A stretch of DNA of 64,000 bases, taken from Alphaproteobacteria bacterium. GTDB taxonomy: Bacteria; Pseudomonadota; Alphaproteobacteria; Micropepsales; Micropepsaceae. Where the stretch lies: the NCBI GenBank assembly GCA_021325375.1, contig JAJPHG010000018.1, positions 62,001 through 126,000 on the forward strand, given 5' to 3'. Of the stretch, positions 1-64,000 are shown in pieces. A program made the position numbers and the translations under genes. A model generated the notes under the pieces. The model worked only from the letters and a program-made list of their open reading frames with translations, was not told the DNA's origin and ran no database searches. Numbering within the stretch: the first letter of the stretch is position 1; each line of letters opens with the position of its first letter.

Positions 1-20
1 CTATTTGCTTCATTTACTTC

Positions 21-359
21 TCACCCATTCGCCGAGCGGCTGTCGCTTGGCGCCTGCGCGCGGTCCTCGAAGCCGTAGTCGCGCGAGACCGCCGCGACCC
101 TCAATCGATAGTCGCGCAGAACGCCGCCGCGTCCGCGTGCCTGCGCTCCGCGATGGGCTTCGAGGTTGCGCCAGCGCGCCACCGCCTCCTCGTCGCGCCA
201 GAAGGACAGCGACAGGAGCTTGCCGGGCTCTGCGAGGCTCTCGAAACGCTCGATGGAGATGAACCCGTCGATGCCGTCGAGCAGCGGCGCCAACTGCGCG
301 GCGATGTCGAGATAGGCGCCGCGTTCCGCGGGCCACACTTCGAAGATGACCGCGATCAT
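21..359 (-). CDS. Antibiotic biosynthesis monooxygenase (ABM) family protein
   Basis: Small 112-residue protein that reads as one ferredoxin-like ABM domain: a beta strand at the N-terminus ([12 protein letters not shown]), a helix ([12 protein letters not shown]), then the typical G-F-I-S-I-E-R-F and L-S-L-S-F-W-R-D strands and the AVARW-R helix. Family members are cofactor-free monooxygenases or heme-binding proteins; the substrate cannot be read from sequence. Its ATG overlaps the stop of the upstream NIPSNAP gene by 4 nt (ATGA), so the two are almost certainly co-translated. The residues after about 95 look like an unstructured tail. Family assignment is confident, biochemical role is not. 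Confidence 0.85.
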
Positions 360-664
360 GCCGTCACTTGCTGCAGGAACGCGCGCTCCTCCTTGAGGAT
401 GAACTTCTCCCGCTGCGCGAATTCGAAGTTCTCGCGGGATTTGGGATCGTCGCGCAGGCAGGCGCGGTAGTTCTCGTAGGCCGCCAGGCTCGCAAACCCG
501 ATCAGCGCGTGCGCCTCGTAGTTCGTCCCTTCATAGGGAAGGAAATAGCCGATCAGCGCCCCGCCGCAGGCCGGGATGAGCTTGAGCCAGGTGCGCGCGT
601 ATTGCTCGAACTTCGCGCGCTGGAACGGATCGATCTCGTAGCGGATGTGGCAGACGACGTTCAT
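356..664 (-). CDS. NIPSNAP family protein
   Basis: A 102-residue protein starting [20 protein letters not shown], matching the NIPSNAP pattern (short dimeric alpha/beta ferredoxin-like fold related to ABM proteins) with a [17 protein letters not shown] strand region. I chose the ATG at 664 because the open frame upstream runs into the divergent regulator and has no family similarity. It heads a two-gene operon with the ABM gene and is divergent from an ArsR-type regulator, which suggests that regulator controls the pair. The cellular function of bacterial NIPSNAP proteins is not established. Confidence 0.85.
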
Positions 665-668
665 GGTT

Positions 669-688
669 CCATCTCCATCGAAAGATGG
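669..688. promoter_or_regulatory. Inverted repeat in the NIPSNAP/ArsR divergent promoter
   Basis: CCATCT (669-674) and AGATGG (683-688) are perfect inverted arms separated by 8 nt, lying in the 73-bp gap between two divergent starts. The position makes it a candidate operator for the adjacent ArsR-family protein; this is inference from placement and symmetry only. Confidence 0.35.
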
Positions 689-737
689 ACGCAGAATAGC
701 GCTTGCCCGGCGTGGACGTTTCGACCACGATCGAACC

Positions 738-1424
738 ATGAAAGACGGACCCTCGATCGCGCCCATCGCCGCCTTGGCCGGTGATCCGGCGCGCGCCAAC
801 ATGCTGTCGGCGCTGCTCGGCGGCAAGGCGCTGACCGCCGGCGAGCTCGCGCGCGAGGCGGGCGTCACGGCGCAGACCGCGAGCTCCCATCTCTCCAAGC
901 TGGAGGAAGGCGGCATGGTGCTCAGCCAGCGCCAGGGGCGTCACCGCTACTTCAAGCTGTCGGGTCACGATGTCGCGCACATGCTCGAGACCATGATGGG
1001 CATCGCCGAGCGCGCCGGCCATGTGCGCACGCGCACCGGTCCCAAGGCGCCGCAGCTGCGCAGGGCGCGCGTCTGCTACGACCATCTGGCGGGCGAGATG
1101 GGGGTGGCGATGTTCGACGCGATGGCGCGCGCGCGGCTGATCGCGGGCGGCGAGACGCTCAGGCTGACCGGGCGCGGCACGGATTTCGCGCGGGATTTCG
1201 GCATCGATCTCGACGCGCTGGCACATGGCCGCCGGCCGCTGTGCAAGACCTGCCTGGACTGGAGCCAGCGCCGCTCGCATCTGGCGGGAAGCCTGGGCGC
1301 GGCCATGCTGACGCGCTTCTACGATCTGCGCTGGGCGCGGCGCGACCGGGCCGGCCGCGCCGTAATATTTTCTCCACACGGGGAGCGCGATTTCCGTCGC
1401 CTGTTGCGCATCGAGACGTGCTAA
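738..1424 (+). CDS. ArsR-family winged-helix transcriptional regulator
   Basis: A 228-residue protein with an N-terminal ArsR-type winged helix: the [16 protein letters not shown] helix, a recognition segment [20 protein letters not shown], and the wing [17 protein letters not shown]. The ATG at 738 puts [10 protein letters not shown] just before the domain; the longer open frame from 645 would overlap the divergent gene. The C-terminal half (about 95-228) is an extra domain with a CKTC motif near residue 175, seen in larger ArsR regulators, which could bind a metal or sense redox state, but this is not shown. It is transcribed divergently from NIPSNAP-ABM and probably regulates that pair. 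Confidence 0.85.
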
Positions 1425-1455
1425 GCTCCCCCGTCCAACGACCAGTGGAGTGAAC

Positions 1456-2427
1456 ATGTCGCGCAGAATCCTTGCCGTGGCCGCAGTCGCGGTTTTTTTG
1501 AGCGCGTCGGCATCGGCGCAGACTTACACGACGTTCACCGTGCCGGGCGCGGTTCTCACGACCCCGGTTGCGATCAACGGCGACGGCACGGTTGCGGGCT
1601 ACTACACCGACAGCCTGAGCGTACGGCACGGCTTCGTGCGCGCGGCCGACGGCACGATCACGACCTTCGATCCGGACGGCGCGGCCTACACCTCGCCGGC
1701 GAGCATCGACAAGAACGGGACGATCGTAGGGACCTATGCCACCGGCGGTCTCGTCTATCACGGCTTCATCCGTGCACCGGACGGTGCGTTCACGTCCATC
1801 GATCCCAAACGTTCCGACGACACCTTCGTGACCGCCGTGCACGGCATGACCATCGGCAACTATGAGGTCGGACACAAGGTCATCGGCTTCGAGCGCTCGC
1901 GCGGTGGCCATCTCGACAAGCTGCGTTATCCGGACGCCAAGCAGACCTTTCCCATGGCCGTCAACGGCGTGGAAGAGATCGCCGGCAACTATGGCGACAA
2001 GGGCGGAATGCTGCACGGCTTCTTCCGCGGCTCCGACGGCAGCTTCACGTCCTTCGATCCCACCGGCGCGACCAGGACGGTTCCGCTCGGCGTCGCCCGC
2101 GACGGGACGGTCACGGGCTTCTTCGACGATGCGAACGGCGAGCACGGTTTCGTGCGCACCACGGACGGCACCATCACGCCTTTCGACGTCTCAGGCGCCA
2201 CGGCGACCGATCCCGCGGGCATCAACACCGGCGGAACGGTAGTGGGCACCTATACCGACGCCGCGCCGGCGCAGCACGGCTTCGTCCGCTCCTCGAGCGG
2301 CGTCATCTCCACCTTCAACGTGACGGATTCGACGAACACCGTCGCCATGGCCATCAACAACAAGGGCATGGTCACCGGCACCTACACGACGGGCAGCGGC
2401 GGCGGCGCATACATCCTGACGCCCTAG
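1456..2427 (+). CDS. Secreted HAF-repeat protein
   Basis: Has a clear signal peptide (MSRRILAVAAVAVFLSASASA, cleavage before QTYTT) followed by about seven tandem repeats of roughly 40-45 residues with the core G-F-[VI]-R-x-x-D-G-[TA]-[IF]-T-[TS]-F-D-P and I-N/D-x-x-G-T-[IV]-[VA]-G-x-Y. This is the extracellular HAF repeat pattern, predicted to fold as a beta-propeller-like structure. The ATG at 1456 is preceded by GGAG at 1447-1450, which favours it over the in-frame GTG at 1450. No enzymatic motif is visible; function unknown. It stands alone in its orientation after the ArsR gene. Confidence 0.8.
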   Translation: MSRRILAVAAVAVFLSASASAQTYTTFTVPGAVLTTPVAINGDGTVAGYYTDSLSVRHGFVRAADGTITTFDPDGAAYTSPASIDKNGTIVGTYATGGLVYHGFIRAPDGAFTSIDPKRSDDTFVTAVHGMTIGNYEVGHKVIGFERSRGGHLDKLRYPDAKQTFPMAVNGVEEIAGNYGDKGGMLHGFFRGSDGSFTSFDPTGATRTVPLGVARDGTVTGFFDDANGEHGFVRTTDGTITPFDVSGATATDPAGINTGGTVVGTYTDAAPAQHGFVRSSSGVISTFNVTDSTNTVAMAINNKGMVTGTYTTGSGGGAYILTP

Positions 2428-2460
2428 GGTTGGGACTCGACTGGCTCACCTTGAAGCCCT

Positions 2461-2578
2461 CTTCCTTGTGGGACAAGGACGCGAAATCTTGCACTCGACG
2501 GAGCGCGAGCCGCCGTTAAGTGCTTAGATTTCGCTGCGAGGGCTGATCTTTCTTCCTCTCCCGCAAGGGGAGAGGGTT
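2461..2578. repeat. Palindromic intergenic repeat (degenerate copy)
   Basis: The gap between the HAF gene and the GST stop carries inverted arms GCGAAATCTT and an AGATTTCGC counterpart, then CTCTCCCGCAAGGGGAGAG, the same hairpin seen at 13459-13656. It is probably a decayed member of that REP-like family and may also act as a terminator for the flanking convergent genes. Confidence 0.5.
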
Positions 2579-2580
2579 CA

Positions 2581-3285
2581 TCACGCGGCCTTCCTGGCAA
2601 ACTCCGGATAATAGATGCGCAGCATCCGGTCGCGATAGGCGGCGAGGTTCGCGTGACGCTCGGCGCGCCGGCGTAAGGGGTTGTCGAAGAACGGCGTCAG
2701 CGCGCCGGCCGCGAACGCGAACGCGGTGGCGTCGGTGCCGCAGGGCACCTCGCCGAACAGGAACGGCTTGGCCCCGATGAGGGCGGCGAGGCTGTCGAGC
2801 GAGCGCGCGCCGAGCTCGACGATCTCCTCGTCGCGGTGGCGTCCGAGGCCGTGGCTGTAGAGCGTCTGGCGCACGCGTTCGCGCGCATCCTCCGCCACGC
2901 CTTGCGGCGCGCCGTCGAAGAAATGCTTCGGCCCCTTGTCCCAGTTCTCGTCGTCGAGCCAGCGCGCGTGCAGGATGGCGAAATAGAGATGGTCCTCCAG
3001 CATGCGCTCGACCGCCCAGCCCAGCGCGCACTGCTCGGCGCCCAAGCCCTTGTCGAAATCGAAGCCGTATTCCTTTTCCACATGGGCGCGGATGAAGGTC
3101 GAATCGCCCACCCTGTGAGCGCCGGTCTGGATGAAGGGAATCTTGCCCTTGGGCGCGGTGGGCGGCGCGGCGTGCTCGAATTTGTATGGCACGCCCGCCA
3201 TCTTGAGCTGGACTTCGCTCTTCATCACGAAGGGGCTGGGATCGGGCAGGCCGAAAGCGGGGCCGAAGCCGTAGAACGTAAGCAT
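2581..3285 (-). CDS. Glutathione S-transferase family protein
   Basis: A 234-residue protein with a thioredoxin-like N-terminal GST domain (SPFVMKSEVQLKMAGVPYKF, then the cis-Pro loop region GKIPFIQ and the D-S-T glutathione-contact motif in VGDSTFIRAH) and an all-helical C-terminal domain ending FLFGEVPCGTDATAFAF. The layout resembles the Tom37/metaxin or FAX-like GST subgroup. The ATG at 3285 has an excellent AGGAGG upstream (minus strand, about 3293-3298). It is divergent from a thioesterase-WYL regulator operon across a perfect palindrome, so it may be controlled by that regulator. The substrate is unknown. Confidence 0.85.
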   Translation of the reverse strand: MLTFYGFGPAFGLPDPSPFVMKSEVQLKMAGVPYKFEHAAPPTAPKGKIPFIQTGAHRVGDSTFIRAHVEKEYGFDFDKGLGAEQCALGWAVERMLEDHLYFAILHARWLDDENWDKGPKHFFDGAPQGVAEDARERVRQTLYSHGLGRHRDEEIVELGARSLDSLAALIGAKPFLFGEVPCGTDATAFAFAAGALTPFFDNPLRRRAERHANLAAYRDRMLRIYYPEFARKAA

Positions 3286-3324
3286 GGTGGTTCCTCCTCT
3301 ATGGCCCCTTTCCATAGCGCCGCG

Positions 3325-3348
3325 CTGCTGACAGCATGCTGTCAGCAG
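3325..3348. promoter_or_regulatory. Perfect 24-bp palindrome, candidate operator
   Basis: Arms CTGCTGACAGCA and TGCTGTCAGCAG are exact reverse complements with no spacer. The site sits midway between the divergent GST (starts 3285) and thioesterase (starts about 3385) genes, and the thioesterase is coupled to a WYL-domain HTH regulator. An operator for that regulator is the simplest reading. Confidence 0.6.
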
Positions 3349-3384
3349 ACTTGCAGCAGGATGGCAGCAACGATGAGGCATGAC

Positions 3385-3798
3385 ATGACCCCGTTCGACG
3401 CCTTCCCTCCGCCGCCTTGCGCGACCCTTCTGGGCTGGACGCTGCTGGATCACGATCCGCGGACGGGCACGATCCGCGTCGGCTTCGACGGGCGCGCGCA
3501 GTTCGCCAACCCTGCCGGTTTCGTCCAGGGCGGCATGCTCGCGGCGATGTTGGACGACACGATGGGGGCGGCGGTGTTCGCCGCGACCGATGGGCGCCTC
3601 TACACCGTGACCATCGGGATGAACGTGAGCTTCCTCGCGCCGGCACGCCCGGGCCGGCTCGTCGGCGAGGGCAGGATCGTCCAGCTCGGCAAGACGGTCG
3701 CCTTCACCGAGGGCTCCTTGAGCGGCGCGGACGGCCGCGTGCTCGCGCGCGCGACCGCGCATGCGCGGCTGGTCGAGACCGCGAGGCTCGCCGCATGA
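3385..3798 (+). CDS. PaaI-family hotdog thioesterase
   Basis: A protein of about 137 residues with the PaaI hotdog signature: F-A-N-P-A-G-F-V-Q-G-G-M-L-A-A-M-L-D-D-T-M-G around residues 40-60, with the usual catalytic Asn/Asp and Gly-Gly positions present, then T-I-G-M-N-V-S-F-L. Members hydrolyse acyl-CoA thioesters. In-frame ATGs also occur at 3361 and 3373; I chose 3385 because GAGG at 3375-3378 is well spaced to it. The stop overlaps the ATG of the WYL regulator (ATGA), so the pair is translationally coupled. Confidence 0.8.
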   Translation: MTPFDAFPPPPCATLLGWTLLDHDPRTGTIRVGFDGRAQFANPAGFVQGGMLAAMLDDTMGAAVFAATDGRLYTVTIGMNVSFLAPARPGRLVGEGRIVQLGKTVAFTEGSLSGADGRVLARATAHARLVETARLAA

Positions 3799-4538
3799 GG
3801 CCCGCGGACCGCCTGTTCCGCATCATCCAGATCCTGCGCCGCAAGCGCCGGCCGACTACCGCGCACGAGATCGCCGCCGAGCTCGAGACCTCGCTGCGCA
3901 CCGTCTACCGCGACATCGCCCAGCTCATGGCCGAGCGCGTGCCGATCCGCGGCGAAGCGGGCATCGGCTACGTGCTCGAAGGCGGCTTCGACATGCCGCC
4001 CCTGATGCTGACGCCCGACGAGATCGAGGCGGCGATGCTGGGCGCGCAATGGGTGATGACGCGCGCCGATCCGGTCTTGACGCGCGCGGCCTCCGACCTC
4101 ATCGCCAAGATCGGCGTGGTGATCCCCGAGCATCTGCGTCCGCTTCTGATGGAGCCCGCGCTGCAGCCGCTCACCTCGCACAAGGGTCCGGTCGACGCGA
4201 TCGACATGTCGCGCGTGCGCGCCGCGATCCGCACCCAGGGCAAGATCGCGCTCGCCTATCGCGACGAGAGCGCGAACCAGACGCGCCGCGTCATCTGGCC
4301 GATCGCGGTCAGCTATTGGGACGCGGTCCGGCTGATCGTCGCGTGGTGCGAGCTGCGCAAGGGCTTCCGCCATTTCCGCACCGACCGCGTCGTCGCGGCC
4401 GAATTCCTCGACGCGCGCTATCCCACGCCGCGCGCCAGGCTGCGCGCGCAATGGAAGAAGGAAATGGACGCCGATTGCACGCGACGCAGCCGCGCGCAGG
4501 AAGAGCCCGCCGGACCGATGGCGGTGCTGGTCGAATAA
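3795..4538 (+). CDS. YafY-type HTH and WYL-domain transcriptional regulator
   Basis: A 247-residue protein with an N-terminal HTH (RLFRIIQILRRKRRPTTAHE, recognition helix around TSLRTVYRDIAQL) and a C-terminal WYL domain whose core appears at ISYWD-type VSYWDAVRLIVAWCELRKGF, followed by R-H-F-R-T-D-R-V. WYL domains sense small ligands or nucleic acids. It overlaps the thioesterase stop by 4 nt, and the 24-bp palindrome about 450 bp upstream, in front of the operon, is its likely target. The ligand is unknown. Confidence 0.9.
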   Translation: MRPADRLFRIIQILRRKRRPTTAHEIAAELETSLRTVYRDIAQLMAERVPIRGEAGIGYVLEGGFDMPPLMLTPDEIEAAMLGAQWVMTRADPVLTRAASDLIAKIGVVIPEHLRPLLMEPALQPLTSHKGPVDAIDMSRVRAAIRTQGKIALAYRDESANQTRRVIWPIAVSYWDAVRLIVAWCELRKGFRHFRTDRVVAAEFLDARYPTPRARLRAQWKKEMDADCTRRSRAQEEPAGPMAVLVE

Positions 4539-4668
4539 CGCCCATTGCCCCATTTCGATCCAGCGTGGCTTGAAAACCACGTTCGCGGTTTTGCCGCACC
4601 TGTGCGCGACACCTTCCGCCCGATTCGCACGTTGAAGGGGCGAGGGGAGGAAGAAAGCGAGTAAGCCC

Positions 4669-4905
4669 ATGTACGCGAAAGCCCGGCGCCGCGCCGAAAA
4701 AAGACCGGTGGAAGATACGGTCCCTTATCGTCCGAACGACATCCGCGTGATCGGCGCCCACGCCGATTACCGCCGCGAGGATTTCATCTTCCCGCGCACC
4801 CAATCGCCGCAATTGCGCGAGCTGGAATGGGAAAGCCGGGCCAAGCCGCTCAAGCCCTGGGTCCCGAACTTCGCAGCCAACCTGGCGCTCGCGATCTTCG
4901 CGTGA
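4669..4905 (+). CDS. Small hypothetical protein
   Basis: A 78-residue open frame beginning MYAKARRRAEKRPVEDTVPY, basic at the N-terminus, with many charged residues and a hydrophobic C-terminal end (NLALAIFA). There is a purine-rich GGGGAGGAAG run about 20 nt upstream, a little far for an ideal ribosome site. It resembles no family I recognise. The stretch from 4539 to 4668 upstream holds nothing else recognisable. A minus-strand open frame over the same DNA looks worse in codon use. Confidence 0.45.
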   Translation: MYAKARRRAEKRPVEDTVPYRPNDIRVIGAHADYRREDFIFPRTQSPQLRELEWESRAKPLKPWVPNFAANLALAIFA

Positions 4906-4942
4906 CGGATATTTCGAATCGTTTTTGAGTCAAATCACCACG

Positions 4943-4973
4943 CGTCATGACCGCCACAATGGCGGCCATGACG
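4943..4973. terminator. Stable hairpin between convergent genes
   Basis: CGTCATGACCGCCA and TGGCGGCCATGACG form a 14-bp stem with one mismatch and a 3-nt loop. It lies between the convergent ends of the genes at 4669 and 4997, so it may serve both as a terminator; no long T-run follows. The arms partly resemble the TGTCATGGCCCGC ends of the repeats at 36245 and 55629. Confidence 0.45.
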
Positions 4974-4996
4974 TTTAGGGCGCGGGACGGAGCGTC

Positions 4997-5392
4997 TCAC
5001 TCGTCCTTCTTCAGCAGGTCGCGCGCGTCGGCGGCGTCTTTCTGCGCGGCGGCGAGATTGGTCTCGGCGAGGCCGGCGCGCGCCTTGGCGGCGGCCTGCT
5101 CGAGCGCGGTCTTCTTGGCGGTGTCGGTCGTGTCGGGGATCGCGCCCTTGCCGGCATTGGCGCAAGGATTCATCTCCTTGGCATCGAAGCCGCTGCCGCC
5201 GGGGCCGACGAGACAGTTCAGCGTGTGATGGAGATGGGCATGCACCCCCGCCACGTCGGGCGAGCCGGCCGCGAAGCCTGCATGCATGCCGGCATTGACG
5301 ACTTCCGAATGCGCATCGGCAAACGCGGTCGCGGGCAGGAAGGTCAGGGCGGCGATGGCCGCGCCGATGAGCATGTTGCGGGTCTGGGTCAT
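4997..5392 (-). CDS. Secreted small protein of unknown function
   Basis: A 131-residue protein with a signal peptide (MTQTRNMLIGAAIAALTFLP, cleavage probably after TAFA-DA). The mature part has a His-rich patch (GVHAHLHHTLNCLVG) and two cysteines (NC and PCANAG), then an Ala/Lys/Asp-rich helical tail likely to form a coiled coil (ALEQAAAKARAGLAETNLAA). The His and Cys cluster could bind metal, but no family is recognised. It lies downstream of the SYLF gene with a terminator between them, so it has its own promoter. Confidence 0.7.
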   Translation of the reverse strand: MTQTRNMLIGAAIAALTFLPATAFADAHSEVVNAGMHAGFAAGSPDVAGVHAHLHHTLNCLVGPGGSGFDAKEMNPCANAGKGAIPDTTDTAKKTALEQAAAKARAGLAETNLAAAQKDAADARDLLKKDE

Positions 5393-5435
5393 GGCGGTCT
5401 CCAATGGTCCTGAGAAATCCGGCGGCCTTATAGCA

Positions 5436-5475
5436 CAAAAGAAGCCGGCCCGCGCCTGGGGCACGGGCCGGTTTC
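5436..5475 (-). terminator. Rho-independent terminator after the SYLF gene
   Basis: On the minus strand, CCGGCCCG and CGGGCCGG arms form a GC-rich hairpin followed by CTTCTTTT. It lies about 20 nt past the stop of the SYLF gene. Confidence 0.7.
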
Positions 5476-5490
5476 GCCGTTCGGGAAGGT

Positions 5491-6147
5491 CTACCGGCCG
5501 AGCTCGGCCTGGAGCGCGCGCGAATCGGGGTTGTGCACGCTGGAGGACAGGATCGCGGACACGCCGACCCGGTGGCCGTAATAGTCGGCATTCCATTCGT
5601 GGCGCGGCTTGATGACCGAGCCGTTGAAGGTCAGCCCGCCATAGGCGCCGGTCGCCGAGGTCCACACCACGATGTCGCCGCCATGGCCCGACGTCGCGCC
5701 TTCCGCGCCCGAGCTCAGCGTCACCGCGGTGATGCCGCCGCCGGCGCCGATCTTGAACTCGTCCTGCTCGATGCCGTGCAGGGCGCGGTCGCTCATGATG
5801 AGAAGCACGATCTCGGCCTTCTCGAGCCCGATCTGCAGGCCGAACGATGCCGAGCCCATCGAATAGAACGCGGGCGAGCTCCAGCCGCGGCCGTTGCGCT
5901 TGAGCAGGACGCCGTTGCCGCCCTCGGCGCCGAAGACGAAGCCGCCCTTGACCAGCGAGGGCACGATCAGGATGGCGCGGGCGCGGCCCAGCATGTCGTG
6001 CGCCGCGGAGAAGGCAGGGTCGCTCCTCATGTGCTCGGCGACGCGGGTGGCGTGGGCGACGAGCTCGGTCTCGTCCGAGGCGTAGGCGGCCGACGCGGTC
6101 AGCGCCGTGGCGAACCCGATCGCCGCGGCAAGCTTCGAAATCTTCAT
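5491..6147 (-). CDS. SYLF-domain (YSC84-type) lipid-binding secreted protein
   Basis: A 218-residue protein with signal peptide (MKISKLAAAIGFATALTASAAYA, cleavage before SDETE). The mature part matches the SYLF/Ysc84 domain: A-R-A-I-L-I-V-P-S-L-V-K-G-G-F-V-F-G-A-E-G-G-N-G, then SPAFYSMGSASFGLQIGLEKAEIVLLIM and the Gly-rich GAGGGITAVT. SYLF domains bind phosphoinositides or other lipids in eukaryotes; bacterial copies are periplasmic or outer-membrane associated with unknown function. It follows nrsF in the same direction with a 73-nt gap and could be part of the SigF stress regulon, which is inference from position. Confidence 0.9.
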   Translation of the reverse strand: MKISKLAAAIGFATALTASAAYASDETELVAHATRVAEHMRSDPAFSAAHDMLGRARAILIVPSLVKGGFVFGAEGGNGVLLKRNGRGWSSPAFYSMGSASFGLQIGLEKAEIVLLIMSDRALHGIEQDEFKIGAGGGITAVTLSSGAEGATSGHGGDIVVWTSATGAYGGLTFNGSVIKPRHEWNADYYGHRVGVSAILSSSVHNPDSRALQAELGR

Positions 6148-6220
6148 GGATATCTCCTCATCAAGAATGATTGGTCATGCCCGTCAAACGCGTCAGGCCG
6201 GTGAAAGTTCAGTTGAAAGT

Positions 6221-6862
6221 TCACCAGCGCAGCAGGAAGCGCCCCAGAAGAGCCCCGGCGAGGCCGACGAGCCCGATGCCCAATGTGTACCACAGCGCCA
6301 CGAACGCCGCCGCGCTCTCGTCGCAATGGAAGGCATAGATGAAAGCGCCGAGCGCGCCCGCGGCAAGCCCCGCCGCCAACCCGCTGATGACGGGCCTCGT
6401 GGGCGCGAGCTTCCGCAGGCTCCAGAACGTGCCCGCGAAAACCGGCAGCGCCAGGATCGCGATCCGCAAGGGGCAGACATGCGAAGAGTGCCCCATCGCC
6501 ATCGGCATGCGCATCGCCGCCGGCACCAGCGCGAGGCGCACCAGCGCCAGAAGCGCGATCGCGGCGAAAGGCAGCGCTTCCAGGATCATCTGGCGGCGTG
6601 AGGACGTGCCGGGCCGCGCCAGCCTGTCGATGGTCCAGAAGCCCGCGGCCGCGAAGAGCAGCGTATAGAAGAACTTCATCCAATAGGCGCTCGTCGCCAT
6701 GGCATCGGCCATGTCGGGGCGGATACCGAGCCACAACACCATCGCGACGAAAGAGACGAGCGCGCCGCCGCCCGCGCCAAGCCCGAGGATGCGCGCCGCG
6801 CGGCCGGCGCTCACCGCCGTGCCGCGTCCGGCGAGATCGTCGATCAGCGCGTCGGTCTTCAT
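6221..6862 (-). CDS. nrsF: NrsF-type anti-sigma factor (DUF1109)
   Basis: A 213-residue integral membrane protein with six predicted transmembrane segments (for example ALVSFVAMVLWLGI, MKFFYTLLFAAAGFW, FAAIALLALVRLAL, IAILALPVFAGTFW). It has the DUF1109 hallmark cysteines (HVCPL and FHC). In Caulobacter NrsF holds the ECF factor SigF at the membrane and releases it on heavy-metal or oxidative stress, with the cysteines implicated. Its ATG overlaps the sigF stop (ATGA), the standard sigma/anti-sigma arrangement. Confidence 0.92.
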   Translation of the reverse strand: MKTDALIDDLAGRGTAVSAGRAARILGLGAGGGALVSFVAMVLWLGIRPDMADAMATSAYWMKFFYTLLFAAAGFWTIDRLARPGTSSRRQMILEALPFAAIALLALVRLALVPAAMRMPMAMGHSSHVCPLRIAILALPVFAGTFWSLRKLAPTRPVISGLAAGLAAGALGAFIYAFHCDESAAAFVALWYTLGIGLVGLAGALLGRFLLRW

Positions 6863-7392
6863 GCGTCCCGTCCGATCATCGCCGACAGCGCCTTGAGCGC
6901 GCGATGCACGCCCACCTTCACCGCCGATTCCGAAATGCCGCTGCGCGCCGCGGCCTCGGCGATGGACAGGCCTTCGATCTTCACCTGCCGCACGAGCGCG
7001 CGCTTCTTCTCGGGCAGCATCGCCAGGAGCCGCTCGACGTCGCGGCGTGCCGCGACGGACTCGGCGTCGCTATCCGCCAGCACGCTCTCGGCTTCCTCGA
7101 TGGGCAAGGTGCGGCGCAGCTTCATGCGGCGGAAATGGTCGATCAGCTTGTAGCGCGCGATGGCGTGCAGCCAGGCGGTGAAGGGAAGCGCCGGATCGTA
7201 GGTCGCCCGCTTGGTATGGATCGCGATCAACGTCTCCTGCACCAGATCCTCGGCGTCGGCGGGGCCGGTCCGGCGCCCGAAATAGGCGCGCAGATGCGGC
7301 GCGAGCGCGGCCAGGAGCGCGCGATAGGCGGCTTGATCGCCGCCCAGCGCCGCCACCATCAATGCCTTCAGCCGCGGTTCGGCCTCGCTCAA
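6859..7392 (-). CDS. sigF: ECF sigma factor SigF
   Basis: A 177-residue ECF sigma factor. Region 2 is seen as DAEDLVQETLIAIHTKRATY followed by P-F-T-A-W-L-H-A-I-A-R-Y-K-L-I-D-H-F-R-R, and region 4 as L-P-E-K-K-R-A-L-V then SIAEAAARSGISESAVKVGV for -35 recognition. The coupled nrsF and the GTAACC-N16-CGAA promoter directly upstream identify it as the alphaproteobacterial SigF group. It should drive its own transcription. Confidence 0.95.
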   Translation of the reverse strand: MSEAEPRLKALMVAALGGDQAAYRALLAALAPHLRAYFGRRTGPADAEDLVQETLIAIHTKRATYDPALPFTAWLHAIARYKLIDHFRRMKLRRTLPIEEAESVLADSDAESVAARRDVERLLAMLPEKKRALVRQVKIEGLSIAEAAARSGISESAVKVGVHRALKALSAMIGRDA

Positions 7393-7412
7393 TAACGGCC
7401 CCTCTATCGGTA

Positions 7413-7438
7413 TTCGCCGGACACGGCCCGATGGTTAC
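7413..7438 (-). promoter_or_regulatory. SigF-type autoregulatory promoter
   Basis: On the minus strand GTAACC (7433-7438) is followed by exactly 16 nt and CGAA (7413-7416), about 20 nt before the sigF ATG. This equals the consensus known for Caulobacter SigF promoters, as I recall it. I found no second copy in this window. Confidence 0.8.
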
Positions 7439-7545
7439 GGTGCACTGTAGCCGATTCAACCTTCCCACAGGGAGGAGGTTAGGCTTCTTGAAGCCTCCCG
7501 ATTTCGTCCCCACATCCTTTCTCGTACCTCTGGAGAGGGTCGGCC

Positions 7546-7893
7546 ATGACCGAAACCGCCGCACAAGGCGTGCTGCCGCGCAGCGATATGCGCATCGTCG
7601 CGATCATCGTCTACGGGCTCTATCTGATCGGCTGGCCGTGCCTGCACATGACCTCGATCGCGGGGCTGATCGTGGCCTATCTGAAGCGCGACGAGGCGCG
7701 GGGCACGATCTGGGAAAGCCATTTCGACAACCAGATCCAGACGTTCTGGATCACGCTGGCGCTGCTCGTCGTGGGCATCCCGCTGTGCTTCGTGGTCGTC
7801 GGCATCCCCATCGTGCTGGGCACGATCGTGTGGTCGCTCTACCGCTCGATCAAGGGCCTGTTGCGCGCGATCGACGAGCAGCCTTACGGCTAA
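7546..7893 (+). CDS. DUF4870-like small membrane protein
   Basis: A 115-residue protein with about three hydrophobic segments (IVAIIVYGLYLIGWPCLHMT, WITLALLVVGIPLCFVVVGI, IVLGTIVWSLYRSI). The intervening sequence GLIVAYLKRDEARGTIWESH with FDNQIQTFW is characteristic of the DUF4870 / Tic20-like small membrane proteins. A GGAGAGGG ribosome site precedes the ATG. Function unknown; it is divergent from sigF. Confidence 0.75.
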   Translation: MTETAAQGVLPRSDMRIVAIIVYGLYLIGWPCLHMTSIAGLIVAYLKRDEARGTIWESHFDNQIQTFWITLALLVVGIPLCFVVVGIPIVLGTIVWSLYRSIKGLLRAIDEQPYG

Positions 7894-7943
7894 GCGCAAT
7901 AGGGGCAAACGCACTTCGTTTGACCCGTAAATTGCGCGCAAAT

Positions 7944-8543
7944 TTAAGCGTCGTCCTCGAAGCGGCGGATGCGGGCGGTGGCATGCATCGGCGGCTGCGG
8001 CTTGGGACGGGCGAGGAACCAGCCCAGGATACTCACCATCAGCGCCAGCGCGAAGGAATAGGGCACGAAGCCGTAGATCATGTCGGGGATGGTCGCGGCG
8101 GTGTGGAAGGCGCGGCCCATCTTGGCGCCCCACAGGATGCAGGTGCCGATGCCGTCGGGATTGATCTCGCAGCCGTCGAAGCGCGAGACGTAGACGGCCA
8201 GCATCGGAAGCACGGCGCTCACCACCGGCAGGAGGAACGCGCAGGTGGCGCCCAGGAACGGCCGTCGCGCCGCGAAGCAGGCGATCGCCGCGACCACGGC
8301 GAGCACGATCGTCAGCAGCAGGTCGGTGCCGACCGCCCAGGCGAGCGAAAGCGCGTCGCGCAGCCCGCCGCCGAGCGCGATGCCGCGGCACAGCTCAGGT
8401 CCCGGCGCGCATTGCGCGGCGAAGCCCACGCCGCGCACGATCCAAACCAGCGCCGCCGGCCCCAGAAGCACGCCGAGGCAGACCCAGAAGACGATCTGTC
8501 CCACGGGCCGCTTTTCGCGCGGTTCGAAGTCATGCCCCTCCAT
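7944..8543 (-). CDS. Hypothetical integral membrane protein
   Basis: A 199-residue protein with about five transmembrane segments (IVFWVCLGVLLGPAALVWIV, LLLTIVLAVVAAIACFAA, GATCAFLLPVVSAVLPML, YSFALALMVSILGWFLA). Extracytoplasmic loops contain four cysteines (QCAPGPELC, DGCEINPDGIGTC) that could form disulfides. No known family recognised. It converges on the DUF4870-like gene. Confidence 0.7.
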   Translation of the reverse strand: MEGHDFEPREKRPVGQIVFWVCLGVLLGPAALVWIVRGVGFAAQCAPGPELCRGIALGGGLRDALSLAWAVGTDLLLTIVLAVVAAIACFAARRPFLGATCAFLLPVVSAVLPMLAVYVSRFDGCEINPDGIGTCILWGAKMGRAFHTAATIPDMIYGFVPYSFALALMVSILGWFLARPKPQPPMHATARIRRFEDDA

Positions 8544-8718
8544 GGGGGCGATATTAAGCCTGTTCCGGCGGGGGCGGCTCGAAATCCGCGCGCTATGATT
8601 AATTTCGCGCTAGCGGAGCAAGCGGGGATTGTTCGCCGCCATTACGCAATATTAACGGGAAAATCCTCCGACTCTATTTTAGATGGATTGCATTCGAATC
8701 TCGGACGGGGAGCGGCTC

Positions 8719-9291
8719 ATGAAATCGGTCGGACGGGTTGCGGCATTGGCGGCGATGACGCTGCTCAGCGGTTGCGTATCCAACCTGGCCACGATCAGCT
8801 ACAGGCAGATCGGCGCTTGCGTGGCCTACACGAACAACATCGGCGATGCCGTCAGCATCGGTCCGCACGCGGCGGCGGTGATCTTCCGGATCGAGAATCT
8901 GGACAACACGAAGTCCAAGATCCCCTTCGATTTCAACCCGGGGCTTCTCTACACGAACGCGGGCTCGACGCAGGTTTCGGTGGACGTGCACGGTCAGCTC
9001 AACACGTTGCTGCTGGGCAACCAGCTCACCTCCGAGCCGGCCATCACGATCCCCGCCGGCACCGCGAAATCGCAATGGGGCTACCTGGCCCTCGAGGCCG
9101 TGCCGACCGTCAGCGCCGATGGCCTGACGGAAGCGTCGAACACGCCCTATACCTTGTATTACAACACGCCGGCCAAGAACGAGCCCGGCGTGGTGCTGAT
9201 CAAGAACGACCTGACGCAGACGAGCTGGCCGAAGCCGGCCGCGGGCGACTGCACCGCGCTCATCAACAGCCAGTCGCTGCCAAACGGATGA
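8719..9291 (+). CDS. Putative lipoprotein of unknown function
   Basis: A 190-residue protein; I chose ATG 8719 because it has GGGGAGCGG upstream and starts the signal peptide directly (MKSVGRVAALAAMTLLSGC). The lipobox LLSG-C predicts lipidation. The mature part contains IGPHAAAVIFRIENLDNTKS and further beta-strand-like segments resembling an immunoglobulin-like sandwich. No family recognised. Confidence 0.7.
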   Translation: MKSVGRVAALAAMTLLSGCVSNLATISYRQIGACVAYTNNIGDAVSIGPHAAAVIFRIENLDNTKSKIPFDFNPGLLYTNAGSTQVSVDVHGQLNTLLLGNQLTSEPAITIPAGTAKSQWGYLALEAVPTVSADGLTEASNTPYTLYYNTPAKNEPGVVLIKNDLTQTSWPKPAAGDCTALINSQSLPNG

Positions 9292-9312
9292 CGCTTCAGG
9301 CCGTCGCGCCCG

Positions 9313-9812
9313 TCAGGGCGTGAGCTCGAACGCCGAACCCTCGTTGCCGGCGCCGCCCTTGATGGTCGTGCCCAGCAGGTCGCCGCCGCCGTCGCGGATG
9401 CCCCCCATCTGCGCGTTCGTGCCGTCCGTGCAGTTCGTCTGGGTACAGAAGCTGTAGAGCACCGCGAGCGTCCCGTTCAGGCGGTAGATCGCGCCATGGC
9501 CGTGCCGTCGCTGCACACGCCCGCCGTGCAGAAGCTGTAGATGCGCCGGTACTTCCAGCTGTTGCCGGACTTCACGAGTTCGTAGGCGGCGCCGAAGCTG
9601 ACGTTGACGCCGCCGCTGGTCGCGGTGCCGTAGAGGTTGCCGGCCGAATCCATCAGCAGGGCCGAGCCTGGATTGCTTCCGTCCGTGCAGTTGGCGAGGC
9701 TGCAGAACGAATAAAGCGTCTTGAGCGTCGCGGCGTGGGCGCCGTTCGCGCAAGCCGTCACGAACACCGCCGCCGCGAGCGCGGCAAGGCGCGCCCCCGA
9801 TACGAATTGCAT
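9313..9812 (-). pseudogene. GloVer-repeat secreted protein, frameshifted remnant
   Basis: Two overlapping minus frames together encode a GloVer-type (LYSFC...GNLYGT...GG) secreted protein. Frame one starts at 9812 with a signal peptide (MQFVSGARLAALAAAVFVTA) and runs through LYSFCSLANCTDGSNPG, AGNLYGTATSGG and IYSFCTAGVCSDGTA before stopping at 9477. Frame two resumes the same pattern as GAIYRLNGTLAVLYSFC and ends FELTP at 9313. Where the frames meet (about 9480-9500) the usual P-x-x-x-L-x-x-D-x-x-G-N-L-Y-G-T-T module is missing, so an out-of-frame deletion of roughly 25-30 codons explains it. The intact paralogue is at 27249-28616. Confidence 0.75.
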
Positions 9813-9901
9813 GGATACCCCCGGACTGCCGAAAACCAGCAATGGTAGAATCCATTGACGATGGAATTGTGTCAAACCGCGCAGGTTGTGGCGGTCCCGT
9901 C

Positions 9902-10513
9902 TCACGCCTTCGCCGACGGCCGCTCCTTCACCCGGGCGAACCAGGCGGCGACGTTCTTGTTGTCGGGATTGAGCGGCTGGCCCACGGCGTTGCCGAAATC
10001 CAGGAAGCAATAGAGCAGGACGTCGGCGAGCGTGAAGCGATTGCCGCAGACGAAATCCTTGCCCGCAAGCTGGCCGTCGAGCCAGACGAGCCGGTCCTGC
10101 GCGATCTTCTTCAAGCCGTCGGCGGCCTCGGGCACCGTCACGATGCGGTCCTTGAACAGGCGCAGCCCCTGGCTGAAACGGAAGCCGTTGGCCATGGGCT
10201 CGCAGATGTTGAGGTCGACGCGCCGCGTCCACATGCGCGCCTCGGCCTTCTCCTTCGCGCTCCCGCCGATCAGGGGCGGGTTCGGATGGGTGTCCTCGAG
10301 ATATTCGCAGATCGCCAGGATCTCGCTCACGAAGCTGCCGTCATCGAGCTCCAGTGTCGGCATCTGGCCGTGCGGGTTGCGCGCGAGGTGCTCGGATTTG
10401 CGGTTGTCGCCGGCCATCAGGTCGACGTCCGTGGTCTCGATTTTCAGGCCCTTTTCGGCCATGAACATGCGCACCACATGGGGATTGGGACCGATGGAAT
10501 TGTAGAATTTCAT
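9902..10513 (-). CDS. Glutathione S-transferase
   Basis: A 203-residue canonical GST: thioredoxin-like domain MKFYNSIGPNPHVVRMFMAE with the cis-Pro motif in GQMPTLELDDGSFVSES-like context (MPTLEL, then F-V-S-E-I-L-A-I-C-E-Y-L-E), and the C-terminal helical domain with D-F-V-C-G-N-R-F-T-L-A-D-V-L-L, the N-capping/hydrophobic staple motif. The ATG at 10513 follows GAGCGAGAG; an in-frame start 8 codons upstream lacks family similarity. Likely cytosolic conjugation or isomerisation; substrate unknown. Confidence 0.9.
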   Translation of the reverse strand: MKFYNSIGPNPHVVRMFMAEKGLKIETTDVDLMAGDNRKSEHLARNPHGQMPTLELDDGSFVSEILAICEYLEDTHPNPPLIGGSAKEKAEARMWTRRVDLNICEPMANGFRFSQGLRLFKDRIVTVPEAADGLKKIAQDRLVWLDGQLAGKDFVCGNRFTLADVLLYCFLDFGNAVGQPLNPDNKNVAAWFARVKERPSAKA

Positions 10514-10630
10514 CTCTCGCTCCGTCGCATTTCGCAATAATCGTTAACCGATGGTAGGCAGCCATTGGTGTATGGTCAAACGGTGTAAGGTCAAGCGGGG
10601 CGGGGCGCGCCGTCGCGGAAGCTTTTGGGA

Positions 10631-10942
10631 ATGCGCAGGATATTCTTCGTCGGCCTCGGCTGGACCCTCGTCGTCATCGGCGCGGTGGTCATGCCCATGC
10701 CGCTGCCGATCCCGATGATCGGCTTCGGTCCGATCCTGATCGGCTGCGCGATCCTGACCGCGCATTCCAAATCCTTCCGCCGCGGGCTGACGCGGCTGCG
10801 CCACCGCTTCGAATGGCTGTCGCGGAAGTTCGACGTGTTCCTGCATCGCGGGCCGCAGGCGATCCGCCACATGGTCAGGCGCACCCGTCCCGTGCTCCTG
10901 ATGCGTCATGCGCGCATGCGCGCGAGGCAAAGAGACGCCTGA
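10631..10942 (+). CDS. Small membrane protein with tandem transmembrane helices
   Basis: A 103-residue protein with two close hydrophobic segments (FFVGLGWTLVVIGAVVMPMP, IPMIGFGPILIGCAILTA) linked by a Pro-rich turn, then a very basic C-terminal helix (FRRGLTRLRHRFEWLSRKF) expected in the cytoplasm. The pattern is like the PGPGW/DUF454-type small membrane proteins but the diagnostic PGPGW is absent. It lies 3 nt before the MBL hydrolase start, so the two probably form an operon. Confidence 0.6.
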   Translation: MRRIFFVGLGWTLVVIGAVVMPMPLPIPMIGFGPILIGCAILTAHSKSFRRGLTRLRHRFEWLSRKFDVFLHRGPQAIRHMVRRTRPVLLMRHARMRARQRDA

Positions 10943-10945
10943 CCC

Positions 10946-11827
10946 GTGGCCATTCCCTTCGATCGCAGCTTCAGCGCGCCTTACGAAACCGGCGAGCGCG
11001 TCAGCCCGCTGATCAGCCGCGTGCTCACCGACAATCCCGGACCGTTCACGTTCAAGGGCACCGGCGTCTATATCGTGGGCAATGAGGACGTTGCGGTGAT
11101 CGATCCCGGTCCCGACACGACGGCGCATGTCGAGGCGCTTAAGCGCGCGCTCGAAGGAAGGCGCGTGACGCATATCCTCGTCACTCACACCCACAGCGAC
11201 CATTCGCCCGCCGCGGCACCTCTGAAAGCATGGTCAGGTGCTGCGACCTATGCCTTCGGCCCGCACGGCTCGGGCAAGCTGGACGACGGCGTGAAGGTGG
11301 AAGAGGGCGGCGACATGGCGTTCATGCCGGATGTGCGCGTGCGCGACGGCGACGTGATCGAAGGCAATGGCTTCACGTTCGAATGCGTCCATACGCCCGG
11401 CCATACCTCCAACCACATGTGCTTCGCGCTGAGGCAAGAGCAGGCGCTCTTCACCGGCGATCACGTGATGGGCTGGTCGACGACCGTGGTGACGCCGCCC
11501 GACGGCGATATGGCTGAGTACATGGCGAGCCTGAAGAAGCTTCTCGCGCGCGACGACCGCGTCCTCTATCCCACCCATGGCGGGCCGGTGCGCGAGCCCA
11601 AGGCGTTCATCCAGGCCTATATCGATCATCGTCTGGAGCGCGAGGCGCAGATCATCGCTTGCCTGCACGACGGGATCGCCACCATCCCCGAAATGGTCGC
11701 GCGCATGTACGCCGATGTCGACAAGCGCCTGCGCCCGGCCGCGGCGCGCTCGGTGCTGGCGCACCTGATCTGGATGGAGCAGAAAGGCGTGGCGGCGCGG
11801 GCCGGAGACGTCTGGCGTCTGTGCTAG
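10946..11827 (+). CDS. MBL-fold metallo-hydrolase (LACTB2-like)
   Basis: A 293-residue metallo-beta-lactamase-fold hydrolase with GTG start. The dinuclear zinc motif H-T-H-S-D-H is at about residues 81-86, followed by the ECVHTPGHTSNHMCF His, the F-T-G-D-H-V-M-G Asp, and Y-P-T-H-G-G. The C-terminal 60 residues (AQIIACLHDGIATIPEMVAR) form the winged-helix extension typical of the LACTB2 / BLACT-WH group. Substrate may be a thioester or RNA; not decidable here. Its stop overlaps the convergent lipoprotein stop within a shared CTAG. Confidence 0.9.
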   Translation: MAIPFDRSFSAPYETGERVSPLISRVLTDNPGPFTFKGTGVYIVGNEDVAVIDPGPDTTAHVEALKRALEGRRVTHILVTHTHSDHSPAAAPLKAWSGAATYAFGPHGSGKLDDGVKVEEGGDMAFMPDVRVRDGDVIEGNGFTFECVHTPGHTSNHMCFALRQEQALFTGDHVMGWSTTVVTPPDGDMAEYMASLKKLLARDDRVLYPTHGGPVREPKAFIQAYIDHRLEREAQIIACLHDGIATIPEMVARMYADVDKRLRPAAARSVLAHLIWMEQKGVAARAGDVWRLC

Positions 11828-12186
11828 TGCGGCGGGCCCAGCTCGGTGACTGCGACGTCGACCTTGCGCCAATCGATTTGGGCGGACCATCTTGTTTCGA
11901 CTGGCTTGCCGTCCTGCATCGCAGGATAATATTTCCAACGCGCCGCGCATCCCGTGGACGCTTGATCGACGTCGTCGGAGCCGCTGGACTTCGTAACGGT
12001 GATATCCTGCAGACGGCCGCGCACGTCGACAAGAAAAGCGAGCTGGGTCGTGCCTTCGGCGCGCGGAAAAGGCTTGTACCAGTCGCAGGTGTGCGGCTTC
12101 GCCACATGCTGCGCGGCGGTCATGGGCTGGCCGGTCGTGCAGCCCGCGAGAAAGAGGGCGCCAAGCGCAACCGGCGCGTACCGCAT
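11824..12186 (-). CDS. TonB C-terminal-like lipoprotein
   Basis: A 120-residue lipoprotein (MRYAPVALGALFLAGC, lipobox LAGC). The mature domain resembles the TonB C-terminal fold used by energy-transducer-like proteins: QLAFLVDVRGRLQDITVTKS, then a small disulfide-capable loop STGCAARWKYYPAMQDGKPV. It lacks the Pro-rich spacer and transmembrane anchor of true TonB, so it is probably an accessory envelope protein. The ATG at 12186 has GGGGAAAG upstream. Confidence 0.65.
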   Translation of the reverse strand: MRYAPVALGALFLAGCTTGQPMTAAQHVAKPHTCDWYKPFPRAEGTTQLAFLVDVRGRLQDITVTKSSGSDDVDQASTGCAARWKYYPAMQDGKPVETRWSAQIDWRKVDVAVTELGPPH

Positions 12187-12248
12187 TTGTCTTTCCCCCG
12201 ACACCGCCCAGGTCTAATAGCATATCCGCACCGATCCGCGAACCCGCC

Positions 12249-13433
12249 ATGACCGTTTCCGCCTTCCTGCTTCGACCCGCGCGCGTGTGGAGCGATGGCG
12301 CAAGCCATGAACGCTTCGCCGTGCGCGTCGAGGGCGAGCGCATCGCGGCGGTGGGGGCAGAGCTCGATGCCGGTGACGCGCAGGTGGTGGTCGATCTCGC
12401 CGGCCTCACCCTGATGCCGGGGTTGATGGACCTGCATTCGCATCTCTTCCTGCATCCCTACAACGAGGTCGCGTGGGACGATCAGGTGCTCAAGCAGAGC
12501 GAGGCTTATCGCACCGTGCGCGCGGTCAAGCATGCCGAAGCCACGTTGCGCGCGGGGTTCACGACGCTTCGCGATCTCGGCACCGAGGGCGCGGGCTATG
12601 CCGACGTCGCGATCAAGCGCGCGATCGAGGAAGGACTGATCCCGGGGCCGCGCCTCGCCGTCGTCACGCGCGCCATCGTGGCTACGGGGTCCTACGGTCC
12701 CGCACGTGGAAAATTCCGTCCCGATTGCTGCTTCCCGCAAGGCGCCGAAGAGGCAAGCGGCATCGATGAGGTCGTGCGCGCGGTGCGCCATCAGGCGAGC
12801 CACGGCGCCGACTGGATCAAGGTCTATGCCGACTATCGCGCAGGTCCCGGCGGAGAGACGGTCGCGACCTTCTCCATCGACGAGCTGAAGGCGCTGGTCG
12901 AGACATCGCATTCGCTCGGCCGCCCGGTCGCGGCGCATGCGACCAGCGACGAGGGCATGCGCCGCGCGGCGGCCGCGGGGGTCGACACGATCGAGCACGG
13001 CTATTGCGGCACGCGCGAGACCTTCGCGCTGATGGCGAAGAAAGCCATCGCCTACCTGCCCACGCTCACCGTGTGCGAGGCGATCTGCGAGTATTTCTTA
13101 GGCCATGTGCGCGGCGGCGCGCCGCATCCGCGCATGGTGGAGGCGGCGAACGCGTTCCGCGCCGCGCGCGCGGAGGGTGTCGTCATCGGACTCGGCAGCG
13201 ATGTGGGGCCGTTCCCCCACGGCGAGAATTTGCGCGAGCTCGAATGGATGATGCGGCTCGGCATGAGCCGCGACGAGGCGCTGTGTGCGGCGACCGCGGT
13301 GAACGCGAAGATATTGCGGCGCGGGCACGATCTCGGATCGGTGCGCGAAGGCCATCTCGCCGATCTTGTCGCCGTCGACGCCGATCTGGGCGTGCGCTTC
13401 GTGATGAAGGGCGGGAATGTGTTTCTGTCCTGA
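12249..13433 (+). CDS. Amidohydrolase family protein
   Basis: A 394-residue metal-dependent hydrolase of the amidohydrolase superfamily, near imidazolonepropionase-like and prolidase-like members. Visible motifs: the D-L-H-S-H metal motif after LTLMPGLM (about 59-63), a candidate carbamylated Lys in DWIKVYADY, AAHATSDEGM and DTIEHGY His residues, and the GLGSDVG metal Asp. The open beta-sandwich subdomain flanks the barrel at both ends (FAVRVEGERIAAVG and HLADLVAVDADLG). Likely hydrolyses a dipeptide or cyclic amide; substrate unknown. Confidence 0.88.
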   Translation: MTVSAFLLRPARVWSDGASHERFAVRVEGERIAAVGAELDAGDAQVVVDLAGLTLMPGLMDLHSHLFLHPYNEVAWDDQVLKQSEAYRTVRAVKHAEATLRAGFTTLRDLGTEGAGYADVAIKRAIEEGLIPGPRLAVVTRAIVATGSYGPARGKFRPDCCFPQGAEEASGIDEVVRAVRHQASHGADWIKVYADYRAGPGGETVATFSIDELKALVETSHSLGRPVAAHATSDEGMRRAAAAGVDTIEHGYCGTRETFALMAKKAIAYLPTLTVCEAICEYFLGHVRGGAPHPRMVEAANAFRAARAEGVVIGLGSDVGPFPHGENLRELEWMMRLGMSRDEALCAATAVNAKILRRGHDLGSVREGHLADLVAVDADLGVRFVMKGGNVFLS

Positions 13434-13458
13434 GCATCCTTGAATCGCGATGCCCACA

Positions 13459-13656
13459 TCCTCTCCCCTTGTGGGAGAGGAAGAAAAATCATGGGTTTGG
13501 GCTGAGCGAAGCGAAGACCAAGCCCTTGATTTTTCAGGTGAGGGGTGAATCCGGTGCCAAGGCCTGTTCCCCCTCACCAGCAAAATCTAACGCTTAGCTC
13601 CGCTGCGCTACGCTAAACGTAAGATTTTGCGTCCTCTCCCACGAGGGGAGAGGACG
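13459..13656. repeat. REP-like palindromic intergenic repeat
   Basis: About 198 bp bounded by hairpins CCTCTCCCCTTGTGGGAGAG (left) and CCTCTCCCACGAGGGGAGAG (right), with internal inverted segments around AAAATC and GATTTT. The gap from 13434 to 13742 contains nothing else except the promoter of the next gene. Related copies appear at 2461, 35518 and 62676. Confidence 0.75.
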
Positions 13657-13681
13657 ATTGGAATTTCGACAATAGTCGCGC

Positions 13682-13724
13682 TTGACATACGCATAGCCCG
13701 ATGGTTATGTATCAACTCATAACC
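13682..13724 (+). promoter_or_regulatory. Promoter overlapped by an inverted repeat upstream of arsR
   Basis: TTGACA at 13682-13687 is a consensus -35; a weak -10 (TATGTA, 13706-13711) falls inside an inverted repeat GGTTATG (13703-13709) / CATAACC (13718-13724) with an 8-nt spacer. This is the typical place for an autorepressing ArsR operator. Confidence 0.65.
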
Positions 13725-13742
13725 AACGAGCTATGGTTCTTC

Positions 13743-14066
13743 ATGCCGGCTATACATACCGAACTCTTCAAGACCCTGGCCGATCCCACGCGGCGCGCCA
13801 TCTTCGAGAGGCTGTGCCGCAAGGGGGAGCAGACCGTGGGCGTGCTCACGGCCCATGCCGGAGTCTCCCAGCCGGCGGTTTCCAAGCATCTTGGCGTGCT
13901 CAAGCGCGCGGGCCTGGTGCGCGACCGGCACGCGGGCCGCGAGACGCATTACAGCGCCCAGCCCGGCGCGCTCGTGCCGCTCGTCGACTGGACGAGCAGC
14001 ATGGTCGGGTTCTGGCAGAGCCGCTTCGACAAGCTCGAGGACCTGCTCAGGAGGATGGACCAATGA
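13743..14066 (+). CDS. ArsR-family regulator
   Basis: A 107-residue compact winged-helix repressor: ELFKTLADPTRRAIFERLCR, recognition segment HAGVSQPAVSKHLGVLKRAG, wing DRHAGRETHYSA. The frame is open upstream to 13701, but that ATG lies inside the operator, so I start at 13743. It is coupled to an SRPBCC gene by an ATGA overlap and followed by a VOC gene, a common ArsR-SRPBCC-VOC arrangement. No metal-binding Cys pair is seen, so it may sense something other than metal. Confidence 0.88.
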   Translation: MPAIHTELFKTLADPTRRAIFERLCRKGEQTVGVLTAHAGVSQPAVSKHLGVLKRAGLVRDRHAGRETHYSAQPGALVPLVDWTSSMVGFWQSRFDKLEDLLRRMDQ

Positions 14067-14479
14067 GCGAAGGGTTATCTGTCGTCGTCGAGCGCGAGTT
14101 CCCCTATCCGCCGGAAAAGCTCTGGCGCGCACTCACCCAACCGCATCTGATCGAGGAGTGGCTGATGAAGAACGATTTCAAGCCCGTCGTCGGCCACGCC
14201 TTCACGCTTCGCGCGGACCCCAAGCCCAATTGGAGCGGGGCGCTTGATTGCGAGGTCCTGACCGTCGAAGCGAACCGGCAGCTCGCCTACACATGGGGCT
14301 CAGGTCACGTCGCGGGGAGCGTGGTGACCTGGACGCTGACGCCGACGGCCACGGGCACCCATCTCAGGATGGAGCATTCCGGCTTCAGCGCCGACCGGCC
14401 GCAGAACTACAACGGCGCCAAACACGGATGGCCGCGAAACCTCGCTCGTCTCGAGCGGGTCCTGGCGCAAACCGATTGA
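14063..14479 (+). CDS. SRPBCC (AHSA1-type) domain protein
   Basis: A 138-residue START-like fold protein: SVVVEREFPYPPEKLWRALT, L-I-E-E-W-L-M, a beta-sheet region DCEVLTVEANRQLAYTWG and the C-terminal long helix WPRNLARLERVLAQ. Such proteins bind hydrophobic ligands or act as Hsp90-activator-like modules. Second gene of the arsR operon with a 4-nt overlap. Confidence 0.9.
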   Translation: MSEGLSVVVEREFPYPPEKLWRALTQPHLIEEWLMKNDFKPVVGHAFTLRADPKPNWSGALDCEVLTVEANRQLAYTWGSGHVAGSVVTWTLTPTATGTHLRMEHSGFSADRPQNYNGAKHGWPRNLARLERVLAQTD

Positions 14480-14490
14480 TGGAGGAAACG

Positions 14491-14883
14491 ATGAAGATCA
14501 AACTGACCAGCGTGTATGTCGACGATCAGGAAAAGGCCCTGCGCTTCTATACCGACGTGCTCGGCTTCATCAAAAAGGCCGATTTCACCAACGGGCCGTT
14601 CCGCTGGCTGACGGTGGCCTCCCCCGACGAGCCGGATGGGACCGAGCTGCAGCTCGCGCTCAACGACAACCCGGCCGCCAAGGCCTATCAGCAGGCCATG
14701 TTCCAGCAGAACCAGCCGGCGATCATGTTCAACACCTCCGACGTGAAGGCCGACTACGAGCGCATCAAGGCGCGCGGCGCCGTGTTCGTCATGCCGCCGA
14801 CGGAAGTGCCGGGTGCCACGATCACAAGGCTGAACGACACTTGCGGCAACCTGCTGCAGATCAGCCAGCTGGCAAAGTGGTAA
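14491..14883 (+). CDS. VOC-family (glyoxalase/bleomycin resistance-like) protein
   Basis: A 130-residue VOC protein with paired beta-alpha-beta-beta-beta modules: KLTSVYVDDQEKALRFYTDV, F-R-W-L-T-V, E-L-Q-L-A-L, then IMFNTSDVKADYERIKARGA and DTCGNLLQISQ. Metal ligands are not all identifiable, so it could be an enzyme or a binding protein. The GGAGG at 14481-14485 selects ATG 14491 over an in-frame ATG at 14479. Third gene of the arsR operon. Confidence 0.88.
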   Translation: MKIKLTSVYVDDQEKALRFYTDVLGFIKKADFTNGPFRWLTVASPDEPDGTELQLALNDNPAAKAYQQAMFQQNQPAIMFNTSDVKADYERIKARGAVFVMPPTEVPGATITRLNDTCGNLLQISQLAKW

Positions 14884-14890
14884 GCGGCCG

Positions 14891-15520
14891 TCATTGGCCG
14901 GGGTCGTCCGGCTTGTCGTCGATCCAGTCGAGCGTCGCATAGGGTGGCCGTTTCAGCGCCTCGCGCGCCATGCGCTCCAGCGCGTCGATCGACGCCACGG
15001 AGCAGTAGTCGGTGCGGAAGATGCCGAGCTGCTCGCTCAGGCTGCGCCAGACGGCGCCGTCGCCTTCGCAGCGCAGGTCGAGGATCCCGACATGCTTGGG
15101 CATTTCGCCCTCGCCCGCGAGCACCATGTAGCGGCTGCCTGTCTTGAAGCCGATCTCGAGCGCGTAGAGCTGCTTGCGCTCGCTCCTCGGCGTGAGGCGG
15201 ATCATCAGCGCCGGCTCGTATGGCTGGTCCTCGTCCCTCGTCGTCGTTTCGCGGAAGCTGAGCGAGGGGTGGAAGAGCGAACGATTCCACAAGCCGATCC
15301 AGCCGCCGCACTCGTCGGTGCCGCAGAGCTCGTGCTTCTTCCAATTGCCCATCTTGAACTCGGAGCACGTCGCGATCTCGTCCGCCCCGCCGCAGGAATA
15401 GGGGAAGACGGTCTGGCCCGGCTTGGGCAAGAATGGCAGGTCGGAATGGACCGTCAGAAGGTCCTGGGCGGCGGCGGGCGCCGCCAGCATGCTGAGAAAA
15501 AGGACGAACCAACGCAACAT
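14891..15520 (-). CDS. Secreted protein of unknown function
   Basis: A 209-residue protein with signal peptide (MLRWFVLFLSMLAAPAAAQ). The mature part has seven cysteines (for example YSCGGADEIATC, ELCGTDECGG, LDLRCEG, DYCSVAS), suggesting disulfide bonds in the periplasm. No family recognised. Start placed at 15520 on the signal peptide; the frame is open further upstream into the next gene. It is 14 nt downstream of the DUF1499 gene and is likely co-transcribed with it. Confidence 0.7.
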   Translation of the reverse strand: MLRWFVLFLSMLAAPAAAQDLLTVHSDLPFLPKPGQTVFPYSCGGADEIATCSEFKMGNWKKHELCGTDECGGWIGLWNRSLFHPSLSFRETTTRDEDQPYEPALMIRLTPRSERKQLYALEIGFKTGSRYMVLAGEGEMPKHVGILDLRCEGDGAVWRSLSEQLGIFRTDYCSVASIDALERMAREALKRPPYATLDWIDDKPDDPGQ

Positions 15521-15534
15521 GGCGATCCTCCTGG

Positions 15535-16320
15535 TCAAAGCGACTTCAGGTACTCCCGTACGCGCTGCGCGTTGCGGCCGTAGTCGAAGGTGCCGACGCG
15601 GCTCTTGGAGCGCACGTCGACCTTGGCGCCGATCGAGCCCGCGGTCTGCACGCGGATGACGATGTCGTCGGTGAAGCCGAACCACAGCGTCGTATCGGTC
15701 GCCTCGATGCGGCCGCGCTTGGCGTCGAAGGCCACGATGTTCCAGCCCATGTGCTTGGCGCGCTCGAAGGCGCGCCAGAACCAGTAGCTCTGCGGCGTCG
15801 CGTCCGTGCGCAGGTAGTGCGGGTCGACGAGGGCGGCGTGCGGCTTGATGTCGGGATAGGCCTTCTTCTGCAACTCGGCGACCGTGGTGATCTTGCCGTC
15901 CAGCACCACTTTCTTCGGCCCGTCATATTCGGGCCCGTTGGGCGAGCCCTTGCGCAGAGGCAGCAGCGCCTCGAAGGGCGGGGCGTATTCGACGTCGGTG
16001 GAGATGTCGTGGATCGGTGGCGCCTCGTAGGCGCGATAGGCGGCGCTCAGGGGAATCCACACCAGCACCAGCGATCCGATCAGCCCCGGAAAGCCCCAGC
16101 GCCAGCCTTCGCTGTTGTTGTTGCGAAGCGCGGCCGCCAGCCACCACGCGCCTGCCAGCACCGCGATCAATCCGATGACGACCGCGGGCAGGAGGATCTC
16201 GAAGCCGCGCGTGTAGATCCAAAGCCCCAGCCGCGTGCCGAGCGACGCCGTCAGCGCGATGACGAGCGCGACCAGGAAAGCGCCGAACGAAAGCCTGGCG
16301 GCGATGGAACGATAGGGCAT
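15535..16320 (-). CDS. DUF1499 family membrane protein
   Basis: A 261-residue protein with three N-terminal transmembrane segments (FGAFLVALVIALTASLGTRL, EILLPAVVIGLIAVLAGAWW, FPGLIGSLVLVWIPLSAAY) and a C-terminal soluble DUF1499 domain, recognisable by WNIVAFDAKRGRIEATDTTL, FGFTDDIVIRV and VDVRSKSRVGTFDYG. DUF1499 function is unknown. Inverted repeat 16331-16377 lies just upstream. Confidence 0.88.
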   Translation of the reverse strand: MPYRSIAARLSFGAFLVALVIALTASLGTRLGLWIYTRGFEILLPAVVIGLIAVLAGAWWLAAALRNNNSEGWRWGFPGLIGSLVLVWIPLSAAYRAYEAPPIHDISTDVEYAPPFEALLPLRKGSPNGPEYDGPKKVVLDGKITTVAELQKKAYPDIKPHAALVDPHYLRTDATPQSYWFWRAFERAKHMGWNIVAFDAKRGRIEATDTTLWFGFTDDIVIRVQTAGSIGAKVDVRSKSRVGTFDYGRNAQRVREYLKSL

Positions 16321-16330
16321 CTCTTATCTG

Positions 16331-16377
16331 CTTGTCATCCCCCGGCGAGCATCGCGCGCCGCGCCGGGGGTGACAAG
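16331..16377. repeat. Inverted repeat (CTTGTCA...TGACAAG)
   Basis: CTTGTCATCCCCCGGCG (16331-16347) pairs with CGCCGGGGGTGACAAG (16362-16377) with one bulged base. It occupies the gap between the acyl-CoA ligase stop and the DUF1499 start and may terminate transcription of the ligase gene. Confidence 0.6.
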
Positions 16378-16382
16378 GGGAG

Positions 16383-18017
16383 CTACGCCGCCGCGGTCGG
16401 CAACCTGTATTTGCCGAAGCGTTCGCGCAGCGCGGTCTTCTGGATCTTGCCGGTCGCGGTGTGCGGGATCTCGTCGACGAAGACCACGTCGTCGGGCATC
16501 CACCATTTGGCGATTTTGCCGGTGAGATACGTCAGAAGCTCCTCGCGCGTGGCGCTCTTTCCCGCCTTCAGCACGATGATGAGCAGCGGCCGCTCGTCCC
16601 ATTTGGGATGCGCCACGCCGATCACCGCGGCCTCGGCGACGCTCGGATGGCCGACGGCGATGTTCTCGATCTCGATGGTGGAGATCCATTCGCCGCCGGA
16701 CTTGATCACGTCCTTGGCGCGGTCGGTGATGGTCATGTAGCCGTCGGGATCGAGCGTGGCGACGTCGCCGGTGTCGAACCAGCCGTCTTCGTCGAACGAG
16801 CCCGCGCCCTCGCCGCGGAAATAGGCCTTGGCGACCGCGGGGCCGCGCACCTTCAGCCGCCCGAAGGCATGGCCGTCGCGCGGCTGCTCGCGGTCGTCGT
16901 CGCCCACGATCTTCATCTCGACGCCGAAGGGCGGATGGCCCTGGCGGCATTTGTAGTCGAGCTGCTGCTCGTAAGGCAGGTCGATGTTGTTGGGCTTCAT
17001 CGTGCCCAGCGTGCCCAGCGGACTCATTTCCGTCATGCCCCAGGCATGGATGACGGTGATGCCGTATTGCTTCTCGAACGCCTCGATCATCGAGCGCGGC
17101 GCGGCCGAGCCGCCGATGATGACGCGGCTCATCTTTGGGAGCGTCTTTCCCGTCTTCTCCAGATATTGCAGCAGCGCCAGCCACACCGTCGGCACCGCGG
17201 CCGTCATCGTCACGCCCTCGTTGGTGAGCATCTCGCACACCGAGTCGCCGTCGAGCTTGGGGCCGGGAAGCACGAGCTTGCAGCCGACCATCGGCGCGGA
17301 GAAGGCCAGCGCCCAGGCGTTCGCGTGGAACATCGGCACGATCGGCATCACGCTGTCGACGGCGCGCAGCCCCATCGCGTCGGCCTGCGCCGCCACGAAG
17401 GCGTGCAGCACGTTGGAGCGGTGCGAATAGAGCACGCCCTTGGGATTGCCCGTCGTGCCCGACGTATAGCAAAGCCCGCAGGCGGTATGCTCGTCGAATT
17501 CCTTCCAGGCGAAGCTCTCGTCGCCGTCGGCGATGAAGTCCTCGTATGCAACGAGACCGGGGATGTTCGCCTTGGGCAGGTTCGCCGCGTCGGTGAGGCA
17601 GATGTAGTGCTTCACCGTCTTGAGGCGCGGCGCCAGCTCCTCGACGAGCTTGGCGAAGGTGATGTCGAAGAACAGCACGCGGTCTTCGGCGTGGTTGGCG
17701 ATGTAGACGATCTGGTCGGGGAAGAGGCGCGGGTTCAGCGTGTGATAGACCGCCCCGATGCCGGTGATGCCGTACCACGTCTCGATGTGGCGCTGGGTGT
17801 TCCACGCCATGGTCGCGACCCGGTCGCCGAGCGCGATGCCGAGGCCCTCGAGCGCCGAGGCCACCTTGCGCGAGCGCCGCGCGATCTGCGCGTAGTTCGA
17901 GCGCACGATCGGCCCTTCGACCGAGCGCGTCACCACCTCGCGCGTGCCGTGATAGGTCGCGGCGTGATCGATGATCTTGTGGACCAGCAGCGGCCAGTCC
18001 TGCATCAACCCAAGCAT
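16383..18017 (-). CDS. Fatty acyl-CoA synthetase (AlkK-like, AMP-forming)
   Basis: A 544-residue adenylate-forming enzyme. Motifs in order: the P-loop YTSGTTGNPKG at 184-194, the WGMTEMSPLG motif, GWFDTGDVATLDPDGYMTIT, the hinge DRAKDVIKSGGEWIST, and the catalytic Lys motif TATGKIQKT near the C-terminus. The length and the N-terminal MQDWPLLVHKIIDHAATYHG match medium-/long-chain acyl-CoA ligases. It activates fatty acids to acyl-CoA with ATP in the cytosol. The gene appears single, followed by an inverted repeat. Confidence 0.93.
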   Translation of the reverse strand: MLGLMQDWPLLVHKIIDHAATYHGTREVVTRSVEGPIVRSNYAQIARRSRKVASALEGLGIALGDRVATMAWNTQRHIETWYGITGIGAVYHTLNPRLFPDQIVYIANHAEDRVLFFDITFAKLVEELAPRLKTVKHYICLTDAANLPKANIPGLVAYEDFIADGDESFAWKEFDEHTACGLCYTSGTTGNPKGVLYSHRSNVLHAFVAAQADAMGLRAVDSVMPIVPMFHANAWALAFSAPMVGCKLVLPGPKLDGDSVCEMLTNEGVTMTAAVPTVWLALLQYLEKTGKTLPKMSRVIIGGSAAPRSMIEAFEKQYGITVIHAWGMTEMSPLGTLGTMKPNNIDLPYEQQLDYKCRQGHPPFGVEMKIVGDDDREQPRDGHAFGRLKVRGPAVAKAYFRGEGAGSFDEDGWFDTGDVATLDPDGYMTITDRAKDVIKSGGEWISTIEIENIAVGHPSVAEAAVIGVAHPKWDERPLLIIVLKAGKSATREELLTYLTGKIAKWWMPDDVVFVDEIPHTATGKIQKTALRERFGKYRLPTAAA

Positions 18018-18122
18018 GAATCGTCGTCCCCTCTTCCCAAGGCATCATAGAACGGCTCCAGCTACGGGCAACCTGTCAAAAAGTTTCAGGTCGCCCTGTT
18101 GCACCCCGGGCGTGCGCGCCGC

Positions 18123-19958
18123 ATGGTGCGGCGGCTTGGCGGGGACGGGCTCAAGTTGGAAGACGATGACGGGATGGCCGAGGAGCTGGCGCTGGAGAAG
18201 CTCGGTGCGGGCGACGAGGCGGCGACGGAGTTCCTGAAAGCCCGCACCCGCGTGCTGGATGCGGAATGGGAGCGCCTGCACCTCAGCCATTTCCGCGAAT
18301 GGATGTACACCGCGCTCGAGCTCGTCATCGGGCTGATCCTGTTCCTGGTCTTCGCGGCGATCGCGAGCGCGGTCTACGAGGCCGGCCGCGCCGACGGGCT
18401 GGTGATCGAGGCGTTCAGCGCCCCGCCCGATCTCGCCGCCAAGGGGCTCGGCGGCCAGGTGCTGGCATCCAAGCTGCTCGACCGGCTGAACGCGATGCAG
18501 AACGCGACGAAATCATCGCGCGCGCCGTCGAGTTTCAGCCACGACTGGGGCGACGACATCAAGGTCGCGATCCCCGACACCGGCGTCTCGCTCGGCGAGG
18601 TGATCCGCTACCTGCACAATTGGCTCGGCCACGAGGTGCATCTCTCCGGCGAGCTCTACGAGACCGCGCAGGGCGTGGCGCTCACCGTGCGCCTCGACAG
18701 CGAGCCCGGCGAGACGTTCTCAGGCCCGGTTTCCGATCTCGACGCCATCGTGCAGCGCGCCGCCGAAGCGGTGTTCCGCCGCGCCGAGACTTATCGTTAT
18801 TCCGTGTTCCTCGAAGATCATGGCCGCGCGCGCGAGGCCGAGCAGGTTCTCAAGCAGCTCTCGCTGACCGGCTCGCTGAAGGAGCGCGCCTGGGCCGATC
18901 ACGGACTGGCGCTGGACTGGGGTCTGGAGGGTCGCCTCGACGACGCCGAACGCGCCGATCTGCGCGCGCACGCGGAGAATCCCGATCTGCCCAATCCCGT
19001 TGCCGGGCTGGCCTGGCTCGAAGGGATCCGGGGTCATGAAGAGAAGGCGTTGGCCAATGCCAAAGCGTTCCTGACCGCGCTCGACCGCGCCGATGCGCGC
19101 GAGATATCGCCGGAGATCGCGCGCTTTCAACGCGTCTCCTATCGCGCGACCCTGGCCGAGGAGGAAGGCGACTATCGCGCGGCGATATCGGGCCTGGATG
19201 CCTATATCGCGGCATCCAATGCGGCCTCGACCGATTTCTCCCTGGAAGCCGCGACGGATGCAGCGCTCGCGCACGATCCGGCAGGCGCGCGCGACCGCCT
19301 CTATCGGCTCGACCCGGACCAGCTCAAGCAGCCCAAGCCCGACGGCGTGCCCGCCGCCGACGCGATGCTGGTCAAGGGGCAGGCGGCGATGGCGGAGCAG
19401 GATTGGGGTTCGGCCGCGCGCGCGTTCGGGCAGGCGCTGGCTCTTGCGCATGCGCGCGCCGCGACGTCGGACGGATTGTTCGGCGACCTCTACTATCGGC
19501 GCATCCTTGCGGGACCGTTTCTCGCCTATGCCGATGCGATGAACGGCGAGACGGCGAAAGCGGACGCGATCCTCAAGGCCATGCCCGGCGACTGTTACAT
19601 CTGTTCGCGCATGCGCGGCCGCGTCGCCGCGCGCGAGGGACGCATGGACGCCGCGGCGTGGTGGTTCGCGCGCGCCACGGAGCAAGCGCCGTCGCTGCCT
19701 TTCGCCTATGCCGACTGGGGCGCGATGCTGCTCGCGCGCGGCGACGCCGACGGGGCGATCGCGAAGCTCAAGCTCGCCGCCGCGAAAGGTCCGCGCTACG
19801 CCGACGCGCTGGAGATGTGGGGGGAAGCATTGATGATGAAGAACCGCTCCGATCTGGCGCTCGCCAAGTTCGAGGAGGCGAGCCGTTCGGCGCCGAACTG
19901 GCGGCGGTTGCGCGCCAAGTGGGACCAGGCGCGCGCTTACGCGAAAGCCGCGCGATGA
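18123..19958 (+). CDS. TPR-repeat membrane protein
   Basis: A 611-residue protein: N-terminal charged region, one transmembrane helix (ALELVIGLILFLVFAAIASA), then a periplasmic domain and about eight TPR-like helical pairs (for example GRAREAEQVLKQLSLTGS, EKALANAKAFLTALDRA, WGSAARAFGQALALAHA, DADGAIAKLKLAAAKGP). The start is uncertain: ATG 18123 is used, ATG 18174 is possible, and neither has a strong ribosome site. Its stop overlaps the permease ATG (ATGA), so it is translationally coupled to a transporter, perhaps as an assembly or sensing partner. Function unknown. Confidence 0.75.
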   Translation: MVRRLGGDGLKLEDDDGMAEELALEKLGAGDEAATEFLKARTRVLDAEWERLHLSHFREWMYTALELVIGLILFLVFAAIASAVYEAGRADGLVIEAFSAPPDLAAKGLGGQVLASKLLDRLNAMQNATKSSRAPSSFSHDWGDDIKVAIPDTGVSLGEVIRYLHNWLGHEVHLSGELYETAQGVALTVRLDSEPGETFSGPVSDLDAIVQRAAEAVFRRAETYRYSVFLEDHGRAREAEQVLKQLSLTGSLKERAWADHGLALDWGLEGRLDDAERADLRAHAENPDLPNPVAGLAWLEGIRGHEEKALANAKAFLTALDRADAREISPEIARFQRVSYRATLAEEEGDYRAAISGLDAYIAASNAASTDFSLEAATDAALAHDPAGARDRLYRLDPDQLKQPKPDGVPAADAMLVKGQAAMAEQDWGSAARAFGQALALAHARAATSDGLFGDLYYRRILAGPFLAYADAMNGETAKADAILKAMPGDCYICSRMRGRVAAREGRMDAAAWWFARATEQAPSLPFAYADWGAMLLARGDADGAIAKLKLAAAKGPRYADALEMWGEALMMKNRSDLALAKFEEASRSAPNWRRLRAKWDQARAYAKAAR

Positions 19959-21319
19959 GCTCGGCGGAGGACGATCTCAAATCCTTCGGTTATGCCCAAG
20001 AGCTCAAGCGCTCACTGACCCTGTTCGACCTCTTGGTCTACGGCCTCGTCTTCATCGTGCCGGGCGCGCCGTTCGCGGTGTTCGGCATCGTCTTCAATGC
20101 CTCGCACGGCATGGTGCCGCTGATCTATCTGGTCGGGCTCTGCGCGATGCTGTTCACGGCGTGGAGCTACCGGCTGATGAGCGAGGCGTTCCCCATCGCA
20201 GGCTCGGTCTACACCTATGCGGCGCGCAGCATCGGCGCGGAGGCCGGCTTCATCGCGGGCTGGGCGATCCTGCTCGACTATCTGCTCTTGCCGGCGCTTG
20301 CCTATGTCGCAGCGGCAATAGCGCTCGAGGCGGTGTGGCCCGGCGTGCCGCGGCCGGTATGGATCGCCGCGATGCTCGCCTTTGCGACCGCGATCAACTA
20401 TCTGGGCATAGAGACGACGACGCGCGTCAATTTCGTCCTGCTCGGAATCCAGCTCGTGGTGCTCGCGGTCCTGATGGGTTTCTGCTTCATCGGGGCGTTG
20501 CATCACACGGGCGGCGCGCAGTTCTCGATTCTGCCGCTTTACAATCCGGCCGTGCTGACGCCGTCGTTGATCTTCGGCGCGTTGTCGCTGGCGGTGTTGA
20601 GCTTCCTGGGCTTCGACGCGATCTCGACCTTGTCCGAGGAGGTCGCCGGTGGGCCGAAACTCGTCGGCCGCGCGACGATGCTATCGCTCATCCTGTGCGC
20701 GCTGCTTTTCATCGCCCAGACCTGGCTGTTCTCGCTGTTCGCGCTCGGCCGCACGAGCTTCCCGCCCGGCCAGGGGACCGACGACGCGCTCTACGGCATC
20801 GCATCGATGCTGGGCGGCAGCACCTTGCGCTTCCTGGTCGCGGTCCCCGGCGTGGTGCTGTCGGTGATCGCGGGCGCGATCGTGGCGCAGGCCGCGACCG
20901 CGCGCATCCTCTACGGCATGGCGCGAGACGGCAAGCTGCCGCGCCTGCTCGCCCATGTCGAGCCGAAGCGCAAGGTGCCCGAGCGCGCCGTGTTCCTGGT
21001 CGCGGGCGTGACGCTGGTGCTGGGCATATTGCTCGCCGACCAGTTCGAGCTCCTCACCTCCATGGTCAGCTTCGGCGCGCTGGTCGGATTCCTGATGGTG
21101 CACGCCTCGGTGATCGCCCATTTCGTCTGGCGCCGGAAAAGCCGCGCCTGGTTCAGCCATCTCGTCATGCCGCTGGTGGGCGCGGCGATCGTGCTCTACG
21201 TCCTCGTCAACGCCGAGGCGAACGCCAAGATCGCGGGCGCGGCCTGGCTCGCGATCGGCATTTGCGTGCTGATCTGGTTTCGGATGAGCGGACGCTCCGC
21301 TTCGCTTCCGGTAGAATAG
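19955..21319 (+). CDS. APC-superfamily amino acid/polyamine permease
   Basis: A 454-residue transporter with about 12 transmembrane segments. The APC signature is seen in segment 1 (LTLFDLLVYGLVFIVPGAPF) with the G-x-G-like break, segment 3 (MSEAFPIAGSVYTYAARSIG) and segment 6 (LAVLSFLGFDAISTLSEEVA, the F-x-G-F-D/E motif). Imports amino acids or polyamines by cation symport. Its start is coupled to the upstream TPR gene; a second permease follows 7 nt downstream. Confidence 0.9.
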   Translation: MSSAEDDLKSFGYAQELKRSLTLFDLLVYGLVFIVPGAPFAVFGIVFNASHGMVPLIYLVGLCAMLFTAWSYRLMSEAFPIAGSVYTYAARSIGAEAGFIAGWAILLDYLLLPALAYVAAAIALEAVWPGVPRPVWIAAMLAFATAINYLGIETTTRVNFVLLGIQLVVLAVLMGFCFIGALHHTGGAQFSILPLYNPAVLTPSLIFGALSLAVLSFLGFDAISTLSEEVAGGPKLVGRATMLSLILCALLFIAQTWLFSLFALGRTSFPPGQGTDDALYGIASMLGGSTLRFLVAVPGVVLSVIAGAIVAQAATARILYGMARDGKLPRLLAHVEPKRKVPERAVFLVAGVTLVLGILLADQFELLTSMVSFGALVGFLMVHASVIAHFVWRRKSRAWFSHLVMPLVGAAIVLYVLVNAEANAKIAGAAWLAIGICVLIWFRMSGRSASLPVE

Positions 21320-21326
21320 GATTTCC

Positions 21327-22712
21327 ATGACCGACGCGCCTGCGACGCAAAAGCTCGGCTTCCTCGACACCGCGGCCTACATGATCGCGGTCGGCATCGG
21401 CATACGCTGGATCGCGGTCGCGGCCGCGGTCGGTCCCGCCTCGCTGCCGATGTGGCTGCTCGCGCTGATCGTGTTCTTCGTGCCGCTGTCGGTTGCGACG
21501 GCGGAGCTGACCTCGCGCTACGACGCGGAGGGCGGCATCTATGCCTGGGCGCGCGACGGCATCGGACCGCTGGCGGGCTTCATTTGCGGCTGGTTCTACT
21601 GGCTGGCGCTGATGCCCTATTTCGCGACCATCCTCTATTTCCTGAGCGGGCTCATCATCGCCGCCATCGGCGCGGACCCGAAGAACGCGCTGCTCTATAT
21701 CGCGATCTCGACCGCGATCTTGGTCGTGGTCGCCGGGGTGCAGATCGCGGGCCTGAAATACGGCAAATGGCTGCCCAATCTGGGCACCGCCGGCGGGTGG
21801 ATCGTGGTGCTCACCATCGTCGCGATGGGCGTCGTCATCGCCGCGCGCGGCAAAAGCGCGACCGACTTCTCGCACGCCTCGTGGATCGCGCCGCTGAATT
21901 TCCCGACCGCGATCCTGTGGGGCACGATCGTGTTCGCCTATTCGGGCATGGAGACGGCCGGCATGCTGCGCAACGAGATCAAAGGCGGGTTGCGCACGAT
22001 CGTGCGCGTGCTCGCCATCGTCGGCACAGGCTCGCTGTTCGTCTATATCGCCGGCACGTCGTCCTTCCTCGTCATCCTGCCGCAGAGCGAGCTGACGCGG
22101 CTGAGCGGCTTCCCCGACGCGTTGCGCGCGGGGCTCGATCATCTGGGCTTCGGCCGTTTCGCGCCTTACGTGATCGGATTGTTCGCGCTGTCGATGCTGG
22201 GCGGCTTCACCGCCTGGTTCGGCGTCGGCGCGCGGCTGCCTTTCGCCGCCGGCATCGACGCGTTCCTGCCGCCGCTCTTCGCCAAGCGCAATCCCAGGAC
22301 CGGCGCGCCGGTGCCGGCGATCCTGCTGCAGACCGGGCTGACCTTCATGATGGTGCTGCTCAGCCAGGCCGGATCGAGCGTCGCGGGCGCCTATGACCGT
22401 CTCGTCGACATGAGCGTGCTGGGCTCGACGGTTCCCTATCTCTTCATGTTCTGGGTGCAGATCAAAGGCGCGAGTCTGCCGTCCGTGCCGGGATTATGGA
22501 CACCGCCCGGGGGAGCGCGCACGACGCGCGCGCTGGGCTGGCTCGGCATGGCGGCGAGTGCCGTCGCAATCCTCTGCACCTTGGTTCCGAGCTCGGACGA
22601 TCCGCACCCGCTCTGGGCCGTCGCCAAGATCGTGATCTCGACGCTGGTCGTGGCGGTCGTGGGGCTCGCGCTCTACTGGCTGGCGAAGCACAAGCCGAAA
22701 TCCCCTTTTTGA
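21327..22712 (+). CDS. APC-superfamily amino acid permease
   Basis: A 461-residue permease with about 12 transmembrane segments: AAYMIAVGIGIRWIAVAAAV, ELTSRYDAEGGIYAWARDGI (the segment 3 signature), and VFAYSGMETAGMLRNEIKGG (segment 6). It resembles the glutamate:GABA antiporter/amino acid permease branch and differs clearly from the neighbouring permease, so the two are probably not recent duplicates. AGGA lies just before the ATG. Together with the downstream aminotransferase it suggests amine or amino acid uptake. Confidence 0.9.
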   Translation: MTDAPATQKLGFLDTAAYMIAVGIGIRWIAVAAAVGPASLPMWLLALIVFFVPLSVATAELTSRYDAEGGIYAWARDGIGPLAGFICGWFYWLALMPYFATILYFLSGLIIAAIGADPKNALLYIAISTAILVVVAGVQIAGLKYGKWLPNLGTAGGWIVVLTIVAMGVVIAARGKSATDFSHASWIAPLNFPTAILWGTIVFAYSGMETAGMLRNEIKGGLRTIVRVLAIVGTGSLFVYIAGTSSFLVILPQSELTRLSGFPDALRAGLDHLGFGRFAPYVIGLFALSMLGGFTAWFGVGARLPFAAGIDAFLPPLFAKRNPRTGAPVPAILLQTGLTFMMVLLSQAGSSVAGAYDRLVDMSVLGSTVPYLFMFWVQIKGASLPSVPGLWTPPGGARTTRALGWLGMAASAVAILCTLVPSSDDPHPLWAVAKIVISTLVVAVVGLALYWLAKHKPKSPF

Positions 22713-22783
22713 AGACAGCGAAGCGCAAGTCGACGTGACGCGGGCGATTTGCTAGACACGAAAATCCAACATTCGAGGGATCC

Positions 22784-23992
22784 ATGAAAAGGCTTTTCCC
22801 GGCGGCGCTGCTCGCGCTTGCAGCACTCGTCGCGCGCGCCGACGCACAACAGCAGGACAAAGATCTCGCGGCCTTCGCCAATGGCGGGCTGGTGGAGAGC
22901 GCGAGCTCCGAATATGGCGGCGGCTGGGAGGCGATCTTCCTGCTGGACGAGAACGCGCAGAGCGGCTGGGCGAACGTCAAGGGCAAGAACGGGCCTTATG
23001 AGATCGTGATCTCGATGCCGGAGCGCTCCGAAATCCAAGCGGTCTCCTTCGACACCGCCTCGGCCGAGAAGCCGGAGCGTTCGGCGAAGAACGTCGACGT
23101 GCTGATCTCGGATATTTCGGCCACGGCCGGCTTCAAGCCGCTGACGAGTGTGACGCTCAAAGCCGCGGACGGCCAGCGTTTCGCGGCGGCGGCGCCCGGC
23201 ACGGGACGCTGGCTGAAGCTCGTCATCAAGAGCAACAATGGCGATCCCGACTACAGCGAGATCATGAACTTCCGCGCCTTCGGAAGGACGCTGACCAACA
23301 CGCCCGTGCAGAACGTGTCGGGCACCTATCGCAGCGCACAGTTCGGCGATTTCCATCTGCTGCAGACCGGCGCGCAATTGAGCGGCTGCTACGAGCACGA
23401 CCAGGGCCTGGTGCAGGGCGGGCTGGAGTCGCATCTGATGCGTCTGACCTGGAGCCAGGGCGGCGGCAAGATCTCGGGACCCGCGATCATGGTGCAGGCG
23501 CGCGACGGAAAGTCGTTCAAGGGCTTCTGGCAGGACAAGGGCGAGAGCGACTGGCATCCCGGCTGGGACCTGAAGAAGATCAGCGACAAGGTGGGCTCGT
23601 GCCCCAACTGGAAAGGCCCCGCGGGCAATGTCGTCGCCGACGGCCTGGCGCAAGCGGGGCGCGTGCGGCTCTACGGCATCAATTTCGACAGCGACAGCGA
23701 CAAGCTGCGCGCCGACGCCAAGCCCGCGATCGACCAGCTGCGCGACGCGCTGAAGACCAACCCGTCGTGGAAGGTCATGATCGAAGGCCACACCGATTCC
23801 ACCAGCACGGCGGCGCACAATCTCGACTTGAGCAAACGGCGCGCGGCGGCGGTGAAGGCGGCGCTGGTCGCGGGCGGCATCGACGCGGCGCGGTTGTCGA
23901 CGCAAGGCTACGGCCAGACGAAGCCGGTGGCCTCCAACGACAGCGAGCTCGGCCGCGCCCAGAACCGGCGCGTGGAGGTGGTGAAGTCGTAG
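22784..23992 (+). CDS. OmpA-family protein with discoidin-like N-terminal domain
   Basis: A 402-residue protein with signal peptide (MKRLFPAALLALAALVARADA). Residues about 30-170 look like an F5/8-type C (discoidin-like) jelly-roll (SSEYGGGWEAIFLLDENAQSG, RWLKLVIKSNNGDPDYSEIM). Residues about 285-402 are an OmpA peptidoglycan-binding domain: GINFDSDSDKLRADAKPAID, MIEGHTDSTSTAAHNLDLS, RRAAAVKAALV and ELGRAQNRRVEV, with the conserved Asp and Arg for diaminopimelate contact. The combination suggests a peptidoglycan-tethered envelope protein that binds a sugar or other ligand. Confidence 0.88.
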   Translation: MKRLFPAALLALAALVARADAQQQDKDLAAFANGGLVESASSEYGGGWEAIFLLDENAQSGWANVKGKNGPYEIVISMPERSEIQAVSFDTASAEKPERSAKNVDVLISDISATAGFKPLTSVTLKAADGQRFAAAAPGTGRWLKLVIKSNNGDPDYSEIMNFRAFGRTLTNTPVQNVSGTYRSAQFGDFHLLQTGAQLSGCYEHDQGLVQGGLESHLMRLTWSQGGGKISGPAIMVQARDGKSFKGFWQDKGESDWHPGWDLKKISDKVGSCPNWKGPAGNVVADGLAQAGRVRLYGINFDSDSDKLRADAKPAIDQLRDALKTNPSWKVMIEGHTDSTSTAAHNLDLSKRRAAAVKAALVAGGIDAARLSTQGYGQTKPVASNDSELGRAQNRRVEVVKS

Positions 23993-24081
23993 GGCGGGCA
24001 CGGCGTACTGAACGCGCGAATGGACATTGACGCCGCCGAAGCGGGCGGCGCTTAATCGGCCCATTCCATCGGAGCTTTTCC

Positions 24082-25461
24082 ATGCCCCTTTCCAATTCCC
24101 AGTCGCGCGACGTGCAATCGGTCCTGCACCCCTATACCAACCTGATGAAGCACCGCGAGACGGGGCCCTTGATCCTGGAATCGGGCAAGGGCTGCCGCGT
24201 CTATGACGAGCACGGCAAGGACTACATCGAGGCGATGGCGGGGCTGTGGTGCACCGCGCTCGGCTGGGGCGAGAACGAGCTCGCCGACGTCGCCGCCGAG
24301 CAGATGCGCAAGATGGCGTTCGGCCACATCTTCGGCGGCCGCAGCCACGAGCCGGGCATCGCGCTCGCCGAGAAGCTCAAGGAGATCTGTCCGTTCCCCG
24401 CGGGGAAGATGTTCTTCGCCAATTCCGGCTCGGAGGCGAACGACACCCAGGTCAAGCTCGCCTGGTATATCGCCAACGCGCGTGGGCTCCCTAAGCGCAA
24501 GAAGATCATCTCGCGCATCAAGGCCTATCACGGCGTGACGATGGTGGCGGCGAGCCTCACCGGCCTGCCCAACAACCACAAGAGCTTCGACCTGCCGTTC
24601 GATTTCATCAAATTCGCCGATTGCCCGAACTACTACCACGACGCGGAAGCCGGCGAGAGCGAGCGCGATTTCTCAGGCCGCATGGCGGCCAACCTCGATG
24701 CGCTGATCCAGCGCGAGGGCCCCGACACGATCGCGGCGATGATCGCCGAGCCGGTGCAGGGCGCGGGCGGCGTGATCCTGCCTCCGCAAGGCTATTTCGA
24801 CGCCGTCACGCGCGTGCTCGACAAATACGACATCATGCTGATCGACGACGAGGTGATCACCGGCTTCGGGCGCACCGGCGAATGGTTCGGCTGCTCCAGA
24901 TACGGCTTCGAGCCGCAGAGCATGACGATCGCCAAGCAGCTCTCCAGCGCCTATCTGCCGATCTCGGCCGTCATTCTGTCGCCCGAGCTCACCGACATCA
25001 TCGAGCAGGAGAGCGGCAGGATCGGCACGTTCGGCCATGGCTATACCTATAGCGGCCATCCGGTCGCGAGCGCCGTGGCGCTCAAGACGATCGAGATCTA
25101 TCAGAGCCGCGACATCGTGGGCCACGTGCGCGATGTGGCGCCGCTGTTCCTCAAGCGTCTCAAGGCGCTCGAGGATCACCCGCTGGTGGGCGAGGCGGTC
25201 GGCGTGGGGCTGATCGGCGCGGTCGAGCTCGTCGCCGACAAGAAAGCCAGGAAGAATTTCGATCCCACGAAGCAGGTCGCGGCGACCGTCAACAATTTCG
25301 CGCTCGAGGAAGGTCTGATCGTGCGTCCGCTGCTCAGCGACCGCATCGCCTTCTGCCCGCCGCTCGTCATCGACGAGGCCGAGACGAACGAGATGTTCGA
25401 CCGCTTCGAGCGCGCGCTCGCCAAGGGCCTGGATTGGGCGGCGCGGGAGAAGTTGATCTGA
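24082..25461 (+). CDS. Class III omega-aminotransferase (PLP-dependent)
   Basis: A 459-residue class III aminotransferase. Seen: HPYTNLMKHRETGPLILESG near the N-terminus, the SGSEANDTQVKLAWYIANA phosphate-binding motif, IAEPVQGAGGVILPP, the PLP Asp in IDDEVITGFGRTG, the Schiff-base Lys285 in TIAKQLSSAYLP, and GYTYSGHPVASAVALK. Closest in style to putrescine/beta-alanine/amine:pyruvate transaminases. It follows two amino acid/polyamine permeases, so a role in amine or polyamine catabolism is the best guess. Confidence 0.93.
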   Translation: MPLSNSQSRDVQSVLHPYTNLMKHRETGPLILESGKGCRVYDEHGKDYIEAMAGLWCTALGWGENELADVAAEQMRKMAFGHIFGGRSHEPGIALAEKLKEICPFPAGKMFFANSGSEANDTQVKLAWYIANARGLPKRKKIISRIKAYHGVTMVAASLTGLPNNHKSFDLPFDFIKFADCPNYYHDAEAGESERDFSGRMAANLDALIQREGPDTIAAMIAEPVQGAGGVILPPQGYFDAVTRVLDKYDIMLIDDEVITGFGRTGEWFGCSRYGFEPQSMTIAKQLSSAYLPISAVILSPELTDIIEQESGRIGTFGHGYTYSGHPVASAVALKTIEIYQSRDIVGHVRDVAPLFLKRLKALEDHPLVGEAVGVGLIGAVELVADKKARKNFDPTKQVAATVNNFALEEGLIVRPLLSDRIAFCPPLVIDEAETNEMFDRFERALAKGLDWAAREKLI

Positions 25462-25511
25462 AGCGCTCGAACTAACTGTCATGGCTCGCGACGCACAGCT
25501 TGGGCGCGCGC

Positions 25512-25691
25512 TCAATGCGGCGTGCGCTCGTAGATCAGCGTCTCGCCTTCCCACACTTCGAGCGTCTTGTATTCGCGCTCCTTCATCGCATGGGCGAGGA
25601 TCTTGGCGTGCAGCTCCGAGGGCGCGGGCGTCGTCACCTTCGCGGCGAGGCCGCCATGGTCGTCGCGATAGCAGATTTCGTAATTGGGCAT
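25512..25691 (-). CDS. Small conserved-looking protein (59 aa)
   Basis: Reads MPNYEICYRDDHGGLAAKVT, then TPAPSELHAKILAHAMKERE, YKTLEVWEGETLIYERTPH: a compact 59-residue protein with beta-beta-alpha-beta-beta character and no low-complexity. The minus frame is open with good codon use, whereas the plus frames here give Arg-rich products. The gene is divergent from sodB. I do not recognise the family; similar small proteins are often annotated as hypothetical in alphaproteobacteria. Confidence 0.7.
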   Translation of the reverse strand: MPNYEICYRDDHGGLAAKVTTPAPSELHAKILAHAMKEREYKTLEVWEGETLIYERTPH

Positions 25692-25873
25692 GGGCCAGGT
25701 TCCTTCAATCGTCAGGCCCCACCGCCCGCATGCATTCTTCTAGGCGCGGCGTTTGAAAGTCGAGTGACAAGCGGGACAGAGTGTTCGCGATTTATCTCAA
25801 TGATATCCGATGTTTCGCGGGAACCATTTCGCGTCTTCGCTCTTACCGCTTCAAGCCGGAACAGGAGACGAAG

Positions 25874-26508
25874 ATGACGGGACCGTTCACGCTTTCGCCG
25901 CTGCCCTACGACGCCGACGCGCTGGAGCCCACGATCAGCGCAAAGACGGTGGGCTTCCACTATCACAAGCATCACCAGACCTATGTCGACACGCTCAACA
26001 AGCTGGTCGCGGACACGCGCTATGCGCAGATGAAGCTCGAGGAGATCGTGCGCGCGGCCGCGGGCAAGGAGGCGGAGACGGAAAAGAAGATCTTCGACAA
26101 CGCCGCCCAGGTCTGGAACCACGACTTCTATTGGAACTCGCTGTCGCCGACGCCGACCGTGCTCAGCGGCACGCTCAAGCAGGCGGTGGAGCGCGATTTC
26201 GGCGGCGCCGCCAAGCTGATCGAGGAGCTCGCGGCCGCGGGCACGGAGCAGTTCGGCTCGGGCTGGGCATGGCTCGTCTCCAAGGGCGGCAAGCTCTCGG
26301 TCGAGAAGACGCCCGATGCCGAGAACCCGATGGCGAAAGGCGTCAACTGCCTCGTCTGCGTGGACGTGTGGGAGCACGCCTACTATCTCGACTATCAAAC
26401 GAACGGCCGAAATATCTGGAGAACGTTCTCAAGAACCTGCTCAACTGGGACTTCGCAGCCGAGAACCTCGACAAGGAAGACCACGCCGTCCGCGCCGCGG
26501 CGGAGTAG
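25874..26508 (+). pseudogene. sodB: Fe/Mn superoxide dismutase with a single-base frameshift
   Basis: Encodes a Fe/Mn superoxide dismutase, which converts superoxide to peroxide and oxygen. The ligands are all present: His29 (FHYHKHHQTYV), His83 (NHDFYWNSL), Asp164 and His168 (VDVWEHAYYLDY). After Tyr174 (26393-26395) the frame is lost: the sequence CAAACGAACGG lacks one base, probably one A in the run at 26397-26399. In the restored frame it continues NERPKYLENVLKNLLNWDFA and stops at 26508, giving the normal length of 211. Read literally, translation runs in the wrong frame to 26599. It may be a real mutation or a homopolymer sequencing error. AGGAG precedes the ATG. Confidence 0.9.
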
Positions 26509-26520
26509 CTTCGCGCGGAG

Positions 26521-26632
26521 ACGCGTCGCCCTTCGAGGCTCGCTGCGCTCGCGCCTCAGGGTGACGCGTCTACTGATAGAAATAGGCTCGTCATCCTGAG
26601 GTGGCCGCCGTAGGCGGCCCTCGAAGGATGAC
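26521..26632. repeat. Two adjacent palindromic repeats (GTCATCCTGAGG family)
   Basis: First hairpin 26521-26569 has outer arms ACGCGTCGCCC / GGGTGACGCGT enclosing TTCGAGGCTCGCTGCGCTCG. Second hairpin 26590-26632 has arms GTCATCCTGAGG / CCTCGAAGGATGAC around GGCCGCCGTAGGCGGCC. These match dispersed repeats common in alphaproteobacterial genomes and sit downstream of sodB. Confidence 0.7.
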
Positions 26633-26700
26633 CCATCCGCATTTGCTCCGAAAACTGGTTCGCGTCTGGAAAAGCGCCTTTTCCCTGCCTTTTCTCCCCC

Positions 26701-26718
26701 TTGACGTTGACGTAAACG
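26701..26718 (+). promoter_or_regulatory. Candidate MerR-type operator/promoter
   Basis: TTGACG (26701-26706) overlaps the near-palindrome CGTTGACGTAAACG (26705-26718), with ACTATC about 18 nt after the -35. The long spacer and symmetric box suit an autoregulating MerR protein; the ACGT-centred box resembles those I recall for LiuR-type regulators of branched-chain amino acid catabolism. Confidence 0.45.
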
Positions 26719-26797
26719 GAATCCACTATCCCAGAACTGAGAAATTGTCAGAAAGGGCGGGCGCAAGCGGCGCAGACCGGCGGGCCCGAAAAAAAAG

Positions 26798-27211
26798 ATG
26801 ACCACGACGACCATCAACCGCACCTACACCATCCGCCAGCTCACCAAGGAATTCTCCGTTACCGCGCGCACGCTGCGCTTCTACGAGGACGAGGGCCTGA
26901 TCGCGCCGGAGCGGCGCGGCCAGACGCGCATCTATTCGGTGCGCGACCGTGCCCGCATCATCCTCATCCTGCGCGGCCGGCGCGTCGGCTTCTCGCTCGC
27001 CGAGATCCGCGAGATCCTCGATCTCTACGCGCTGCACGACGGCGGCGTGAGCCAGCTCACCCATTCGCGCAGGAAATTCGCCGAGCGCATCGAGACGCTG
27101 GAGCGCCAGAAGGTCGACATCGACGAGTCGCTCAAGGAGCTGCGCCGCGGCATCGCCGCCATCGACGAGACGCTCACCAGCCGGCACCCGCGCGCCCACG
27201 CGGCGGAGTAG
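26798..27211 (+). CDS. MerR-family transcriptional regulator (LiuR-like)
   Basis: A 137-residue MerR regulator: HTH YTIRQLTKEFSVTARTLRFY, wing EDEGLIAPERRGQTRIYSVR, and a dimerising coiled coil (RRKFAERIETLERQKVDIDE). No C-terminal cysteines, so it is unlikely to be a metal sensor. The pattern RTLRFYEDEGLIxPxRxGxxRxY, with a short helix bundle, matches alphaproteobacterial regulators of acyl-CoA or leucine degradation; that assignment is an inference. It may control genes elsewhere since its neighbours are unrelated. Confidence 0.88.
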   Translation: MTTTTINRTYTIRQLTKEFSVTARTLRFYEDEGLIAPERRGQTRIYSVRDRARIILILRGRRVGFSLAEIREILDLYALHDGGVSQLTHSRRKFAERIETLERQKVDIDESLKELRRGIAAIDETLTSRHPRAHAAE

Positions 27212-27248
27212 GATCCGCCGCTCGCGACCGGGACGCGGCGCAGGTCCT

Positions 27249-28616
27249 TCAGGGCTTGATCTTGAACACGACGCCGCAGCCATATTGTGGTTGCGGGCAG
27301 TCGCCCGTCTGGAAGTCGCCGCCATAGGCCGAGGTGCCCAGGATGTCGCCCTTGGAATCGACGGCGAGCCGTTCGGGATCGGGTTCATAACCGTCGCTCC
27401 CGCCGGTGAAGCGATGGAGGATCGTTTCGCTCCAACCGCCTTCACCGTCGGGTGTCAGCTTGAAGAGCGTGCCGCAACCGACCGGGTGGCAAAGCGTGCC
27501 CTTGCCGCCGCCGGTCACCGTGGTGCCGTAAAGCGAGCCCTGGGCATCGAACACCAGGCCGCCGCCGGGAAACAAGCCGTCCCTGCATTGGCGCTCGCAG
27601 AACGGAAACACGTGGAGAAAGCTTTCGACCACCGAGCCGTCTTCCTGCGGCGTCATCTGGAACACCGCGCCGTAGCCTGGAGACGTCGAGACCGTGCCGT
27701 AAAGATTGTCCGCGCCGTCGACCACGAGACCGCTTGCGGGCACCGTGCCGGTGGTGGAATCCAAAAAGTCGTAGACCGAGGTCTCGTTCCAGGTGCCGTC
27801 GCCCGCGGGTGAAAGCCTGAACAGGATGCCACAGCCCCCTGCCGCCCCGCCGCCGCAGTTCTCGGTGCTGGAGCCGCCGAACCGCGTCGTCCCCCATAGG
27901 TTTCCTTTGCTATCGAACGTGACCCCGTACAACAGGGTTGCCCCGTTCGTTGTCGCATCCGCCAGCGGGAAGGCATGCAGCACCTTCTCCTTCCAGGTGC
28001 CGTCATGTCTTTTCGAAAGCTCGAACACCGTGCCGCAGCCGTAGAGGCATGTCGAACCGAAGGCCGAGCCGCCGCCGCCGCCGGCCAGCGTGGTGCCGTA
28101 GAGATTGCCGTCCGGGCCGAAGGTGAGAGACGAGTACGGCATGCAGCCGTCGCTTTCGCGCGTTTGCGGATCGAATTCGTGCAGGACCTTCTCGCTCCAC
28201 TGCCCGCCGCTGGCGGGCGACAGCTCATAGACGACGCCGCATCCGGTGCCGCCCCCTTGGGCGGTGCCGAACAGGTTGCCGTGCGCATCCGCAATCGGCG
28301 CGGACCAGGGTTCGGCCCCGTCGGAGAGCTGGAAAGCGTAGATCGACTGGAACGTCCAGCCGCCACCGTTGCGGATCATCTCGAAGACCGTGCCGCATCC
28401 GTCGTCGCCGCAGGCCGTCGAGGAGCCGCCCTTGTTCGTGGTTCCGAACATGTTGCCGTGCTTGTCGACGGTCACGCCGGAGAACGCGACCGCGCCGTCG
28501 GCATGGCCGGTGAACGTGTGAAGGACGGTCTCCGCGTCTCCGGCGGCGTGAGCCGCGGGCAGAGTACCGATCAGGCAGATCGCTGCCGCAGCGGCAATCC
28601 GGTTGCGACGGTTCAT
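27249..28616 (-). CDS. Secreted GloVer-repeat protein
   Basis: A 455-residue protein with signal peptide (MNRRNRIAAAAAICLIGTLP, cleavage near AHAAG-D). The mature part is about eight tandem repeats of 45-55 residues built from V-L-H-x-F, D-G-x-x-P, G-N-L-Y/W-G-T-T, G-G and C-G-x-V-F-x-L, predicted as a beta-propeller. Several repeats contain paired cysteines (C-x-x-x-x-C-G). Start placed at 28616 on the signal peptide rather than the in-frame start at 28652. Function unknown. A broken paralogue is at 9313-9812. Confidence 0.8.
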   Translation of the reverse strand: MNRRNRIAAAAAICLIGTLPAAHAAGDAETVLHTFTGHADGAVAFSGVTVDKHGNMFGTTNKGGSSTACGDDGCGTVFEMIRNGGGWTFQSIYAFQLSDGAEPWSAPIADAHGNLFGTAQGGGTGCGVVYELSPASGGQWSEKVLHEFDPQTRESDGCMPYSSLTFGPDGNLYGTTLAGGGGGSAFGSTCLYGCGTVFELSKRHDGTWKEKVLHAFPLADATTNGATLLYGVTFDSKGNLWGTTRFGGSSTENCGGGAAGGCGILFRLSPAGDGTWNETSVYDFLDSTTGTVPASGLVVDGADNLYGTVSTSPGYGAVFQMTPQEDGSVVESFLHVFPFCERQCRDGLFPGGGLVFDAQGSLYGTTVTGGGKGTLCHPVGCGTLFKLTPDGEGGWSETILHRFTGGSDGYEPDPERLAVDSKGDILGTSAYGGDFQTGDCPQPQYGCGVVFKIKP

Positions 28617-28696
28617 GGCATCCCCTCTTTCCCGGCAGGCGCGCATCTCCACATTACCTGATATGAAGAGGGACAGCCATATCCAGGAAAAATCCC

Positions 28697-29602
28697 ATGA
28701 CCTACGGACCTTATGAACAGATCGCGGTGAACGTCGACCATAACATCCTCACCCTCACGCTGAACCGGCCGGAGAAGCTCAACGCCTTCACCGGCAAGAT
28801 GATGTGGGAGATGATCGATGTCTTCACCAAGGTGAACACCGACGACGAGGTCGGCGCGGTGATCGTGACGGGCGCGGGGCGCGCGTTCTGCGCCGGCGCC
28901 GATCTCTCCGGCGGCGCGAACACTTTCGACGCGACGACGAACCCGGCGCGCAAGGAGCGTGATGCCGGCCCCGTCGACACCGTCGACTGGAGCGACGAGC
29001 GCGTGCGCGACGGCGGCGGGCGGCTGACGCTGGCGATCTTCGAGTGCCTGAAGCCCGTGATCGCGGCGGTGAACGGGCCCGCGGTCGGCGTCGGCGTGAC
29101 GATGCAGCTGCCGATGGACATTCGATTGGCCTCCCACGACGCGCGCTTCGGCTTCGTCTTCGCGCGCCGCGGCATCGTGCCGGAAGCGGCGTCGAGCTGG
29201 TTCCTGCCGCGCATCGTGGGCATCTCCCAGGCGCTCGACTGGTGCTATTCGGGCCGCGTCTTCGACGTGAAGGAGGCGCATGCGGCCGGCCTCGTCGGCG
29301 AGGTCGTCGAGCAGGCGCAGCTGCTTGCCCGCGCCCGCGCCATCGCGCGCAACGTCATCGACAACACCGCGCCGGTCTCCATCGCGCTCATCCGCCAGAT
29401 GATGTGGCGGGGACTGGGCATGGATCACCCGATGGAGGCGCACAAGGTCGACAGTCGCGGCATCTATGCCCGCGGCGCCTCGGCCGACGTGCGCGAGGGC
29501 GTGAGCTCGTTTCTGGAGAAACGCCCGCCGAATTTTCCGATGAAGGTCTCCGACGGCATGCCGCGGTTCTTCCCATGGTGGCAGGAGCGGAAGTATTCGT
29601 GA
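28697..29602 (+). CDS. Enoyl-CoA hydratase/isomerase (crotonase) family protein
   Basis: A 301-residue crotonase: LTLTLNRPEKLNAFTGKMMW at the N-terminus, oxyanion-hole Gly in GRAFCAGADLSGGAN, AAVNGPAVGVGVTMQLPMDI, and the catalytic Glu in RGIVPEAASSWFLPR. The residue equivalent to the first hydratase Glu lies in NGPAVGVG and appears missing, as in many isomerase-like or hydrolase-like members. The C-terminal tail FPMKVSDGMPRFFPWW is longer than usual. It probably acts on a CoA thioester in beta-oxidation or a related pathway. Confidence 0.9.
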   Translation: MTYGPYEQIAVNVDHNILTLTLNRPEKLNAFTGKMMWEMIDVFTKVNTDDEVGAVIVTGAGRAFCAGADLSGGANTFDATTNPARKERDAGPVDTVDWSDERVRDGGGRLTLAIFECLKPVIAAVNGPAVGVGVTMQLPMDIRLASHDARFGFVFARRGIVPEAASSWFLPRIVGISQALDWCYSGRVFDVKEAHAAGLVGEVVEQAQLLARARAIARNVIDNTAPVSIALIRQMMWRGLGMDHPMEAHKVDSRGIYARGASADVREGVSSFLEKRPPNFPMKVSDGMPRFFPWWQERKYS

Positions 29603-29684
29603 GGGGGCTGGCCGTCACGCAGTCGTGAGCGCATCCCCTACCCGAAATGTCTACGCTCCGCTTCGACATCAAGGGGGAGCCGCC

Positions 29685-30134
29685 ATGACCAATCTTTCGC
29701 TTCTGACCGCGATCATCCTCGCAGGCTTCGTCGCCGGCACGATCGACATCGGTGCCGCGTCGCTGATCAACGGGCGCGATCCCGTCTTCATCAGCCAGAT
29801 CATCGCGGGTGGGCTGCTCGGCAAGGCGGCGCTCACGGGCGGGATGCAGAGCGCGGCGTTGGGCGTCGTGCTGCAATGGGCGATGTCGATGATCATCGCC
29901 GCGATCTTCGTCATCGCGAGCGGCTGGTGGCCCGTGTTGCGCCAGCATTGGGCGCTTGCCGGCATCGCCTACGGCGTGCCGGTCTATTTCACGATGGAAT
30001 ACGTCGTGGTGCCGCTTTCGGCCTGGCACCGCTCGCCCAAATTCGCGGTCGTTCCGTTCTGCGAGAACATGGCCGCGATGATGGTCTTCGGTCTGATCGT
30101 CGCGTTCTTTGCGTCGCGGATACGGGCGAGCTAA
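29685..30134 (+). CDS. Conserved four-helix membrane protein of unknown function
   Basis: A 149-residue protein with four transmembrane segments (LTAIILAGFVAGTIDIGAAS, ALGVVLQWAMSMIIAAIFVI, ALAGIAYGVPVYFTMEYVVV, NMAAMMVFGLIVAFFA). The motifs GTIDIGAASLING and LLGKAALTGG recur in an uncharacterised proteobacterial family. ATG 29685 follows AGGGGGAG. Function unknown. Confidence 0.75.
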   Translation: MTNLSLLTAIILAGFVAGTIDIGAASLINGRDPVFISQIIAGGLLGKAALTGGMQSAALGVVLQWAMSMIIAAIFVIASGWWPVLRQHWALAGIAYGVPVYFTMEYVVVPLSAWHRSPKFAVVPFCENMAAMMVFGLIVAFFASRIRAS

Positions 30135-30140
30135 CCTCGT

Positions 30141-30155
30141 CCCCATTCGATGGGG
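30141..30155 (+). promoter_or_regulatory. Hairpin covering the ribosome site of the DUF4424 gene
   Basis: CCCCAT and ATGGGG form a perfect 6-bp stem with a 3-nt loop; the right arm contains the GGGGAA that would be the Shine-Dalgarno for the ATG at 30163. It could limit translation initiation. Confidence 0.35.
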
Positions 30156-30162
30156 AACGATC

Positions 30163-31134
30163 ATGAAAAAAATTGCGCTTGCGGCCGCCGCCGCGCTCAT
30201 CTCGGCGCCGGCTCTGGCCGACGACTCTTCCGCCATGCTCGGCGCCGGCGGGCTGGTGTTCACCAAGCAGGCCGATATCCGCATGGCGTCGGAGGATCTC
30301 TTCATCAGCCCCAAGCAGGTGAAGGTCCGCTACGAGTTCGTCAATGACGGCAAGGCCGACGTCCAGACCGTCGTCGCCTTCCCGATGCCCGACATCGACG
30401 TGCGCGAGTTCTTCTACGAGCCGCTGGGCACCACGCTCGAGAGCACGAAGAACTTCATGGGTTTCGTGCTCAGCGTCGACGGCAGATCCGTGACGCCCAC
30501 GCTCGACGAGCGCGCGGTGCTGGACGGAAAGGACGTGACGGCGCAGGTGAAGGCGGCGGGGCTTCCCATCAACATCGCCGGCAGCGACCTCGGCGAAAAG
30601 GTCGCCAAGCTCGCGCCGGATGTGCGCAAGAAGCTCGCGGCCCAGGGGATCGTCGAGACCGACGACAACGACACTCACCCGCATTGGATCGCCAAGACGA
30701 GCTATTGGTGGCACCAGGTCTTCCCCGCGGGCAAGACCGTCGTCATCGAGCACCGCTACCAGCCGGTCACCGGCCAGTCGTTCTTCGGCGAACTGTCGCT
30801 CACCACAAAGGAGCAGTGGGACGAGGCGAACGGCAATTTCTGCATCGACGATGCGACCAAGGCCGCGATCCGCGCCAGGATCGCGCGCCTCGACAAGAAC
30901 GGACCCAACGGCGCCTATCTGCAGTCCTACCGCACCGAGTTCGTGCTCAAGACCGCGAGCAACTGGAAAGGGCCGATCGGCAAGTTCCATCTCACCGTCG
31001 ACAAGATGGCGCCGGCAAACGTGCTGTCGATGTGCTGGGGCAACGACCTGAAGAAGACGGGACCCACGACGTTCGAGGCGGCGCGCGAAAACTTCGCGCC
31101 GGCGCGCGACATCAAGATCCTGGTGCTGCAATAG
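30163..31134 (+). CDS. DUF4424 family secreted protein
   Basis: A 323-residue protein with signal peptide (MKKIALAAAAALISAPALA, before DDSSA). The mature part matches DUF4424: AGGLVFTKQADIRMASEDLF, KVRYEFVNDGKADVQTVVAF, VIEHRYQPVTGQSFFG and the C-terminal beta-rich VLSMCWGNDLKKTG. Such proteins are periplasmic, of unknown function. Start chosen on the signal peptide. Confidence 0.88.
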   Translation: MKKIALAAAAALISAPALADDSSAMLGAGGLVFTKQADIRMASEDLFISPKQVKVRYEFVNDGKADVQTVVAFPMPDIDVREFFYEPLGTTLESTKNFMGFVLSVDGRSVTPTLDERAVLDGKDVTAQVKAAGLPINIAGSDLGEKVAKLAPDVRKKLAAQGIVETDDNDTHPHWIAKTSYWWHQVFPAGKTVVIEHRYQPVTGQSFFGELSLTTKEQWDEANGNFCIDDATKAAIRARIARLDKNGPNGAYLQSYRTEFVLKTASNWKGPIGKFHLTVDKMAPANVLSMCWGNDLKKTGPTTFEAARENFAPARDIKILVLQ

Positions 31135-31140
31135 TCCGTC

Positions 31141-31260
31141 TTAACGGCGGCGGAACAAGGCGCTCAGCACGCGGCGCATGAGGCCGGGGGCGGCGGGCGC
31201 ATGCAGGACGACCTGCTCGCTCCCCGCTCCATAGCGGCCGAAAACCAGATGACCCAGCAT
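31141..31260 (-). CDS. Putative 39-residue basic protein behind a strong promoter
   Basis: A short open frame, MLGHLVFGRYGAGSEQVVLH then APAAPGLMRRVLSALFRRR. It has an amphipathic, strongly basic C-terminus. What supports it is the context: a near-consensus promoter at 31295-31323, a 30-nt leader and GAAGGGA before the ATG. No homology can be claimed; it could also be a non-coding RNA start. Confidence 0.4.
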   Translation of the reverse strand: MLGHLVFGRYGAGSEQVVLHAPAAPGLMRRVLSALFRRR

Positions 31261-31294
31261 GGCAGTGTCCCTTCGAGGAACTGACCGTATACGG

Positions 31295-31323
31295 ATTATA
31301 TGACAGTTTGCCGCATGTCACAA
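31295..31323 (-). promoter_or_regulatory. Near-consensus housekeeping promoter
   Basis: On the minus strand TTGTGA (31318-31323), a 17-nt spacer and TATAAT (31295-31300). The expected start point falls in the perfect palindrome CCGTATACGG (31285-31294), a candidate operator. The only gene it can serve is the 39-residue frame at 31141-31260 or an RNA. Confidence 0.65.
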
Positions 31324-31363
31324 TGCGGATGACCGTCCATCGCGCAAAGTTGAGCGCTGATGG

Positions 31364-31378
31364 TTAACAGGGCGTTAA
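31364..31378. promoter_or_regulatory. CtrA-type box TTAA-N7-TTAA
   Basis: An exact TTAA-CAGGGCG-TTAA, the consensus for the cell-cycle regulator CtrA. It lies about 40 nt upstream of the -35 of the minus-strand promoter at 31295-31323. I found no other exact match among the TTAA sites checked in this window. Confidence 0.45.
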
Positions 31379-31396
31379 GGATGGAAAGCGGCGGAC

Positions 31397-31699
31397 CTAG
31401 TGCCCGCCGCCGAGCATCGGATCGCTCAAGGGGCCGTTGGCTTGTCCGGCCGGGGCCATGCGGGCGCAGGCGGAATGGCCGCTCGCCCAGCCCGAGCGAT
31501 AGGCCTTGTCGCTGTCATAGAGGCTGTCGTCGCGGACCATGTCGCCGCGGCGCATGTTGGCGCCCTGGTTCGTCGCCGTCGCGCAGCCGTCGTCATAGCC
31601 GAGCCGGTAATCCGGCAGCTTCTGGATCTTGCGATCCGCGGACGACATGCAGGACATCAAAAGGCTCGCGAGCGCGAGGACGGCGATACGTCGGACCAT
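31397..31699 (-). CDS. Small putative lipoprotein
   Basis: A 100-residue protein with signal peptide and lipobox (MVRRIAVLALASLLMSCMSS). The mature part, LPDYRLGYDDGCATATNQGA and KAYRSGWASGHSACARM, has two cysteines and the Y-R-x-G-Y/W-x-x-G pattern seen in small alphaproteobacterial lipoproteins of unknown function. Confidence 0.75.
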   Translation of the reverse strand: MVRRIAVLALASLLMSCMSSADRKIQKLPDYRLGYDDGCATATNQGANMRRGDMVRDDSLYDSDKAYRSGWASGHSACARMAPAGQANGPLSDPMLGGGH

Positions 31700-31821
31700 G
31701 CTGGTGTGAGCCTTGCGATTGCGGGGCTGATGTTAGAGCGGTCCGAGGCTCCCGTCACGCCTGGAACGAAGGCCGGATGGGGGCGTTTTCCTTAAGGAGG
31801 CCCCGCAGTTCAGGGAAGGCC

Positions 31822-32337
31822 ATGGACCTTGTGCGCAGCTTGAAGCACGCCGGGCGCGAGATCGCCGGTGCGATCGGTGCTGACCAAGCGCCCGACATCC
31901 TCGACACGCTCAAGAAGGAGCATGACGAGGTGGGCGCCATGCTTTCGCGTCTCGTCGACAGCCACAGCGTGTCGGAGCGCCGCGCGCTGGTGAAGAAGAT
32001 CAAGGCCGCGCTCATCCCGCACATGAAGGCCGAGCAGAAGGTCGTCTACGACGCCGTCATCGCGCTTCGGCCGAAGGACGCCAAGACGCATGGCGAGGAA
32101 GGCTATATCGAGCACAAGATGGCGGGCGAGGCGCTGCTGCTGCTCGGCAAGATCTCCAACGCCGGCTCGCCCGAATTCCTCGCCGCCGCGAAGGTGCTGA
32201 AGGAGCTCGTCGAGCATCACGTGCAGGAAGAGGAGCGCGACATCTGGGCCGATTTGCGCGAGCACTTCGATGCGGACAAGCGCGCGCAGATGAACAAGCG
32301 CTTCGAGCAGGCCAAGAAACGCGTGCGAAACGCCTGA
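31822..32337 (+). CDS. Hemerythrin-like (HHE) domain protein
   Basis: A 171-residue helical protein. Hemerythrin-type ligands are visible: H in LKKEHDEVGAML, H and E in IPHMKAEQKVVYDAV, H in YIEHKMAGEALLL, and HH/E in LVEHHVQEEERDIW. Such proteins bind a diiron centre and oxygen or NO and can protect against oxidative stress. ATG 31822 follows AGGGAAGG. It begins a run of stress-type small proteins ending at the terminator 33693. Confidence 0.88.
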   Translation: MDLVRSLKHAGREIAGAIGADQAPDILDTLKKEHDEVGAMLSRLVDSHSVSERRALVKKIKAALIPHMKAEQKVVYDAVIALRPKDAKTHGEEGYIEHKMAGEALLLLGKISNAGSPEFLAAAKVLKELVEHHVQEEERDIWADLREHFDADKRAQMNKRFEQAKKRVRNA

Positions 32338-32399
32338 AAAGCGGAACTTTTCTCCGCGCGGCGCATTTAACTTTCGAGACCGCCGCCTTGGGGAAAACC

Positions 32400-32480
32400 A
32401 TGCGTTCAATACTGCTCTGGCTTATCGGCATTCCGATTCCGATCATCATCATCCTGTGGCTGATCACGGGACACGCGTGA
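32400..32480 (+). CDS. 26-residue hydrophobic membrane protein
   Basis: MRSILLWLIGIPIPIIIILW ends LITGHA: a single transmembrane helix with a central IPIP kink. Very similar tiny proteins (L-L-W-L-I-G-I-P-I-P-I-I) are widespread in alphaproteobacteria. GGGG lies 6 nt before the ATG and the stop overlaps the next ATG (TGATG), so it is coupled to the membrane protein that follows. Confidence 0.7.
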   Translation: MRSILLWLIGIPIPIIIILWLITGHA

Positions 32481-33298
32481 TGAGCGACACCATCGTCATC
32501 GCGGAAGAGGACGAAGGCACGGGCCGCGAATTCTCGTGGGGCCTGGCGTTCGCGGGCGCGGTTGCCGCGACCGCCGTCACCTTCTTCCTGCTCACGCTCG
32601 GGTCCGGCTTCGGGCTGATGCTCGTGCGCCCGACATCGTCGGCGCCTGCGTTCCTCAGCGCCGGCGCGATCTACTTCTTCATCGCCCAGGCCTTCGGCTT
32701 CGCGGTCGGCGGACATCTCGTCGGCCGCCTGCTCGGTCCGATCGCCGAGAGCCACGCGCAGGAGGAATTCCGCGCCGCGGCGCACGGCTTCGCGTCCTGG
32801 GCCGTGGCGGTGATCGCCACGCTCGTCATCGTCGCCATCGCGGGCATCGCGGCGGCAGGCAATTCCGGCTTGAGCGCGGCCGCCGTCTATGGCGCAACTG
32901 CCGCGAAGAGCACCGACGTCACGCCGACCGGCTATCTCGTCGACAGGCTTTTCCGTCCGGGCAGCCCGGGCAGCGAAGCCGCGCGCGGCGAAGCGGCGCG
33001 CATCCTCGACGCGGGGCTGGCGCGCGGCGAGCAGATCGCGCCTGACGACCGCGAGCGCCTGGGCGAGATCGTCTCGCGCCAGGCCGGCCTCTCGCATGAC
33101 GCCGCATTGATGCGCATCGACGCGATGCAGGTCGATATCCGCGCCAGGACGCGCGCCGCCGCCGACACCGCGCGCAAGGTCGCGAGCTATGCGAGCCTGT
33201 GGATCGCGTTCTCGCTGCTCTTCGGCGCGCTCGTCGCGACTGCGGCCGCCGTGATGGCGCGCAACGAGGACGACCGGCGTTCCCTGCTTGCCGTTTGA
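32480..33298 (+). CDS. Membrane protein with four predicted helices
   Basis: A 272-residue protein. Transmembrane segments: WGLAFAGAVAATAVTFFLLT, AGAIYFFIAQAFGFAVGGHL, SWAVAVIATLVIVAIAGIAA and LWIAFSLLFGALVATAAAVM. A charged periplasmic or cytoplasmic region lies between 150 and 240. No catalytic motif. Coupled to the 26-residue gene and followed 22 nt later by a DUF883-like gene; probably one operon with a stress theme. Confidence 0.75.
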   Translation: MSDTIVIAEEDEGTGREFSWGLAFAGAVAATAVTFFLLTLGSGFGLMLVRPTSSAPAFLSAGAIYFFIAQAFGFAVGGHLVGRLLGPIAESHAQEEFRAAAHGFASWAVAVIATLVIVAIAGIAAAGNSGLSAAAVYGATAAKSTDVTPTGYLVDRLFRPGSPGSEAARGEAARILDAGLARGEQIAPDDRERLGEIVSRQAGLSHDAALMRIDAMQVDIRARTRAAADTARKVASYASLWIAFSLLFGALVATAAAVMARNEDDRRSLLAV

Positions 33299-33320
33299 GA
33301 AACAAGAGAAGGAGACCACC

Positions 33321-33668
33321 ATGGCCACCCGTACCAAGACCAAGACGACGCGCGACATCGACAAGCGCGTGAACGCGATCCGCTCCGACGTCGAGGCGCT
33401 GCAGAGCGACGTAAAGGATCTGGCCGAGGATACCGTCGGCCTCGGCTCGGAAAGCGCGAAAGTGGCGGTGCGCACGGCGGAAGCCATCGCGCTGCGCGCG
33501 CTGCGCCTTGCGGAAGAGACCGCGTCGGGCATGGCCGGCGACGTCGAGGATTGGGCGAACGACAATCTGGAGACCGCGCGCAAATCGATCCGCGACCAGC
33601 CGATCTCGGCGCTGTTCCTGTCGCTGGGCATCGGCGCGCTGTTCGGGGCGATCTTCCTGCGCCGCTGA
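33321..33668 (+). CDS. DUF883/ElaB-YqjD-like membrane-anchored protein
   Basis: A 115-residue protein: a long amphipathic helical N-terminal part (RDIDKRVNAIRSDVEALQSD and VKDLAEDTVGLGSESAKVAV), and a C-terminal transmembrane anchor PISALFLSLGIGALFGAIFL ending RR. This is the plan of ElaB/YqjD/YgaM proteins, which tether ribosomes to the membrane in stationary phase in E. coli. AAGGAG precedes ATG 33321. Last gene before a strong terminator. Confidence 0.85.
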   Translation: MATRTKTKTTRDIDKRVNAIRSDVEALQSDVKDLAEDTVGLGSESAKVAVRTAEAIALRALRLAEETASGMAGDVEDWANDNLETARKSIRDQPISALFLSLGIGALFGAIFLRR

Positions 33669-33692
33669 CGCCGTCCGACGGACAACGTTCCC

Positions 33693-33725
33693 ACAACCCG
33701 CGATAGCATCGCGGGTTGTTTTTTG
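33693..33725 (+). terminator. Strong rho-independent terminator
   Basis: A perfect 12-bp stem ACAACCCGCGAT / ATCGCGGGTTGT with a 3-nt loop, followed by a T-run, 25 nt after the DUF883-like stop. The rest of the gap to 33895 is AT-rich and probably the promoter region of the next gene. Confidence 0.92.
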
Positions 33726-33895
33726 CCGCTTTATGCGACAGGCGGACCGCTGTCCTAAGCAATTTAACCTCTTATGGCCAAACCATTTTCGCACCTTACT
33801 ACAAATTAAAAGTTGCGTCTCTATCATACACAACCAGATGTATAGGATAATTCTCCTTCAGGCCCGGCTGGGGTCAGGCAAGAAGGGGAACGGGA

Positions 33896-34243
33896 ATGCT
33901 TGGTTTGGAAAGGAGCAGGGGCGACGAAGCCTCGGGCTGGGGGCCCAGGCGGGCGGGGATGGCGCAGGCGATCGTCGCCCATGTCTACGACGTGCGGCTG
34001 GAGGAGCTGCTCGGCTGCAAGCGCGGCTGCCGGCGCGCGGCGCTGGCGCGGCAGGTGGCGATGTACTTGAGCCATACCGCGCTCGGCATCAGCGTCGCCG
34101 ACGTCGCGCGCGCCTTCATGCGCCGACGCTCGACGGCGTATCATGCGCTGCGCCATGTCGAGGATCTGCGCGACGATCCCGACATCGACCGCACGCTCGC
34201 GACGCTGGAGACGATGCTGGCCGCGGCCGGAGGTCCGGCATGA
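33896..34243 (+). CDS. DnaA C-terminal-like HTH protein
   Basis: A 115-residue protein whose central part, RRAALARQVAMYLSHTALGI then SVADVARAFMRRRSTAYHAL, matches the Trp-repressor-like DNA-binding domain of DnaA domain IV, with HALRHVEDLRDDP after it. The ATPase domain is absent. Stand-alone copies of this domain beside a DUF6456 gene are found in Rhizobiales and relatives and probably act as regulators. AAGGGG lies before ATG 33896. Coupled to the next gene by an ATGA overlap. Confidence 0.85.
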   Translation: MLGLERSRGDEASGWGPRRAGMAQAIVAHVYDVRLEELLGCKRGCRRAALARQVAMYLSHTALGISVADVARAFMRRRSTAYHALRHVEDLRDDPDIDRTLATLETMLAAAGGPA

Positions 34244-35025
34244 TCGCCGAGCACGACCTCTGCCGCGAGGCGCGCCGGGTGCTGCGCAAGCTGCTCGCAG
34301 AAGGCACCGCGCTGGTGCGCACCGAGAACGGAAAATATCTCGTCCATCGCGGCGCCAAGCCCGAGCGCAGCCATCACGGGCTGTGCGCCGCGCAGTACGT
34401 CGCGGGCTTCCGCACACGCGACTGGATCAAGCCGCGCGGCACCGACCCGGAAAGCTTTTCCTTGAGCGAGGCGGGCGCCGCGTGGCTCAAGCGCTGCGAG
34501 GCCGACGGCGATCCCTACGCGGCCCAGCATCAGATGCGGCGCCGTCAGATGATCGCGGGTCCCGACGGCGTCGAACGCTGGGCGACGGTCAACCAGGCGG
34601 AATCGCCGCTCGCGCGCCTGCATGCGCTCAAGCTCATCGACGCTGCCCAATTCGCCGCCGGTGAAAGACTGCGTCGCGACTATACCATCGCCCAGCTCGC
34701 GCCCCGGCTCGGCGTGGATCTGAGCGCGCAGACGTCTTTCGGCCGCCGGGGCGAGAAGCGCGAGCATCTCCTCGCCGACACCGTGCTCGCCGCCAAGCAG
34801 CGCTTCTCCGCCGCGATGAAGGCGGTGGGGCCGGGCCTCAACGATCTTCTCCACGACGTCTGCTGCGCGCTCATCGGTCTGGAGAGCGCGGAAGCCCAGT
34901 TCGGCTGGCCGAGCCGCTCGGCCAAGGTCGTGCTCGGCATCGCGCTCGACCGCCTCGCGCTGCATTACGGCCTTGTGATCACCGCCCCCGCGCGCGGCAG
35001 GATCCGGAGCTGGACGATGGAATGA
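34240..35025 (+). CDS. DUF6456 domain protein
   Basis: A 261-residue protein. The N-terminal half reads YLVHRGAKPERSHHGLCAAQ and YAAQHQMRRRQMIAGPDGVE; the C-terminal half is the DUF6456 region NQAESPLARLHALKLIDAAQ, FAAGERLRRDYTIAQLAPRL, then KAVGPGLNDLLHDVCCALIG and KVVLGIALDRLALHYGL. It resembles DNA-binding helper proteins but the function is unknown. Overlaps the DnaA-like HTH gene by 4 nt, a conserved pairing. Confidence 0.88.
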   Translation: MIAEHDLCREARRVLRKLLAEGTALVRTENGKYLVHRGAKPERSHHGLCAAQYVAGFRTRDWIKPRGTDPESFSLSEAGAAWLKRCEADGDPYAAQHQMRRRQMIAGPDGVERWATVNQAESPLARLHALKLIDAAQFAAGERLRRDYTIAQLAPRLGVDLSAQTSFGRRGEKREHLLADTVLAAKQRFSAAMKAVGPGLNDLLHDVCCALIGLESAEAQFGWPSRSAKVVLGIALDRLALHYGLVITAPARGRIRSWTME

Positions 35026-35026
35026 C

Positions 35027-35497
35027 TCACAGCCGCATCAGGTAGCGGTGCATCCCATCGAGCACGAGCTCGCTCTTCTGGTTGTGCACGGTCGCGCGCA
35101 TGGCGACGATGCCGGTGGTGCGCTGGCGCGTGAGCTCGCAGATCGTGAGCGCGGGATAGAGCGTGTCGCCGGGATGGACGGCTTTGAGGAACTTGGCGCT
35201 GACCTCGATGAAGCCGATCAGCTTCTCGCCGATGACGTGCGGGAAAAGCCCCGCGCCCGCCGCCGTGAAGCTCAGCACCTGCAGCCCACGGGCGAGGGGG
35301 CCGGGATGGCCCAGCCGCTTGCAGTATTCGCTGTCGTAGTGGATCGGATGGTTGTCGAGGCTCACCGTCTGGAACGCCGCGAAATTGCCCGCGTCGATGG
35401 TGCGCGAGGGCAGGCGGAACGTCTCGCCGAGCGCGAGTTCGTCGAACCCGCGCAGCGGCACGACGCGCCAATCGGCAAGGTCGGGAGAGTCTGACAT
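35027..35497 (-). CDS. MaoC-family dehydratase
   Basis: A 156-residue hotdog-fold protein. The R-hydratase 2 motif is present as S-L-D-N-H-P-I-H-Y-D with Asp and His catalytic residues, followed by HPGPLARGLQVLSF and GFIEVSAKFLKAVHPGDTLY. Likely a cytosolic enoyl-CoA hydratase-type enzyme. Convergent with DUF6456, only 1 nt between stops. Confidence 0.9.
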   Translation of the reverse strand: MSDSPDLADWRVVPLRGFDELALGETFRLPSRTIDAGNFAAFQTVSLDNHPIHYDSEYCKRLGHPGPLARGLQVLSFTAAGAGLFPHVIGEKLIGFIEVSAKFLKAVHPGDTLYPALTICELTRQRTTGIVAMRATVHNQKSELVLDGMHRYLMRL

Positions 35498-35517
35498 GGC
35501 GGAGAGGGTAACTTAAC

Positions 35518-35717
35518 CTCCCCCTTGTGGGGAGGTCGAAAAATGCGGAGCATTTTTCGGGTGGGGTTCGGTGCGGGGCTGTGACCCCCACCCGAAAAAC
35601 CGGTTCGCTGCGCTCACCGCTTTTTCGACCTCCCCACCCGGCTCCGCCTTCGGCTACGCCGCGGCAAGAGATTCTCCTTGGCACGCCGAAGCGAAGCGAA
35701 GGCGGCAAGGGGGAGGT
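35518..35717. repeat. REP-like palindromic intergenic repeat
   Basis: About 200 bp starting ACCTCCCCCTTGTGGGGAGG and ending AAGGGGGAGGTT, with internal paired segments GTCGAAAAATGCG / GCATTTTTCGGGTGGGG and CCCCACCCGAAAAA / TTTTTCGACCTCCCCACC. It shares the GTCGAAAAATGC(G) core with the copy at 62676-62812. Confidence 0.75.
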
Positions 35718-35726
35718 TGGGCAGCG

Positions 35727-36029
35727 TCAGTGCGTCAGCACCGTCTTGCGGCTGTTCTGCTTTATGTCCGCCTTGACCTCGGCGAGGCTGCGCATCGTGG
35801 CGGCGCGGAAATTGTCGACCACGCTCGCGCCCGCGGCGCAGGCGTCGGTGTTGTAGCGGCAGAGGTTCTCGGGGTCCTTCAGGTTCGGCTGCAGCTTGTC
35901 CTTGGCCCATGTCGCCACGTCGCCCGCGACGTTGGAGCCGACCTGCGCCGGGCGGCCGAAGCCCAGATCGGGCTCGTGCGGCATCAGCAGCGCCACCAGG
36001 CCGATCCAGAATATCGCGCGGAAGATCAT
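35727..36029 (-). CDS. DUF5330 domain protein
   Basis: A 100-residue protein beginning with one hydrophobic helix (MIFRAIFWIGLVALLMPHEP), then a periplasmic part with paired cysteines (ENLCRYNTDACAAG) and a helical tail (MRSLAEVKADIKQNSRKTVL). This fits the DUF5330 family of small alphaproteobacterial proteins with unknown function. Confidence 0.8.
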   Translation of the reverse strand: MIFRAIFWIGLVALLMPHEPDLGFGRPAQVGSNVAGDVATWAKDKLQPNLKDPENLCRYNTDACAAGASVVDNFRAATMRSLAEVKADIKQNSRKTVLTH

Positions 36030-36244
36030 GGGCGGACCCGTTTGTTCTCTGACGCGAGGACATTGGCCCCGCGCGCTTTGCCGCCCACTGAAACCAATCG
36101 GTAAAATTCGATATGACGCGGTTAACGCGGGCGGTTTCGCACTTCAGCCACAACGCCGCGTTTCGCGAAAGGATGCAGTTCGCGCAAAACAAGGCGCAAT
36201 TTTTGCGCTCATGCGATTCAAATTTGAATCAAACCCGTTCCAAC
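36030..36244. other. Gap with no recognised gene
   Basis: Between the DUF5330 start and the repeat element. Moderately AT-rich near 36190-36240. I see no convincing coding frame, hairpin or RNA gene. Confidence 0.4.
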
Positions 36245-36421
36245 TGTCATGGCCCGCGAATGCGGGCCACCCAGGTGACATCGGCTCGATCTCAAAAGAA
36301 TTGACGCGGAGACGCGGAGTTGCGGAGAAGAAAAGAACCTCCGCGGCTCCGCGCCTCCGCGTGAATCCTTCTTAGATCGTGCAGAACCCAACTGGGTGGC
36401 CCGCATTCGCGGGCCATGACA
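36245..36421. repeat. MITE-like element with perfect 30-bp terminal inverted repeats
   Basis: The 177-bp element starts TGTCATGGCCCGCGAATGCG and ends CGCATTCGCGGGCCATGACA; the outer 30 bp of the two ends are exact reverse complements. The interior also pairs with itself (ACGCGGAGACGCGGAG with CTCCGCGCCTCCGCGT). A second full copy lies at 55629-55825 and a half-like arm at about 25474-25490. It carries no coding frame. Confidence 0.85.
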
Positions 36422-36447
36422 CTGCAGGTATGGTTAGGAGGATTTAA

Positions 36448-38049
36448 CTAGATCGCCGCCGGAAGCGTCACCGTCGCGGTGAGGCCTTGGCCCGGCGCGC
36501 TTTCGATGGCGAAGGTGCCGTCATGCGCCTCGGTGAAGGCTTTCACCAGCGTCAGCCCCAGGCCCGCGCCGCCGGTGTGGTCGGTGGTGCCCTGGCCGCC
36601 CTGCTCGAAGGGCAAGAGGATGCGCTGGATGTCGCGGACGCCCGGGCCGTTGTCGGACACGCTGAGCACGACGCGTCCGTCCTTGGTCCGGGCGCAGAGC
36701 CGCACATGGCCGCCGGCCTGGGTGAAGTTCACGGCGTTGTCGACGAGCTGGAACAGGATCGAGGTCAGCGCGCCCTCGTCGGCGTCGACCATCAGCCCGG
36801 CCGGCACCGCGCCGGCGTCGATCGTCACGCCCTTGGCGCTCGCGCGCGCCTCGTAGGAGCCGAACGCCGACCACATCAACGCGCCCGCGTCGATGCGCAC
36901 GCGGCGCAACTCGTAGCGCCCGGCGGAAAGCTTGGTGAGGTCCAGGATCTGGTTGATCAGCCGAAGCAGGTTGCGTCCGCCGTCATGGATCAGGCCGGCA
37001 TATTCCTTGACCTGCTCGGGCGTGAAGCGGTCGCCCAAAGTGAGCATCAGGTCGGAGAAGCCGATGATGGCGTTGAGCGGCGTCTTGAGCTCGTGGCTCA
37101 TGGTGCGCATCAGCGTCGTCTTGGTGTTGTCGGCGCCCGCGACCGCCTCGTCGAAGCGCCGCGTCAGGTCGGCGAGATAGTCGGCCTGGGCGGCAGCGGC
37201 GCTACGCGTCTCGGCGAGCGCGCGGGTCTGCTCCTCCAGCGCGGTCTCGGCGCGCCTGCGGTCGGTGACGTTGGTGAAGACGACGACGCGGCCGCCGTCG
37301 CCCGTCAGCCGGTCGCGCATCAGATAGGCCTCGCCGTTGGCGAGCTCGACCATCATGACGCCGGCGGGCGAGCGATGCGCCTCGAGCCGGCGCGCGATCC
37401 AGGCCTGGCGATCCTCGCCGGCGGCGAGAAGGTGGCTGTCGTAAGCGTGTGCGATCATATCCGCGAAACGCTTGCCGATGATCTCGGATGCATGCGCGCG
37501 GCCATAGAACGAGGCATAGGCGTCGTTGCACATCGCCAGCACGTCGTCATGGTCGAAGAACGCGAACGCGTCCGCGCTCAGCGCCACCGCATCCTCCAGT
37601 CTGGCCTGGGCCCGGCGCGCATAGGTGACGTCGCTCCACAGCGCGATCCAGCAGCCGCGACGCGTGCGCCGGGCCTTGATCTCCACCACGCGCCCGTCGG
37701 AAAGACGGATGTCGAGCGGACGGTACTCGCCTTCCTTGAGCTGGGCTCTGCGCCGCGCGACGAAAGCGTCGACGTCGCGCGCGTCCGGGGCCGCGATCTC
37801 GCCGCCCCTGACCTCCAGCCGCACGAGCTGTTCGTAAGTGAGCCCCACCAGGCGCTCGCGCGCGGGAAGCGAGCGGAAGAGATAGTTGTAGTGCTGATTC
37901 GAGAAGATGAGCCGCTCGTTCGAATCGAACAGCGTCACCGCCACGCGCAGGCAATGCAGCGCCTCGGCCAGGGCGGGCGCGGCGGCCTCGTCCAGCCCGG
38001 CCGAATCGAAGGCCGCTGCCAATGCGTTCTGCACTCGAATGTTCCCCAC
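36448..38049 (-). CDS. PAS-domain sensor histidine kinase
   Basis: A 533-residue cytosolic kinase with no transmembrane segment. Two PAS-7-type domains (about 30-145 and 150-270: VAVTLFDSNERLIFSNQHYN and ADAFAFFDHDDVLAMCNDAY), a coiled coil, the HisKA motif MSHELKTPLN with phospho-acceptor His319, and the ATPase N-box QLVDNAVNFTQ, G1 SDNGPGV and G2 GGAGLGLTLVKAF. A start at GTG 38049 is assumed. It is divergent from a second kinase, with a 209-bp AT-rich gap that has single TTAA half-sites but no full CtrA box. No response regulator nearby. Confidence 0.92.
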   Translation of the reverse strand: MGNIRVQNALAAAFDSAGLDEAAAPALAEALHCLRVAVTLFDSNERLIFSNQHYNYLFRSLPARERLVGLTYEQLVRLEVRGGEIAAPDARDVDAFVARRRAQLKEGEYRPLDIRLSDGRVVEIKARRTRRGCWIALWSDVTYARRAQARLEDAVALSADAFAFFDHDDVLAMCNDAYASFYGRAHASEIIGKRFADMIAHAYDSHLLAAGEDRQAWIARRLEAHRSPAGVMMVELANGEAYLMRDRLTGDGGRVVVFTNVTDRRRAETALEEQTRALAETRSAAAAQADYLADLTRRFDEAVAGADNTKTTLMRTMSHELKTPLNAIIGFSDLMLTLGDRFTPEQVKEYAGLIHDGGRNLLRLINQILDLTKLSAGRYELRRVRIDAGALMWSAFGSYEARASAKGVTIDAGAVPAGLMVDADEGALTSILFQLVDNAVNFTQAGGHVRLCARTKDGRVVLSVSDNGPGVRDIQRILLPFEQGGQGTTDHTGGAGLGLTLVKAFTEAHDGTFAIESAPGQGLTATVTLPAAI

Positions 38050-38258
38050 TCGACGCCCCGATTGTTGCGCAATGGAATTGCCGAAAGGTTAGGGGCGCGC
38101 GCACGGCCCGAATCGCGCCAACATCGTTAGCGAACCGTAAAGGCGAGGGCGATCAAACCTTGCGAATTAACGAACGAATTCCTGGGGTGTTCAAGTTTCG
38201 TTAAGTTTGCGGGACCACCATCTCGCATCATTCGGGCGATTCAAGGCGCATTCGGTTA

Positions 38259-39989
<1,731 letters not shown>

Positions 39990-39991
39990 AA

Positions 39992-40068
39992 AAGCGAATA
40001 GGGATTGGCGAATAGCGAATTGAACAAACAGCACTCCTCTTCGCTACTCGCTATTCGCCACTCGCTTC
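39992..40068. repeat. Imperfect inverted repeat after the kinase gene
   Basis: GGCGAATAGCGA (40007-40018) pairs perfectly with TCGCTATTCGCC (40048-40059), with further partial pairing outside. It may act as a terminator or be a dispersed repeat. Confidence 0.55.
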
Positions 40069-40082
40069 TTTAAAACACCGCC

Positions 40083-40415
40083 ATGCAGCCGCGTCTCAAA
40101 TCCGGCCTCTTCGTGCGCGCGCTCATCCGGCGCGCGGAGGTGAACGGCGCGCAGGCCTATGTCTTGCGCAAGGGTTCGGAGGAAGCCGGTGCGGTGTTCA
40201 TCAAAGTCGCGCGACTCGACGGCACGGCCGTGGTGCTGAACCAGGCGCCAGGCCCCGACGGCGAGCGCGTGTGGGCGCGGCCGCTCGGCGAAAGCGCGGA
40301 CGAGGCCAAGGTCACCGCCTATTTCGAGCGCCAGATCAAATACGATCCCGATCTGTGGATCGTGGAAATCGAAGACCGCCAGGGCCGCGCTTTCGTCGAC
40401 GAGAAGGTCGTGTGA
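40083..40415 (+). CDS. DUF1491 family protein
   Basis: A 110-residue protein matching DUF1491: RLKSGLFVRALIRRAEVNGA, AYVLRKGSEEAGAVFIKV, and FERQIKYDPDLWIVEIEDRQ. The family is alphaproteobacterial, small and cytosolic, of unknown function. Confidence 0.88.
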   Translation: MQPRLKSGLFVRALIRRAEVNGAQAYVLRKGSEEAGAVFIKVARLDGTAVVLNQAPGPDGERVWARPLGESADEAKVTAYFERQIKYDPDLWIVEIEDRQGRAFVDEKVV

Positions 40416-40503
40416 GGGCTGCCGGCTGCGGCGCGACGACGAAGACGATGCAGTAGAGTAAAGAGGGCGGCGTTTTCTCCGAGCCCGTGTCTCTCTTCCC
40501 GAC

Positions 40504-41055
40504 TTACCGGTCCGGCCTTGCGCTGAACGCGCCCGCGATCTCCGCCCCCACGCCCGCCACGCAGAAATGGATCTTGCCGGGATACATGCCGGCCTTGCGC
40601 GGACCGAATTCCAGCCGCATCGAGGCGATGTCCTGGGTGAAGCTCGTCTTGACGCCAGCGGATTCGAGCTCGAGGTCCCAGCCCTGGATTTCCGGCGTGC
40701 CCGGAGCCGCCGCGGGCTGGGCGGAAATCGAATCCGTCGGCAGCACGCGATAGACATGTCCGTCGGGACGCCCCCCCGCACGCACCAGAACATGGACGGT
40801 CGCGGCGTTGAAGATTCCGTCGGTCTGGATCGACAGCTCGTAGGTGTCGAACTTGGCATCGTCCACCTGCATGCCGTTGGGCGTGACATGGACGGTGATT
40901 TCGTTCGGCACGAAAGGCTTGCCGCCCACCGTTCCCGCCACCGGCGTGTCGGGGATGGGCGCGATGCTGCAATCCTTCGGCACGGCGCGCGCGCCGCCCG
41001 CGATCACGCAGGCGGCAAGGACCATTGCCGGCAAACGGCTGCGAAAGTGAGGCAT
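40504..41055 (-). CDS. Secreted protein of unknown function
   Basis: A 183-residue protein with signal peptide (MPHFRSRLPAMVLAACVIAG, GARA-VP). The mature part is beta-rich (NEITVHVTPNGMQVDDAKFD, DTYELSIQTDGIFNAATVHV) with cysteines KDC and HFCVAG. No family recognised. Confidence 0.7.
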   Translation of the reverse strand: MPHFRSRLPAMVLAACVIAGGARAVPKDCSIAPIPDTPVAGTVGGKPFVPNEITVHVTPNGMQVDDAKFDTYELSIQTDGIFNAATVHVLVRAGGRPDGHVYRVLPTDSISAQPAAAPGTPEIQGWDLELESAGVKTSFTQDIASMRLEFGPRKAGMYPGKIHFCVAGVGAEIAGAFSARPDR

Positions 41056-41210
41056 GGCGTCTCCCGGGCGTCCCGCGTTTCATGCGAGAGTACCAGCTTT
41101 GGCCGCTCGCGCTCTTACAATCGCCGGGAAATCCGCCTCTTCCGGGGATGTGGTGTAGCGATGGTCCCGGAGGTGACAAACGGTGGTGCTCCTGCTACTC
41201 CCCGCCGCCC

Positions 41211-42812
41211 ATGAGCCAGACACAAGCCAGCGAAGCCGCGCAGTCGAATTCGCCCGCCGCGCAGGCGCGGCGCAGGCGAACCTTTGCGATCATCTCGCAT
41301 CCCGACGCAGGCAAGACGACGCTGACCGAGCAGCTCCTGCTGCTCGGCGGCGCGATCCATGCCGCGGGGCAGGTCAAGGCGCGCGGCGAGGCCAGGCGCG
41401 CGCGCTCGGACTGGATGAAGATCGAGCAGGAGCGCGGCATCTCGGTCACCTCGGCGGTGATGACCTTCGAGTATGAGGGCGCGGTGTTCAACCTGCTCGA
41501 CACGCCGGGGCACGAGGATTTCTCGGAAGACACCTACCGCACGCTCACGGCGGCCGATTCCGCGGTCATGGTGATCGACGCGGCCAAGGGCATCGAGGCG
41601 CAGACCTTGAAGCTGTTCGAGGTCTGCCGCCTGCGCGACATCCCGATCACCACCTTCGTCAACAAGATGGACCGCGAGGCGCGCGATGCCTTCGAGCTCC
41701 TGGACGAGATCTCCGACCAGCTCCAGCTCGAGGTCGCGCCCATGGTCTGGCCCGCCGGCATGGGGCTCAATTTCAAGGGGATATACGATCTCTATACGGA
41801 CGATTTCGCCCCCTTTGGCGGCGACGGCCGCGTCGGGAGCAATACGCTCGCAACCCTGCTGCCCGAAGACGTGAAGGCCAAGCTCGACGAGGACGTCGAG
41901 CTGGCGCGCGGCGGGCTGGCGCGGTTCGATCCGGCCGCCTACCGGGAAGGGCATCTGACGCCCGTCTATTTCGGCTCGGCGCTCAAGCGCTTCGGCGTGC
42001 GCGAGCTGCTCGATCAATTGGCGCGCGAGGCGCCGCCGCCGCGCGTGCAGCAGGCCAGGGACCGCGCCGTGCATCCGGCGGACGCGGACGTCTCGGGCTT
42101 CGTCTTCAAGGTCCAGGCGAACATGGACCCGAACCACCGCGACCGCGTCGCTTTCCTGAGGCTCTGCTCGGGCAGGTTCCGGCGCGGCATGAAGCTCAAG
42201 CAGTCCGGCACGGGCAAGTCGATCGGCGTGCACAACCCGATCCTGTTCTTCGCGTCGGAGCGCGAGACCGTGGACGAGGCGTGGCCTGGCGACATCATCG
42301 GCATCCCCAATCACGGCACGCTGCGCGTCGGCGACACGCTGTGCGAATCCGGCGACGTCGTCTTCACCGGCATCCCCAATTTCGCGCCCGAGATCCTGAG
42401 CCGCGTGCGGCTTGGCGATCCGATGAAGCAGAAGCATCTGGCGCGCGCGCTCACCAGCCTCGCGGAAGAGGGCGTGACGCAGGTGTTCAAGCCGATGCTG
42501 GGCAGCCAATGGGTGGTGGGCGTGGTGGGGCCGCTGCAGCTCGACGTCCTCAAGTCTCGCCTGGTCGCGGAGTACGGGCTGGACGCCGATCTGGAAGCCT
42601 CGCCTTACGACACCGCGCGGTGGGTGGCGGCCGAGCCGGCCGAGCTCGAGAAATTCACCGCCGCCAATCGCGGGCAGATGGCCCTGGACCGCGACAGCGC
42701 GCCGGTGTTCCTCGCCAAGAGCCAATGGGAGCTCGGCTATGTGGCCGGCAAATTCCCGGCGGTGAAATTCGCCAAGACCCGAGAGCGCGGCGAGGTTCAG
42801 GTGGAAGACTAG
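41211..42812 (+). CDS. prfC: Peptide chain release factor 3
   Basis: A 533-residue translational GTPase: G1 ISHPDAGKTTLTEQLLL, RARSDWMKIEQERGISVTSA (G2), G3 LLDTPGHEDFSEDTYRTL, G4 FVNKMDREA, then domain II VFKVQANMDPNHRDRVAFLR and the domain III motif QLDVLKSRL. RF3 recycles RF1/RF2 from the ribosome after termination. The frame is open upstream to 41025; I start at ATG 41211, where RF3-type sequence begins. Full length. Its stop shares CTAG with the convergent peptidase stop. Confidence 0.95.
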   Translation: MSQTQASEAAQSNSPAAQARRRRTFAIISHPDAGKTTLTEQLLLLGGAIHAAGQVKARGEARRARSDWMKIEQERGISVTSAVMTFEYEGAVFNLLDTPGHEDFSEDTYRTLTAADSAVMVIDAAKGIEAQTLKLFEVCRLRDIPITTFVNKMDREARDAFELLDEISDQLQLEVAPMVWPAGMGLNFKGIYDLYTDDFAPFGGDGRVGSNTLATLLPEDVKAKLDEDVELARGGLARFDPAAYREGHLTPVYFGSALKRFGVRELLDQLAREAPPPRVQQARDRAVHPADADVSGFVFKVQANMDPNHRDRVAFLRLCSGRFRRGMKLKQSGTGKSIGVHNPILFFASERETVDEAWPGDIIGIPNHGTLRVGDTLCESGDVVFTGIPNFAPEILSRVRLGDPMKQKHLARALTSLAEEGVTQVFKPMLGSQWVVGVVGPLQLDVLKSRLVAEYGLDADLEASPYDTARWVAAEPAELEKFTAANRGQMALDRDSAPVFLAKSQWELGYVAGKFPAVKFAKTRERGEVQVED

Positions 42813-44098
42813 GGTGCCTGCACGAGCCCGTTGCCGACTTCACCCACCGGATCCTGCAGCGGACGGCATTTGGCGATTACCGCGTCTTTGAGCTTTTGCC
42901 CGCGCAGAGTGGAATCGCTCTGTGCCAACAGTGCTGCGATGCCCGCCACGAATGCCGTTGCCTGACTTGTGCCGTCGAGAGATTTGTACGAGCCCGCACC
43001 GGTGAGCCAACTCGAGTGGATGCCCACTCCGGGCGCCGCAACATCGGGCCCCTTGACGCCGGAAGCGGTCGCTGTCGCCCGGTTGGAGAAGGAAGCAGTC
43101 TGAAGCGCTTGATCGATCGCCCCGACCGTCAACGCGGATGGCGAATTGCCCGGCGCGCCGACGGCAGTGTGGTGGTTGCCCGCCGCCACGACGACCAGCG
43201 ACCCGGCCGCCGTCGCATCGTGGATCAGTTCTTCATAAAGCGATTGCGTTGGATCTTGTCCGTCTTGCCAGATCGACTCGAGCGACATCGAGATGACCGC
43301 GCAGCCCAGTCCGACGGCGCGGTGGATACCCTGGGTAATCGAGCCGTCCGATCCGATACCGCCGTCATCGTTCAGCACGCGCGCAGCGTAGAGGGAGCTT
43401 TCATACGCGATACCGTAGCGGGGCCCTTGCACAGGGCTGCGCGGCCCCGCCGCGATACCAGCACAATGCGTACCGTGACCGTTGGCGTCGCGGCACGCCA
43501 TGCCGTCGCCGACCAGATTCTCGCAGGTGATATCTCGCCCGCGAAAATCGGGATGATTGCAGTCCAACCCCGTGTCGAGAATGGCGATCTTGACGCCGGC
43601 GCCGCTCAGTTGGCTCGCTGAAACGCCTGTGATCGCGAGCGCCGCGGTGAAATCGGGGCCGGTGGAGAACGAAGCACCCGCGATCCTGAACACTTCCGGT
43701 TGGGAGAGCAGTTTGGCGGCAATCGCGTCCGTCGCGTCGCGCCAGCCTCTGACATAATCGGCGGAGCCGGATGCGAGGCGAACCAGCCCTTCCGGCACCA
43801 GCGCGTGGATCTCGTCCTGCTTCGCGGCGAGCCGCAGAAGCGCGTCTTCGGCGGCGGAGTGCGGATCGACGATCGCGAAGCCCAGCTTCGGCAGAACCAG
43901 GTGCCGTCCGTGCGGCATGGCTCGCGCCACCTTGGCCCGAAACGGCTTCTCGCGCGCTCCAGGAATTCCCACGTCGTTGAGTGCGGCACTCACTTTTCCG
44001 TGGGCGCCGCGCTCGAACTTCATGATGTAGCGGCCCGTCAGGCGTGCCGTGGCGCGGAGTTCCGTGCCGCGTGGAGTGCGGATGATCTTCTTTTCCAT
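42809..44098 (-). CDS. Subtilisin-like serine peptidase (S8) without a signal peptide
   Basis: A 429-residue S8 peptidase. Catalytic triad: Asp175 (AILDTGLDCNHPDF), His208 (NGHGTHCAGIAAG), Ser378 (LDGTSQATAFVAG), with the oxyanion Asn308 (VVVAAGNHH). An N-terminal region of about 140 residues (MKFERGAHGKVSAALNDVGI and KLGFAIVDPHSAAEDALLRL) resembles an inhibitor-like prodomain. No hydrophobic leader is seen at the ATG 44098, unlike most exported subtilases, so it may be cytosolic or exported by another route. A lipoprotein gene lies 60 nt upstream in the same direction. Confidence 0.9.
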   Translation of the reverse strand: MEKKIIRTPRGTELRATARLTGRYIMKFERGAHGKVSAALNDVGIPGAREKPFRAKVARAMPHGRHLVLPKLGFAIVDPHSAAEDALLRLAAKQDEIHALVPEGLVRLASGSADYVRGWRDATDAIAAKLLSQPEVFRIAGASFSTGPDFTAALAITGVSASQLSGAGVKIAILDTGLDCNHPDFRGRDITCENLVGDGMACRDANGHGTHCAGIAAGPRSPVQGPRYGIAYESSLYAARVLNDDGGIGSDGSITQGIHRAVGLGCAVISMSLESIWQDGQDPTQSLYEELIHDATAAGSLVVVAAGNHHTAVGAPGNSPSALTVGAIDQALQTASFSNRATATASGVKGPDVAAPGVGIHSSWLTGAGSYKSLDGTSQATAFVAGIAALLAQSDSTLRGQKLKDAVIAKCRPLQDPVGEVGNGLVQAP

Positions 44099-44158
44099 TT
44101 CATTCTGTTCCTCGCGTGCGGTGCCTTCGCTCGGCACCGCACGCGCAAATCCGCGGGC

Positions 44159-45316
44159 TCAGGGGTGCGGGTTCGTGTTCGGACCGCCCTGAGGGTTCGG
44201 ATTGGTGTTGGGTGGGGGCTGGGTCGTGTTACCCGGCGACGCCGGCGGCGTGGTGGACGCAGGCGTGGCCGCGGTGAAGGCCGCGGTGGCGACAGCGGCT
44301 GCTCCGGCGGCGCCATTCGTCTTGCTGTATTCCAGCGTCGTGATCGCCCCGGAAGGCGCGAGTGACAGGACCACCTTGCTCGCGCCGAACGCCGCCCCCT
44401 TCGGAAGAGCAACGGGATACGTGCTGCCCTTGAGCGGCACCACGATCGTGTTCGAGTAGGCGGCGGGAACGTCATTGCCGGTCTTCGGATCGGCCACCTT
44501 ATAGTCCAGTTCCACGCTCGCGGTATCCTGGAGTTGAAGCGTGACGACGTCGCCCGAAGTCGAGGCGTTGTAGGTCACCGCGCGCACATTGGTGCTGGCG
44601 AAGCCCACGCGCACCGTCACTTGCGGCAGCTTCACCCCGGCGCCCACGAGGTAGGCGTAGAGGCCCCGGTCGCTGATGATGGTGCCGGGAGAGCCGTCAT
44701 TGAGCACGGCGGGAAAGCCTATTTTCGTTTTCTGCCATTCCAGCGCTGCCGCGCCGAAATCGGTGACGCTTGTGAACGTCAGAGACAGCTGCTTGTCCGA
44801 GTTCGGCCAGCTCATGAGTTTCTGGCATACCTCGTCCGGGGATAGCGGCTTCGGACCATGTGTTCCGTCGCTGGCAGCTCCCAGAACGGCGCCGAACTTC
44901 GCCGCGGCGCTCGCCAGGCTGATCACCGAAGTCAGGATCGCTTGGGCTTGTCCCGTCGAGGTCGCGTTCATGCTCACCAGCCGGTCGTCCTCGGTGACGG
45001 TGAAGCTGGCGTCCGTGTCGGAAAACGTGCCGTCGAGATCGCGCAAGCGCACCTGCTGAGCGCTCTGGCTGAAATCCGTCGAGTAGTTCGTCGTCGGCGT
45101 CGCGATGGATGTCGTGACGTCCAGATCGGTGTATTTGGTGATCGGCTTGTGAGTCTTGGGATCCTTCGCATTGGGATCCTTGATGCATTGCAGGTTCTGC
45201 GTCACCGAAATCGTCGTCGCCGACTTCGGCTGATAATAATTGTACGTCACATCCGGTGTGCTCGCGCAGGCGCATAGCCCCGCCGCAAGGGCGAATGCAG
45301 ATGATTGTTTCAGCAT
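44159..45316 (-). CDS. Large lipoprotein of unknown function
   Basis: A 385-residue protein with lipobox (MLKQSSAFALAAGLCACAS). The middle is beta-rich with Thr and Asp repeats (DLDGTFSDTDASFTVTEDDR), and the C-terminal 50 residues are Pro/Asn/Gly-rich (PGNTTQPPPNTNPNPQGG), typical of an extended wall- or surface-exposed linker. No family recognised. It is upstream of the leaderless subtilase in the same direction and the two may be one operon. Confidence 0.75.
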   Translation of the reverse strand: MLKQSSAFALAAGLCACASTPDVTYNYYQPKSATTISVTQNLQCIKDPNAKDPKTHKPITKYTDLDVTTSIATPTTNYSTDFSQSAQQVRLRDLDGTFSDTDASFTVTEDDRLVSMNATSTGQAQAILTSVISLASAAAKFGAVLGAASDGTHGPKPLSPDEVCQKLMSWPNSDKQLSLTFTSVTDFGAAALEWQKTKIGFPAVLNDGSPGTIISDRGLYAYLVGAGVKLPQVTVRVGFASTNVRAVTYNASTSGDVVTLQLQDTASVELDYKVADPKTGNDVPAAYSNTIVVPLKGSTYPVALPKGAAFGASKVVLSLAPSGAITTLEYSKTNGAAGAAAVATAAFTAATPASTTPPASPGNTTQPPPNTNPNPQGGPNTNPHP

Positions 45317-45453
45317 GTCCGTTCCCCTTTTCCCAAGATCGAGAGCATCTCACCGAGTCAGGAGTCGCTCAACCAAAAATGGAGCCCTCTCGGGAGATGT
45401 GGGAGATAGTGACGACAGCTGTCCGGCCCCGCCGTGACGGCCGTCACGCCGGC

Positions 45454-46074
45454 TCAGTTTCTCGCTTGCCAGAAGGCGACAAGCCGGGCTGCGGCGTTCA
45501 AGGGGATGTTCTCGAAATCGGCCAGCGCGCTTGCGGTCAAGAGCGCGATCGCGGAATAGGCGGCGCGGTCGATGCCGGCGCCGCGGCAGGCGACCGCCAT
45601 CGCCTCGGCGTCGGCCAGGATCGCATCCGCGAGCGCAGGCTGGAGCGACAGGGCGTGAGCGAAGACGTCGAGGAAGGCGCCGTTCACGGTGCGGCGCGCG
45701 GCCGCGACCAGGGCGCGCGGATCGGCCTTGCGCGGCGGCGCGCCGTCCGGCTCGTCGAGCGCGGCGTTGCGCTTGAGGATATGGGCACGCGCCGCGGGCG
45801 ACGCGTCGAGGAAGAATTCGTTGAGGAGGGCGACCGGCAATTCGTCGTGATCCGCGAGCCGTTCGGCCAGCGCCGCGCGCATCTCGGGCGTGGCCTCGCG
45901 CGCGGTCTTCTCGAACAGCGCCTCGAAGGGGCCGCGCATCGCCTGGACATAGTCCGCCGGCCAGTCGACGAGCAGGCGGGCAAGCTCGTCGAGCAGCGCC
46001 GCGCGTCCCTCGGCGCCCTGCGCGGCGAGGTCGAGCAGGTAACTCAAGCGTTCGCGCGAGGAGGCGTGCGGCAT
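45454..46074 (-). CDS. DUF2336 domain protein
   Basis: A 206-residue all-helical protein of the DUF2336 type: RERLSYLLDLAAQGAEGRAA, LLDELARLLVDWPADYVQAM, then EMRAALAERLADHDELPVAL. These alphaproteobacterial helical-repeat proteins have unknown function; some occur near two-component genes. Confidence 0.75.
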   Translation of the reverse strand: MPHASSRERLSYLLDLAAQGAEGRAALLDELARLLVDWPADYVQAMRGPFEALFEKTAREATPEMRAALAERLADHDELPVALLNEFFLDASPAARAHILKRNAALDEPDGAPPRKADPRALVAAARRTVNGAFLDVFAHALSLQPALADAILADAEAMAVACRGAGIDRAAYSAIALLTASALADFENIPLNAAARLVAFWQARN

Positions 46075-46160
46075 GGGCCGAGCTTAAGGCCGCGCCGTTA
46101 AGGTTTGGTTGGTGATTCCGGCTCGTGCCGGCGGCCGGGCCGGCTGTCGATCCCGCCCCG

Positions 46161-47039
46161 CTATCCCGGCCTGTGGAACGGCTTATCGCCCAGGATCGTC
46201 ACGCGGTACATCACCCGCTCCGCCGCGGCGTAGTCGGCGACGGTGTAGTGCTGCGTCACGCGGTTGTCCCAGAAGGCGAGCGTGCCGGGCTTCCACTGGC
46301 GGCGCACCTGGAATTGCGGCTGCTGGATGTGGTCGAAGATGAGATCGAGCAGCTTGCGGCTCTCCGAAGGATTGAGCCCCAGGATCGCGGTGGTGAAGGC
46401 GGGATTGACGAACAGGCTGTCGAGGCCGGTCTCGGGATGGGTGCGCACGACGGGATGCGTCGTCGGCGGATGGTCGCGTCGTGCCCAGGCGAAGCGCTCG
46501 CTGCCCAGATCCATGCGGCGGAAGCGCGCTTCCGTGTAGGAGCGCTCGAAATCGTGGCTCGCGATCAGGGGCATGAGGAAGTTCTTCACCGTCTGCGACA
46601 GAGCGTCGAACGCCACGCGCGTGCTCGCCCACACCGTGTCGCCGCCGGTTGCGGGCACGTGCTCGGCATAGAGCATGCAGCCCATCGGCGGGGTGTCGAT
46701 GAAGGTCACGTCGGCGCGCCAATTGCCGCTGTCGTCGACGGCCCATTGGTTCTGCAGCAGCGCCACCTCCGGCACTTCCATCACATGCGGCCGGATGGGA
46801 TGGACGTGCAGCTCGCCGAAACACGCCGCGAAGTCGCGAAGCTGCGCGGGCGAGAGCATCTGGTCCTCGAAGAACAGGACCTCGTGACGCATCAGCGCGC
46901 GCCGGATCGCGGAAATCTCCTTCGGGTGCAAGGGCTTGGACAGGTCGAGGCCCTCGATGCTCGCCCCCAGCGTCGAGGTCAGCGGCTGGATATGGAAGTT
47001 CGTGAATGCGTGATCGGCTGTGGCGGTCGCGGCGAGCAT
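46161..47039 (-). CDS. TauD/TfdA-family dioxygenase with an altered metal site
   Basis: A 292-residue Fe(II)/2-oxoglutarate dioxygenase homologue close to taurine dioxygenase: TSTLGASIEGLDLSKPLHPK, RHEVLFFEDQMLSPAQLRDF, P-P-M-G-C-M-L-Y-A-E, TGGDTVWASTRVAFDALS, and the C-terminal RVTQHYTVADYAAAERVMYR with metal His and the 2-oxoglutarate Arg. The facial-triad motif normally reads W-H-x-D-V-T-F, but here it is W-R-A-D-V-T-F (Arg108, codon CGC at 46716-46718). Loss of that His should weaken or abolish iron binding. Divergent from a sulfur-uptake cluster, fitting a taurine/sulfonate role. Confidence 0.9.
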   Translation of the reverse strand: MLAATATADHAFTNFHIQPLTSTLGASIEGLDLSKPLHPKEISAIRRALMRHEVLFFEDQMLSPAQLRDFAACFGELHVHPIRPHVMEVPEVALLQNQWAVDDSGNWRADVTFIDTPPMGCMLYAEHVPATGGDTVWASTRVAFDALSQTVKNFLMPLIASHDFERSYTEARFRRMDLGSERFAWARRDHPPTTHPVVRTHPETGLDSLFVNPAFTTAILGLNPSESRKLLDLIFDHIQQPQFQVRRQWKPGTLAFWDNRVTQHYTVADYAAAERVMYRVTILGDKPFHRPG

Positions 47040-47071
47040 GGGGCGGAACTCCTTGGAGGCGTTAATGTCTT

Positions 47072-47096
47072 ATACTATATTGACTTGGTCTAGTAT
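47072..47096. promoter_or_regulatory. Inverted repeat between dioxygenase and porin/sulfate operon
   Basis: ATACTA (47072-47077) and TAGTAT (47091-47096) flank TATTGACTTGGTC in an AT-rich divergent promoter. The look resembles Rrf2/IscR-like or sulfur-responsive operators, but the regulator is not identified. Confidence 0.45.
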
Positions 47097-47171
47097 ATCT
47101 GAAAACTATTGTATTGGGACAGGCCGGCGGCGCGGGGCTGCGGGCGGATTTGCGAAAACGAGGGACTTAAG

Positions 47172-48644
47172 ATGAAAAGATTGACGACAACGCTGCTCGC
47201 GGGTGCCGCGGCAATTGCGTTCGCGACCGCGGCCAACGCGGCGCATCCGGATTCGAGCGGCAATTCGCAGCAGGGCGCCTCGCAGGCGGCCGCCGACGCC
47301 AAGATCCAGCAGCTCGAGCAGGACATCCAGGACCTCAACGCGCAGGTCCAGGATCTCAAGCGCAGCACCGCCGACCAGTATTCGGACGTCCAGAAGACCG
47401 TGGCCGCGAACAACACCGGCGGCGTGAAGGTCTCGATCAACAACGGGCGGCCCACGATCACCGGCCCCGACTTCACTTTCGCGCTGCGCTCGCTGGTGCA
47501 GTACGACAGCGCCTATTACGGCCAGGGCAAGCTGCCCGCGGGCACCGATTTCTCCAGCGGCAACGATTTCCGCCGCGCGCGCTTCGGCTTCGACGGCACG
47601 GCGTTCGACGTGTGGTCCTACACCTTCATCTACGATTTCGGCGGCTCGAGCACGGAAACCTCGACCATCGCGTCCGCCTATATCCAGTACAACGGGCTCG
47701 GGCCGGTGCACATCAAGGCCGGCGCCTATCCCGCGCCGGAGAGCCTGGACGACGCGACGTCGGCGTCCGATCTTCTGTTCCTCGAGCGCGCGCAGCCGAC
47801 CGACATGGCGCGCAGCATGGCCGGCGCCGACGGACGCGACGCGGCGACGATCTTCTACTATGACGACAACGCCTTCGCGGCCGCGTCCTACACCGGCGGC
47901 GTCGTCGGCGATGCGGCGAATTTCGACGAGCAGCAGGCCGCGGTCGGCAAGCTCGCCTATCGCTTCAATCTGGGCGAGGACACAAATTTCGTGCTCGGCG
48001 CCGACGCGACCGACATCTTCAAATTCGCCGATGCGGCTGCGGGCGGCAATTCGCCGACCCCCATCCGCTTCCGCGAGCGTCCCGAGCTCAACGTCGACAG
48101 CGAAGCCATCCGCCTGATCGACACCGGTTCGCTTACCGCCGACAGCGCCTGGGAATACGGAATCGAAGCCGCGGGCAATGTGAAGAATTTCTATGCCCAG
48201 GGCGGCTATTTCGGCTACGGCGCGGAGCGTCATGCGAGCACGCTCGCCGATCCGAACTTCGACGGCTGGTACGTGCAGGCGAGCTGGGTGCTCACCGGCG
48301 AATCCAAGAAGTACAAGCCCGAGCTCGGCGCCTACGGCATTCCGAAGCCGGCGCAGAACTTCACGCTCGACAAGGGCGGCTGGGGCGCGTGGGAACTCGC
48401 GGCGCGCTACAGCGATCTGGACCTGAACTACAACCCGGGCACGGCCGGCCTGGCGACGCCCACCGGCGGCATCCGCGGCGGCGACCAGCGCATCTGGTCG
48501 GCGGGCATCAACTGGTATCCGAACCAGGTGCTGCGCTTCATGCTCGACTATCAGCATGTCGACGTGTCGCGGCTGAGCTCTACCGGCGGCAGCCTCGACG
48601 CGACGCTCGACGACGTGTCGCTGCGCCTTCAGTTCGCGCTCTGA
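47172..48644 (+). CDS. OprP/OprO-type porin
   Basis: A 490-residue outer-membrane protein: signal peptide ([25 protein letters not shown]), a periplasmic coiled coil ([20 protein letters not shown]), then a phosphate-selective porin barrel ([47 protein letters not shown]) ending in an aromatic/hydrophobic strand (VSLRLQFAL). It is first in the sulfate ABC transporter operon, so it probably admits sulfate or related anions rather than phosphate; this is inference. Confidence 0.9.
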
Positions 48645-48654
48645 GGACGGGCTG

Positions 48655-49653
48655 ATGCGGAAAACCCTCATCCTCGCGGCGGCGCTCCTGAGTACGGGCG
48701 CCGCGAATGCCGGCAACGTCACGCTGCTCAACGTCAGCTACGATCCGACACGCGAGCTTTACAAGGACATCAACGGCGCTTTCGCTTCCGACTGGAAGCA
48801 GAAGACCGGCGATACCGTCACCATCAACATGTCGCATGGCGGCTCGGGCGCACAGGCCCGCGCCGTCATCGACGGCCTCGACGCCGACGTCGCCACGCTC
48901 GCGCTCGCCTACGACATCGACTCCATCGCGTCCAAGGCCAAGCTGCTCGCGCCCGACTGGCAGAAGCGCCTGCCGCAGGGCAGCACGCCTTACACGTCCA
49001 CGATCGTGTTCCTGGTGCGCAAGGGCAATCCTTGGAAGATCAAGGACTGGCCCGATCTCATCAAGCCGGGCGTGCATGTCGTCACGCCGAACCCGAAGAC
49101 CTCGGGCGGCGCGCGCTGGTCGTATCTGGCGGCCTGGGCTTACGCCGAGAAGGCGCCGGGCGGCAACGCCGCGAAGGCCAAGGCGTTCGTGGCCGAGCTC
49201 TACAAGCACGTGCCCGTGCTCGACACCGGCGCGCGCGGCGCGACGACGACGTTTGCCCAGCGCGGCATCGGCGACGTGCTGCTGTCCTGGGAGAACGAGG
49301 CGCATCTGGCGCTGAAGGAAGCCGGCGGCGACAAGTTCCAGATCGTCTATCCGTCGAACTCCATCCTCGCCGAGCCGCCGGTGGCCGTCGTCGACAAGAA
49401 CGTCGACCGCCACGGCACGCGCAAGGTGGCGGAAGCCTACCTGCAATTCCTCTACACCAAGCCGGCGCAGGAGATCGAAGCGAAAGATTTCTACCGCCCG
49501 CGCGATGCGTCCGTGTTGGCCGCGCATTCCGCCGACTTCCCGAAGATTGCGCTGTACACGATCGACGACGTGTTCGGCGGGTGGACCAAGGCCCAACAGG
49601 TCCATTTCTCGGACGGCGGCATGTTCGACCAGATCTACAAGCCGGGGCAGTAA
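48655..49653 (+). CDS. sbp: Sulfate ABC transporter substrate-binding protein
   Basis: A 332-residue periplasmic binding protein with signal peptide ([19 protein letters not shown], before GNVTL). The sulfate/thiosulfate-binding hallmark is [11 protein letters not shown] near the start, then [36 protein letters not shown], and [18 protein letters not shown]. It delivers sulfate to the CysTWA complex encoded next. Confidence 0.95.
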
Positions 49654-49659
49654 GACCCC

Positions 49660-50505
49660 TTGGCGACTTTGGCACTCCCCCTGCCCAAATTCCGAAGCCG
49701 GAGCGCGTTGCCCGGCTTCGGCTTTTCTTTGGGCTTCACGCTGTTCTATCTGAGCGCCATCGTGCTCGTGCCCCTCGCGGCGCTGATCATAAGGCCGTGG
49801 GAGCTGGGCTGGTCCGGGTTCTGGGCCGAGATCACCCAGCCGCGCGTGCTCGCGGCGCTCAAGCTTTCCTTCGGCGCGTCGGCGATCGCGGCGGCGGTCA
49901 ATTCGATCTTCGGCCTGGTCGTCGTCTGGGTGCTGGTGCGCTACCGCTTCCCCGGCAAGCGCATCGTCGACGCGCTGGTCGATCTTCCCTTCGCGCTGCC
50001 GACGGCGGTCGCGGGCATCGCGCTTTCCGCGCTCTATGCGCCCAATGGCTGGCTCGGCGCGCCGCTCGAGCAAGCCGGCGTCAAAGTCGCCTACACGCCC
50101 TATGGCGTGATGGTCGCGCTCATCTTCATCGGGCTTCCTTTCGTCGTGCGCACCTTGCAGCCGGTGCTGTCCGATCTCAGCCGTGACGCGGAGGAGGCGG
50201 CCGCGACCCTGGGCGCGACGCGCATGCAGACCTTCCGCCGCGTGATCCTGCCGTCGCTCGCGCCGACCTTGCTCACAGGTACCGCGATGGCGTTCGCGCG
50301 CGCGGTCGGCGAGTACGGCTCGGTGATCTTCATCGCCGGCAATTTGCCGATGGTGTCGGAGATCACCCCGCTGCTGATCATCATCAAGCTCCAGGAATAC
50401 GATTACGCCGGCGCCGCCGCGATCGGTGTGGTGATGCTGGGCGTGTCGTTCTTCTTCCTCTTCGCGCTCAACGGGCTGCAGGCGTGGATCGGGTCGCGCC
50501 GATGA
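49660..50505 (+). CDS. cysT: Sulfate ABC transporter permease CysT (CysU)
   Basis: A 281-residue permease with six transmembrane segments ([60 protein letters not shown]) and the EAA loop [20 protein letters not shown] that contacts the ATPase. The start is a TTG at 49660, with GGGG before it, since no ATG lies near the N-terminus. It is 6 nt after sbp and overlaps cysW. Confidence 0.95.
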
Positions 50506-51359
50506 AGCCGCTCATCCGCCCGCGCAGCGCCACCGACGATCACCCGCTGACCAAGATCGTGCTCAGCGCGGTCGCGGTCGTCTTCATCGCGCTGTTCCTG
50601 GTGATGCCGCTCGCCACCGTGTTCTCGGAAGCCCTGGCGAAGGGCTGGGAAGCGGCGCGCGACGCGCTGATCGCGCCCGACGCGCTCGATGCGATCAGGC
50701 TGACGCTGATCGTGGCGGCCATCGCCGTGCCGCTGAACATGGTCTTCGGGCTGGCGGCGTCGTGGTGCGTCGCCAAGTTCGACTTCAAGGGCAAGAACCT
50801 GCTCGTCACGCTGATCGACATTCCCTTCTCGGTGTCTCCGGTCGTCTCGGGCCTCGTCTATGTGCTGATCTTCGGGCTCCAGGGCTGGCTGGGCCAGGAT
50901 CTGCGCGACCACGGCATCAAGATCATCTTCGCGCTGCCCGGCATCGTGCTGGCGACGATGTTCGTGACGTTCCCCTTCGTCGCGCGCGAGTTGATCCCCC
51001 TGATGACCGACCAGGGCCGCGACGAGGAGGAGGCCGCGGTCTCGCTCGGCGCCTCGGGCTGGTCGACGTTCCGCCGCGTGACCTTGCCCAACGTCAAATG
51101 GGCGCTGCTCTACGGCGTGCTTCTGTGCAACGCACGCGCGATGGGCGAGTTCGGCGCGGTGTCGGTGGTGAGCGGACACATCCGCGGCCTCACCGACACC
51201 ATGCCGCTGCATGTCGAGGTGCTCTACAACGACTATCAATATGTCGGCGCCTTCGCGGTCGCCTCGCTCCTGGCGATGCTCGCGCTTGTGACGCTGGGCT
51301 TGAAATCGCTGCTCGAATGGCGCTTCGCCGGCGAGATCGCCGCCACCCACAAGCATTGA
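50502..51359 (+). CDS. cysW: Sulfate ABC transporter permease CysW
   Basis: A 285-residue permease with six transmembrane segments ([60 protein letters not shown]) and the EAA motif [20 protein letters not shown]. Overlaps the cysT stop by 4 nt. Forms the membrane heterodimer with CysT. Confidence 0.95.
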
Positions 51360-51366
51360 GGCCGCC

Positions 51367-52170
51367 ATGTCGCTCGTCATCGACCACGTCACCAAGCGCT
51401 TCGAGCGTTTCCCCGCGCTGAAAGGCGTGAGCCTGGAGGCGCCGAAAGGATGCTTCCTGGCGCTGCTCGGGCCGTCGGGCTCGGGCAAGACGACGCTGCT
51501 GCGCATTCTCGGCGGGCTTGAATTCGCCGATGCCGGGCGCATCGCCTTCGACGATCTCGACTGGCTGGCGCTGCCCGCGCGCGAGCGCCGCGCCGGCTTC
51601 GTCTTCCAGCAATACGCGCTGTTCCGCCACATGACGGTGGCGAAGAACATCGCGTTCGGCCTCTCCATCCGTCCGCGCCGCACGCGGCCCACCCGAGCCG
51701 AGATCGCGCGCCGCGTCGAGGAGCTTCTCGCGCTCGTCCAGCTCGACGGTCTGGGCAAGCGCTATCCAAGCCAGCTTTCCGGCGGCCAGCGCCAGCGCGT
51801 GGCGCTCGCCCGCGCGCTCGCCATCGAGCCGCGCCTGCTCCTTCTCGATGAGCCGTTCGGCGCGCTCGACGCCAAGGTGCGCAAGGACCTGCGCCACTGG
51901 TTGAGGTCGCTGCACGAGCGGCTGGGGCTGACCACCGTCTTCGTCACCCACGACCAGGACGAGGCGTTGGAGCTCGCCGACCTCGTCGCGGTGCTGAACC
52001 AGGGCCGCATCGAGCAGATCGCGGCGCCGGCCGAGTTGCGCGCGCGGCCGGCCTCGGATTTCGTCGCCGATTTCCTCGGCCAGGGACCGGCGGGCCCGGG
52101 CATTGTGCCGTTGCGCACCAATTCCCGCTCCGGCCCTACCCGCGACGGTTGGGCCTTCCAGGCGCGATAG
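51367..52170 (+). CDS. cysA: Sulfate ABC transporter ATPase CysA, short form
   Basis: A 267-residue ABC ATPase: Walker [14 protein letters not shown]-loop [13 protein letters not shown], signature [15 protein letters not shown], Walker [15 protein letters not shown]-loop [15 protein letters not shown]. It ends soon after FVADFLGQ, so the roughly 80-100-residue C-terminal TOBE-like regulatory domain of typical CysA (about 340-360 aa) is missing. Uptake may therefore lack that layer of control. Last gene of the operon. Confidence 0.93.
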
Positions 52171-52242
52171 GTAGCGCAGCCGGCCCGCGTTCCTACCATA
52201 TGAAGCAAAAGCTGGAGAAAACACGATCCAGCCTATAGAGAT

Positions 52243-52255
52243 TATTCCAAGAATA
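52243..52255. promoter_or_regulatory. Short palindrome upstream of the TSUP gene
   Basis: TATTC-CAA-GAATA is a perfect 5-bp inverted repeat about 85 nt before the exporter start, in the only AT-rich part of the gap after cysA. Possible operator; weak evidence. Confidence 0.3.
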
Positions 52256-52340
52256 GTGTATCGGCCTTCGCGCCGCGCGTCTCTTGCCGCGGCGAAAGGC
52301 GCGGGCTAAGCCGGGGAGCGGCCCGCTCACGGGGGTGACG

Positions 52341-53138
52341 ATGCAGGATTTGTTCGCGCATATCGATCCGCTTTACGTGCTCTCCGGCGTGCTCGTCGGC
52401 GCGCTGGTCGGCTTCACCGGCGTCGGCGGCGGCTCCTTGATGACGCCGCTCCTGATCCTGGTCTTCGGCGTGCATCCGGCAAGCGCGGTCGGCACCGATC
52501 TCCTCTACGCCGCCGCGACCAAGACCGCCGGCACCGCCGTGCACGGCTGGAACAAGACGATCGATTGGAAGGTGGTGGGACGGCTCGCGCTCGGCAGCGT
52601 GCCGATGACCGTGCTCACCGTGCTGCTGCTCTACTATCTGGGCGTCGACAGCAAGATGGTGCAGGGCATCATCACCAAGACGCTGGGCGTGGCGCTGCTC
52701 GCGACCGCGGTGCTTCTCTTCCTGCGCAAGCCGCTGATGGCGTGGTACGACCGCGCGGTCGGCGAGCCCGATCCGAAGCTCGTGACGCGGCTCACCATCC
52801 TGACCGGCGCGATCCTGGGCGTGCTGGTGACGCTGTCCTCGGTGGGAGCGGGCGCCATCGGCGTCACCGCCCTGGTGATGCTGTATCCGAAGATGCCGGC
52901 GCAGCGCATCGTGGGCTCCGACATCGCGCACGCCGTGCCGCTGACGCTGCTCGCGGGGCTGGGCCATTCGATCCTGGGAACGATCAACCTGCACATCCTG
53001 GTGTCGCTGCTCTGCGGCTCGCTGCCCGCGATCGTCATCGCGAGCATCGCCTCGGCGCGGACCTCCGACACGGTGGTACGCGTCGCGCTGGGCCTCGTGC
53101 TCCTCGTCGTCTGCGCGCGGTTCTGGTTTTTGGCCTGA
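52341..53138 (+). CDS. TSUP (TauE/SafE) sulfite exporter family protein
   Basis: A 265-residue membrane protein with about eight transmembrane segments and two TSUP repeats: GALVGFTGVGGGSLMTPLLI in the first half and GVLVTLSSVGAGAIGVTALV in the second, plus GTDLLYAAATKTAG. TauE/SafE proteins export sulfite or sulfonates. Its place after the sulfate transporter and near a TauD homologue fits sulfur overflow. ATG 52341 chosen over upstream in-frame starts because the signature region follows directly. Confidence 0.9.
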   Translation: MQDLFAHIDPLYVLSGVLVGALVGFTGVGGGSLMTPLLILVFGVHPASAVGTDLLYAAATKTAGTAVHGWNKTIDWKVVGRLALGSVPMTVLTVLLLYYLGVDSKMVQGIITKTLGVALLATAVLLFLRKPLMAWYDRAVGEPDPKLVTRLTILTGAILGVLVTLSSVGAGAIGVTALVMLYPKMPAQRIVGSDIAHAVPLTLLAGLGHSILGTINLHILVSLLCGSLPAIVIASIASARTSDTVVRVALGLVLLVVCARFWFLA

Positions 53139-53522
53139 TCAAGGCCTCTTCGAGGCCTTTCCCAGCTTCTCGTCCAGCGTCACGAGCTCGGCGCCCAAAT
53201 GCCGCGCAAGCCATAGATAGCTGGCGTCGTATCCCGAGAGGCCTAGGCGTCCCGCCAAGGTAACCACCTCGATGGGATCGACGTCGGCAAAGTTGATGGG
53301 TGTATCCCAGGCCGCCGAAAACAGCGCGAGTATCGTGCTGCGCTGCCTGGGCTCCGCGCGAATCTTCTTTACGCAGACATTCGCCAGCTCGGACTTGAAG
53401 ACGTAGGGCGCGAACAAGCCGTGACCAATGATGAGTTGTTCGACAATCGGCATCTTCGGTTCCGCAAACGCGACGGCCGCAAATGCCGACGCGTCGATGA
53501 CCTTATCGGTCACGATCTTCAC
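53139..53522 (-). CDS. vapC: PIN-domain toxin (VapC/FitB-like)
   Basis: A 127-residue PIN ribonuclease. Acidic metal ligands: Asp10 (VIDASAF), Glu45 (FKSELANVC), Asp99 (GYDASYLWLA) and Asp117 (LVTLDEKL). Such toxins cleave RNA. Its ATG overlaps the end of the antitoxin gene by 20 nt, the usual coupling. It converges on the TSUP gene with no gap. Confidence 0.9.
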   Translation of the reverse strand: MKIVTDKVIDASAFAAVAFAEPKMPIVEQLIIGHGLFAPYVFKSELANVCVKKIRAEPRQRSTILALFSAAWDTPINFADVDPIEVVTLAGRLGLSGYDASYLWLARHLGAELVTLDEKLGKASKRP

Positions 53523-53733
53523 GGATCATGCGCGTGGACTCGTCCGCGGTCTTCAGGCCCGAGGCCCGTACCTTCGCGAAGAACTCTTCCATCGAGATTT
53601 TGGGCCTGCCCACGGCTTCGTCAATGAGCGCAAGCAATTCGCCTTGCAGAGAGCGGTGGTTGCCCTTTGCGCGCCGCTTCAGCAGCTCGACTTTTTCCGT
53701 CGGAACGTTCTTGATCGAAAGGTTGACGCCCAT
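53503..53733 (-). CDS. vapB: FitA/Arc-type ribbon-helix-helix antitoxin
   Basis: A 76-residue protein starting MGVNLSIKNVPTEKVELLKR with the RHH strand-helix-helix, RAKGNHRSLQGELLALIDEA being typical of FitA antitoxins (N-H-R-S-L-Q-x-E). The C-terminal helix is expected to wrap the toxin. GGAG sits 6 nt before ATG 53733; an in-frame ATG at 53745 is the alternative. It should bind its own promoter. Confidence 0.9.
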   Translation of the reverse strand: MGVNLSIKNVPTEKVELLKRRAKGNHRSLQGELLALIDEAVGRPKISMEEFFAKVRASGLKTADESTRMIREDRDR

Positions 53734-53808
53734 AGGAAGCTCCATTTCAGCACCTGATTGGAGCAGAAATGGCGCCAAAATGCAACCAACCAACGATCCG
53801 CCGTCGGC

Positions 53809-54795
53809 TTACAGCATCGCCGGGATCACCCTGTCCGGCGGCTTGTGGCCGTCGGCGAAGGTCTTGATGTTGATGATCACCTTCTCGCCCATGTCCATGC
53901 GGCCCTCGATCGTGGCCGAGCCCATGTGCGGCAAGAGCACCACGTTCTTGAGCTTCTTGAGCTTGGGGTTGACGGCGGGCTCGTGCTCGAAGACGTCGAG
54001 GCCGGCGCCGGAGAGCTGGCCGGCCTCGAGCATGCGCGCCAGCGTGTTCTCGTCGATCACCTCGCCGCGCGCGGTGTTGACGATGTAGGCCGTGGGCTTC
54101 ATCAGCTTGAGGCGCCGCGCCGACAAGAGATGATAGGTCGCGGGCGTATGCGGACAGTTGACCGAGACGATGTCCATGCGCGCGAGCATCTGGTCGAGGC
54201 TCTCCCAATAGGTCGCCTCGAGCTCGCGCTCGATGTTGGCATGCACGGGCTTGCGGTTGTGGTAGTGGATCTGAAGCCCGAACGCCTTGGCGCGGCGCGC
54301 CACCGCCTGGCCGATGCGGCCCATGCCGACGATGCCGAGCCGCTTGCCCTGCACGCGGTGGCCGAGCATCCAGCTGGGCGACCAGCCGGTGAAGCGGTCG
54401 GCCTCGAGCTCCTTCACGCCCTCGACGAGGCGCCGCGGCACCGCCAGGATCAGCGCCATCGTCATGTCGGCGGTGTCCTCGGTCAGCACGCCCGGCGTGT
54501 TGGTGACGGTGATGCCTTTGTCGAGCGCGGTCTTGACGTCGATATTGTCGACGCCGGTGCCGAAATTGGCGATCAGCTTCAGGTTCGCGCCGGCGCGCAC
54601 GATCACTTTGGAATCGATGCGGTCGGTGACGGTGGGGACGAGCACGTCGGCCGCTTTCACCGCTTCGATGAGGTCGGCCTGGCTCATCGGCGCGTCGTCG
54701 TGGTTCAGCCGCGTGTCGAAAAGCTCGCGCATGCGCGTCTCGATCGCATCGGGCAGCTTGCGCGTGACGATGACGAGCGGCTTCTTCGCGGGCAT
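53809..54795 (-). CDS. D-isomer 2-hydroxyacid dehydrogenase
   Basis: A 328-residue NAD(P)H-dependent enzyme of the glyoxylate/hydroxypyruvate reductase type: NFGTGVDNIDVKTALDKGIT, Rossmann motif GIVGMGRIGQAVARRAKAFG, the catalytic Arg in NTARGEVID, Glu in DVFEHEP and His in LLPHMGSAT. Reduces glyoxylate, hydroxypyruvate or similar. Confidence 0.93.
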   Translation of the reverse strand: MPAKKPLVIVTRKLPDAIETRMRELFDTRLNHDDAPMSQADLIEAVKAADVLVPTVTDRIDSKVIVRAGANLKLIANFGTGVDNIDVKTALDKGITVTNTPGVLTEDTADMTMALILAVPRRLVEGVKELEADRFTGWSPSWMLGHRVQGKRLGIVGMGRIGQAVARRAKAFGLQIHYHNRKPVHANIERELEATYWESLDQMLARMDIVSVNCPHTPATYHLLSARRLKLMKPTAYIVNTARGEVIDENTLARMLEAGQLSGAGLDVFEHEPAVNPKLKKLKNVVLLPHMGSATIEGRMDMGEKVIINIKTFADGHKPPDRVIPAML

Positions 54796-54862
54796 GGCGG
54801 TGGTTCTCGAACGGTTCTGGCGCTATTAGCAGGGCCCAAGCCCCCAGCGTCAAGGACGGCGG

Positions 54863-55621
54863 ATGACGCAAATCGACTACGAGCGCGAATACAGGCCGAG
54901 CACCGGCGTGCCGGACTATCTCGATATTCTGGCGCGCTGGGAGCGCGAGGCGGCGGACTGGCGCGCAGCCGCGCCGGCGCGGCTCGGCGTGGCCTATGGC
55001 GACACGGCGCGCCAGGCGATGGACATCTTCCTTCCCGAGGGCGAGCGGCTGGCGATGTTCATCCATGGCGGCTGGTGGCGGATGCTCGACCGCTCGTCTT
55101 TCAGCCACATGGCGCGGGGCCTCAACGCCCACGGCATAGCCGTCGCTGTGGTGAGCTACGATCTGTGCCCCGCGGTGAGCATCGCCACGATCGTCGAGCA
55201 GATCCGGCGCGCATGCCTGTTTTTGCAGCGGCCGCTGAGCGTGTGCGGTCATTCCGCCGGCGGCCATCTCGCCGCGATGGCGGCGGCGACGCTGAAAGAG
55301 GTCGTGGGCGGCATGGCGATCTCGGGCGCGTTCGATCTCCTGCCGCTGCTCAACGTGTCGGAGAACGCCGATTGGCGGCTGGACGCGGCCGGCGCCCGCG
55401 CGCTCTCGCCGATCCATCTTCCGCCGCCCGCGGTGTTCGACGCGGTGGTGGGCGAGCGCGAGTCGAGCGAGTTCCGCCGCCAGAGCCGCGTGCTGAGCCA
55501 GGCCTGGCGCGCGCGTTACGAGGAGGTAAGAGGCGCGAACCATTTCACGGTGCTCGATCCGCTCACCGATCCGAAGAGTGCGATGGTGGCGCGGCTTGTG
55601 GAGATTTGCTCCCGGAAATAG
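54863..55621 (+). CDS. Alpha/beta hydrolase (kynurenine formamidase-like)
   Basis: A 252-residue esterase: the oxyanion H-G-G-W-W motif in FIHGGWWRMLDRS, nucleophile elbow GHSAGGHLAAM, and a C-terminal His in GANHFTVLD. The N-terminus IDYEREYRPSTGVPDYLDIL matches the arylformamidase-like group. It may hydrolyse N-formylkynurenine or an ester; no other tryptophan-pathway gene is nearby. Confidence 0.88.
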   Translation: MTQIDYEREYRPSTGVPDYLDILARWEREAADWRAAAPARLGVAYGDTARQAMDIFLPEGERLAMFIHGGWWRMLDRSSFSHMARGLNAHGIAVAVVSYDLCPAVSIATIVEQIRRACLFLQRPLSVCGHSAGGHLAAMAAATLKEVVGGMAISGAFDLLPLLNVSENADWRLDAAGARALSPIHLPPPAVFDAVVGERESSEFRRQSRVLSQAWRARYEEVRGANHFTVLDPLTDPKSAMVARLVEICSRK

Positions 55622-55628
55622 CCCCAAC

Positions 55629-55825
55629 TGTCATGGCCCGCGACTGCGGGCCACCCAGGTAACACCGGCTCAATTTCAATAATCGCACGCGGAGACGCGG
55701 AGTCCGCGGAGTGGAAAAGAACCTCCGCATTCTCTGCGACTCCGCGTGAATCCTTTCAATGTGGTGCAGAACCCAACTGGGTGGCCCGTTCGTACGCTGT
55801 CGCTACGAACTCGCGGGCCATGACA
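55629..55825. repeat. Second copy of the MITE-like terminal-inverted-repeat element
   Basis: Starts TGTCATGGCCCGCGACTGCG and ends GCGGGCCATGACA. The core (CGCGGAGACGCGGAGTCCGC to CTCCGCGTGAATCC) matches the copy at 36245-36421. The right arm has an extra about 21-bp hairpin (GTTCGTACGC / GCTACGAAC), which makes it longer (197 bp). Confidence 0.85.
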
Positions 55826-55855
55826 ATGGGGGAGGAAAGAGCATAAAAAGATTCC

Positions 55856-56311
55856 GTGAGATTCGCGTTCCTCCTCGCCGCGGCGCTGGCCGCCGCTCCC
55901 GCGCCGCCGCCGCATTATGCGAGCCTGCGCAGCGACAAGGTCTATCTGCGCGAGGGGCCGACCTATCAGCATCGCGTGCTCTTCATCTATCACCGCAAGG
56001 ACTATCCGGTGCAGGTGCTGGCCGCGTATGAAAGCTGGCGGCGCGTGCGCGACGTCGACGGCACGGTCGGCTGGATCAGCCAGACGATGCTCTCCGACGC
56101 GCGCACCGTGCTCGTCACGGGCCAGGGCAAGGCGCAGCTTCGATCCTCTCCCGCCCCCACGGCACCGGTCGCGGCCGACGCCGAGCCCGGCGTTGTGGGA
56201 AAGCTCAAGGCGTGCAAGCCTCGGTTCTGCAAGATCGCGGCCGGCGGCGTGACAGGCTGGATCGACAGAACCAGAATCTGGGGAGTGGACGCGGGTGAAA
56301 CCATCGACTGA
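55856..56311 (+). CDS. Bacterial SH3-domain secreted protein
   Basis: A 151-residue protein, GTG start, with signal peptide (MRFAFLLAAALAAAPAPPPH). It contains two SH3b-like modules: SDKVYLREGPTYQHRVLFIY with SWRRVRDVDGTVGWISQTML, and LRSSPAPTAPVAADAEPG with FCKIAAGGVTGWIDRTRI. SH3b domains bind peptidoglycan. Two cysteines (KACKPRFC) could pair. Its 3' end overlaps the MFS start by 17 nt. Confidence 0.85.
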   Translation: MRFAFLLAAALAAAPAPPPHYASLRSDKVYLREGPTYQHRVLFIYHRKDYPVQVLAAYESWRRVRDVDGTVGWISQTMLSDARTVLVTGQGKAQLRSSPAPTAPVAADAEPGVVGKLKACKPRFCKIAAGGVTGWIDRTRIWGVDAGETID

Positions 56312-57821
56312 GGCCGAGGTTCCCGCGCGCGATCCCGCGATCGGCGGGCTCTCGGGCGACCCGGCGGGCCTGCTGCCGGCGCAGGCCGGCGGGCTCGCGA
56401 GCTGGCTGAGCGAGCCGGACGAGCTCTCCGTCACCGGCCACCGCGCGGCCAGCCGCCTCGGCCAGCTCTCCTGGGCGATGTTCGAATGGGCGCGCAACCC
56501 TTACGTCCTTCTTGTCACGATCTACCTGTTCGCGCCGTATTTCTCGAAGTCCGTGGTGGGCGATCCGGTGCGCGGACAGGCGCTGTGGGGCGCGATCGCG
56601 GCGGCCGGCGGCCTGCTCGTGGGCCTGCTGGCGCCGTTCCTGGGCGCGATCGCGGACGCGGGCGGGCGGCGCAAGCCGTGGATCGCGTTCTATGTGGTGA
56701 TCCTGTGCGGCGCGGGGCTGATGATGTGGTTCGCCATGCCGCATGCCAATCCGTGGCAGCTCGTTTTCGTCGGCGCGCTCGTGGTCCTGGCCAACGCCTC
56801 CTTCGAATTCTCGATGGTCTTTCACAATTCGCTTTTGCCGACGATCACGCCGCAGAGAAGCATCGCGCGGCTTTCGGGGCTGGGGCTCGCGCTCACCAAC
56901 GCCGCGGGCGTGCTGCTGCTCTCGCTCATGCTCGTGTGTTTCGCGCTGCCCGGCAAGGTGCATTGGAGCTTCATCCCGGCCCATCCGCTCTTCGGCATCG
57001 ACAACATCGTGGCCCATGAGGACGAGCGGCTGGCGGGCCCCGCTTCCGCGATCTGGCTCATGCTGTTCGGCATTCCGCTGTTCCTGTTCACCCCGGACCG
57101 GCCGAAGGGCAGGGTCAAGCTGCTCGACGCCGCCGTCGCCGGCGTGCGCTCCGTGGCGGGCACGGTGCGAAGCCTGCGTCGCTATCGCAACGTCGGCGCC
57201 TATCTCCTGGCGCGGCTGTTCTTCAACGACGGCATGACGGCGGTGCTCACCTTCGGCGGCATCTATGCCGCTTCGACCTTCAACTGGGGGCCGATACAGC
57301 TGATCCTCTACGGCATCGAGCTCAGCGTCTTCGCGGTCATCGGCGGGTTCCTGGGCGGGTTCCTCGACGACCGCTACGGCTCCAAGCGCGCGATCTTCAT
57401 CAGCATCGGAGGAACCGCGCTTGCCGGCCTCGCCAGCCTGACGATGGCGCCCGACCGGATCCTCTGGTTCATCCCTTACGACGTTCACGCGGCGCCGATC
57501 TGGGCATTCAAGTTCTTCAACACCTGGCCGGAGGTGATCTACCTCGCCATCGTCAACTTCACCGCGGTTCTGATCACGGCCGGCTATGCCAACAGCCGCA
57601 CCATGCTCGCCCGCATCGCGCCGACCGAGAAGATCACCGAGTTCTTCGGCCTCTATCAGCTCTCCGGCACCTCGACGACGTTTCTGGCGACCGGCTTCGT
57701 CGGCTGGCTCACGGCGGTCTCGCACAGCCAGCGCATCGGATTGCTCGGAGAAACGCTGTTCCTCGCAATCGGCCTCGTCTTGATGTTCTTCGTGCGCGAA
57801 GAGCGCGCCGCCGCCGAATGA
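56295..57821 (+). CDS. MFS transporter (UMF1/Atg22-like)
   Basis: A 508-residue transporter with about 12 transmembrane segments: GQLSWAMFEWARNPYVLLVT, APFLGAIADAGGRRKPWIAF (the G-x-x-x-D-R/G-x-x-R/K motif between segments 2 and 3), and FYVVILCGAGLMMWFAMP. GTG start overlapping the SH3 gene. The UMF1 group includes vacuolar amino acid exporters in fungi; substrates in bacteria are unknown. Confidence 0.88.
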   Translation: MKPSTEAEVPARDPAIGGLSGDPAGLLPAQAGGLASWLSEPDELSVTGHRAASRLGQLSWAMFEWARNPYVLLVTIYLFAPYFSKSVVGDPVRGQALWGAIAAAGGLLVGLLAPFLGAIADAGGRRKPWIAFYVVILCGAGLMMWFAMPHANPWQLVFVGALVVLANASFEFSMVFHNSLLPTITPQRSIARLSGLGLALTNAAGVLLLSLMLVCFALPGKVHWSFIPAHPLFGIDNIVAHEDERLAGPASAIWLMLFGIPLFLFTPDRPKGRVKLLDAAVAGVRSVAGTVRSLRRYRNVGAYLLARLFFNDGMTAVLTFGGIYAASTFNWGPIQLILYGIELSVFAVIGGFLGGFLDDRYGSKRAIFISIGGTALAGLASLTMAPDRILWFIPYDVHAAPIWAFKFFNTWPEVIYLAIVNFTAVLITAGYANSRTMLARIAPTEKITEFFGLYQLSGTSTTFLATGFVGWLTAVSHSQRIGLLGETLFLAIGLVLMFFVREERAAAE

Positions 57822-57906
57822 CGTTCCGGTCGAGCAAGCTCAAAGGGCATGCGCAATGACCGGCCGGGTGGCTTCGTGCAGCTGCGGGTAGTGTCCCTGC
57901 TAGCCC

Positions 57907-58386
57907 TCAGTGCCCTACTTTGTTCCGAGGGGTATCCGGATTTGGTGTGCAGTAGCCGCTCATGAGTTCCTGTACATCGCCTGCCATGACGGAGCCCATG
58001 CGAAAGTCGCCGTTTGATTTGCCAATTGAGATGACTGTTGCGCCAACCAGAGGGCCAATGCCGCTCACCAGGTGGGATTGCGAAGTCACAGCCACTATTC
58101 CGGCATCGTTGTTTTCGAGAAGCTGGTTCCGAAACGTCATGGGTTTGTGCTGATATTCGCCGCTGTGACCGGGAACCGGGACTGGCTCACCCATAGGTCC
58201 GACAACCGGGACGTCCACGATCCAGTCGAGCCATTCTCCGTCGATCCTTATTTTGGCCTCGCCGGGTACGTCGGGACCTATCGTCAAATTCTTATACGTG
58301 CAGCTCCACGAATCGGCCGCTGCAGCGGGCGCATTGACGAAGGTCAGCGCAACACAACACAGAACTGCACCTAGGCGAGCGGGCAT
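57907..58386 (-). CDS. Secreted protein of unknown function
   Basis: A 159-residue protein with signal peptide (MPARLGAVLCCVALTFVNAP, AAA-DS). The mature part, CTYKNLTIGPDVPGEAKIRI and EWLDWIVDVPVVGPMGEPV, is beta-rich and ends with a cysteine near the C-terminus. Codon use is less GC-rich than neighbours and it lies at the edge of an insertion-element remnant, so recent acquisition is possible. Family not recognised. Confidence 0.65.
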   Translation of the reverse strand: MPARLGAVLCCVALTFVNAPAAAADSWSCTYKNLTIGPDVPGEAKIRIDGEWLDWIVDVPVVGPMGEPVPVPGHSGEYQHKPMTFRNQLLENNDAGIVAVTSQSHLVSGIGPLVGATVISIGKSNGDFRMGSVMAGDVQELMSGYCTPNPDTPRNKVGH

Positions 58387-58655
58387 GACTGGCCTTCTGA
58401 TTAGCGGTCGGCATTGCCTAGCGTAGCACCGCCGCCGCCAGACATGAGCTTGGTCCCTGACGCGAGCCGTTTGCGCCGGCGCTTCACGAGATCGTCTGGA
58501 GCCTCCGGCATCGTATCGTCCGTATCTCCTGCGGCGATCAGCTCAAGGGACTGATCCGGCTGACCTTCACCTTGCCCGCCGGTGGGGCCGCGGCGGGTTC
58601 CGCACGTTGCCAGCCGGAGGGACAGCACCCCCTCTTGGTAGTGTCCTGATTTGAA

Positions 58656-58886
58656 CTAGGGGACTGTGTATCCCCGTCCACTACACGCCTTGCAAGAGGG
58701 CGGCGGTGGCTCATTTACCTGCGCAAAAACTTTCCGGAAATATGTGACGCCGTCGCCGCAAAGGGCACATCGACGATAATTGTTTCGACCATCTGCCATC
58801 CAAGTGCTGTGCTGGCAAATGGTGGTGCCCTTGCAATGTACACATTTGATGACTTGTTTGTTGTCTACGACGACGACATCCATCAT
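58656..58886 (-). CDS. Cys-rich zinc-ribbon-like small protein
   Basis: A 76-residue protein with four Cys motifs: IKCVHCKGTTIC, YRRCALCGDG and PSCKACSGRGY. The pairs C-x-x-C suggest zinc coordination, and the last part resembles a DnaJ-type CxxCxGxG unit. It lies inside the IS1-like element; its stop overlaps the inner edge of the left inverted repeat. Possibly a passenger gene. Start uncertain by one codon (MM). Confidence 0.5.
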   Translation of the reverse strand: MMDVVVVDNKQVIKCVHCKGTTICQHSTWMADGRNNYRRCALCGDGVTYFRKVFAQVNEPPPPSCKACSGRGYTVP

Positions 58887-58934
58887 CAGCCCCTTGATTT
58901 ATGCTCGGCCACTATAGCCGCGGCCGGGCCGCGT

Positions 58935-59135
58935 ATGTCCATGCGGCGCTTCACGCGCCTGACCAACGGCTTCTCGAAGAAGCTGGACAACCTCAAGGCC
59001 GCTGTGTCGCTGTACTTTGCGCATTGCAACATGGTCCGTATCCACAAGACCCTTCGCGTTATCCCTGCCGTGGCGGCAGGGGTTTCTGATAGGCTGTGGA
59101 CGCTCACGGAGTTGGTTGAGCAAACCTCCAAGTGA
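58935..59135 (+). pseudogene. C-terminal fragment of an IS1-family transposase
   Basis: The segment MSMRRFTRLTNGFSKKLDNL, KAAVSLYFAHCNMVRIHKTL, RVIPAVAAGVSDRLWTLTEL is the conserved C-terminal end of IS1-like (single-ORF) transposases, including the R-R-F-T-R-L-T-N and N-x-V-R-I-H-K-T-L-R-V motifs. The N-terminal HTH and the first catalytic Asp residues are absent upstream, so it cannot be functional. Confidence 0.8.
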
Positions 59136-59146
59136 GGGCGCGCTAT

Positions 59147-59314
59147 ATGGGATTGCTACTTCTCATTATTGGGGGTGGCGTGCTCTGGGGCACCTTCAAA
59201 AACATTGACAGATTTCAGGGGCCGGATTCATCCGAACTATTTGCGGGCACGGGGGCCTTCGCGGGCATCGTGCTTATGATTATTGGACTCCTCTTAGCTG
59301 TGATCGGCAGATAG
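59147..59314 (+). CDS. Small two-helix membrane protein
   Basis: A 55-residue protein: MGLLLLIIGGGVLWGTFKNI and a second helix AGTGAFAGIVLMIIGLLLAVI. GAGGG precedes the ATG. It sits inside the IS1-like remnant after the transposase fragment. Expression and function unknown. Confidence 0.5.
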   Translation: MGLLLLIIGGGVLWGTFKNIDRFQGPDSSELFAGTGAFAGIVLMIIGLLLAVIGR

Positions 59315-59754
59315 AGGGCAGGCTCACCCTGACGTTCGCTTTGCGTCCGGCCCTTATGCCAGCCCCAACGGCATTTCGACTTTATGGTCGGGATTCGGTT
59401 CTCGCTCATGCGGTGAGGTAAAGCGCCGATCCGCAGTAAGAAAAGTGGCAAAGCGTCAGGAATTCAAATTAGGACAGCACCCCCCCTTGAACCGCAACGC
59501 AGCAAACACCACATCGCTTAAATCCCCACAATTGCGAGGACAGCTCGGGAGGCCGCGACGCGGTTCTCCGACGTGCCGTTTGCTTGAAGGTCTGCCGGCG
59601 CATGCGCGGTAGATCGCAAGTTCACGGCGCGGTGCAGAAATAAATTTCGACCCGTGTCGGGCTTTTTCGAAACGGGTTTCCCGCGGGCGGCGGAGCTATG
59701 CCCGAAACGCCGCGCAAAAGACGAAACGCGTTCTGTACAGAAGGGAGAACGAAC
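59315..59754. other. Gap with the right end of the IS1-like element
   Basis: About 440 nt without a convincing gene. It holds the right inverted repeat (59461-59480) and flank. The minus open frame at 59518-59775 has poor composition and is not called. The AAGGGAG of the next gene is at its end. Confidence 0.5.
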
Positions 59755-59931
59755 GTGCCTCAGATCAATTTCCATACGACGCCGCAGTTCGACGCCGATC
59801 TCGCGGCTCTGACCGAGGCGCTGAAGCTACGGTCCAAGTCGGAGGCGATCCGGCTCGCGGTGCACGAGTTCGCGGCCGCCTTGCGCGAGAGTGCCGCACG
59901 CAAGGCGCAGGCCGCGAAGCCTTCGCCTTGA
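59755..59931 (+). CDS. Small ribbon-helix-helix-like protein
   Basis: A 58-residue protein, GTG start with AAGGGAG upstream. MPQINFHTTPQFDADLAALT, EALKLRSKSEAIRLAVHEFA shows the RHH strand followed by two helices (the L-R-S-K-S-E-A-I-R-x-A motif of CopG-type proteins). It could be an orphan antitoxin or regulator. An upstream in-frame ATG at 59698 would add a non-homologous extension. Convergent with the Cys/His-rich gene. Confidence 0.7.
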   Translation: MPQINFHTTPQFDADLAALTEALKLRSKSEAIRLAVHEFAAALRESAARKAQAAKPSP

Positions 59932-59938
59932 GGCGAGG

Positions 59939-60754
59939 TCAGTGCGGGTACTGGCCGTCGTGATGGTCGCCGTCGTGATGATCGCCGTCATGCGGGCCGT
60001 CGTGATGGAGGTCGTCGCCGTGCGGACCGTCATGATACCCGCCGTCATGGTGATCGCCGTCATGGTGATCGCCGTCATGGTGATCGCCGTCGTGGTGGTC
60101 GCCATCGTGGTGGTCGCCATCGTGGTGATCGCCGTCATGGTGGTCGTTGTCGTGGATGATCACGGCGCCGGACGGCGCGCCTTCGCCGTACCAGCCGGCG
60201 TCGGGGCCTTCCTCGTCGTGCCAGGCGTCTTGATGGTGGTGATGGCGGTGATGCTCGTCGACGTAGCGGTTCTCGTAGTCTTCCGCCTGCTGCTCGTAGA
60301 CGTCGGTGTCCTCGCGGTAGCGCTCCTCGTCGTGGCGGAAGCGGTTGTGGTCGTGGCGGTAGATCTCTTCCTCATGCGCCACGCGGCGCTCATGGTCGCC
60401 GTCGTCCCAGCAATCGCGCTCGCAGCCGATGCCGCGCCAGCAATCGCCGTCGCAGCGCCGCCAGTTGCGGCAGCCGTGATCGCAATGCCGGTCGGCGTAG
60501 CAGTCGCGATAGCAATGCCGCTCGCCGCATCCGCTATGGCAGCGCCGTTCGCCGCATCCCGAATGGCAGCGGTCGTATTCGCCGCAGCCGTCCCAGCAGC
60601 CATTGTCGCCGAAATGGCGGAACTGGATCTCAGGGACGGGATCGAAGGGATCGAGCAGGACGGTGTCGTCGACCGCGACTTGCGCCCGTGCCGCGGGCGC
60701 GTGGATCAGCGTTAGGCTTAATGCGAGCGCGACAAGGGCCAGAAGCTTTCTCAT
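59939..60754 (-). CDS. Secreted protein with CxxxC repeats and an HHDGD tail
   Basis: A 271-residue protein with signal peptide (MRKLLALVALALSLTLIHAP, ARA-Q). Residues 53-115 hold 14 cysteines as seven C-x-x-x-C units spaced 9-10 residues apart (CWDGC, CHSGC, CHSGC, CYRDC, CDHGC, CDGDC, CERDC), interleaved with Arg/His. Residues 121-175 are acidic/His-rich (HRHHHH). Residues 205-238 are tandem HHDGD, followed by degenerate copies to the end. No known family recognised. The Cys and His content strongly suggests extracytoplasmic metal or heme binding. It follows the Sel1 gene by 9 bp and is probably its operon partner. The opposite strand is also open here (plus frame 59891-60715), but its product is a low-complexity Ala/Val run. 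Confidence 0.75.
   Translation of the reverse strand: MRKLLALVALALSLTLIHAPAARAQVAVDDTVLLDPFDPVPEIQFRHFGDNGCWDGCGEYDRCHSGCGERRCHSGCGERHCYRDCYADRHCDHGCRNWRRCDGDCWRGIGCERDCWDDGDHERRVAHEEEIYRHDHNRFRHDEERYREDTDVYEQQAEDYENRYVDEHHRHHHHQDAWHDEEGPDAGWYGEGAPSGAVIIHDNDHHDGDHHDGDHHDGDHHDGDHHDGDHHDGDHHDGGYHDGPHGDDLHHDGPHDGDHHDGDHHDGQYPH
60041..60142. repeat. 15-bp tandem repeat coding for HHDGD
   Basis: About seven near-identical 15-bp units, read on the plus strand as GTCATGGTGATCGCC with third-position changes to GTCGTGGTGGTCGCC and ATCGTGGTGGTCGCC. Copy number is likely to vary by slippage. Confidence 0.85.
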
Positions 60755-60763
60755 GGCTGTCTC

Positions 60764-62161
60764 CTAATGCTGCGGCGGACGCGAGGCGGCGAGCGCCAAC
60801 AGGTCCCCCAGCTGGTTCATCGTCGGGCGGAATCCTGCCAGCGCCGAGGCGGTGAAATAATCGTTGGCCTTCGACAGGTCCTGGTGGATACCGTCGGGCC
60901 CCACCTTGTAGAGCACGCCCAGGTGATAGAGCGCGGCGCCGTAGCGCTGGTCGGCCGCCTTCTTGAACCAGAACTCGGCGCGCACGAAGTTTCGCAGCAC
61001 TCCGATGCCGTGCGCGTACATCACGCCGAGCGCGTTCTGGGACTGGGCGTCGCCGCGCATCGCCGCGGTCTGGATCGCACGCACCGATTCCTGTGCGGTG
61101 AGACGGCCCGTCGGTGCGTCGACCAGGCTCGACTGGTAGCGCTGCACGCCCTGCGCCGTCGGCGTCCAGCCGAGGAAGACGAGGGCGTGCTCGACCGCGT
61201 GGGCCGGAAGCCCCGTGGCGGCGAGCACCAGCGCGCGCTGCTTGTCGAGGCCGGCATAGCACTCGTCCGTATACGGAACGCCGCTGGCGTTGGTGCCGGC
61301 CGGATAGAACTCGAACGGCGCCGACCAATAGCGCGCCTTCTGCGCTGCGTCCTCGGCGATGCGGTCGCCGAGCGGACGCTGCCTGCGCACGCCGCGCTCG
61401 AGCCCGCGCAGATATTCGCGCGCCAGCGGATGGCCCATATTGTCGGCGATGTGGAAATAGGTGAGCGCCTCGCCGTCGTTGCGCACGATCACCGAGCTCG
61501 ACTCCACGCCCATCATCTGGCGCGCCTGCGCCTCCTGGCCGTACTCGAACTCATGCTCCGAATTCCTGCGGAACGAATCGTAGGAGCGCGCCATTTCGGA
61601 AAGCCCGCCGTAAGTCGCCGGGCTGTCGTTGGCGAACTCGTTGCCGTAGGCGTTGTTGGCGCCGGTGGCGTGGATCTGGCCCAGCCGCACGAAGCCGTCG
61701 GCGCCGCGGCAGGAAAGGATATAGACGATGCGGTTGCGCGCCTCCTGCCGCTCCTCGGCGGAGAGCAGCACCATCAGCTTGTTCTCATGCACCAGCGCGC
61801 GGTGGAAATCGTTGGAGACGACGCGCCGCGCATAGCCGTCGCCGACATGCTCCCAGACGCGGGCCGAATGCGTGGCAAGGTAGTACCAGACATAGGATTC
61901 GACCGGATCGTAGAACTTGTTGTCGCCGTTCTCCGCGCCGTAGACGTCGCCGAGCTGGATCTGCGAGAGATAGTCGTCGTCGTTCCATGCCGATTTGCGC
62001 CAGATGCGGATCGCCGCTTCCTGGCTGATGCGCTTCTGCGCGATGACGCCGTCGGTGTAGTCGGCGGACGCAACGGCGGCGCCGAGCACAGCACCCGAGA
62101 TCCCGATCAGCGCGAAGATCGCGGCCCGCCCGGCCGCCTTGAAACGCTTTGTCCCACCCAT
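60764..62161 (-). CDS. Sel1-like repeat secreted/anchored protein
   Basis: A 465-residue protein with a hydrophobic N-terminal leader (AAIFALIGISGAVLGAAVAS) that could be a signal anchor or cleaved peptide. Helical repeats follow (QLGDVYGAENGDNKF, YVWYYLATHSARVWEH), and clear Sel1 units near the C-terminus: AAMRGDAQSQNALGVMYAHG and KKAADQRYGAALYHLGVLYK. A cysteine pair is at LSCRG and DECYAG. Sel1 proteins act as scaffolds for envelope or signalling complexes. It is first in a two-gene operon with the Cys/His-rich protein. Confidence 0.85.
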   Translation of the reverse strand: MGGTKRFKAAGRAAIFALIGISGAVLGAAVASADYTDGVIAQKRISQEAAIRIWRKSAWNDDDYLSQIQLGDVYGAENGDNKFYDPVESYVWYYLATHSARVWEHVGDGYARRVVSNDFHRALVHENKLMVLLSAEERQEARNRIVYILSCRGADGFVRLGQIHATGANNAYGNEFANDSPATYGGLSEMARSYDSFRRNSEHEFEYGQEAQARQMMGVESSSVIVRNDGEALTYFHIADNMGHPLAREYLRGLERGVRRQRPLGDRIAEDAAQKARYWSAPFEFYPAGTNASGVPYTDECYAGLDKQRALVLAATGLPAHAVEHALVFLGWTPTAQGVQRYQSSLVDAPTGRLTAQESVRAIQTAAMRGDAQSQNALGVMYAHGIGVLRNFVRAEFWFKKAADQRYGAALYHLGVLYKVGPDGIHQDLSKANDYFTASALAGFRPTMNQLGDLLALAASRPPQH

Positions 62162-62382
62162 GGCATATCCCCGCCACGCGCGAATCTGTTTCGATCCGCG
62201 ACCGATGTTAACGTTAAGCCGTGAAATGCGTTCCGAAAAGGGCGGGAGCGATTCGCCTTTTTGCCGCGAAATCGACCGATTCGAGCAAAGCCCTTGAGCA
62301 CGCTTAACTATCTTGCGGAATCACAACGTGGTTAACGCGCGCGCGGGTCACGGAGACGAAAATATTTGCGTGAGCGCGTGTC
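62162..62382. other. Upstream region of the Sel1 operon
   Basis: A 221-nt gap. It contains the 10-bp palindrome TTAACGTTAA (62208-62217) about 47 nt before the Sel1 start, plus two further TTAA sites (62305, 62333). No full CtrA box, gene or strong terminator seen. Confidence 0.4.
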
Positions 62383-62661
62383 TCAGGCGCCACGCCAGTA
62401 CTGCACCAGCGACCACGCCCCGATGGCGATGAAGCCGATGCCGGCGATCAGCTTGAGCGGCACGTGCTCGAGATAGCGCCCGCCATACGCGCCGATCACC
62501 ACAGAGATCGCGGAGCCCAGCACCAGCGCGCCGGCCGACGCGGCGAACACCATCCACGGCGAACGCTCGCGCTCGGAGGCGAAGAGAAGCGTGGCGAGCT
62601 GTGTCTTGTCGCCGAGCTCGGCGATGAAGATCGTGACGAACATCGTGATGAGCTGGCCCAT
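62383..62661 (-). CDS. Half-size GDT1/TMEM165 (UPF0016) family protein
   Basis: A 92-residue protein with three transmembrane segments and the UPF0016 motif E-L-G-D-K-T-Q-L near the start (TIFIAELGDKTQLATLLFAS). Full-size family members contain two such halves; single-domain forms work as dimers and are linked to manganese or calcium export. ATG 62661 follows GGAG; a TTG four codons upstream is the alternative. Confidence 0.85.
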   Translation of the reverse strand: MGQLITMFVTIFIAELGDKTQLATLLFASERERSPWMVFAASAGALVLGSAISVVIGAYGGRYLEHVPLKLIAGIGFIAIGAWSLVQYWRGA

Positions 62662-62675
62662 TCTTTTCTCCAATT

Positions 62676-62812
62676 CGACCCTCCCTCAAGGGGAGGGTCG
62701 AAAAATGCGAAGCATTTTTCGGGGAGGGGTCTAGCTTGAGCAAGTACCCCTCCCCGAAATTTGCTTCGCTGTGCTCAGCAAATTGTCGACCCTCCCTCAA
62801 GGGGAGGGTGGC
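62676..62812. repeat. REP-like palindromic intergenic repeat
   Basis: 137 bp with ends CGACCCTCCCTCAAGGGGAG repeated in direct and inverted sense, and the core GTCGAAAAATGCGAAGCATT shared with the element at 35518. Further paired segments: GGGGAGGGGT / ACCCCTCCCC. It lies between the GDT1 start and the purH stop. Confidence 0.75.
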
Positions 62813-62814
62813 GT

Positions 62815-64000
62815 TCAGTGCCGGAAGTGACGCATCCCGGTGAACGCCATCGCGAGGCCCGCATTGTCCGCGGCATCGATGATCTCCTGGTCGCGGATCG
62901 AGCCGCCGGGCTGGATGACCGAGGTCGCGCCCGCTTCCGCGACCGTGAGCAAGCCGTCGGGGAACGGGAAGAACGCGTCGGACGCCGCGGCCGAGCCCTT
63001 GGTCATCGGCTCGGCCCAGCCTGCCGCCTTCTGCGCGTCGAGCGCCTTGAGCGCCGCGATGCGCGCGCTGTCGACGCGGCTCATCTGGCCCGCGCCTATC
63101 CCCGCGGTCTGCAGGTCCTTGACATAGACGATGGTGTTCGACTTGACGTGCTTACCCACGGTGAAGGCAAAGAGCATGTCGGCGAGCTCGGCGTCCGAAG
63201 GCTTGCGCCTGGTGACGACCTTGAGGTCGGAAGCGGCGACATGTCCGTTGTCGCGCGTCTGCACCAGGAACCCGCCGGCGACGGATTTGTAGGCGAGACC
63301 GGACGCGTTCGGATCGGGCAGGTCGCCCGCGATCAGCAGGCGCAGGTTGCGCCGCGCGCTCAGGATGCGGCGCGCGTCCTCGTCGGCGTCGGGCGCGATG
63401 ATCACCTCGGTGAAGAGCTTGGCGATCTCTTCGGCGGTCGCGCCGTCGAGCTTGCGGTTGAAGGCGAGGATGCCGCCATAGGCGCTGACCGGATCGCAGG
63501 CGAGCGCTTTCTTGTAAGCTTCGAGGAGATCGTGGCCCAGCGCCACGCCGCACGGGTTCGCGTGCTTGATGATGGCGCAGGCGGGGCGCGCGAACTCCGC
63601 GACCAGCTCATAGGCCGCATCGGTGTCGTTGATGTTGTTGTAGGAAAGCTCGCGGCCCTGGAGCTGCTCGGCGGTGGCGACGCCGTAGCGCTTCTCGCCG
63701 GTCACGTAGAACGCGGCCGATTGGTGCGGGTTCTCGCCATAGCGCAGCGCCTGGCGCAGATGACCGCTGAGCGAGCGCCGCCGCGGCGCTTTCTCGTCGA
63801 GCTGATCGGCAAGCCAGCCCGACACCGCGCTATCGTAAGCGGCGGTGCGGGCGAAGGCGGTCTGCGCGAGATTCCGGCGCAGCGCGAGCGAGGTCGCGCC
63901 CTTGTTCGTATCCATCTCGGCCAGCACGGCCGCATAATCTTGCGGATCGACGACGACGGTGACCCAGTCGTGGTTCTTCGCCGCGGAGCGCGTCATCGCC
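62815..64000 (-). CDS. purH: Bifunctional AICAR formyltransferase/IMP cyclohydrolase, C-terminal part
   Basis: The visible 395 or so residues run off the right edge, so the N-terminal IMP cyclohydrolase domain start is missing. The segment has the [20 protein letters not shown] linker, the formyltransferase motifs [33 protein letters not shown] (with the catalytic Lys-His), [18 protein letters not shown], and the end [20 protein letters not shown] and [20 protein letters not shown]. It catalyses the last two steps of IMP synthesis. Confidence 0.95.

Follow-up and report, generated by a model that had tools for sequence, protein, structure and literature searches.

Sel1 repeats, peptidoglycan-binding segments and β-helix proteins are known folds. 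The nearest functional parallels to the gene pair described here are AlgK with AlgG, ExoR, PodJ and YjbI, none of which is the pair itself. The AlgG epimerase is a β-helix, and the cysteines of the periplasmic copper storage protein Csp1 sit in CxxxC motifs. The periplasmic Sel1 domain of PodJ of Caulobacter is described as one that may contact peptidoglycan (PMC9926476). Csp1 forms a tetramer and carries a Tat signal (PMC7558416), the four-helix bundle being stated for the related Csp3, and a Sel1-repeat gene is located near the Caulobacter copper/iron genes cciT/cciO in less than 25% of genomes (PMC12004943). No description of a Sel1/partner pair was found in the literature searched, most subscription journals being outside its reach.

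The window, which is the whole stretch of 64,000 nucleotides that was analysed, comes from a genome that was placed in the genus of Rhizomicrobium electricum (Rhizomicrobium, 69 genomes). In agreement with the first-pass annotation, the list of open reading frames contains two minus-strand genes separated by 9 bp, the first encoding a Sel1-repeat protein and the second a secreted Cys-rich protein (Table 1). On reading the sequence, an AGGAG is found that overlaps the stop codon of the Sel1 gene and lies 6 nt ahead of the second ATG.

Table 1. Position of the features of the Sel1/partner locus in the window.
Feature	Position	Strand	Basis
Sel1-repeat periplasmic protein, 465 aa	60764..62161	-	Pfam Sel1, AlphaFold2 model, Foldseek
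Peptidoglycan-binding-like segment, residues ~319-352 of Sel1 protein	61106..61207	-	Alignment with homologue L091
Best-scoring Sel1 repeat, residues 372-405	60947..61048	-	Pfam
AGGAG ribosome-binding-like site of second gene	60761..60765	-	Read from sequence
Secreted Cys/His/Asp-rich partner, 271 aa	59939..60754	-	ORF list, motif counts, relatives
Signal peptide, residues ~1-24	60683..60754	-	By eye: ARA/Q after a hydrophobic stretch
N-terminal motif LLDPFDPVPEIQF, residues 33-45, common to β-helix partners	60620..60658	-	Alignment and profile comparison
Seven-unit CxxxC array, residues 53-115	60410..60598	-	Motif count, shuffles, relatives
Predicted long helix, residues 118-180, aromatics every 7	60215..60403	-	AlphaFold2 pLDDT and spacing
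Tail with HHDGD repeats, residues 205-271, disordered by prediction	59942..60142	-	Motif count, AlphaFold2

Directly upstream of the pair lies a 96-residue gene of the GDT1 family (cation/proton antiporter; 62383-62673, minus strand; Pfam 71.7 bits). A metal context derived from this neighbour was set aside because the gene lists of the other Cys-type loci have no GDT1 gene between purH and the pair. On the other side, a small convergent gene (59698-59931, plus strand) resembles ribbon-helix-helix regulators (Pfam 17.8 bits, cut-off 20.5 bits), and 7 bases separate its stop from that of the Cys gene. Further on are a 76-residue open reading frame (58656-58886, minus strand) in which C-x2-C pairs occur several times and for which Pfam gives no more than weak matches to zinc-ribbon and DnaJ models, and an open reading frame (58809-59135, plus strand) that has no Pfam match and the C-terminus of which looks like an insertion-sequence transposase remnant.

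The Sel1 assignment of the upstream gene is borne out by PF08238, which matches the window protein in two stretches with 52.9 bits against a cut-off of 30.7. Its AlphaFold2 model is nearly entirely helical (mean pLDDT 75.2), and the top Foldseek matches are solved Sel1 proteins with a probability of 1.00, at low whole-chain TM-scores of ~0.2. The peptidoglycan-binding-like segment aligns with residues 407-447 of the homologue L091, a stretch that passes the PG_binding_1 threshold (24.5 bits, cut-off 23), and attachment of the Sel1 protein to the wall is therefore plausible; the window protein itself has no PG_binding_1 (PF01471) match above the Pfam cut-off. The signal peptides of the Sel1 and partner proteins were assigned by eye. 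Likewise by eye, a lipobox-like VGC is seen in Caulobacter Sel1 homologues such as L118 and is missing from the window protein. A role in mercury handling was rejected, as the NCBIfam MerG match is confined to residues 356-430 of the Sel1 protein and scores 41 bits versus 350. An alignment also reveals an extra low-complexity insertion of ~100-170 residues in the Rhizomicrobium Sel1 proteins that are paired with β-helix partners (L068-L075), which the Sel1 proteins of the Cys type do not have.

In the secreted protein, seven C-x-x-x-C units at a period of 9-10 residues and an HHDGD tail had been noticed at first sight, and both descriptions hold. The units start at residues 53, 63, 72, 81, 91, 101 and 111 (steps of 10, 9, 9, 10, 10 and 10), and the seven HHDGD units consist of six in tandem (residues 205-234) and one at residue 259. 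All 14 cysteines of the window protein have a partner at a distance of four residues, a regularity equalled in none of 200,000 segment shuffles; the count of C-x3-C pairs alone, which is a weaker statistic, was reached in 175 of 100,000 shuffles. Between the HHDGD copies, seven in all, four columns vary, each of them a third codon position, and the dN/dS of the Cys-type gene is 0.41 for the window against G076, 0.22 for G028-G029 and 0.34 for G029-G084, values that point to purifying selection. It is thus very likely that the frame is translated, on which the first-pass annotation depended.

The AlphaFold2 model of the secreted protein, obtained with nine alignment rows, has a mean pLDDT of 54.5 and a disordered tail. 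No fold and no helix of note are predicted for the CxxxC array (block pLDDT 36-53, mostly below 50), and block values of 69-91 are reached across residues 121-180. Within the predicted helix the aromatic residues are spaced by 7, 7, 7, 7 and 4 residues, and mostly by 7 in G076, G004 and G072, these three and the window protein being the four in which the heptads were checked. The signal looks Sec-type by eye. The protein has no family in Pfam, NCBIfam or PHROGs, and a PDB search gave a chance-level match only, to an interferon (E = 0.39), that was set aside as an effect of composition; a keratin-associated match of L066 (16.3 bits versus 21.1) was discarded for the same reason. A β-helix domain is absent from the window partner, with no Pfam match and no match to the β-helix profile genome-wide at E = 1e-5. 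A plasmid origin was set aside, since tblastn with residues 1-241 matched 0 of 72,556 plasmid records.

A profile of the Sel1 protein matches 24 of the 69 genomes of the genus at E = 1e-30, and the pair, proposed at first from one genome, is adjacent by coordinates in all 24. A β-helix partner profile matches 14 of the 69, each time next to the Sel1 gene, and the Cys-type profile accounts for the remaining ten of the 24 (G000, G004, G013, G022, G028, G029, G034, G072, G076 and G084), again each time next to the Sel1 gene. The two partner types are mutually exclusive beside a Sel1 gene. Besides its Cys-type pair, G013 has a second, distant Sel1 gene with a neighbour that matches the β-helix HMM (E = 2.8e-6), a match that is not among the 14 of 69 listed at E = 1e-5. 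The counts include partial records, since the β-helix of G019 is truncated and the Sel1 gene of G073 begins at a contig end; G034 has an additional Sel1 fragment at a contig edge. The Cys-type profile also matches the N-termini of three β-helix partners (E = 1.1e-5 to 4.5e-4).

In the wider family a Sel1 gene is found in 34 of 96 genomes: the 24 of Rhizomicrobium, nine of a second genus, all of which have a β-helix partner by HMM, and G100 from a third genus. The partner in G100 (L234:1073-2002, plus strand) combines a DPYTFPNI motif with a Cys/His-rich linker, in which the cysteines form C-x4-C, C-x6-C and C-x5-C pairs, and a partly masked stretch. Having matched neither an HMM nor a Pfam family, it was assigned to no partner type; it may be an intermediate between the β-helix and Cys types. 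Searching the 96 family genomes with the Cys-type profile returned only the ten Cys-type genomes and the three β-helix N-termini, and in a sample of 385 genomes of the class, with at most 6 candidates scored per genome, the genome of the window is the only one among the matches listed. Both searches speak against a wider origin of the Cys type.

Beyond the family, a scan of named genomes covered the best 80 of 181 Sel1 loci, mostly from Caulobacteraceae at ~30% identity. The gene that follows Sel1 in these 80 is a β-helix protein in 73 (70 by HMM, L091 by Pfam, L092 by eye and the truncated L096) and of the Cys type in six (L079, L080, L081, L082 as a fragment only, L083 and L084), and in one (L151) the contig ends after Sel1. 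Of these 80 loci, L108 and L150 at least share an assembly, and several duplicate records of genomes already counted above. Of the 71 matches of the β-helix HMM, one is the Cys-type L083 and 11 are the proteins from which the HMM was seeded. Named relatives that have the pair are Caulobacter, Brevundimonas and Rhizomicrobium electricum. The β-helix partners of Caulobacter and Rhizomicrobium are homologous (hhalign 99.2%, E = 3.2e-19); Pfam Beta_helix scores above its cut-off in all four tested Rhizomicrobium partners and in L091, and below it in L118, L153 and L230. In the L118 locus of Caulobacter vibrioides, a third secreted-looking gene of 212 residues (L118:8790-9425, plus strand) overlaps the end of the β-helix gene by four bases. 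It has no Pfam family above the cut-off and may belong to the ancestral operon as a third gene.

Nine full Cys-type proteins could be aligned, the tenth partner, that of G034, breaking off at a contig end right behind the motif. The Cys spacing first seen in the window carries over to most relatives, in that 112 of the 120 mature cysteines are part of a CxxxC, but G013 has a single unit. The remaining eight cysteines belong to four proteins that have one C-x4-C pair apiece. With one unit in G013, the array is not essential to the pair. For every mature cysteine in the nine proteins there is a second one at +4 or +5, so that none stands alone, and their number is even in all nine. The number of CxxxC units runs from one in G013 to 19, counted with overlaps, in G004, with C-[DE]-[RDH]-[DG]-C as the commonest residues. 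Of the His/Asp tail that had been described, the Asp-rich end is kept in the relatives, and the Asp content is 13-18% in all nine proteins; the His-rich end is restricted to the six of nine that have at least ten histidines in their last 70 residues. The corresponding numbers for G076, G013 and G022 are 2, 2 and 5, and hence the exact HHDGD tail is no common feature of the Cys-type proteins. A heme buffer, which was one of the functions first suggested, was abandoned, as CxxCH occurs in none of the nine proteins (the window and eight relatives). The alignment contains 18 invariant columns, of which ten fall in residues 33-45; the first CxxxC pair is invariant as well.

The motif in residues 33-45 is common to both partner types. 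When the Cys-type and β-helix partner profiles are compared, they align with a probability of 94.9% (hhalign, E = 4.2e-8) over 39 columns that are confined to the signal peptide and the motif (DPFDPVPEI). Of the 14 β-helix partners of the genus, 12 contain P[FY]D[PA]VP[ED][IV], and with G083, which keeps DPYDPVP, the motif is clear in 13; the β-helix partner in G064 has no clear N-terminal motif. The Caulobacteraceae partners resemble it no more than loosely, at LL(D/E)P, by eye. The window's genome has no second significant copy of the motif, the next best match having E = 0.147. The earlier impression of a protein unlike any family thus stands for the family databases and falls for the N-terminus, which places the protein with the secreted β-helix partners of the Sel1 gene in one wider family. 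As a consequence, the secreted protein has relatives, and the Cys array is the lineage-specific part in an older pair.

In a midpoint-rooted tree of the Sel1 proteins, in which some rows are on long branches, all ten Cys-type rows form one clade (99/96) that requires one change. Since Caulobacteraceae and the second genus also pair Sel1 with a β-helix protein, this partner is probably the ancestral state, with the Cys type as the derived one. In seven aligned β-helix partners, a linker with cysteine and rich in His, Asp and Gly stands at about the place of the array, which suggests that the array may have grown from this linker when the β-helix was lost. By Pfam, purH is upstream of all eight tested Cys-type loci, directly or with one gene between, and it was not seen in the gene lists of three β-helix loci (L188, L189 and L074). 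With the two partner types at different chromosomal places, an old duplication that left ancient paralogues, followed by loss, is possible instead of replacement in place.

We read the two genes as a cell-envelope scaffold-client pair in which the Sel1 protein holds its client via the motif and the Cys chain serves as a metal buffer or disulfide cross-linker, and we put the probability of this reading at roughly 0.45. The Sel1 protein would be exported to the periplasm, where its helical superhelix with a degenerate peptidoglycan-binding-like segment would hold the co-translated secreted partner through LLDPFDPVPEI; this binding and this location are what we infer. For Caulobacteraceae and the remaining Sel1-positive family members examined, the unclassified G100 apart, the working part of the client would be a right-handed β-helix. 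In one Rhizomicrobium branch the β-helix is absent and the linker after the motif would have grown into the CxxxC array, with an acidic, often His-rich tail and, in some members, also an aromatic heptad helix. The Cys chain would then most likely be a ligand of high capacity and little structure, located at the outer membrane or the cell wall, buffering metal when its thiols are reduced and cross-linking through disulfides when they are oxidised. Metal binding by the Cys-type protein is possible, and cross-linking through disulfides has a similar likelihood. The window's genome encodes DsbB, so disulfides are possible, and the acidic setting, together with histidines in most Cys-type members, makes the chain suited to metals too.

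A further-reaching version, which we regard as tentative and rather unlikely, would have a portable N-terminal docking peptide bound by the Sel1 protein as its dedicated receptor in the periplasm, the attached part having been swapped from a β-helix to a CxxxC/His-Asp chain. If this were true, the array would represent a new class of metal-templated or disulfide-zipped, wall-tethered and tunable metal/redox buffer.

The pairing of the cysteines can also be taken as the mark of a disulfide-linked structural or matrix polymer, in which the CxxxC units would zip chains together at the surface, the aromatic heptad helix would oligomerise and the Sel1 protein would be the wall anchor. We consider this unlikely, although it has several observations on its side: no mature cysteine is alone in any of the nine proteins, their number is always even, aromatic heptads are present in all four proteins examined, DsbB is encoded and the number of units varies freely. 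However, the even number follows from the pairing and is hence not independent of it, and the chain is highly charged.

Somewhat more doubtful still is that the protein is foremost a buffer for copper, zinc or a similar metal, with the array and the His/Asp tail binding soft or borderline metals and the Sel1 protein as loader or anchor only, in line with the first-pass annotation. Acidic, Arg and His residues between the CxxxC cysteines are consistent with this function, as are the Asp content of all nine proteins, the C-terminal histidines of six and the His-rich linkers of several β-helix partners; the Sco-type Cu site consists of a CxxxC and a distant His according to PMC7558416. Yet the gene lists read around the loci show no metal-related neighbour that is conserved, G013 has one CxxxC only, and together with G022 and G076 it ends with few histidines (2-5). 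The periplasm is moreover probably oxidising, DsbB being encoded.

An envelope-stress regulator, in which the Sel1 protein would act on a two-component sensor in the manner of ExoR and the partner would be a ligand or redox sensor, is improbable. It has two published precedents: ExoR, a periplasmic Sel1 protein, binds the ExoS sensor in Sinorhizobium (PMC7327166), and YjbI, a secreted β-helix protein of Caulobacter with Cys pairs, dampens envelope signalling (PMC12864828). Against these stand the NCBIfam ExoR equivalog score of the window Sel1 protein, which at 14.9 versus a cut-off of 450 led us to reject an identity with ExoR, and the absence of a common neighbour, signalling-type genes being seen by eye only near L193 and L074 among ten gene lists. 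Finally, that the Cys-type gene is a functionless leftover of a β-helix gene drifting by repeat slippage is very improbable, since low complexity, a variable repeat number and the near lack of cysteines in G013 are outweighed by dN/dS values of 0.22-0.41, the CxxxC pairing kept in 112 of 120 cysteines, a motif core that is invariant in nine of nine proteins and the presence of the gene or its start in all ten Cys-type genomes.

An orphan Cys-rich protein is now linked to a conserved envelope gene pair, and the short common motif provides a concrete binding hypothesis. If the scaffold-client reading is right, the pair would be an envelope scaffold whose secreted client was exchanged while the docking sequence stayed, and the Cys type would contain a new thiol-rich periplasmic repeat chain.

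Among the described systems, the periplasmic Csp1 proteins are alike in being exported and Cys-rich. The window protein may differ from them in its array, for which no helix of note is predicted at a pLDDT mostly below 50; its signal looks Sec-type by eye and it matches no Pfam family. YjbI is likewise secreted and has Cys pairs flanking a β-helix, but this is a pentapeptide-repeat quadrilateral helix (PMC12864828); the word Sel1 has 0 occurrences in the text of that paper. PodJ, likened here by its description, shares an alphaproteobacterial Sel1 domain with possible peptidoglycan contact and is unlike the window protein in having a transmembrane segment and coiled coils (PMC9926476). AlgK and AlgG resemble the pair in that a Sel1-like superhelix, in AlgK a lipoprotein, works with secreted enzymes (PMC9384988). 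In contrast, AlgK ranks only 27th in Foldseek (E = 0.0099) and the window's branch has no β-helix partner; no other alginate-export genes were seen by eye in the gene lists read around the pair loci. The Sel1-like proteins at large (PF08238; PDB entries 6ok3, 8sxq and 4bwr, and AlgK, 3e4b) are alike in their repeats above the cut-off, the helical model and the Foldseek matches. Compared with these, the window protein has in addition a peptidoglycan-binding-like segment between the repeats and a dedicated secreted partner gene.
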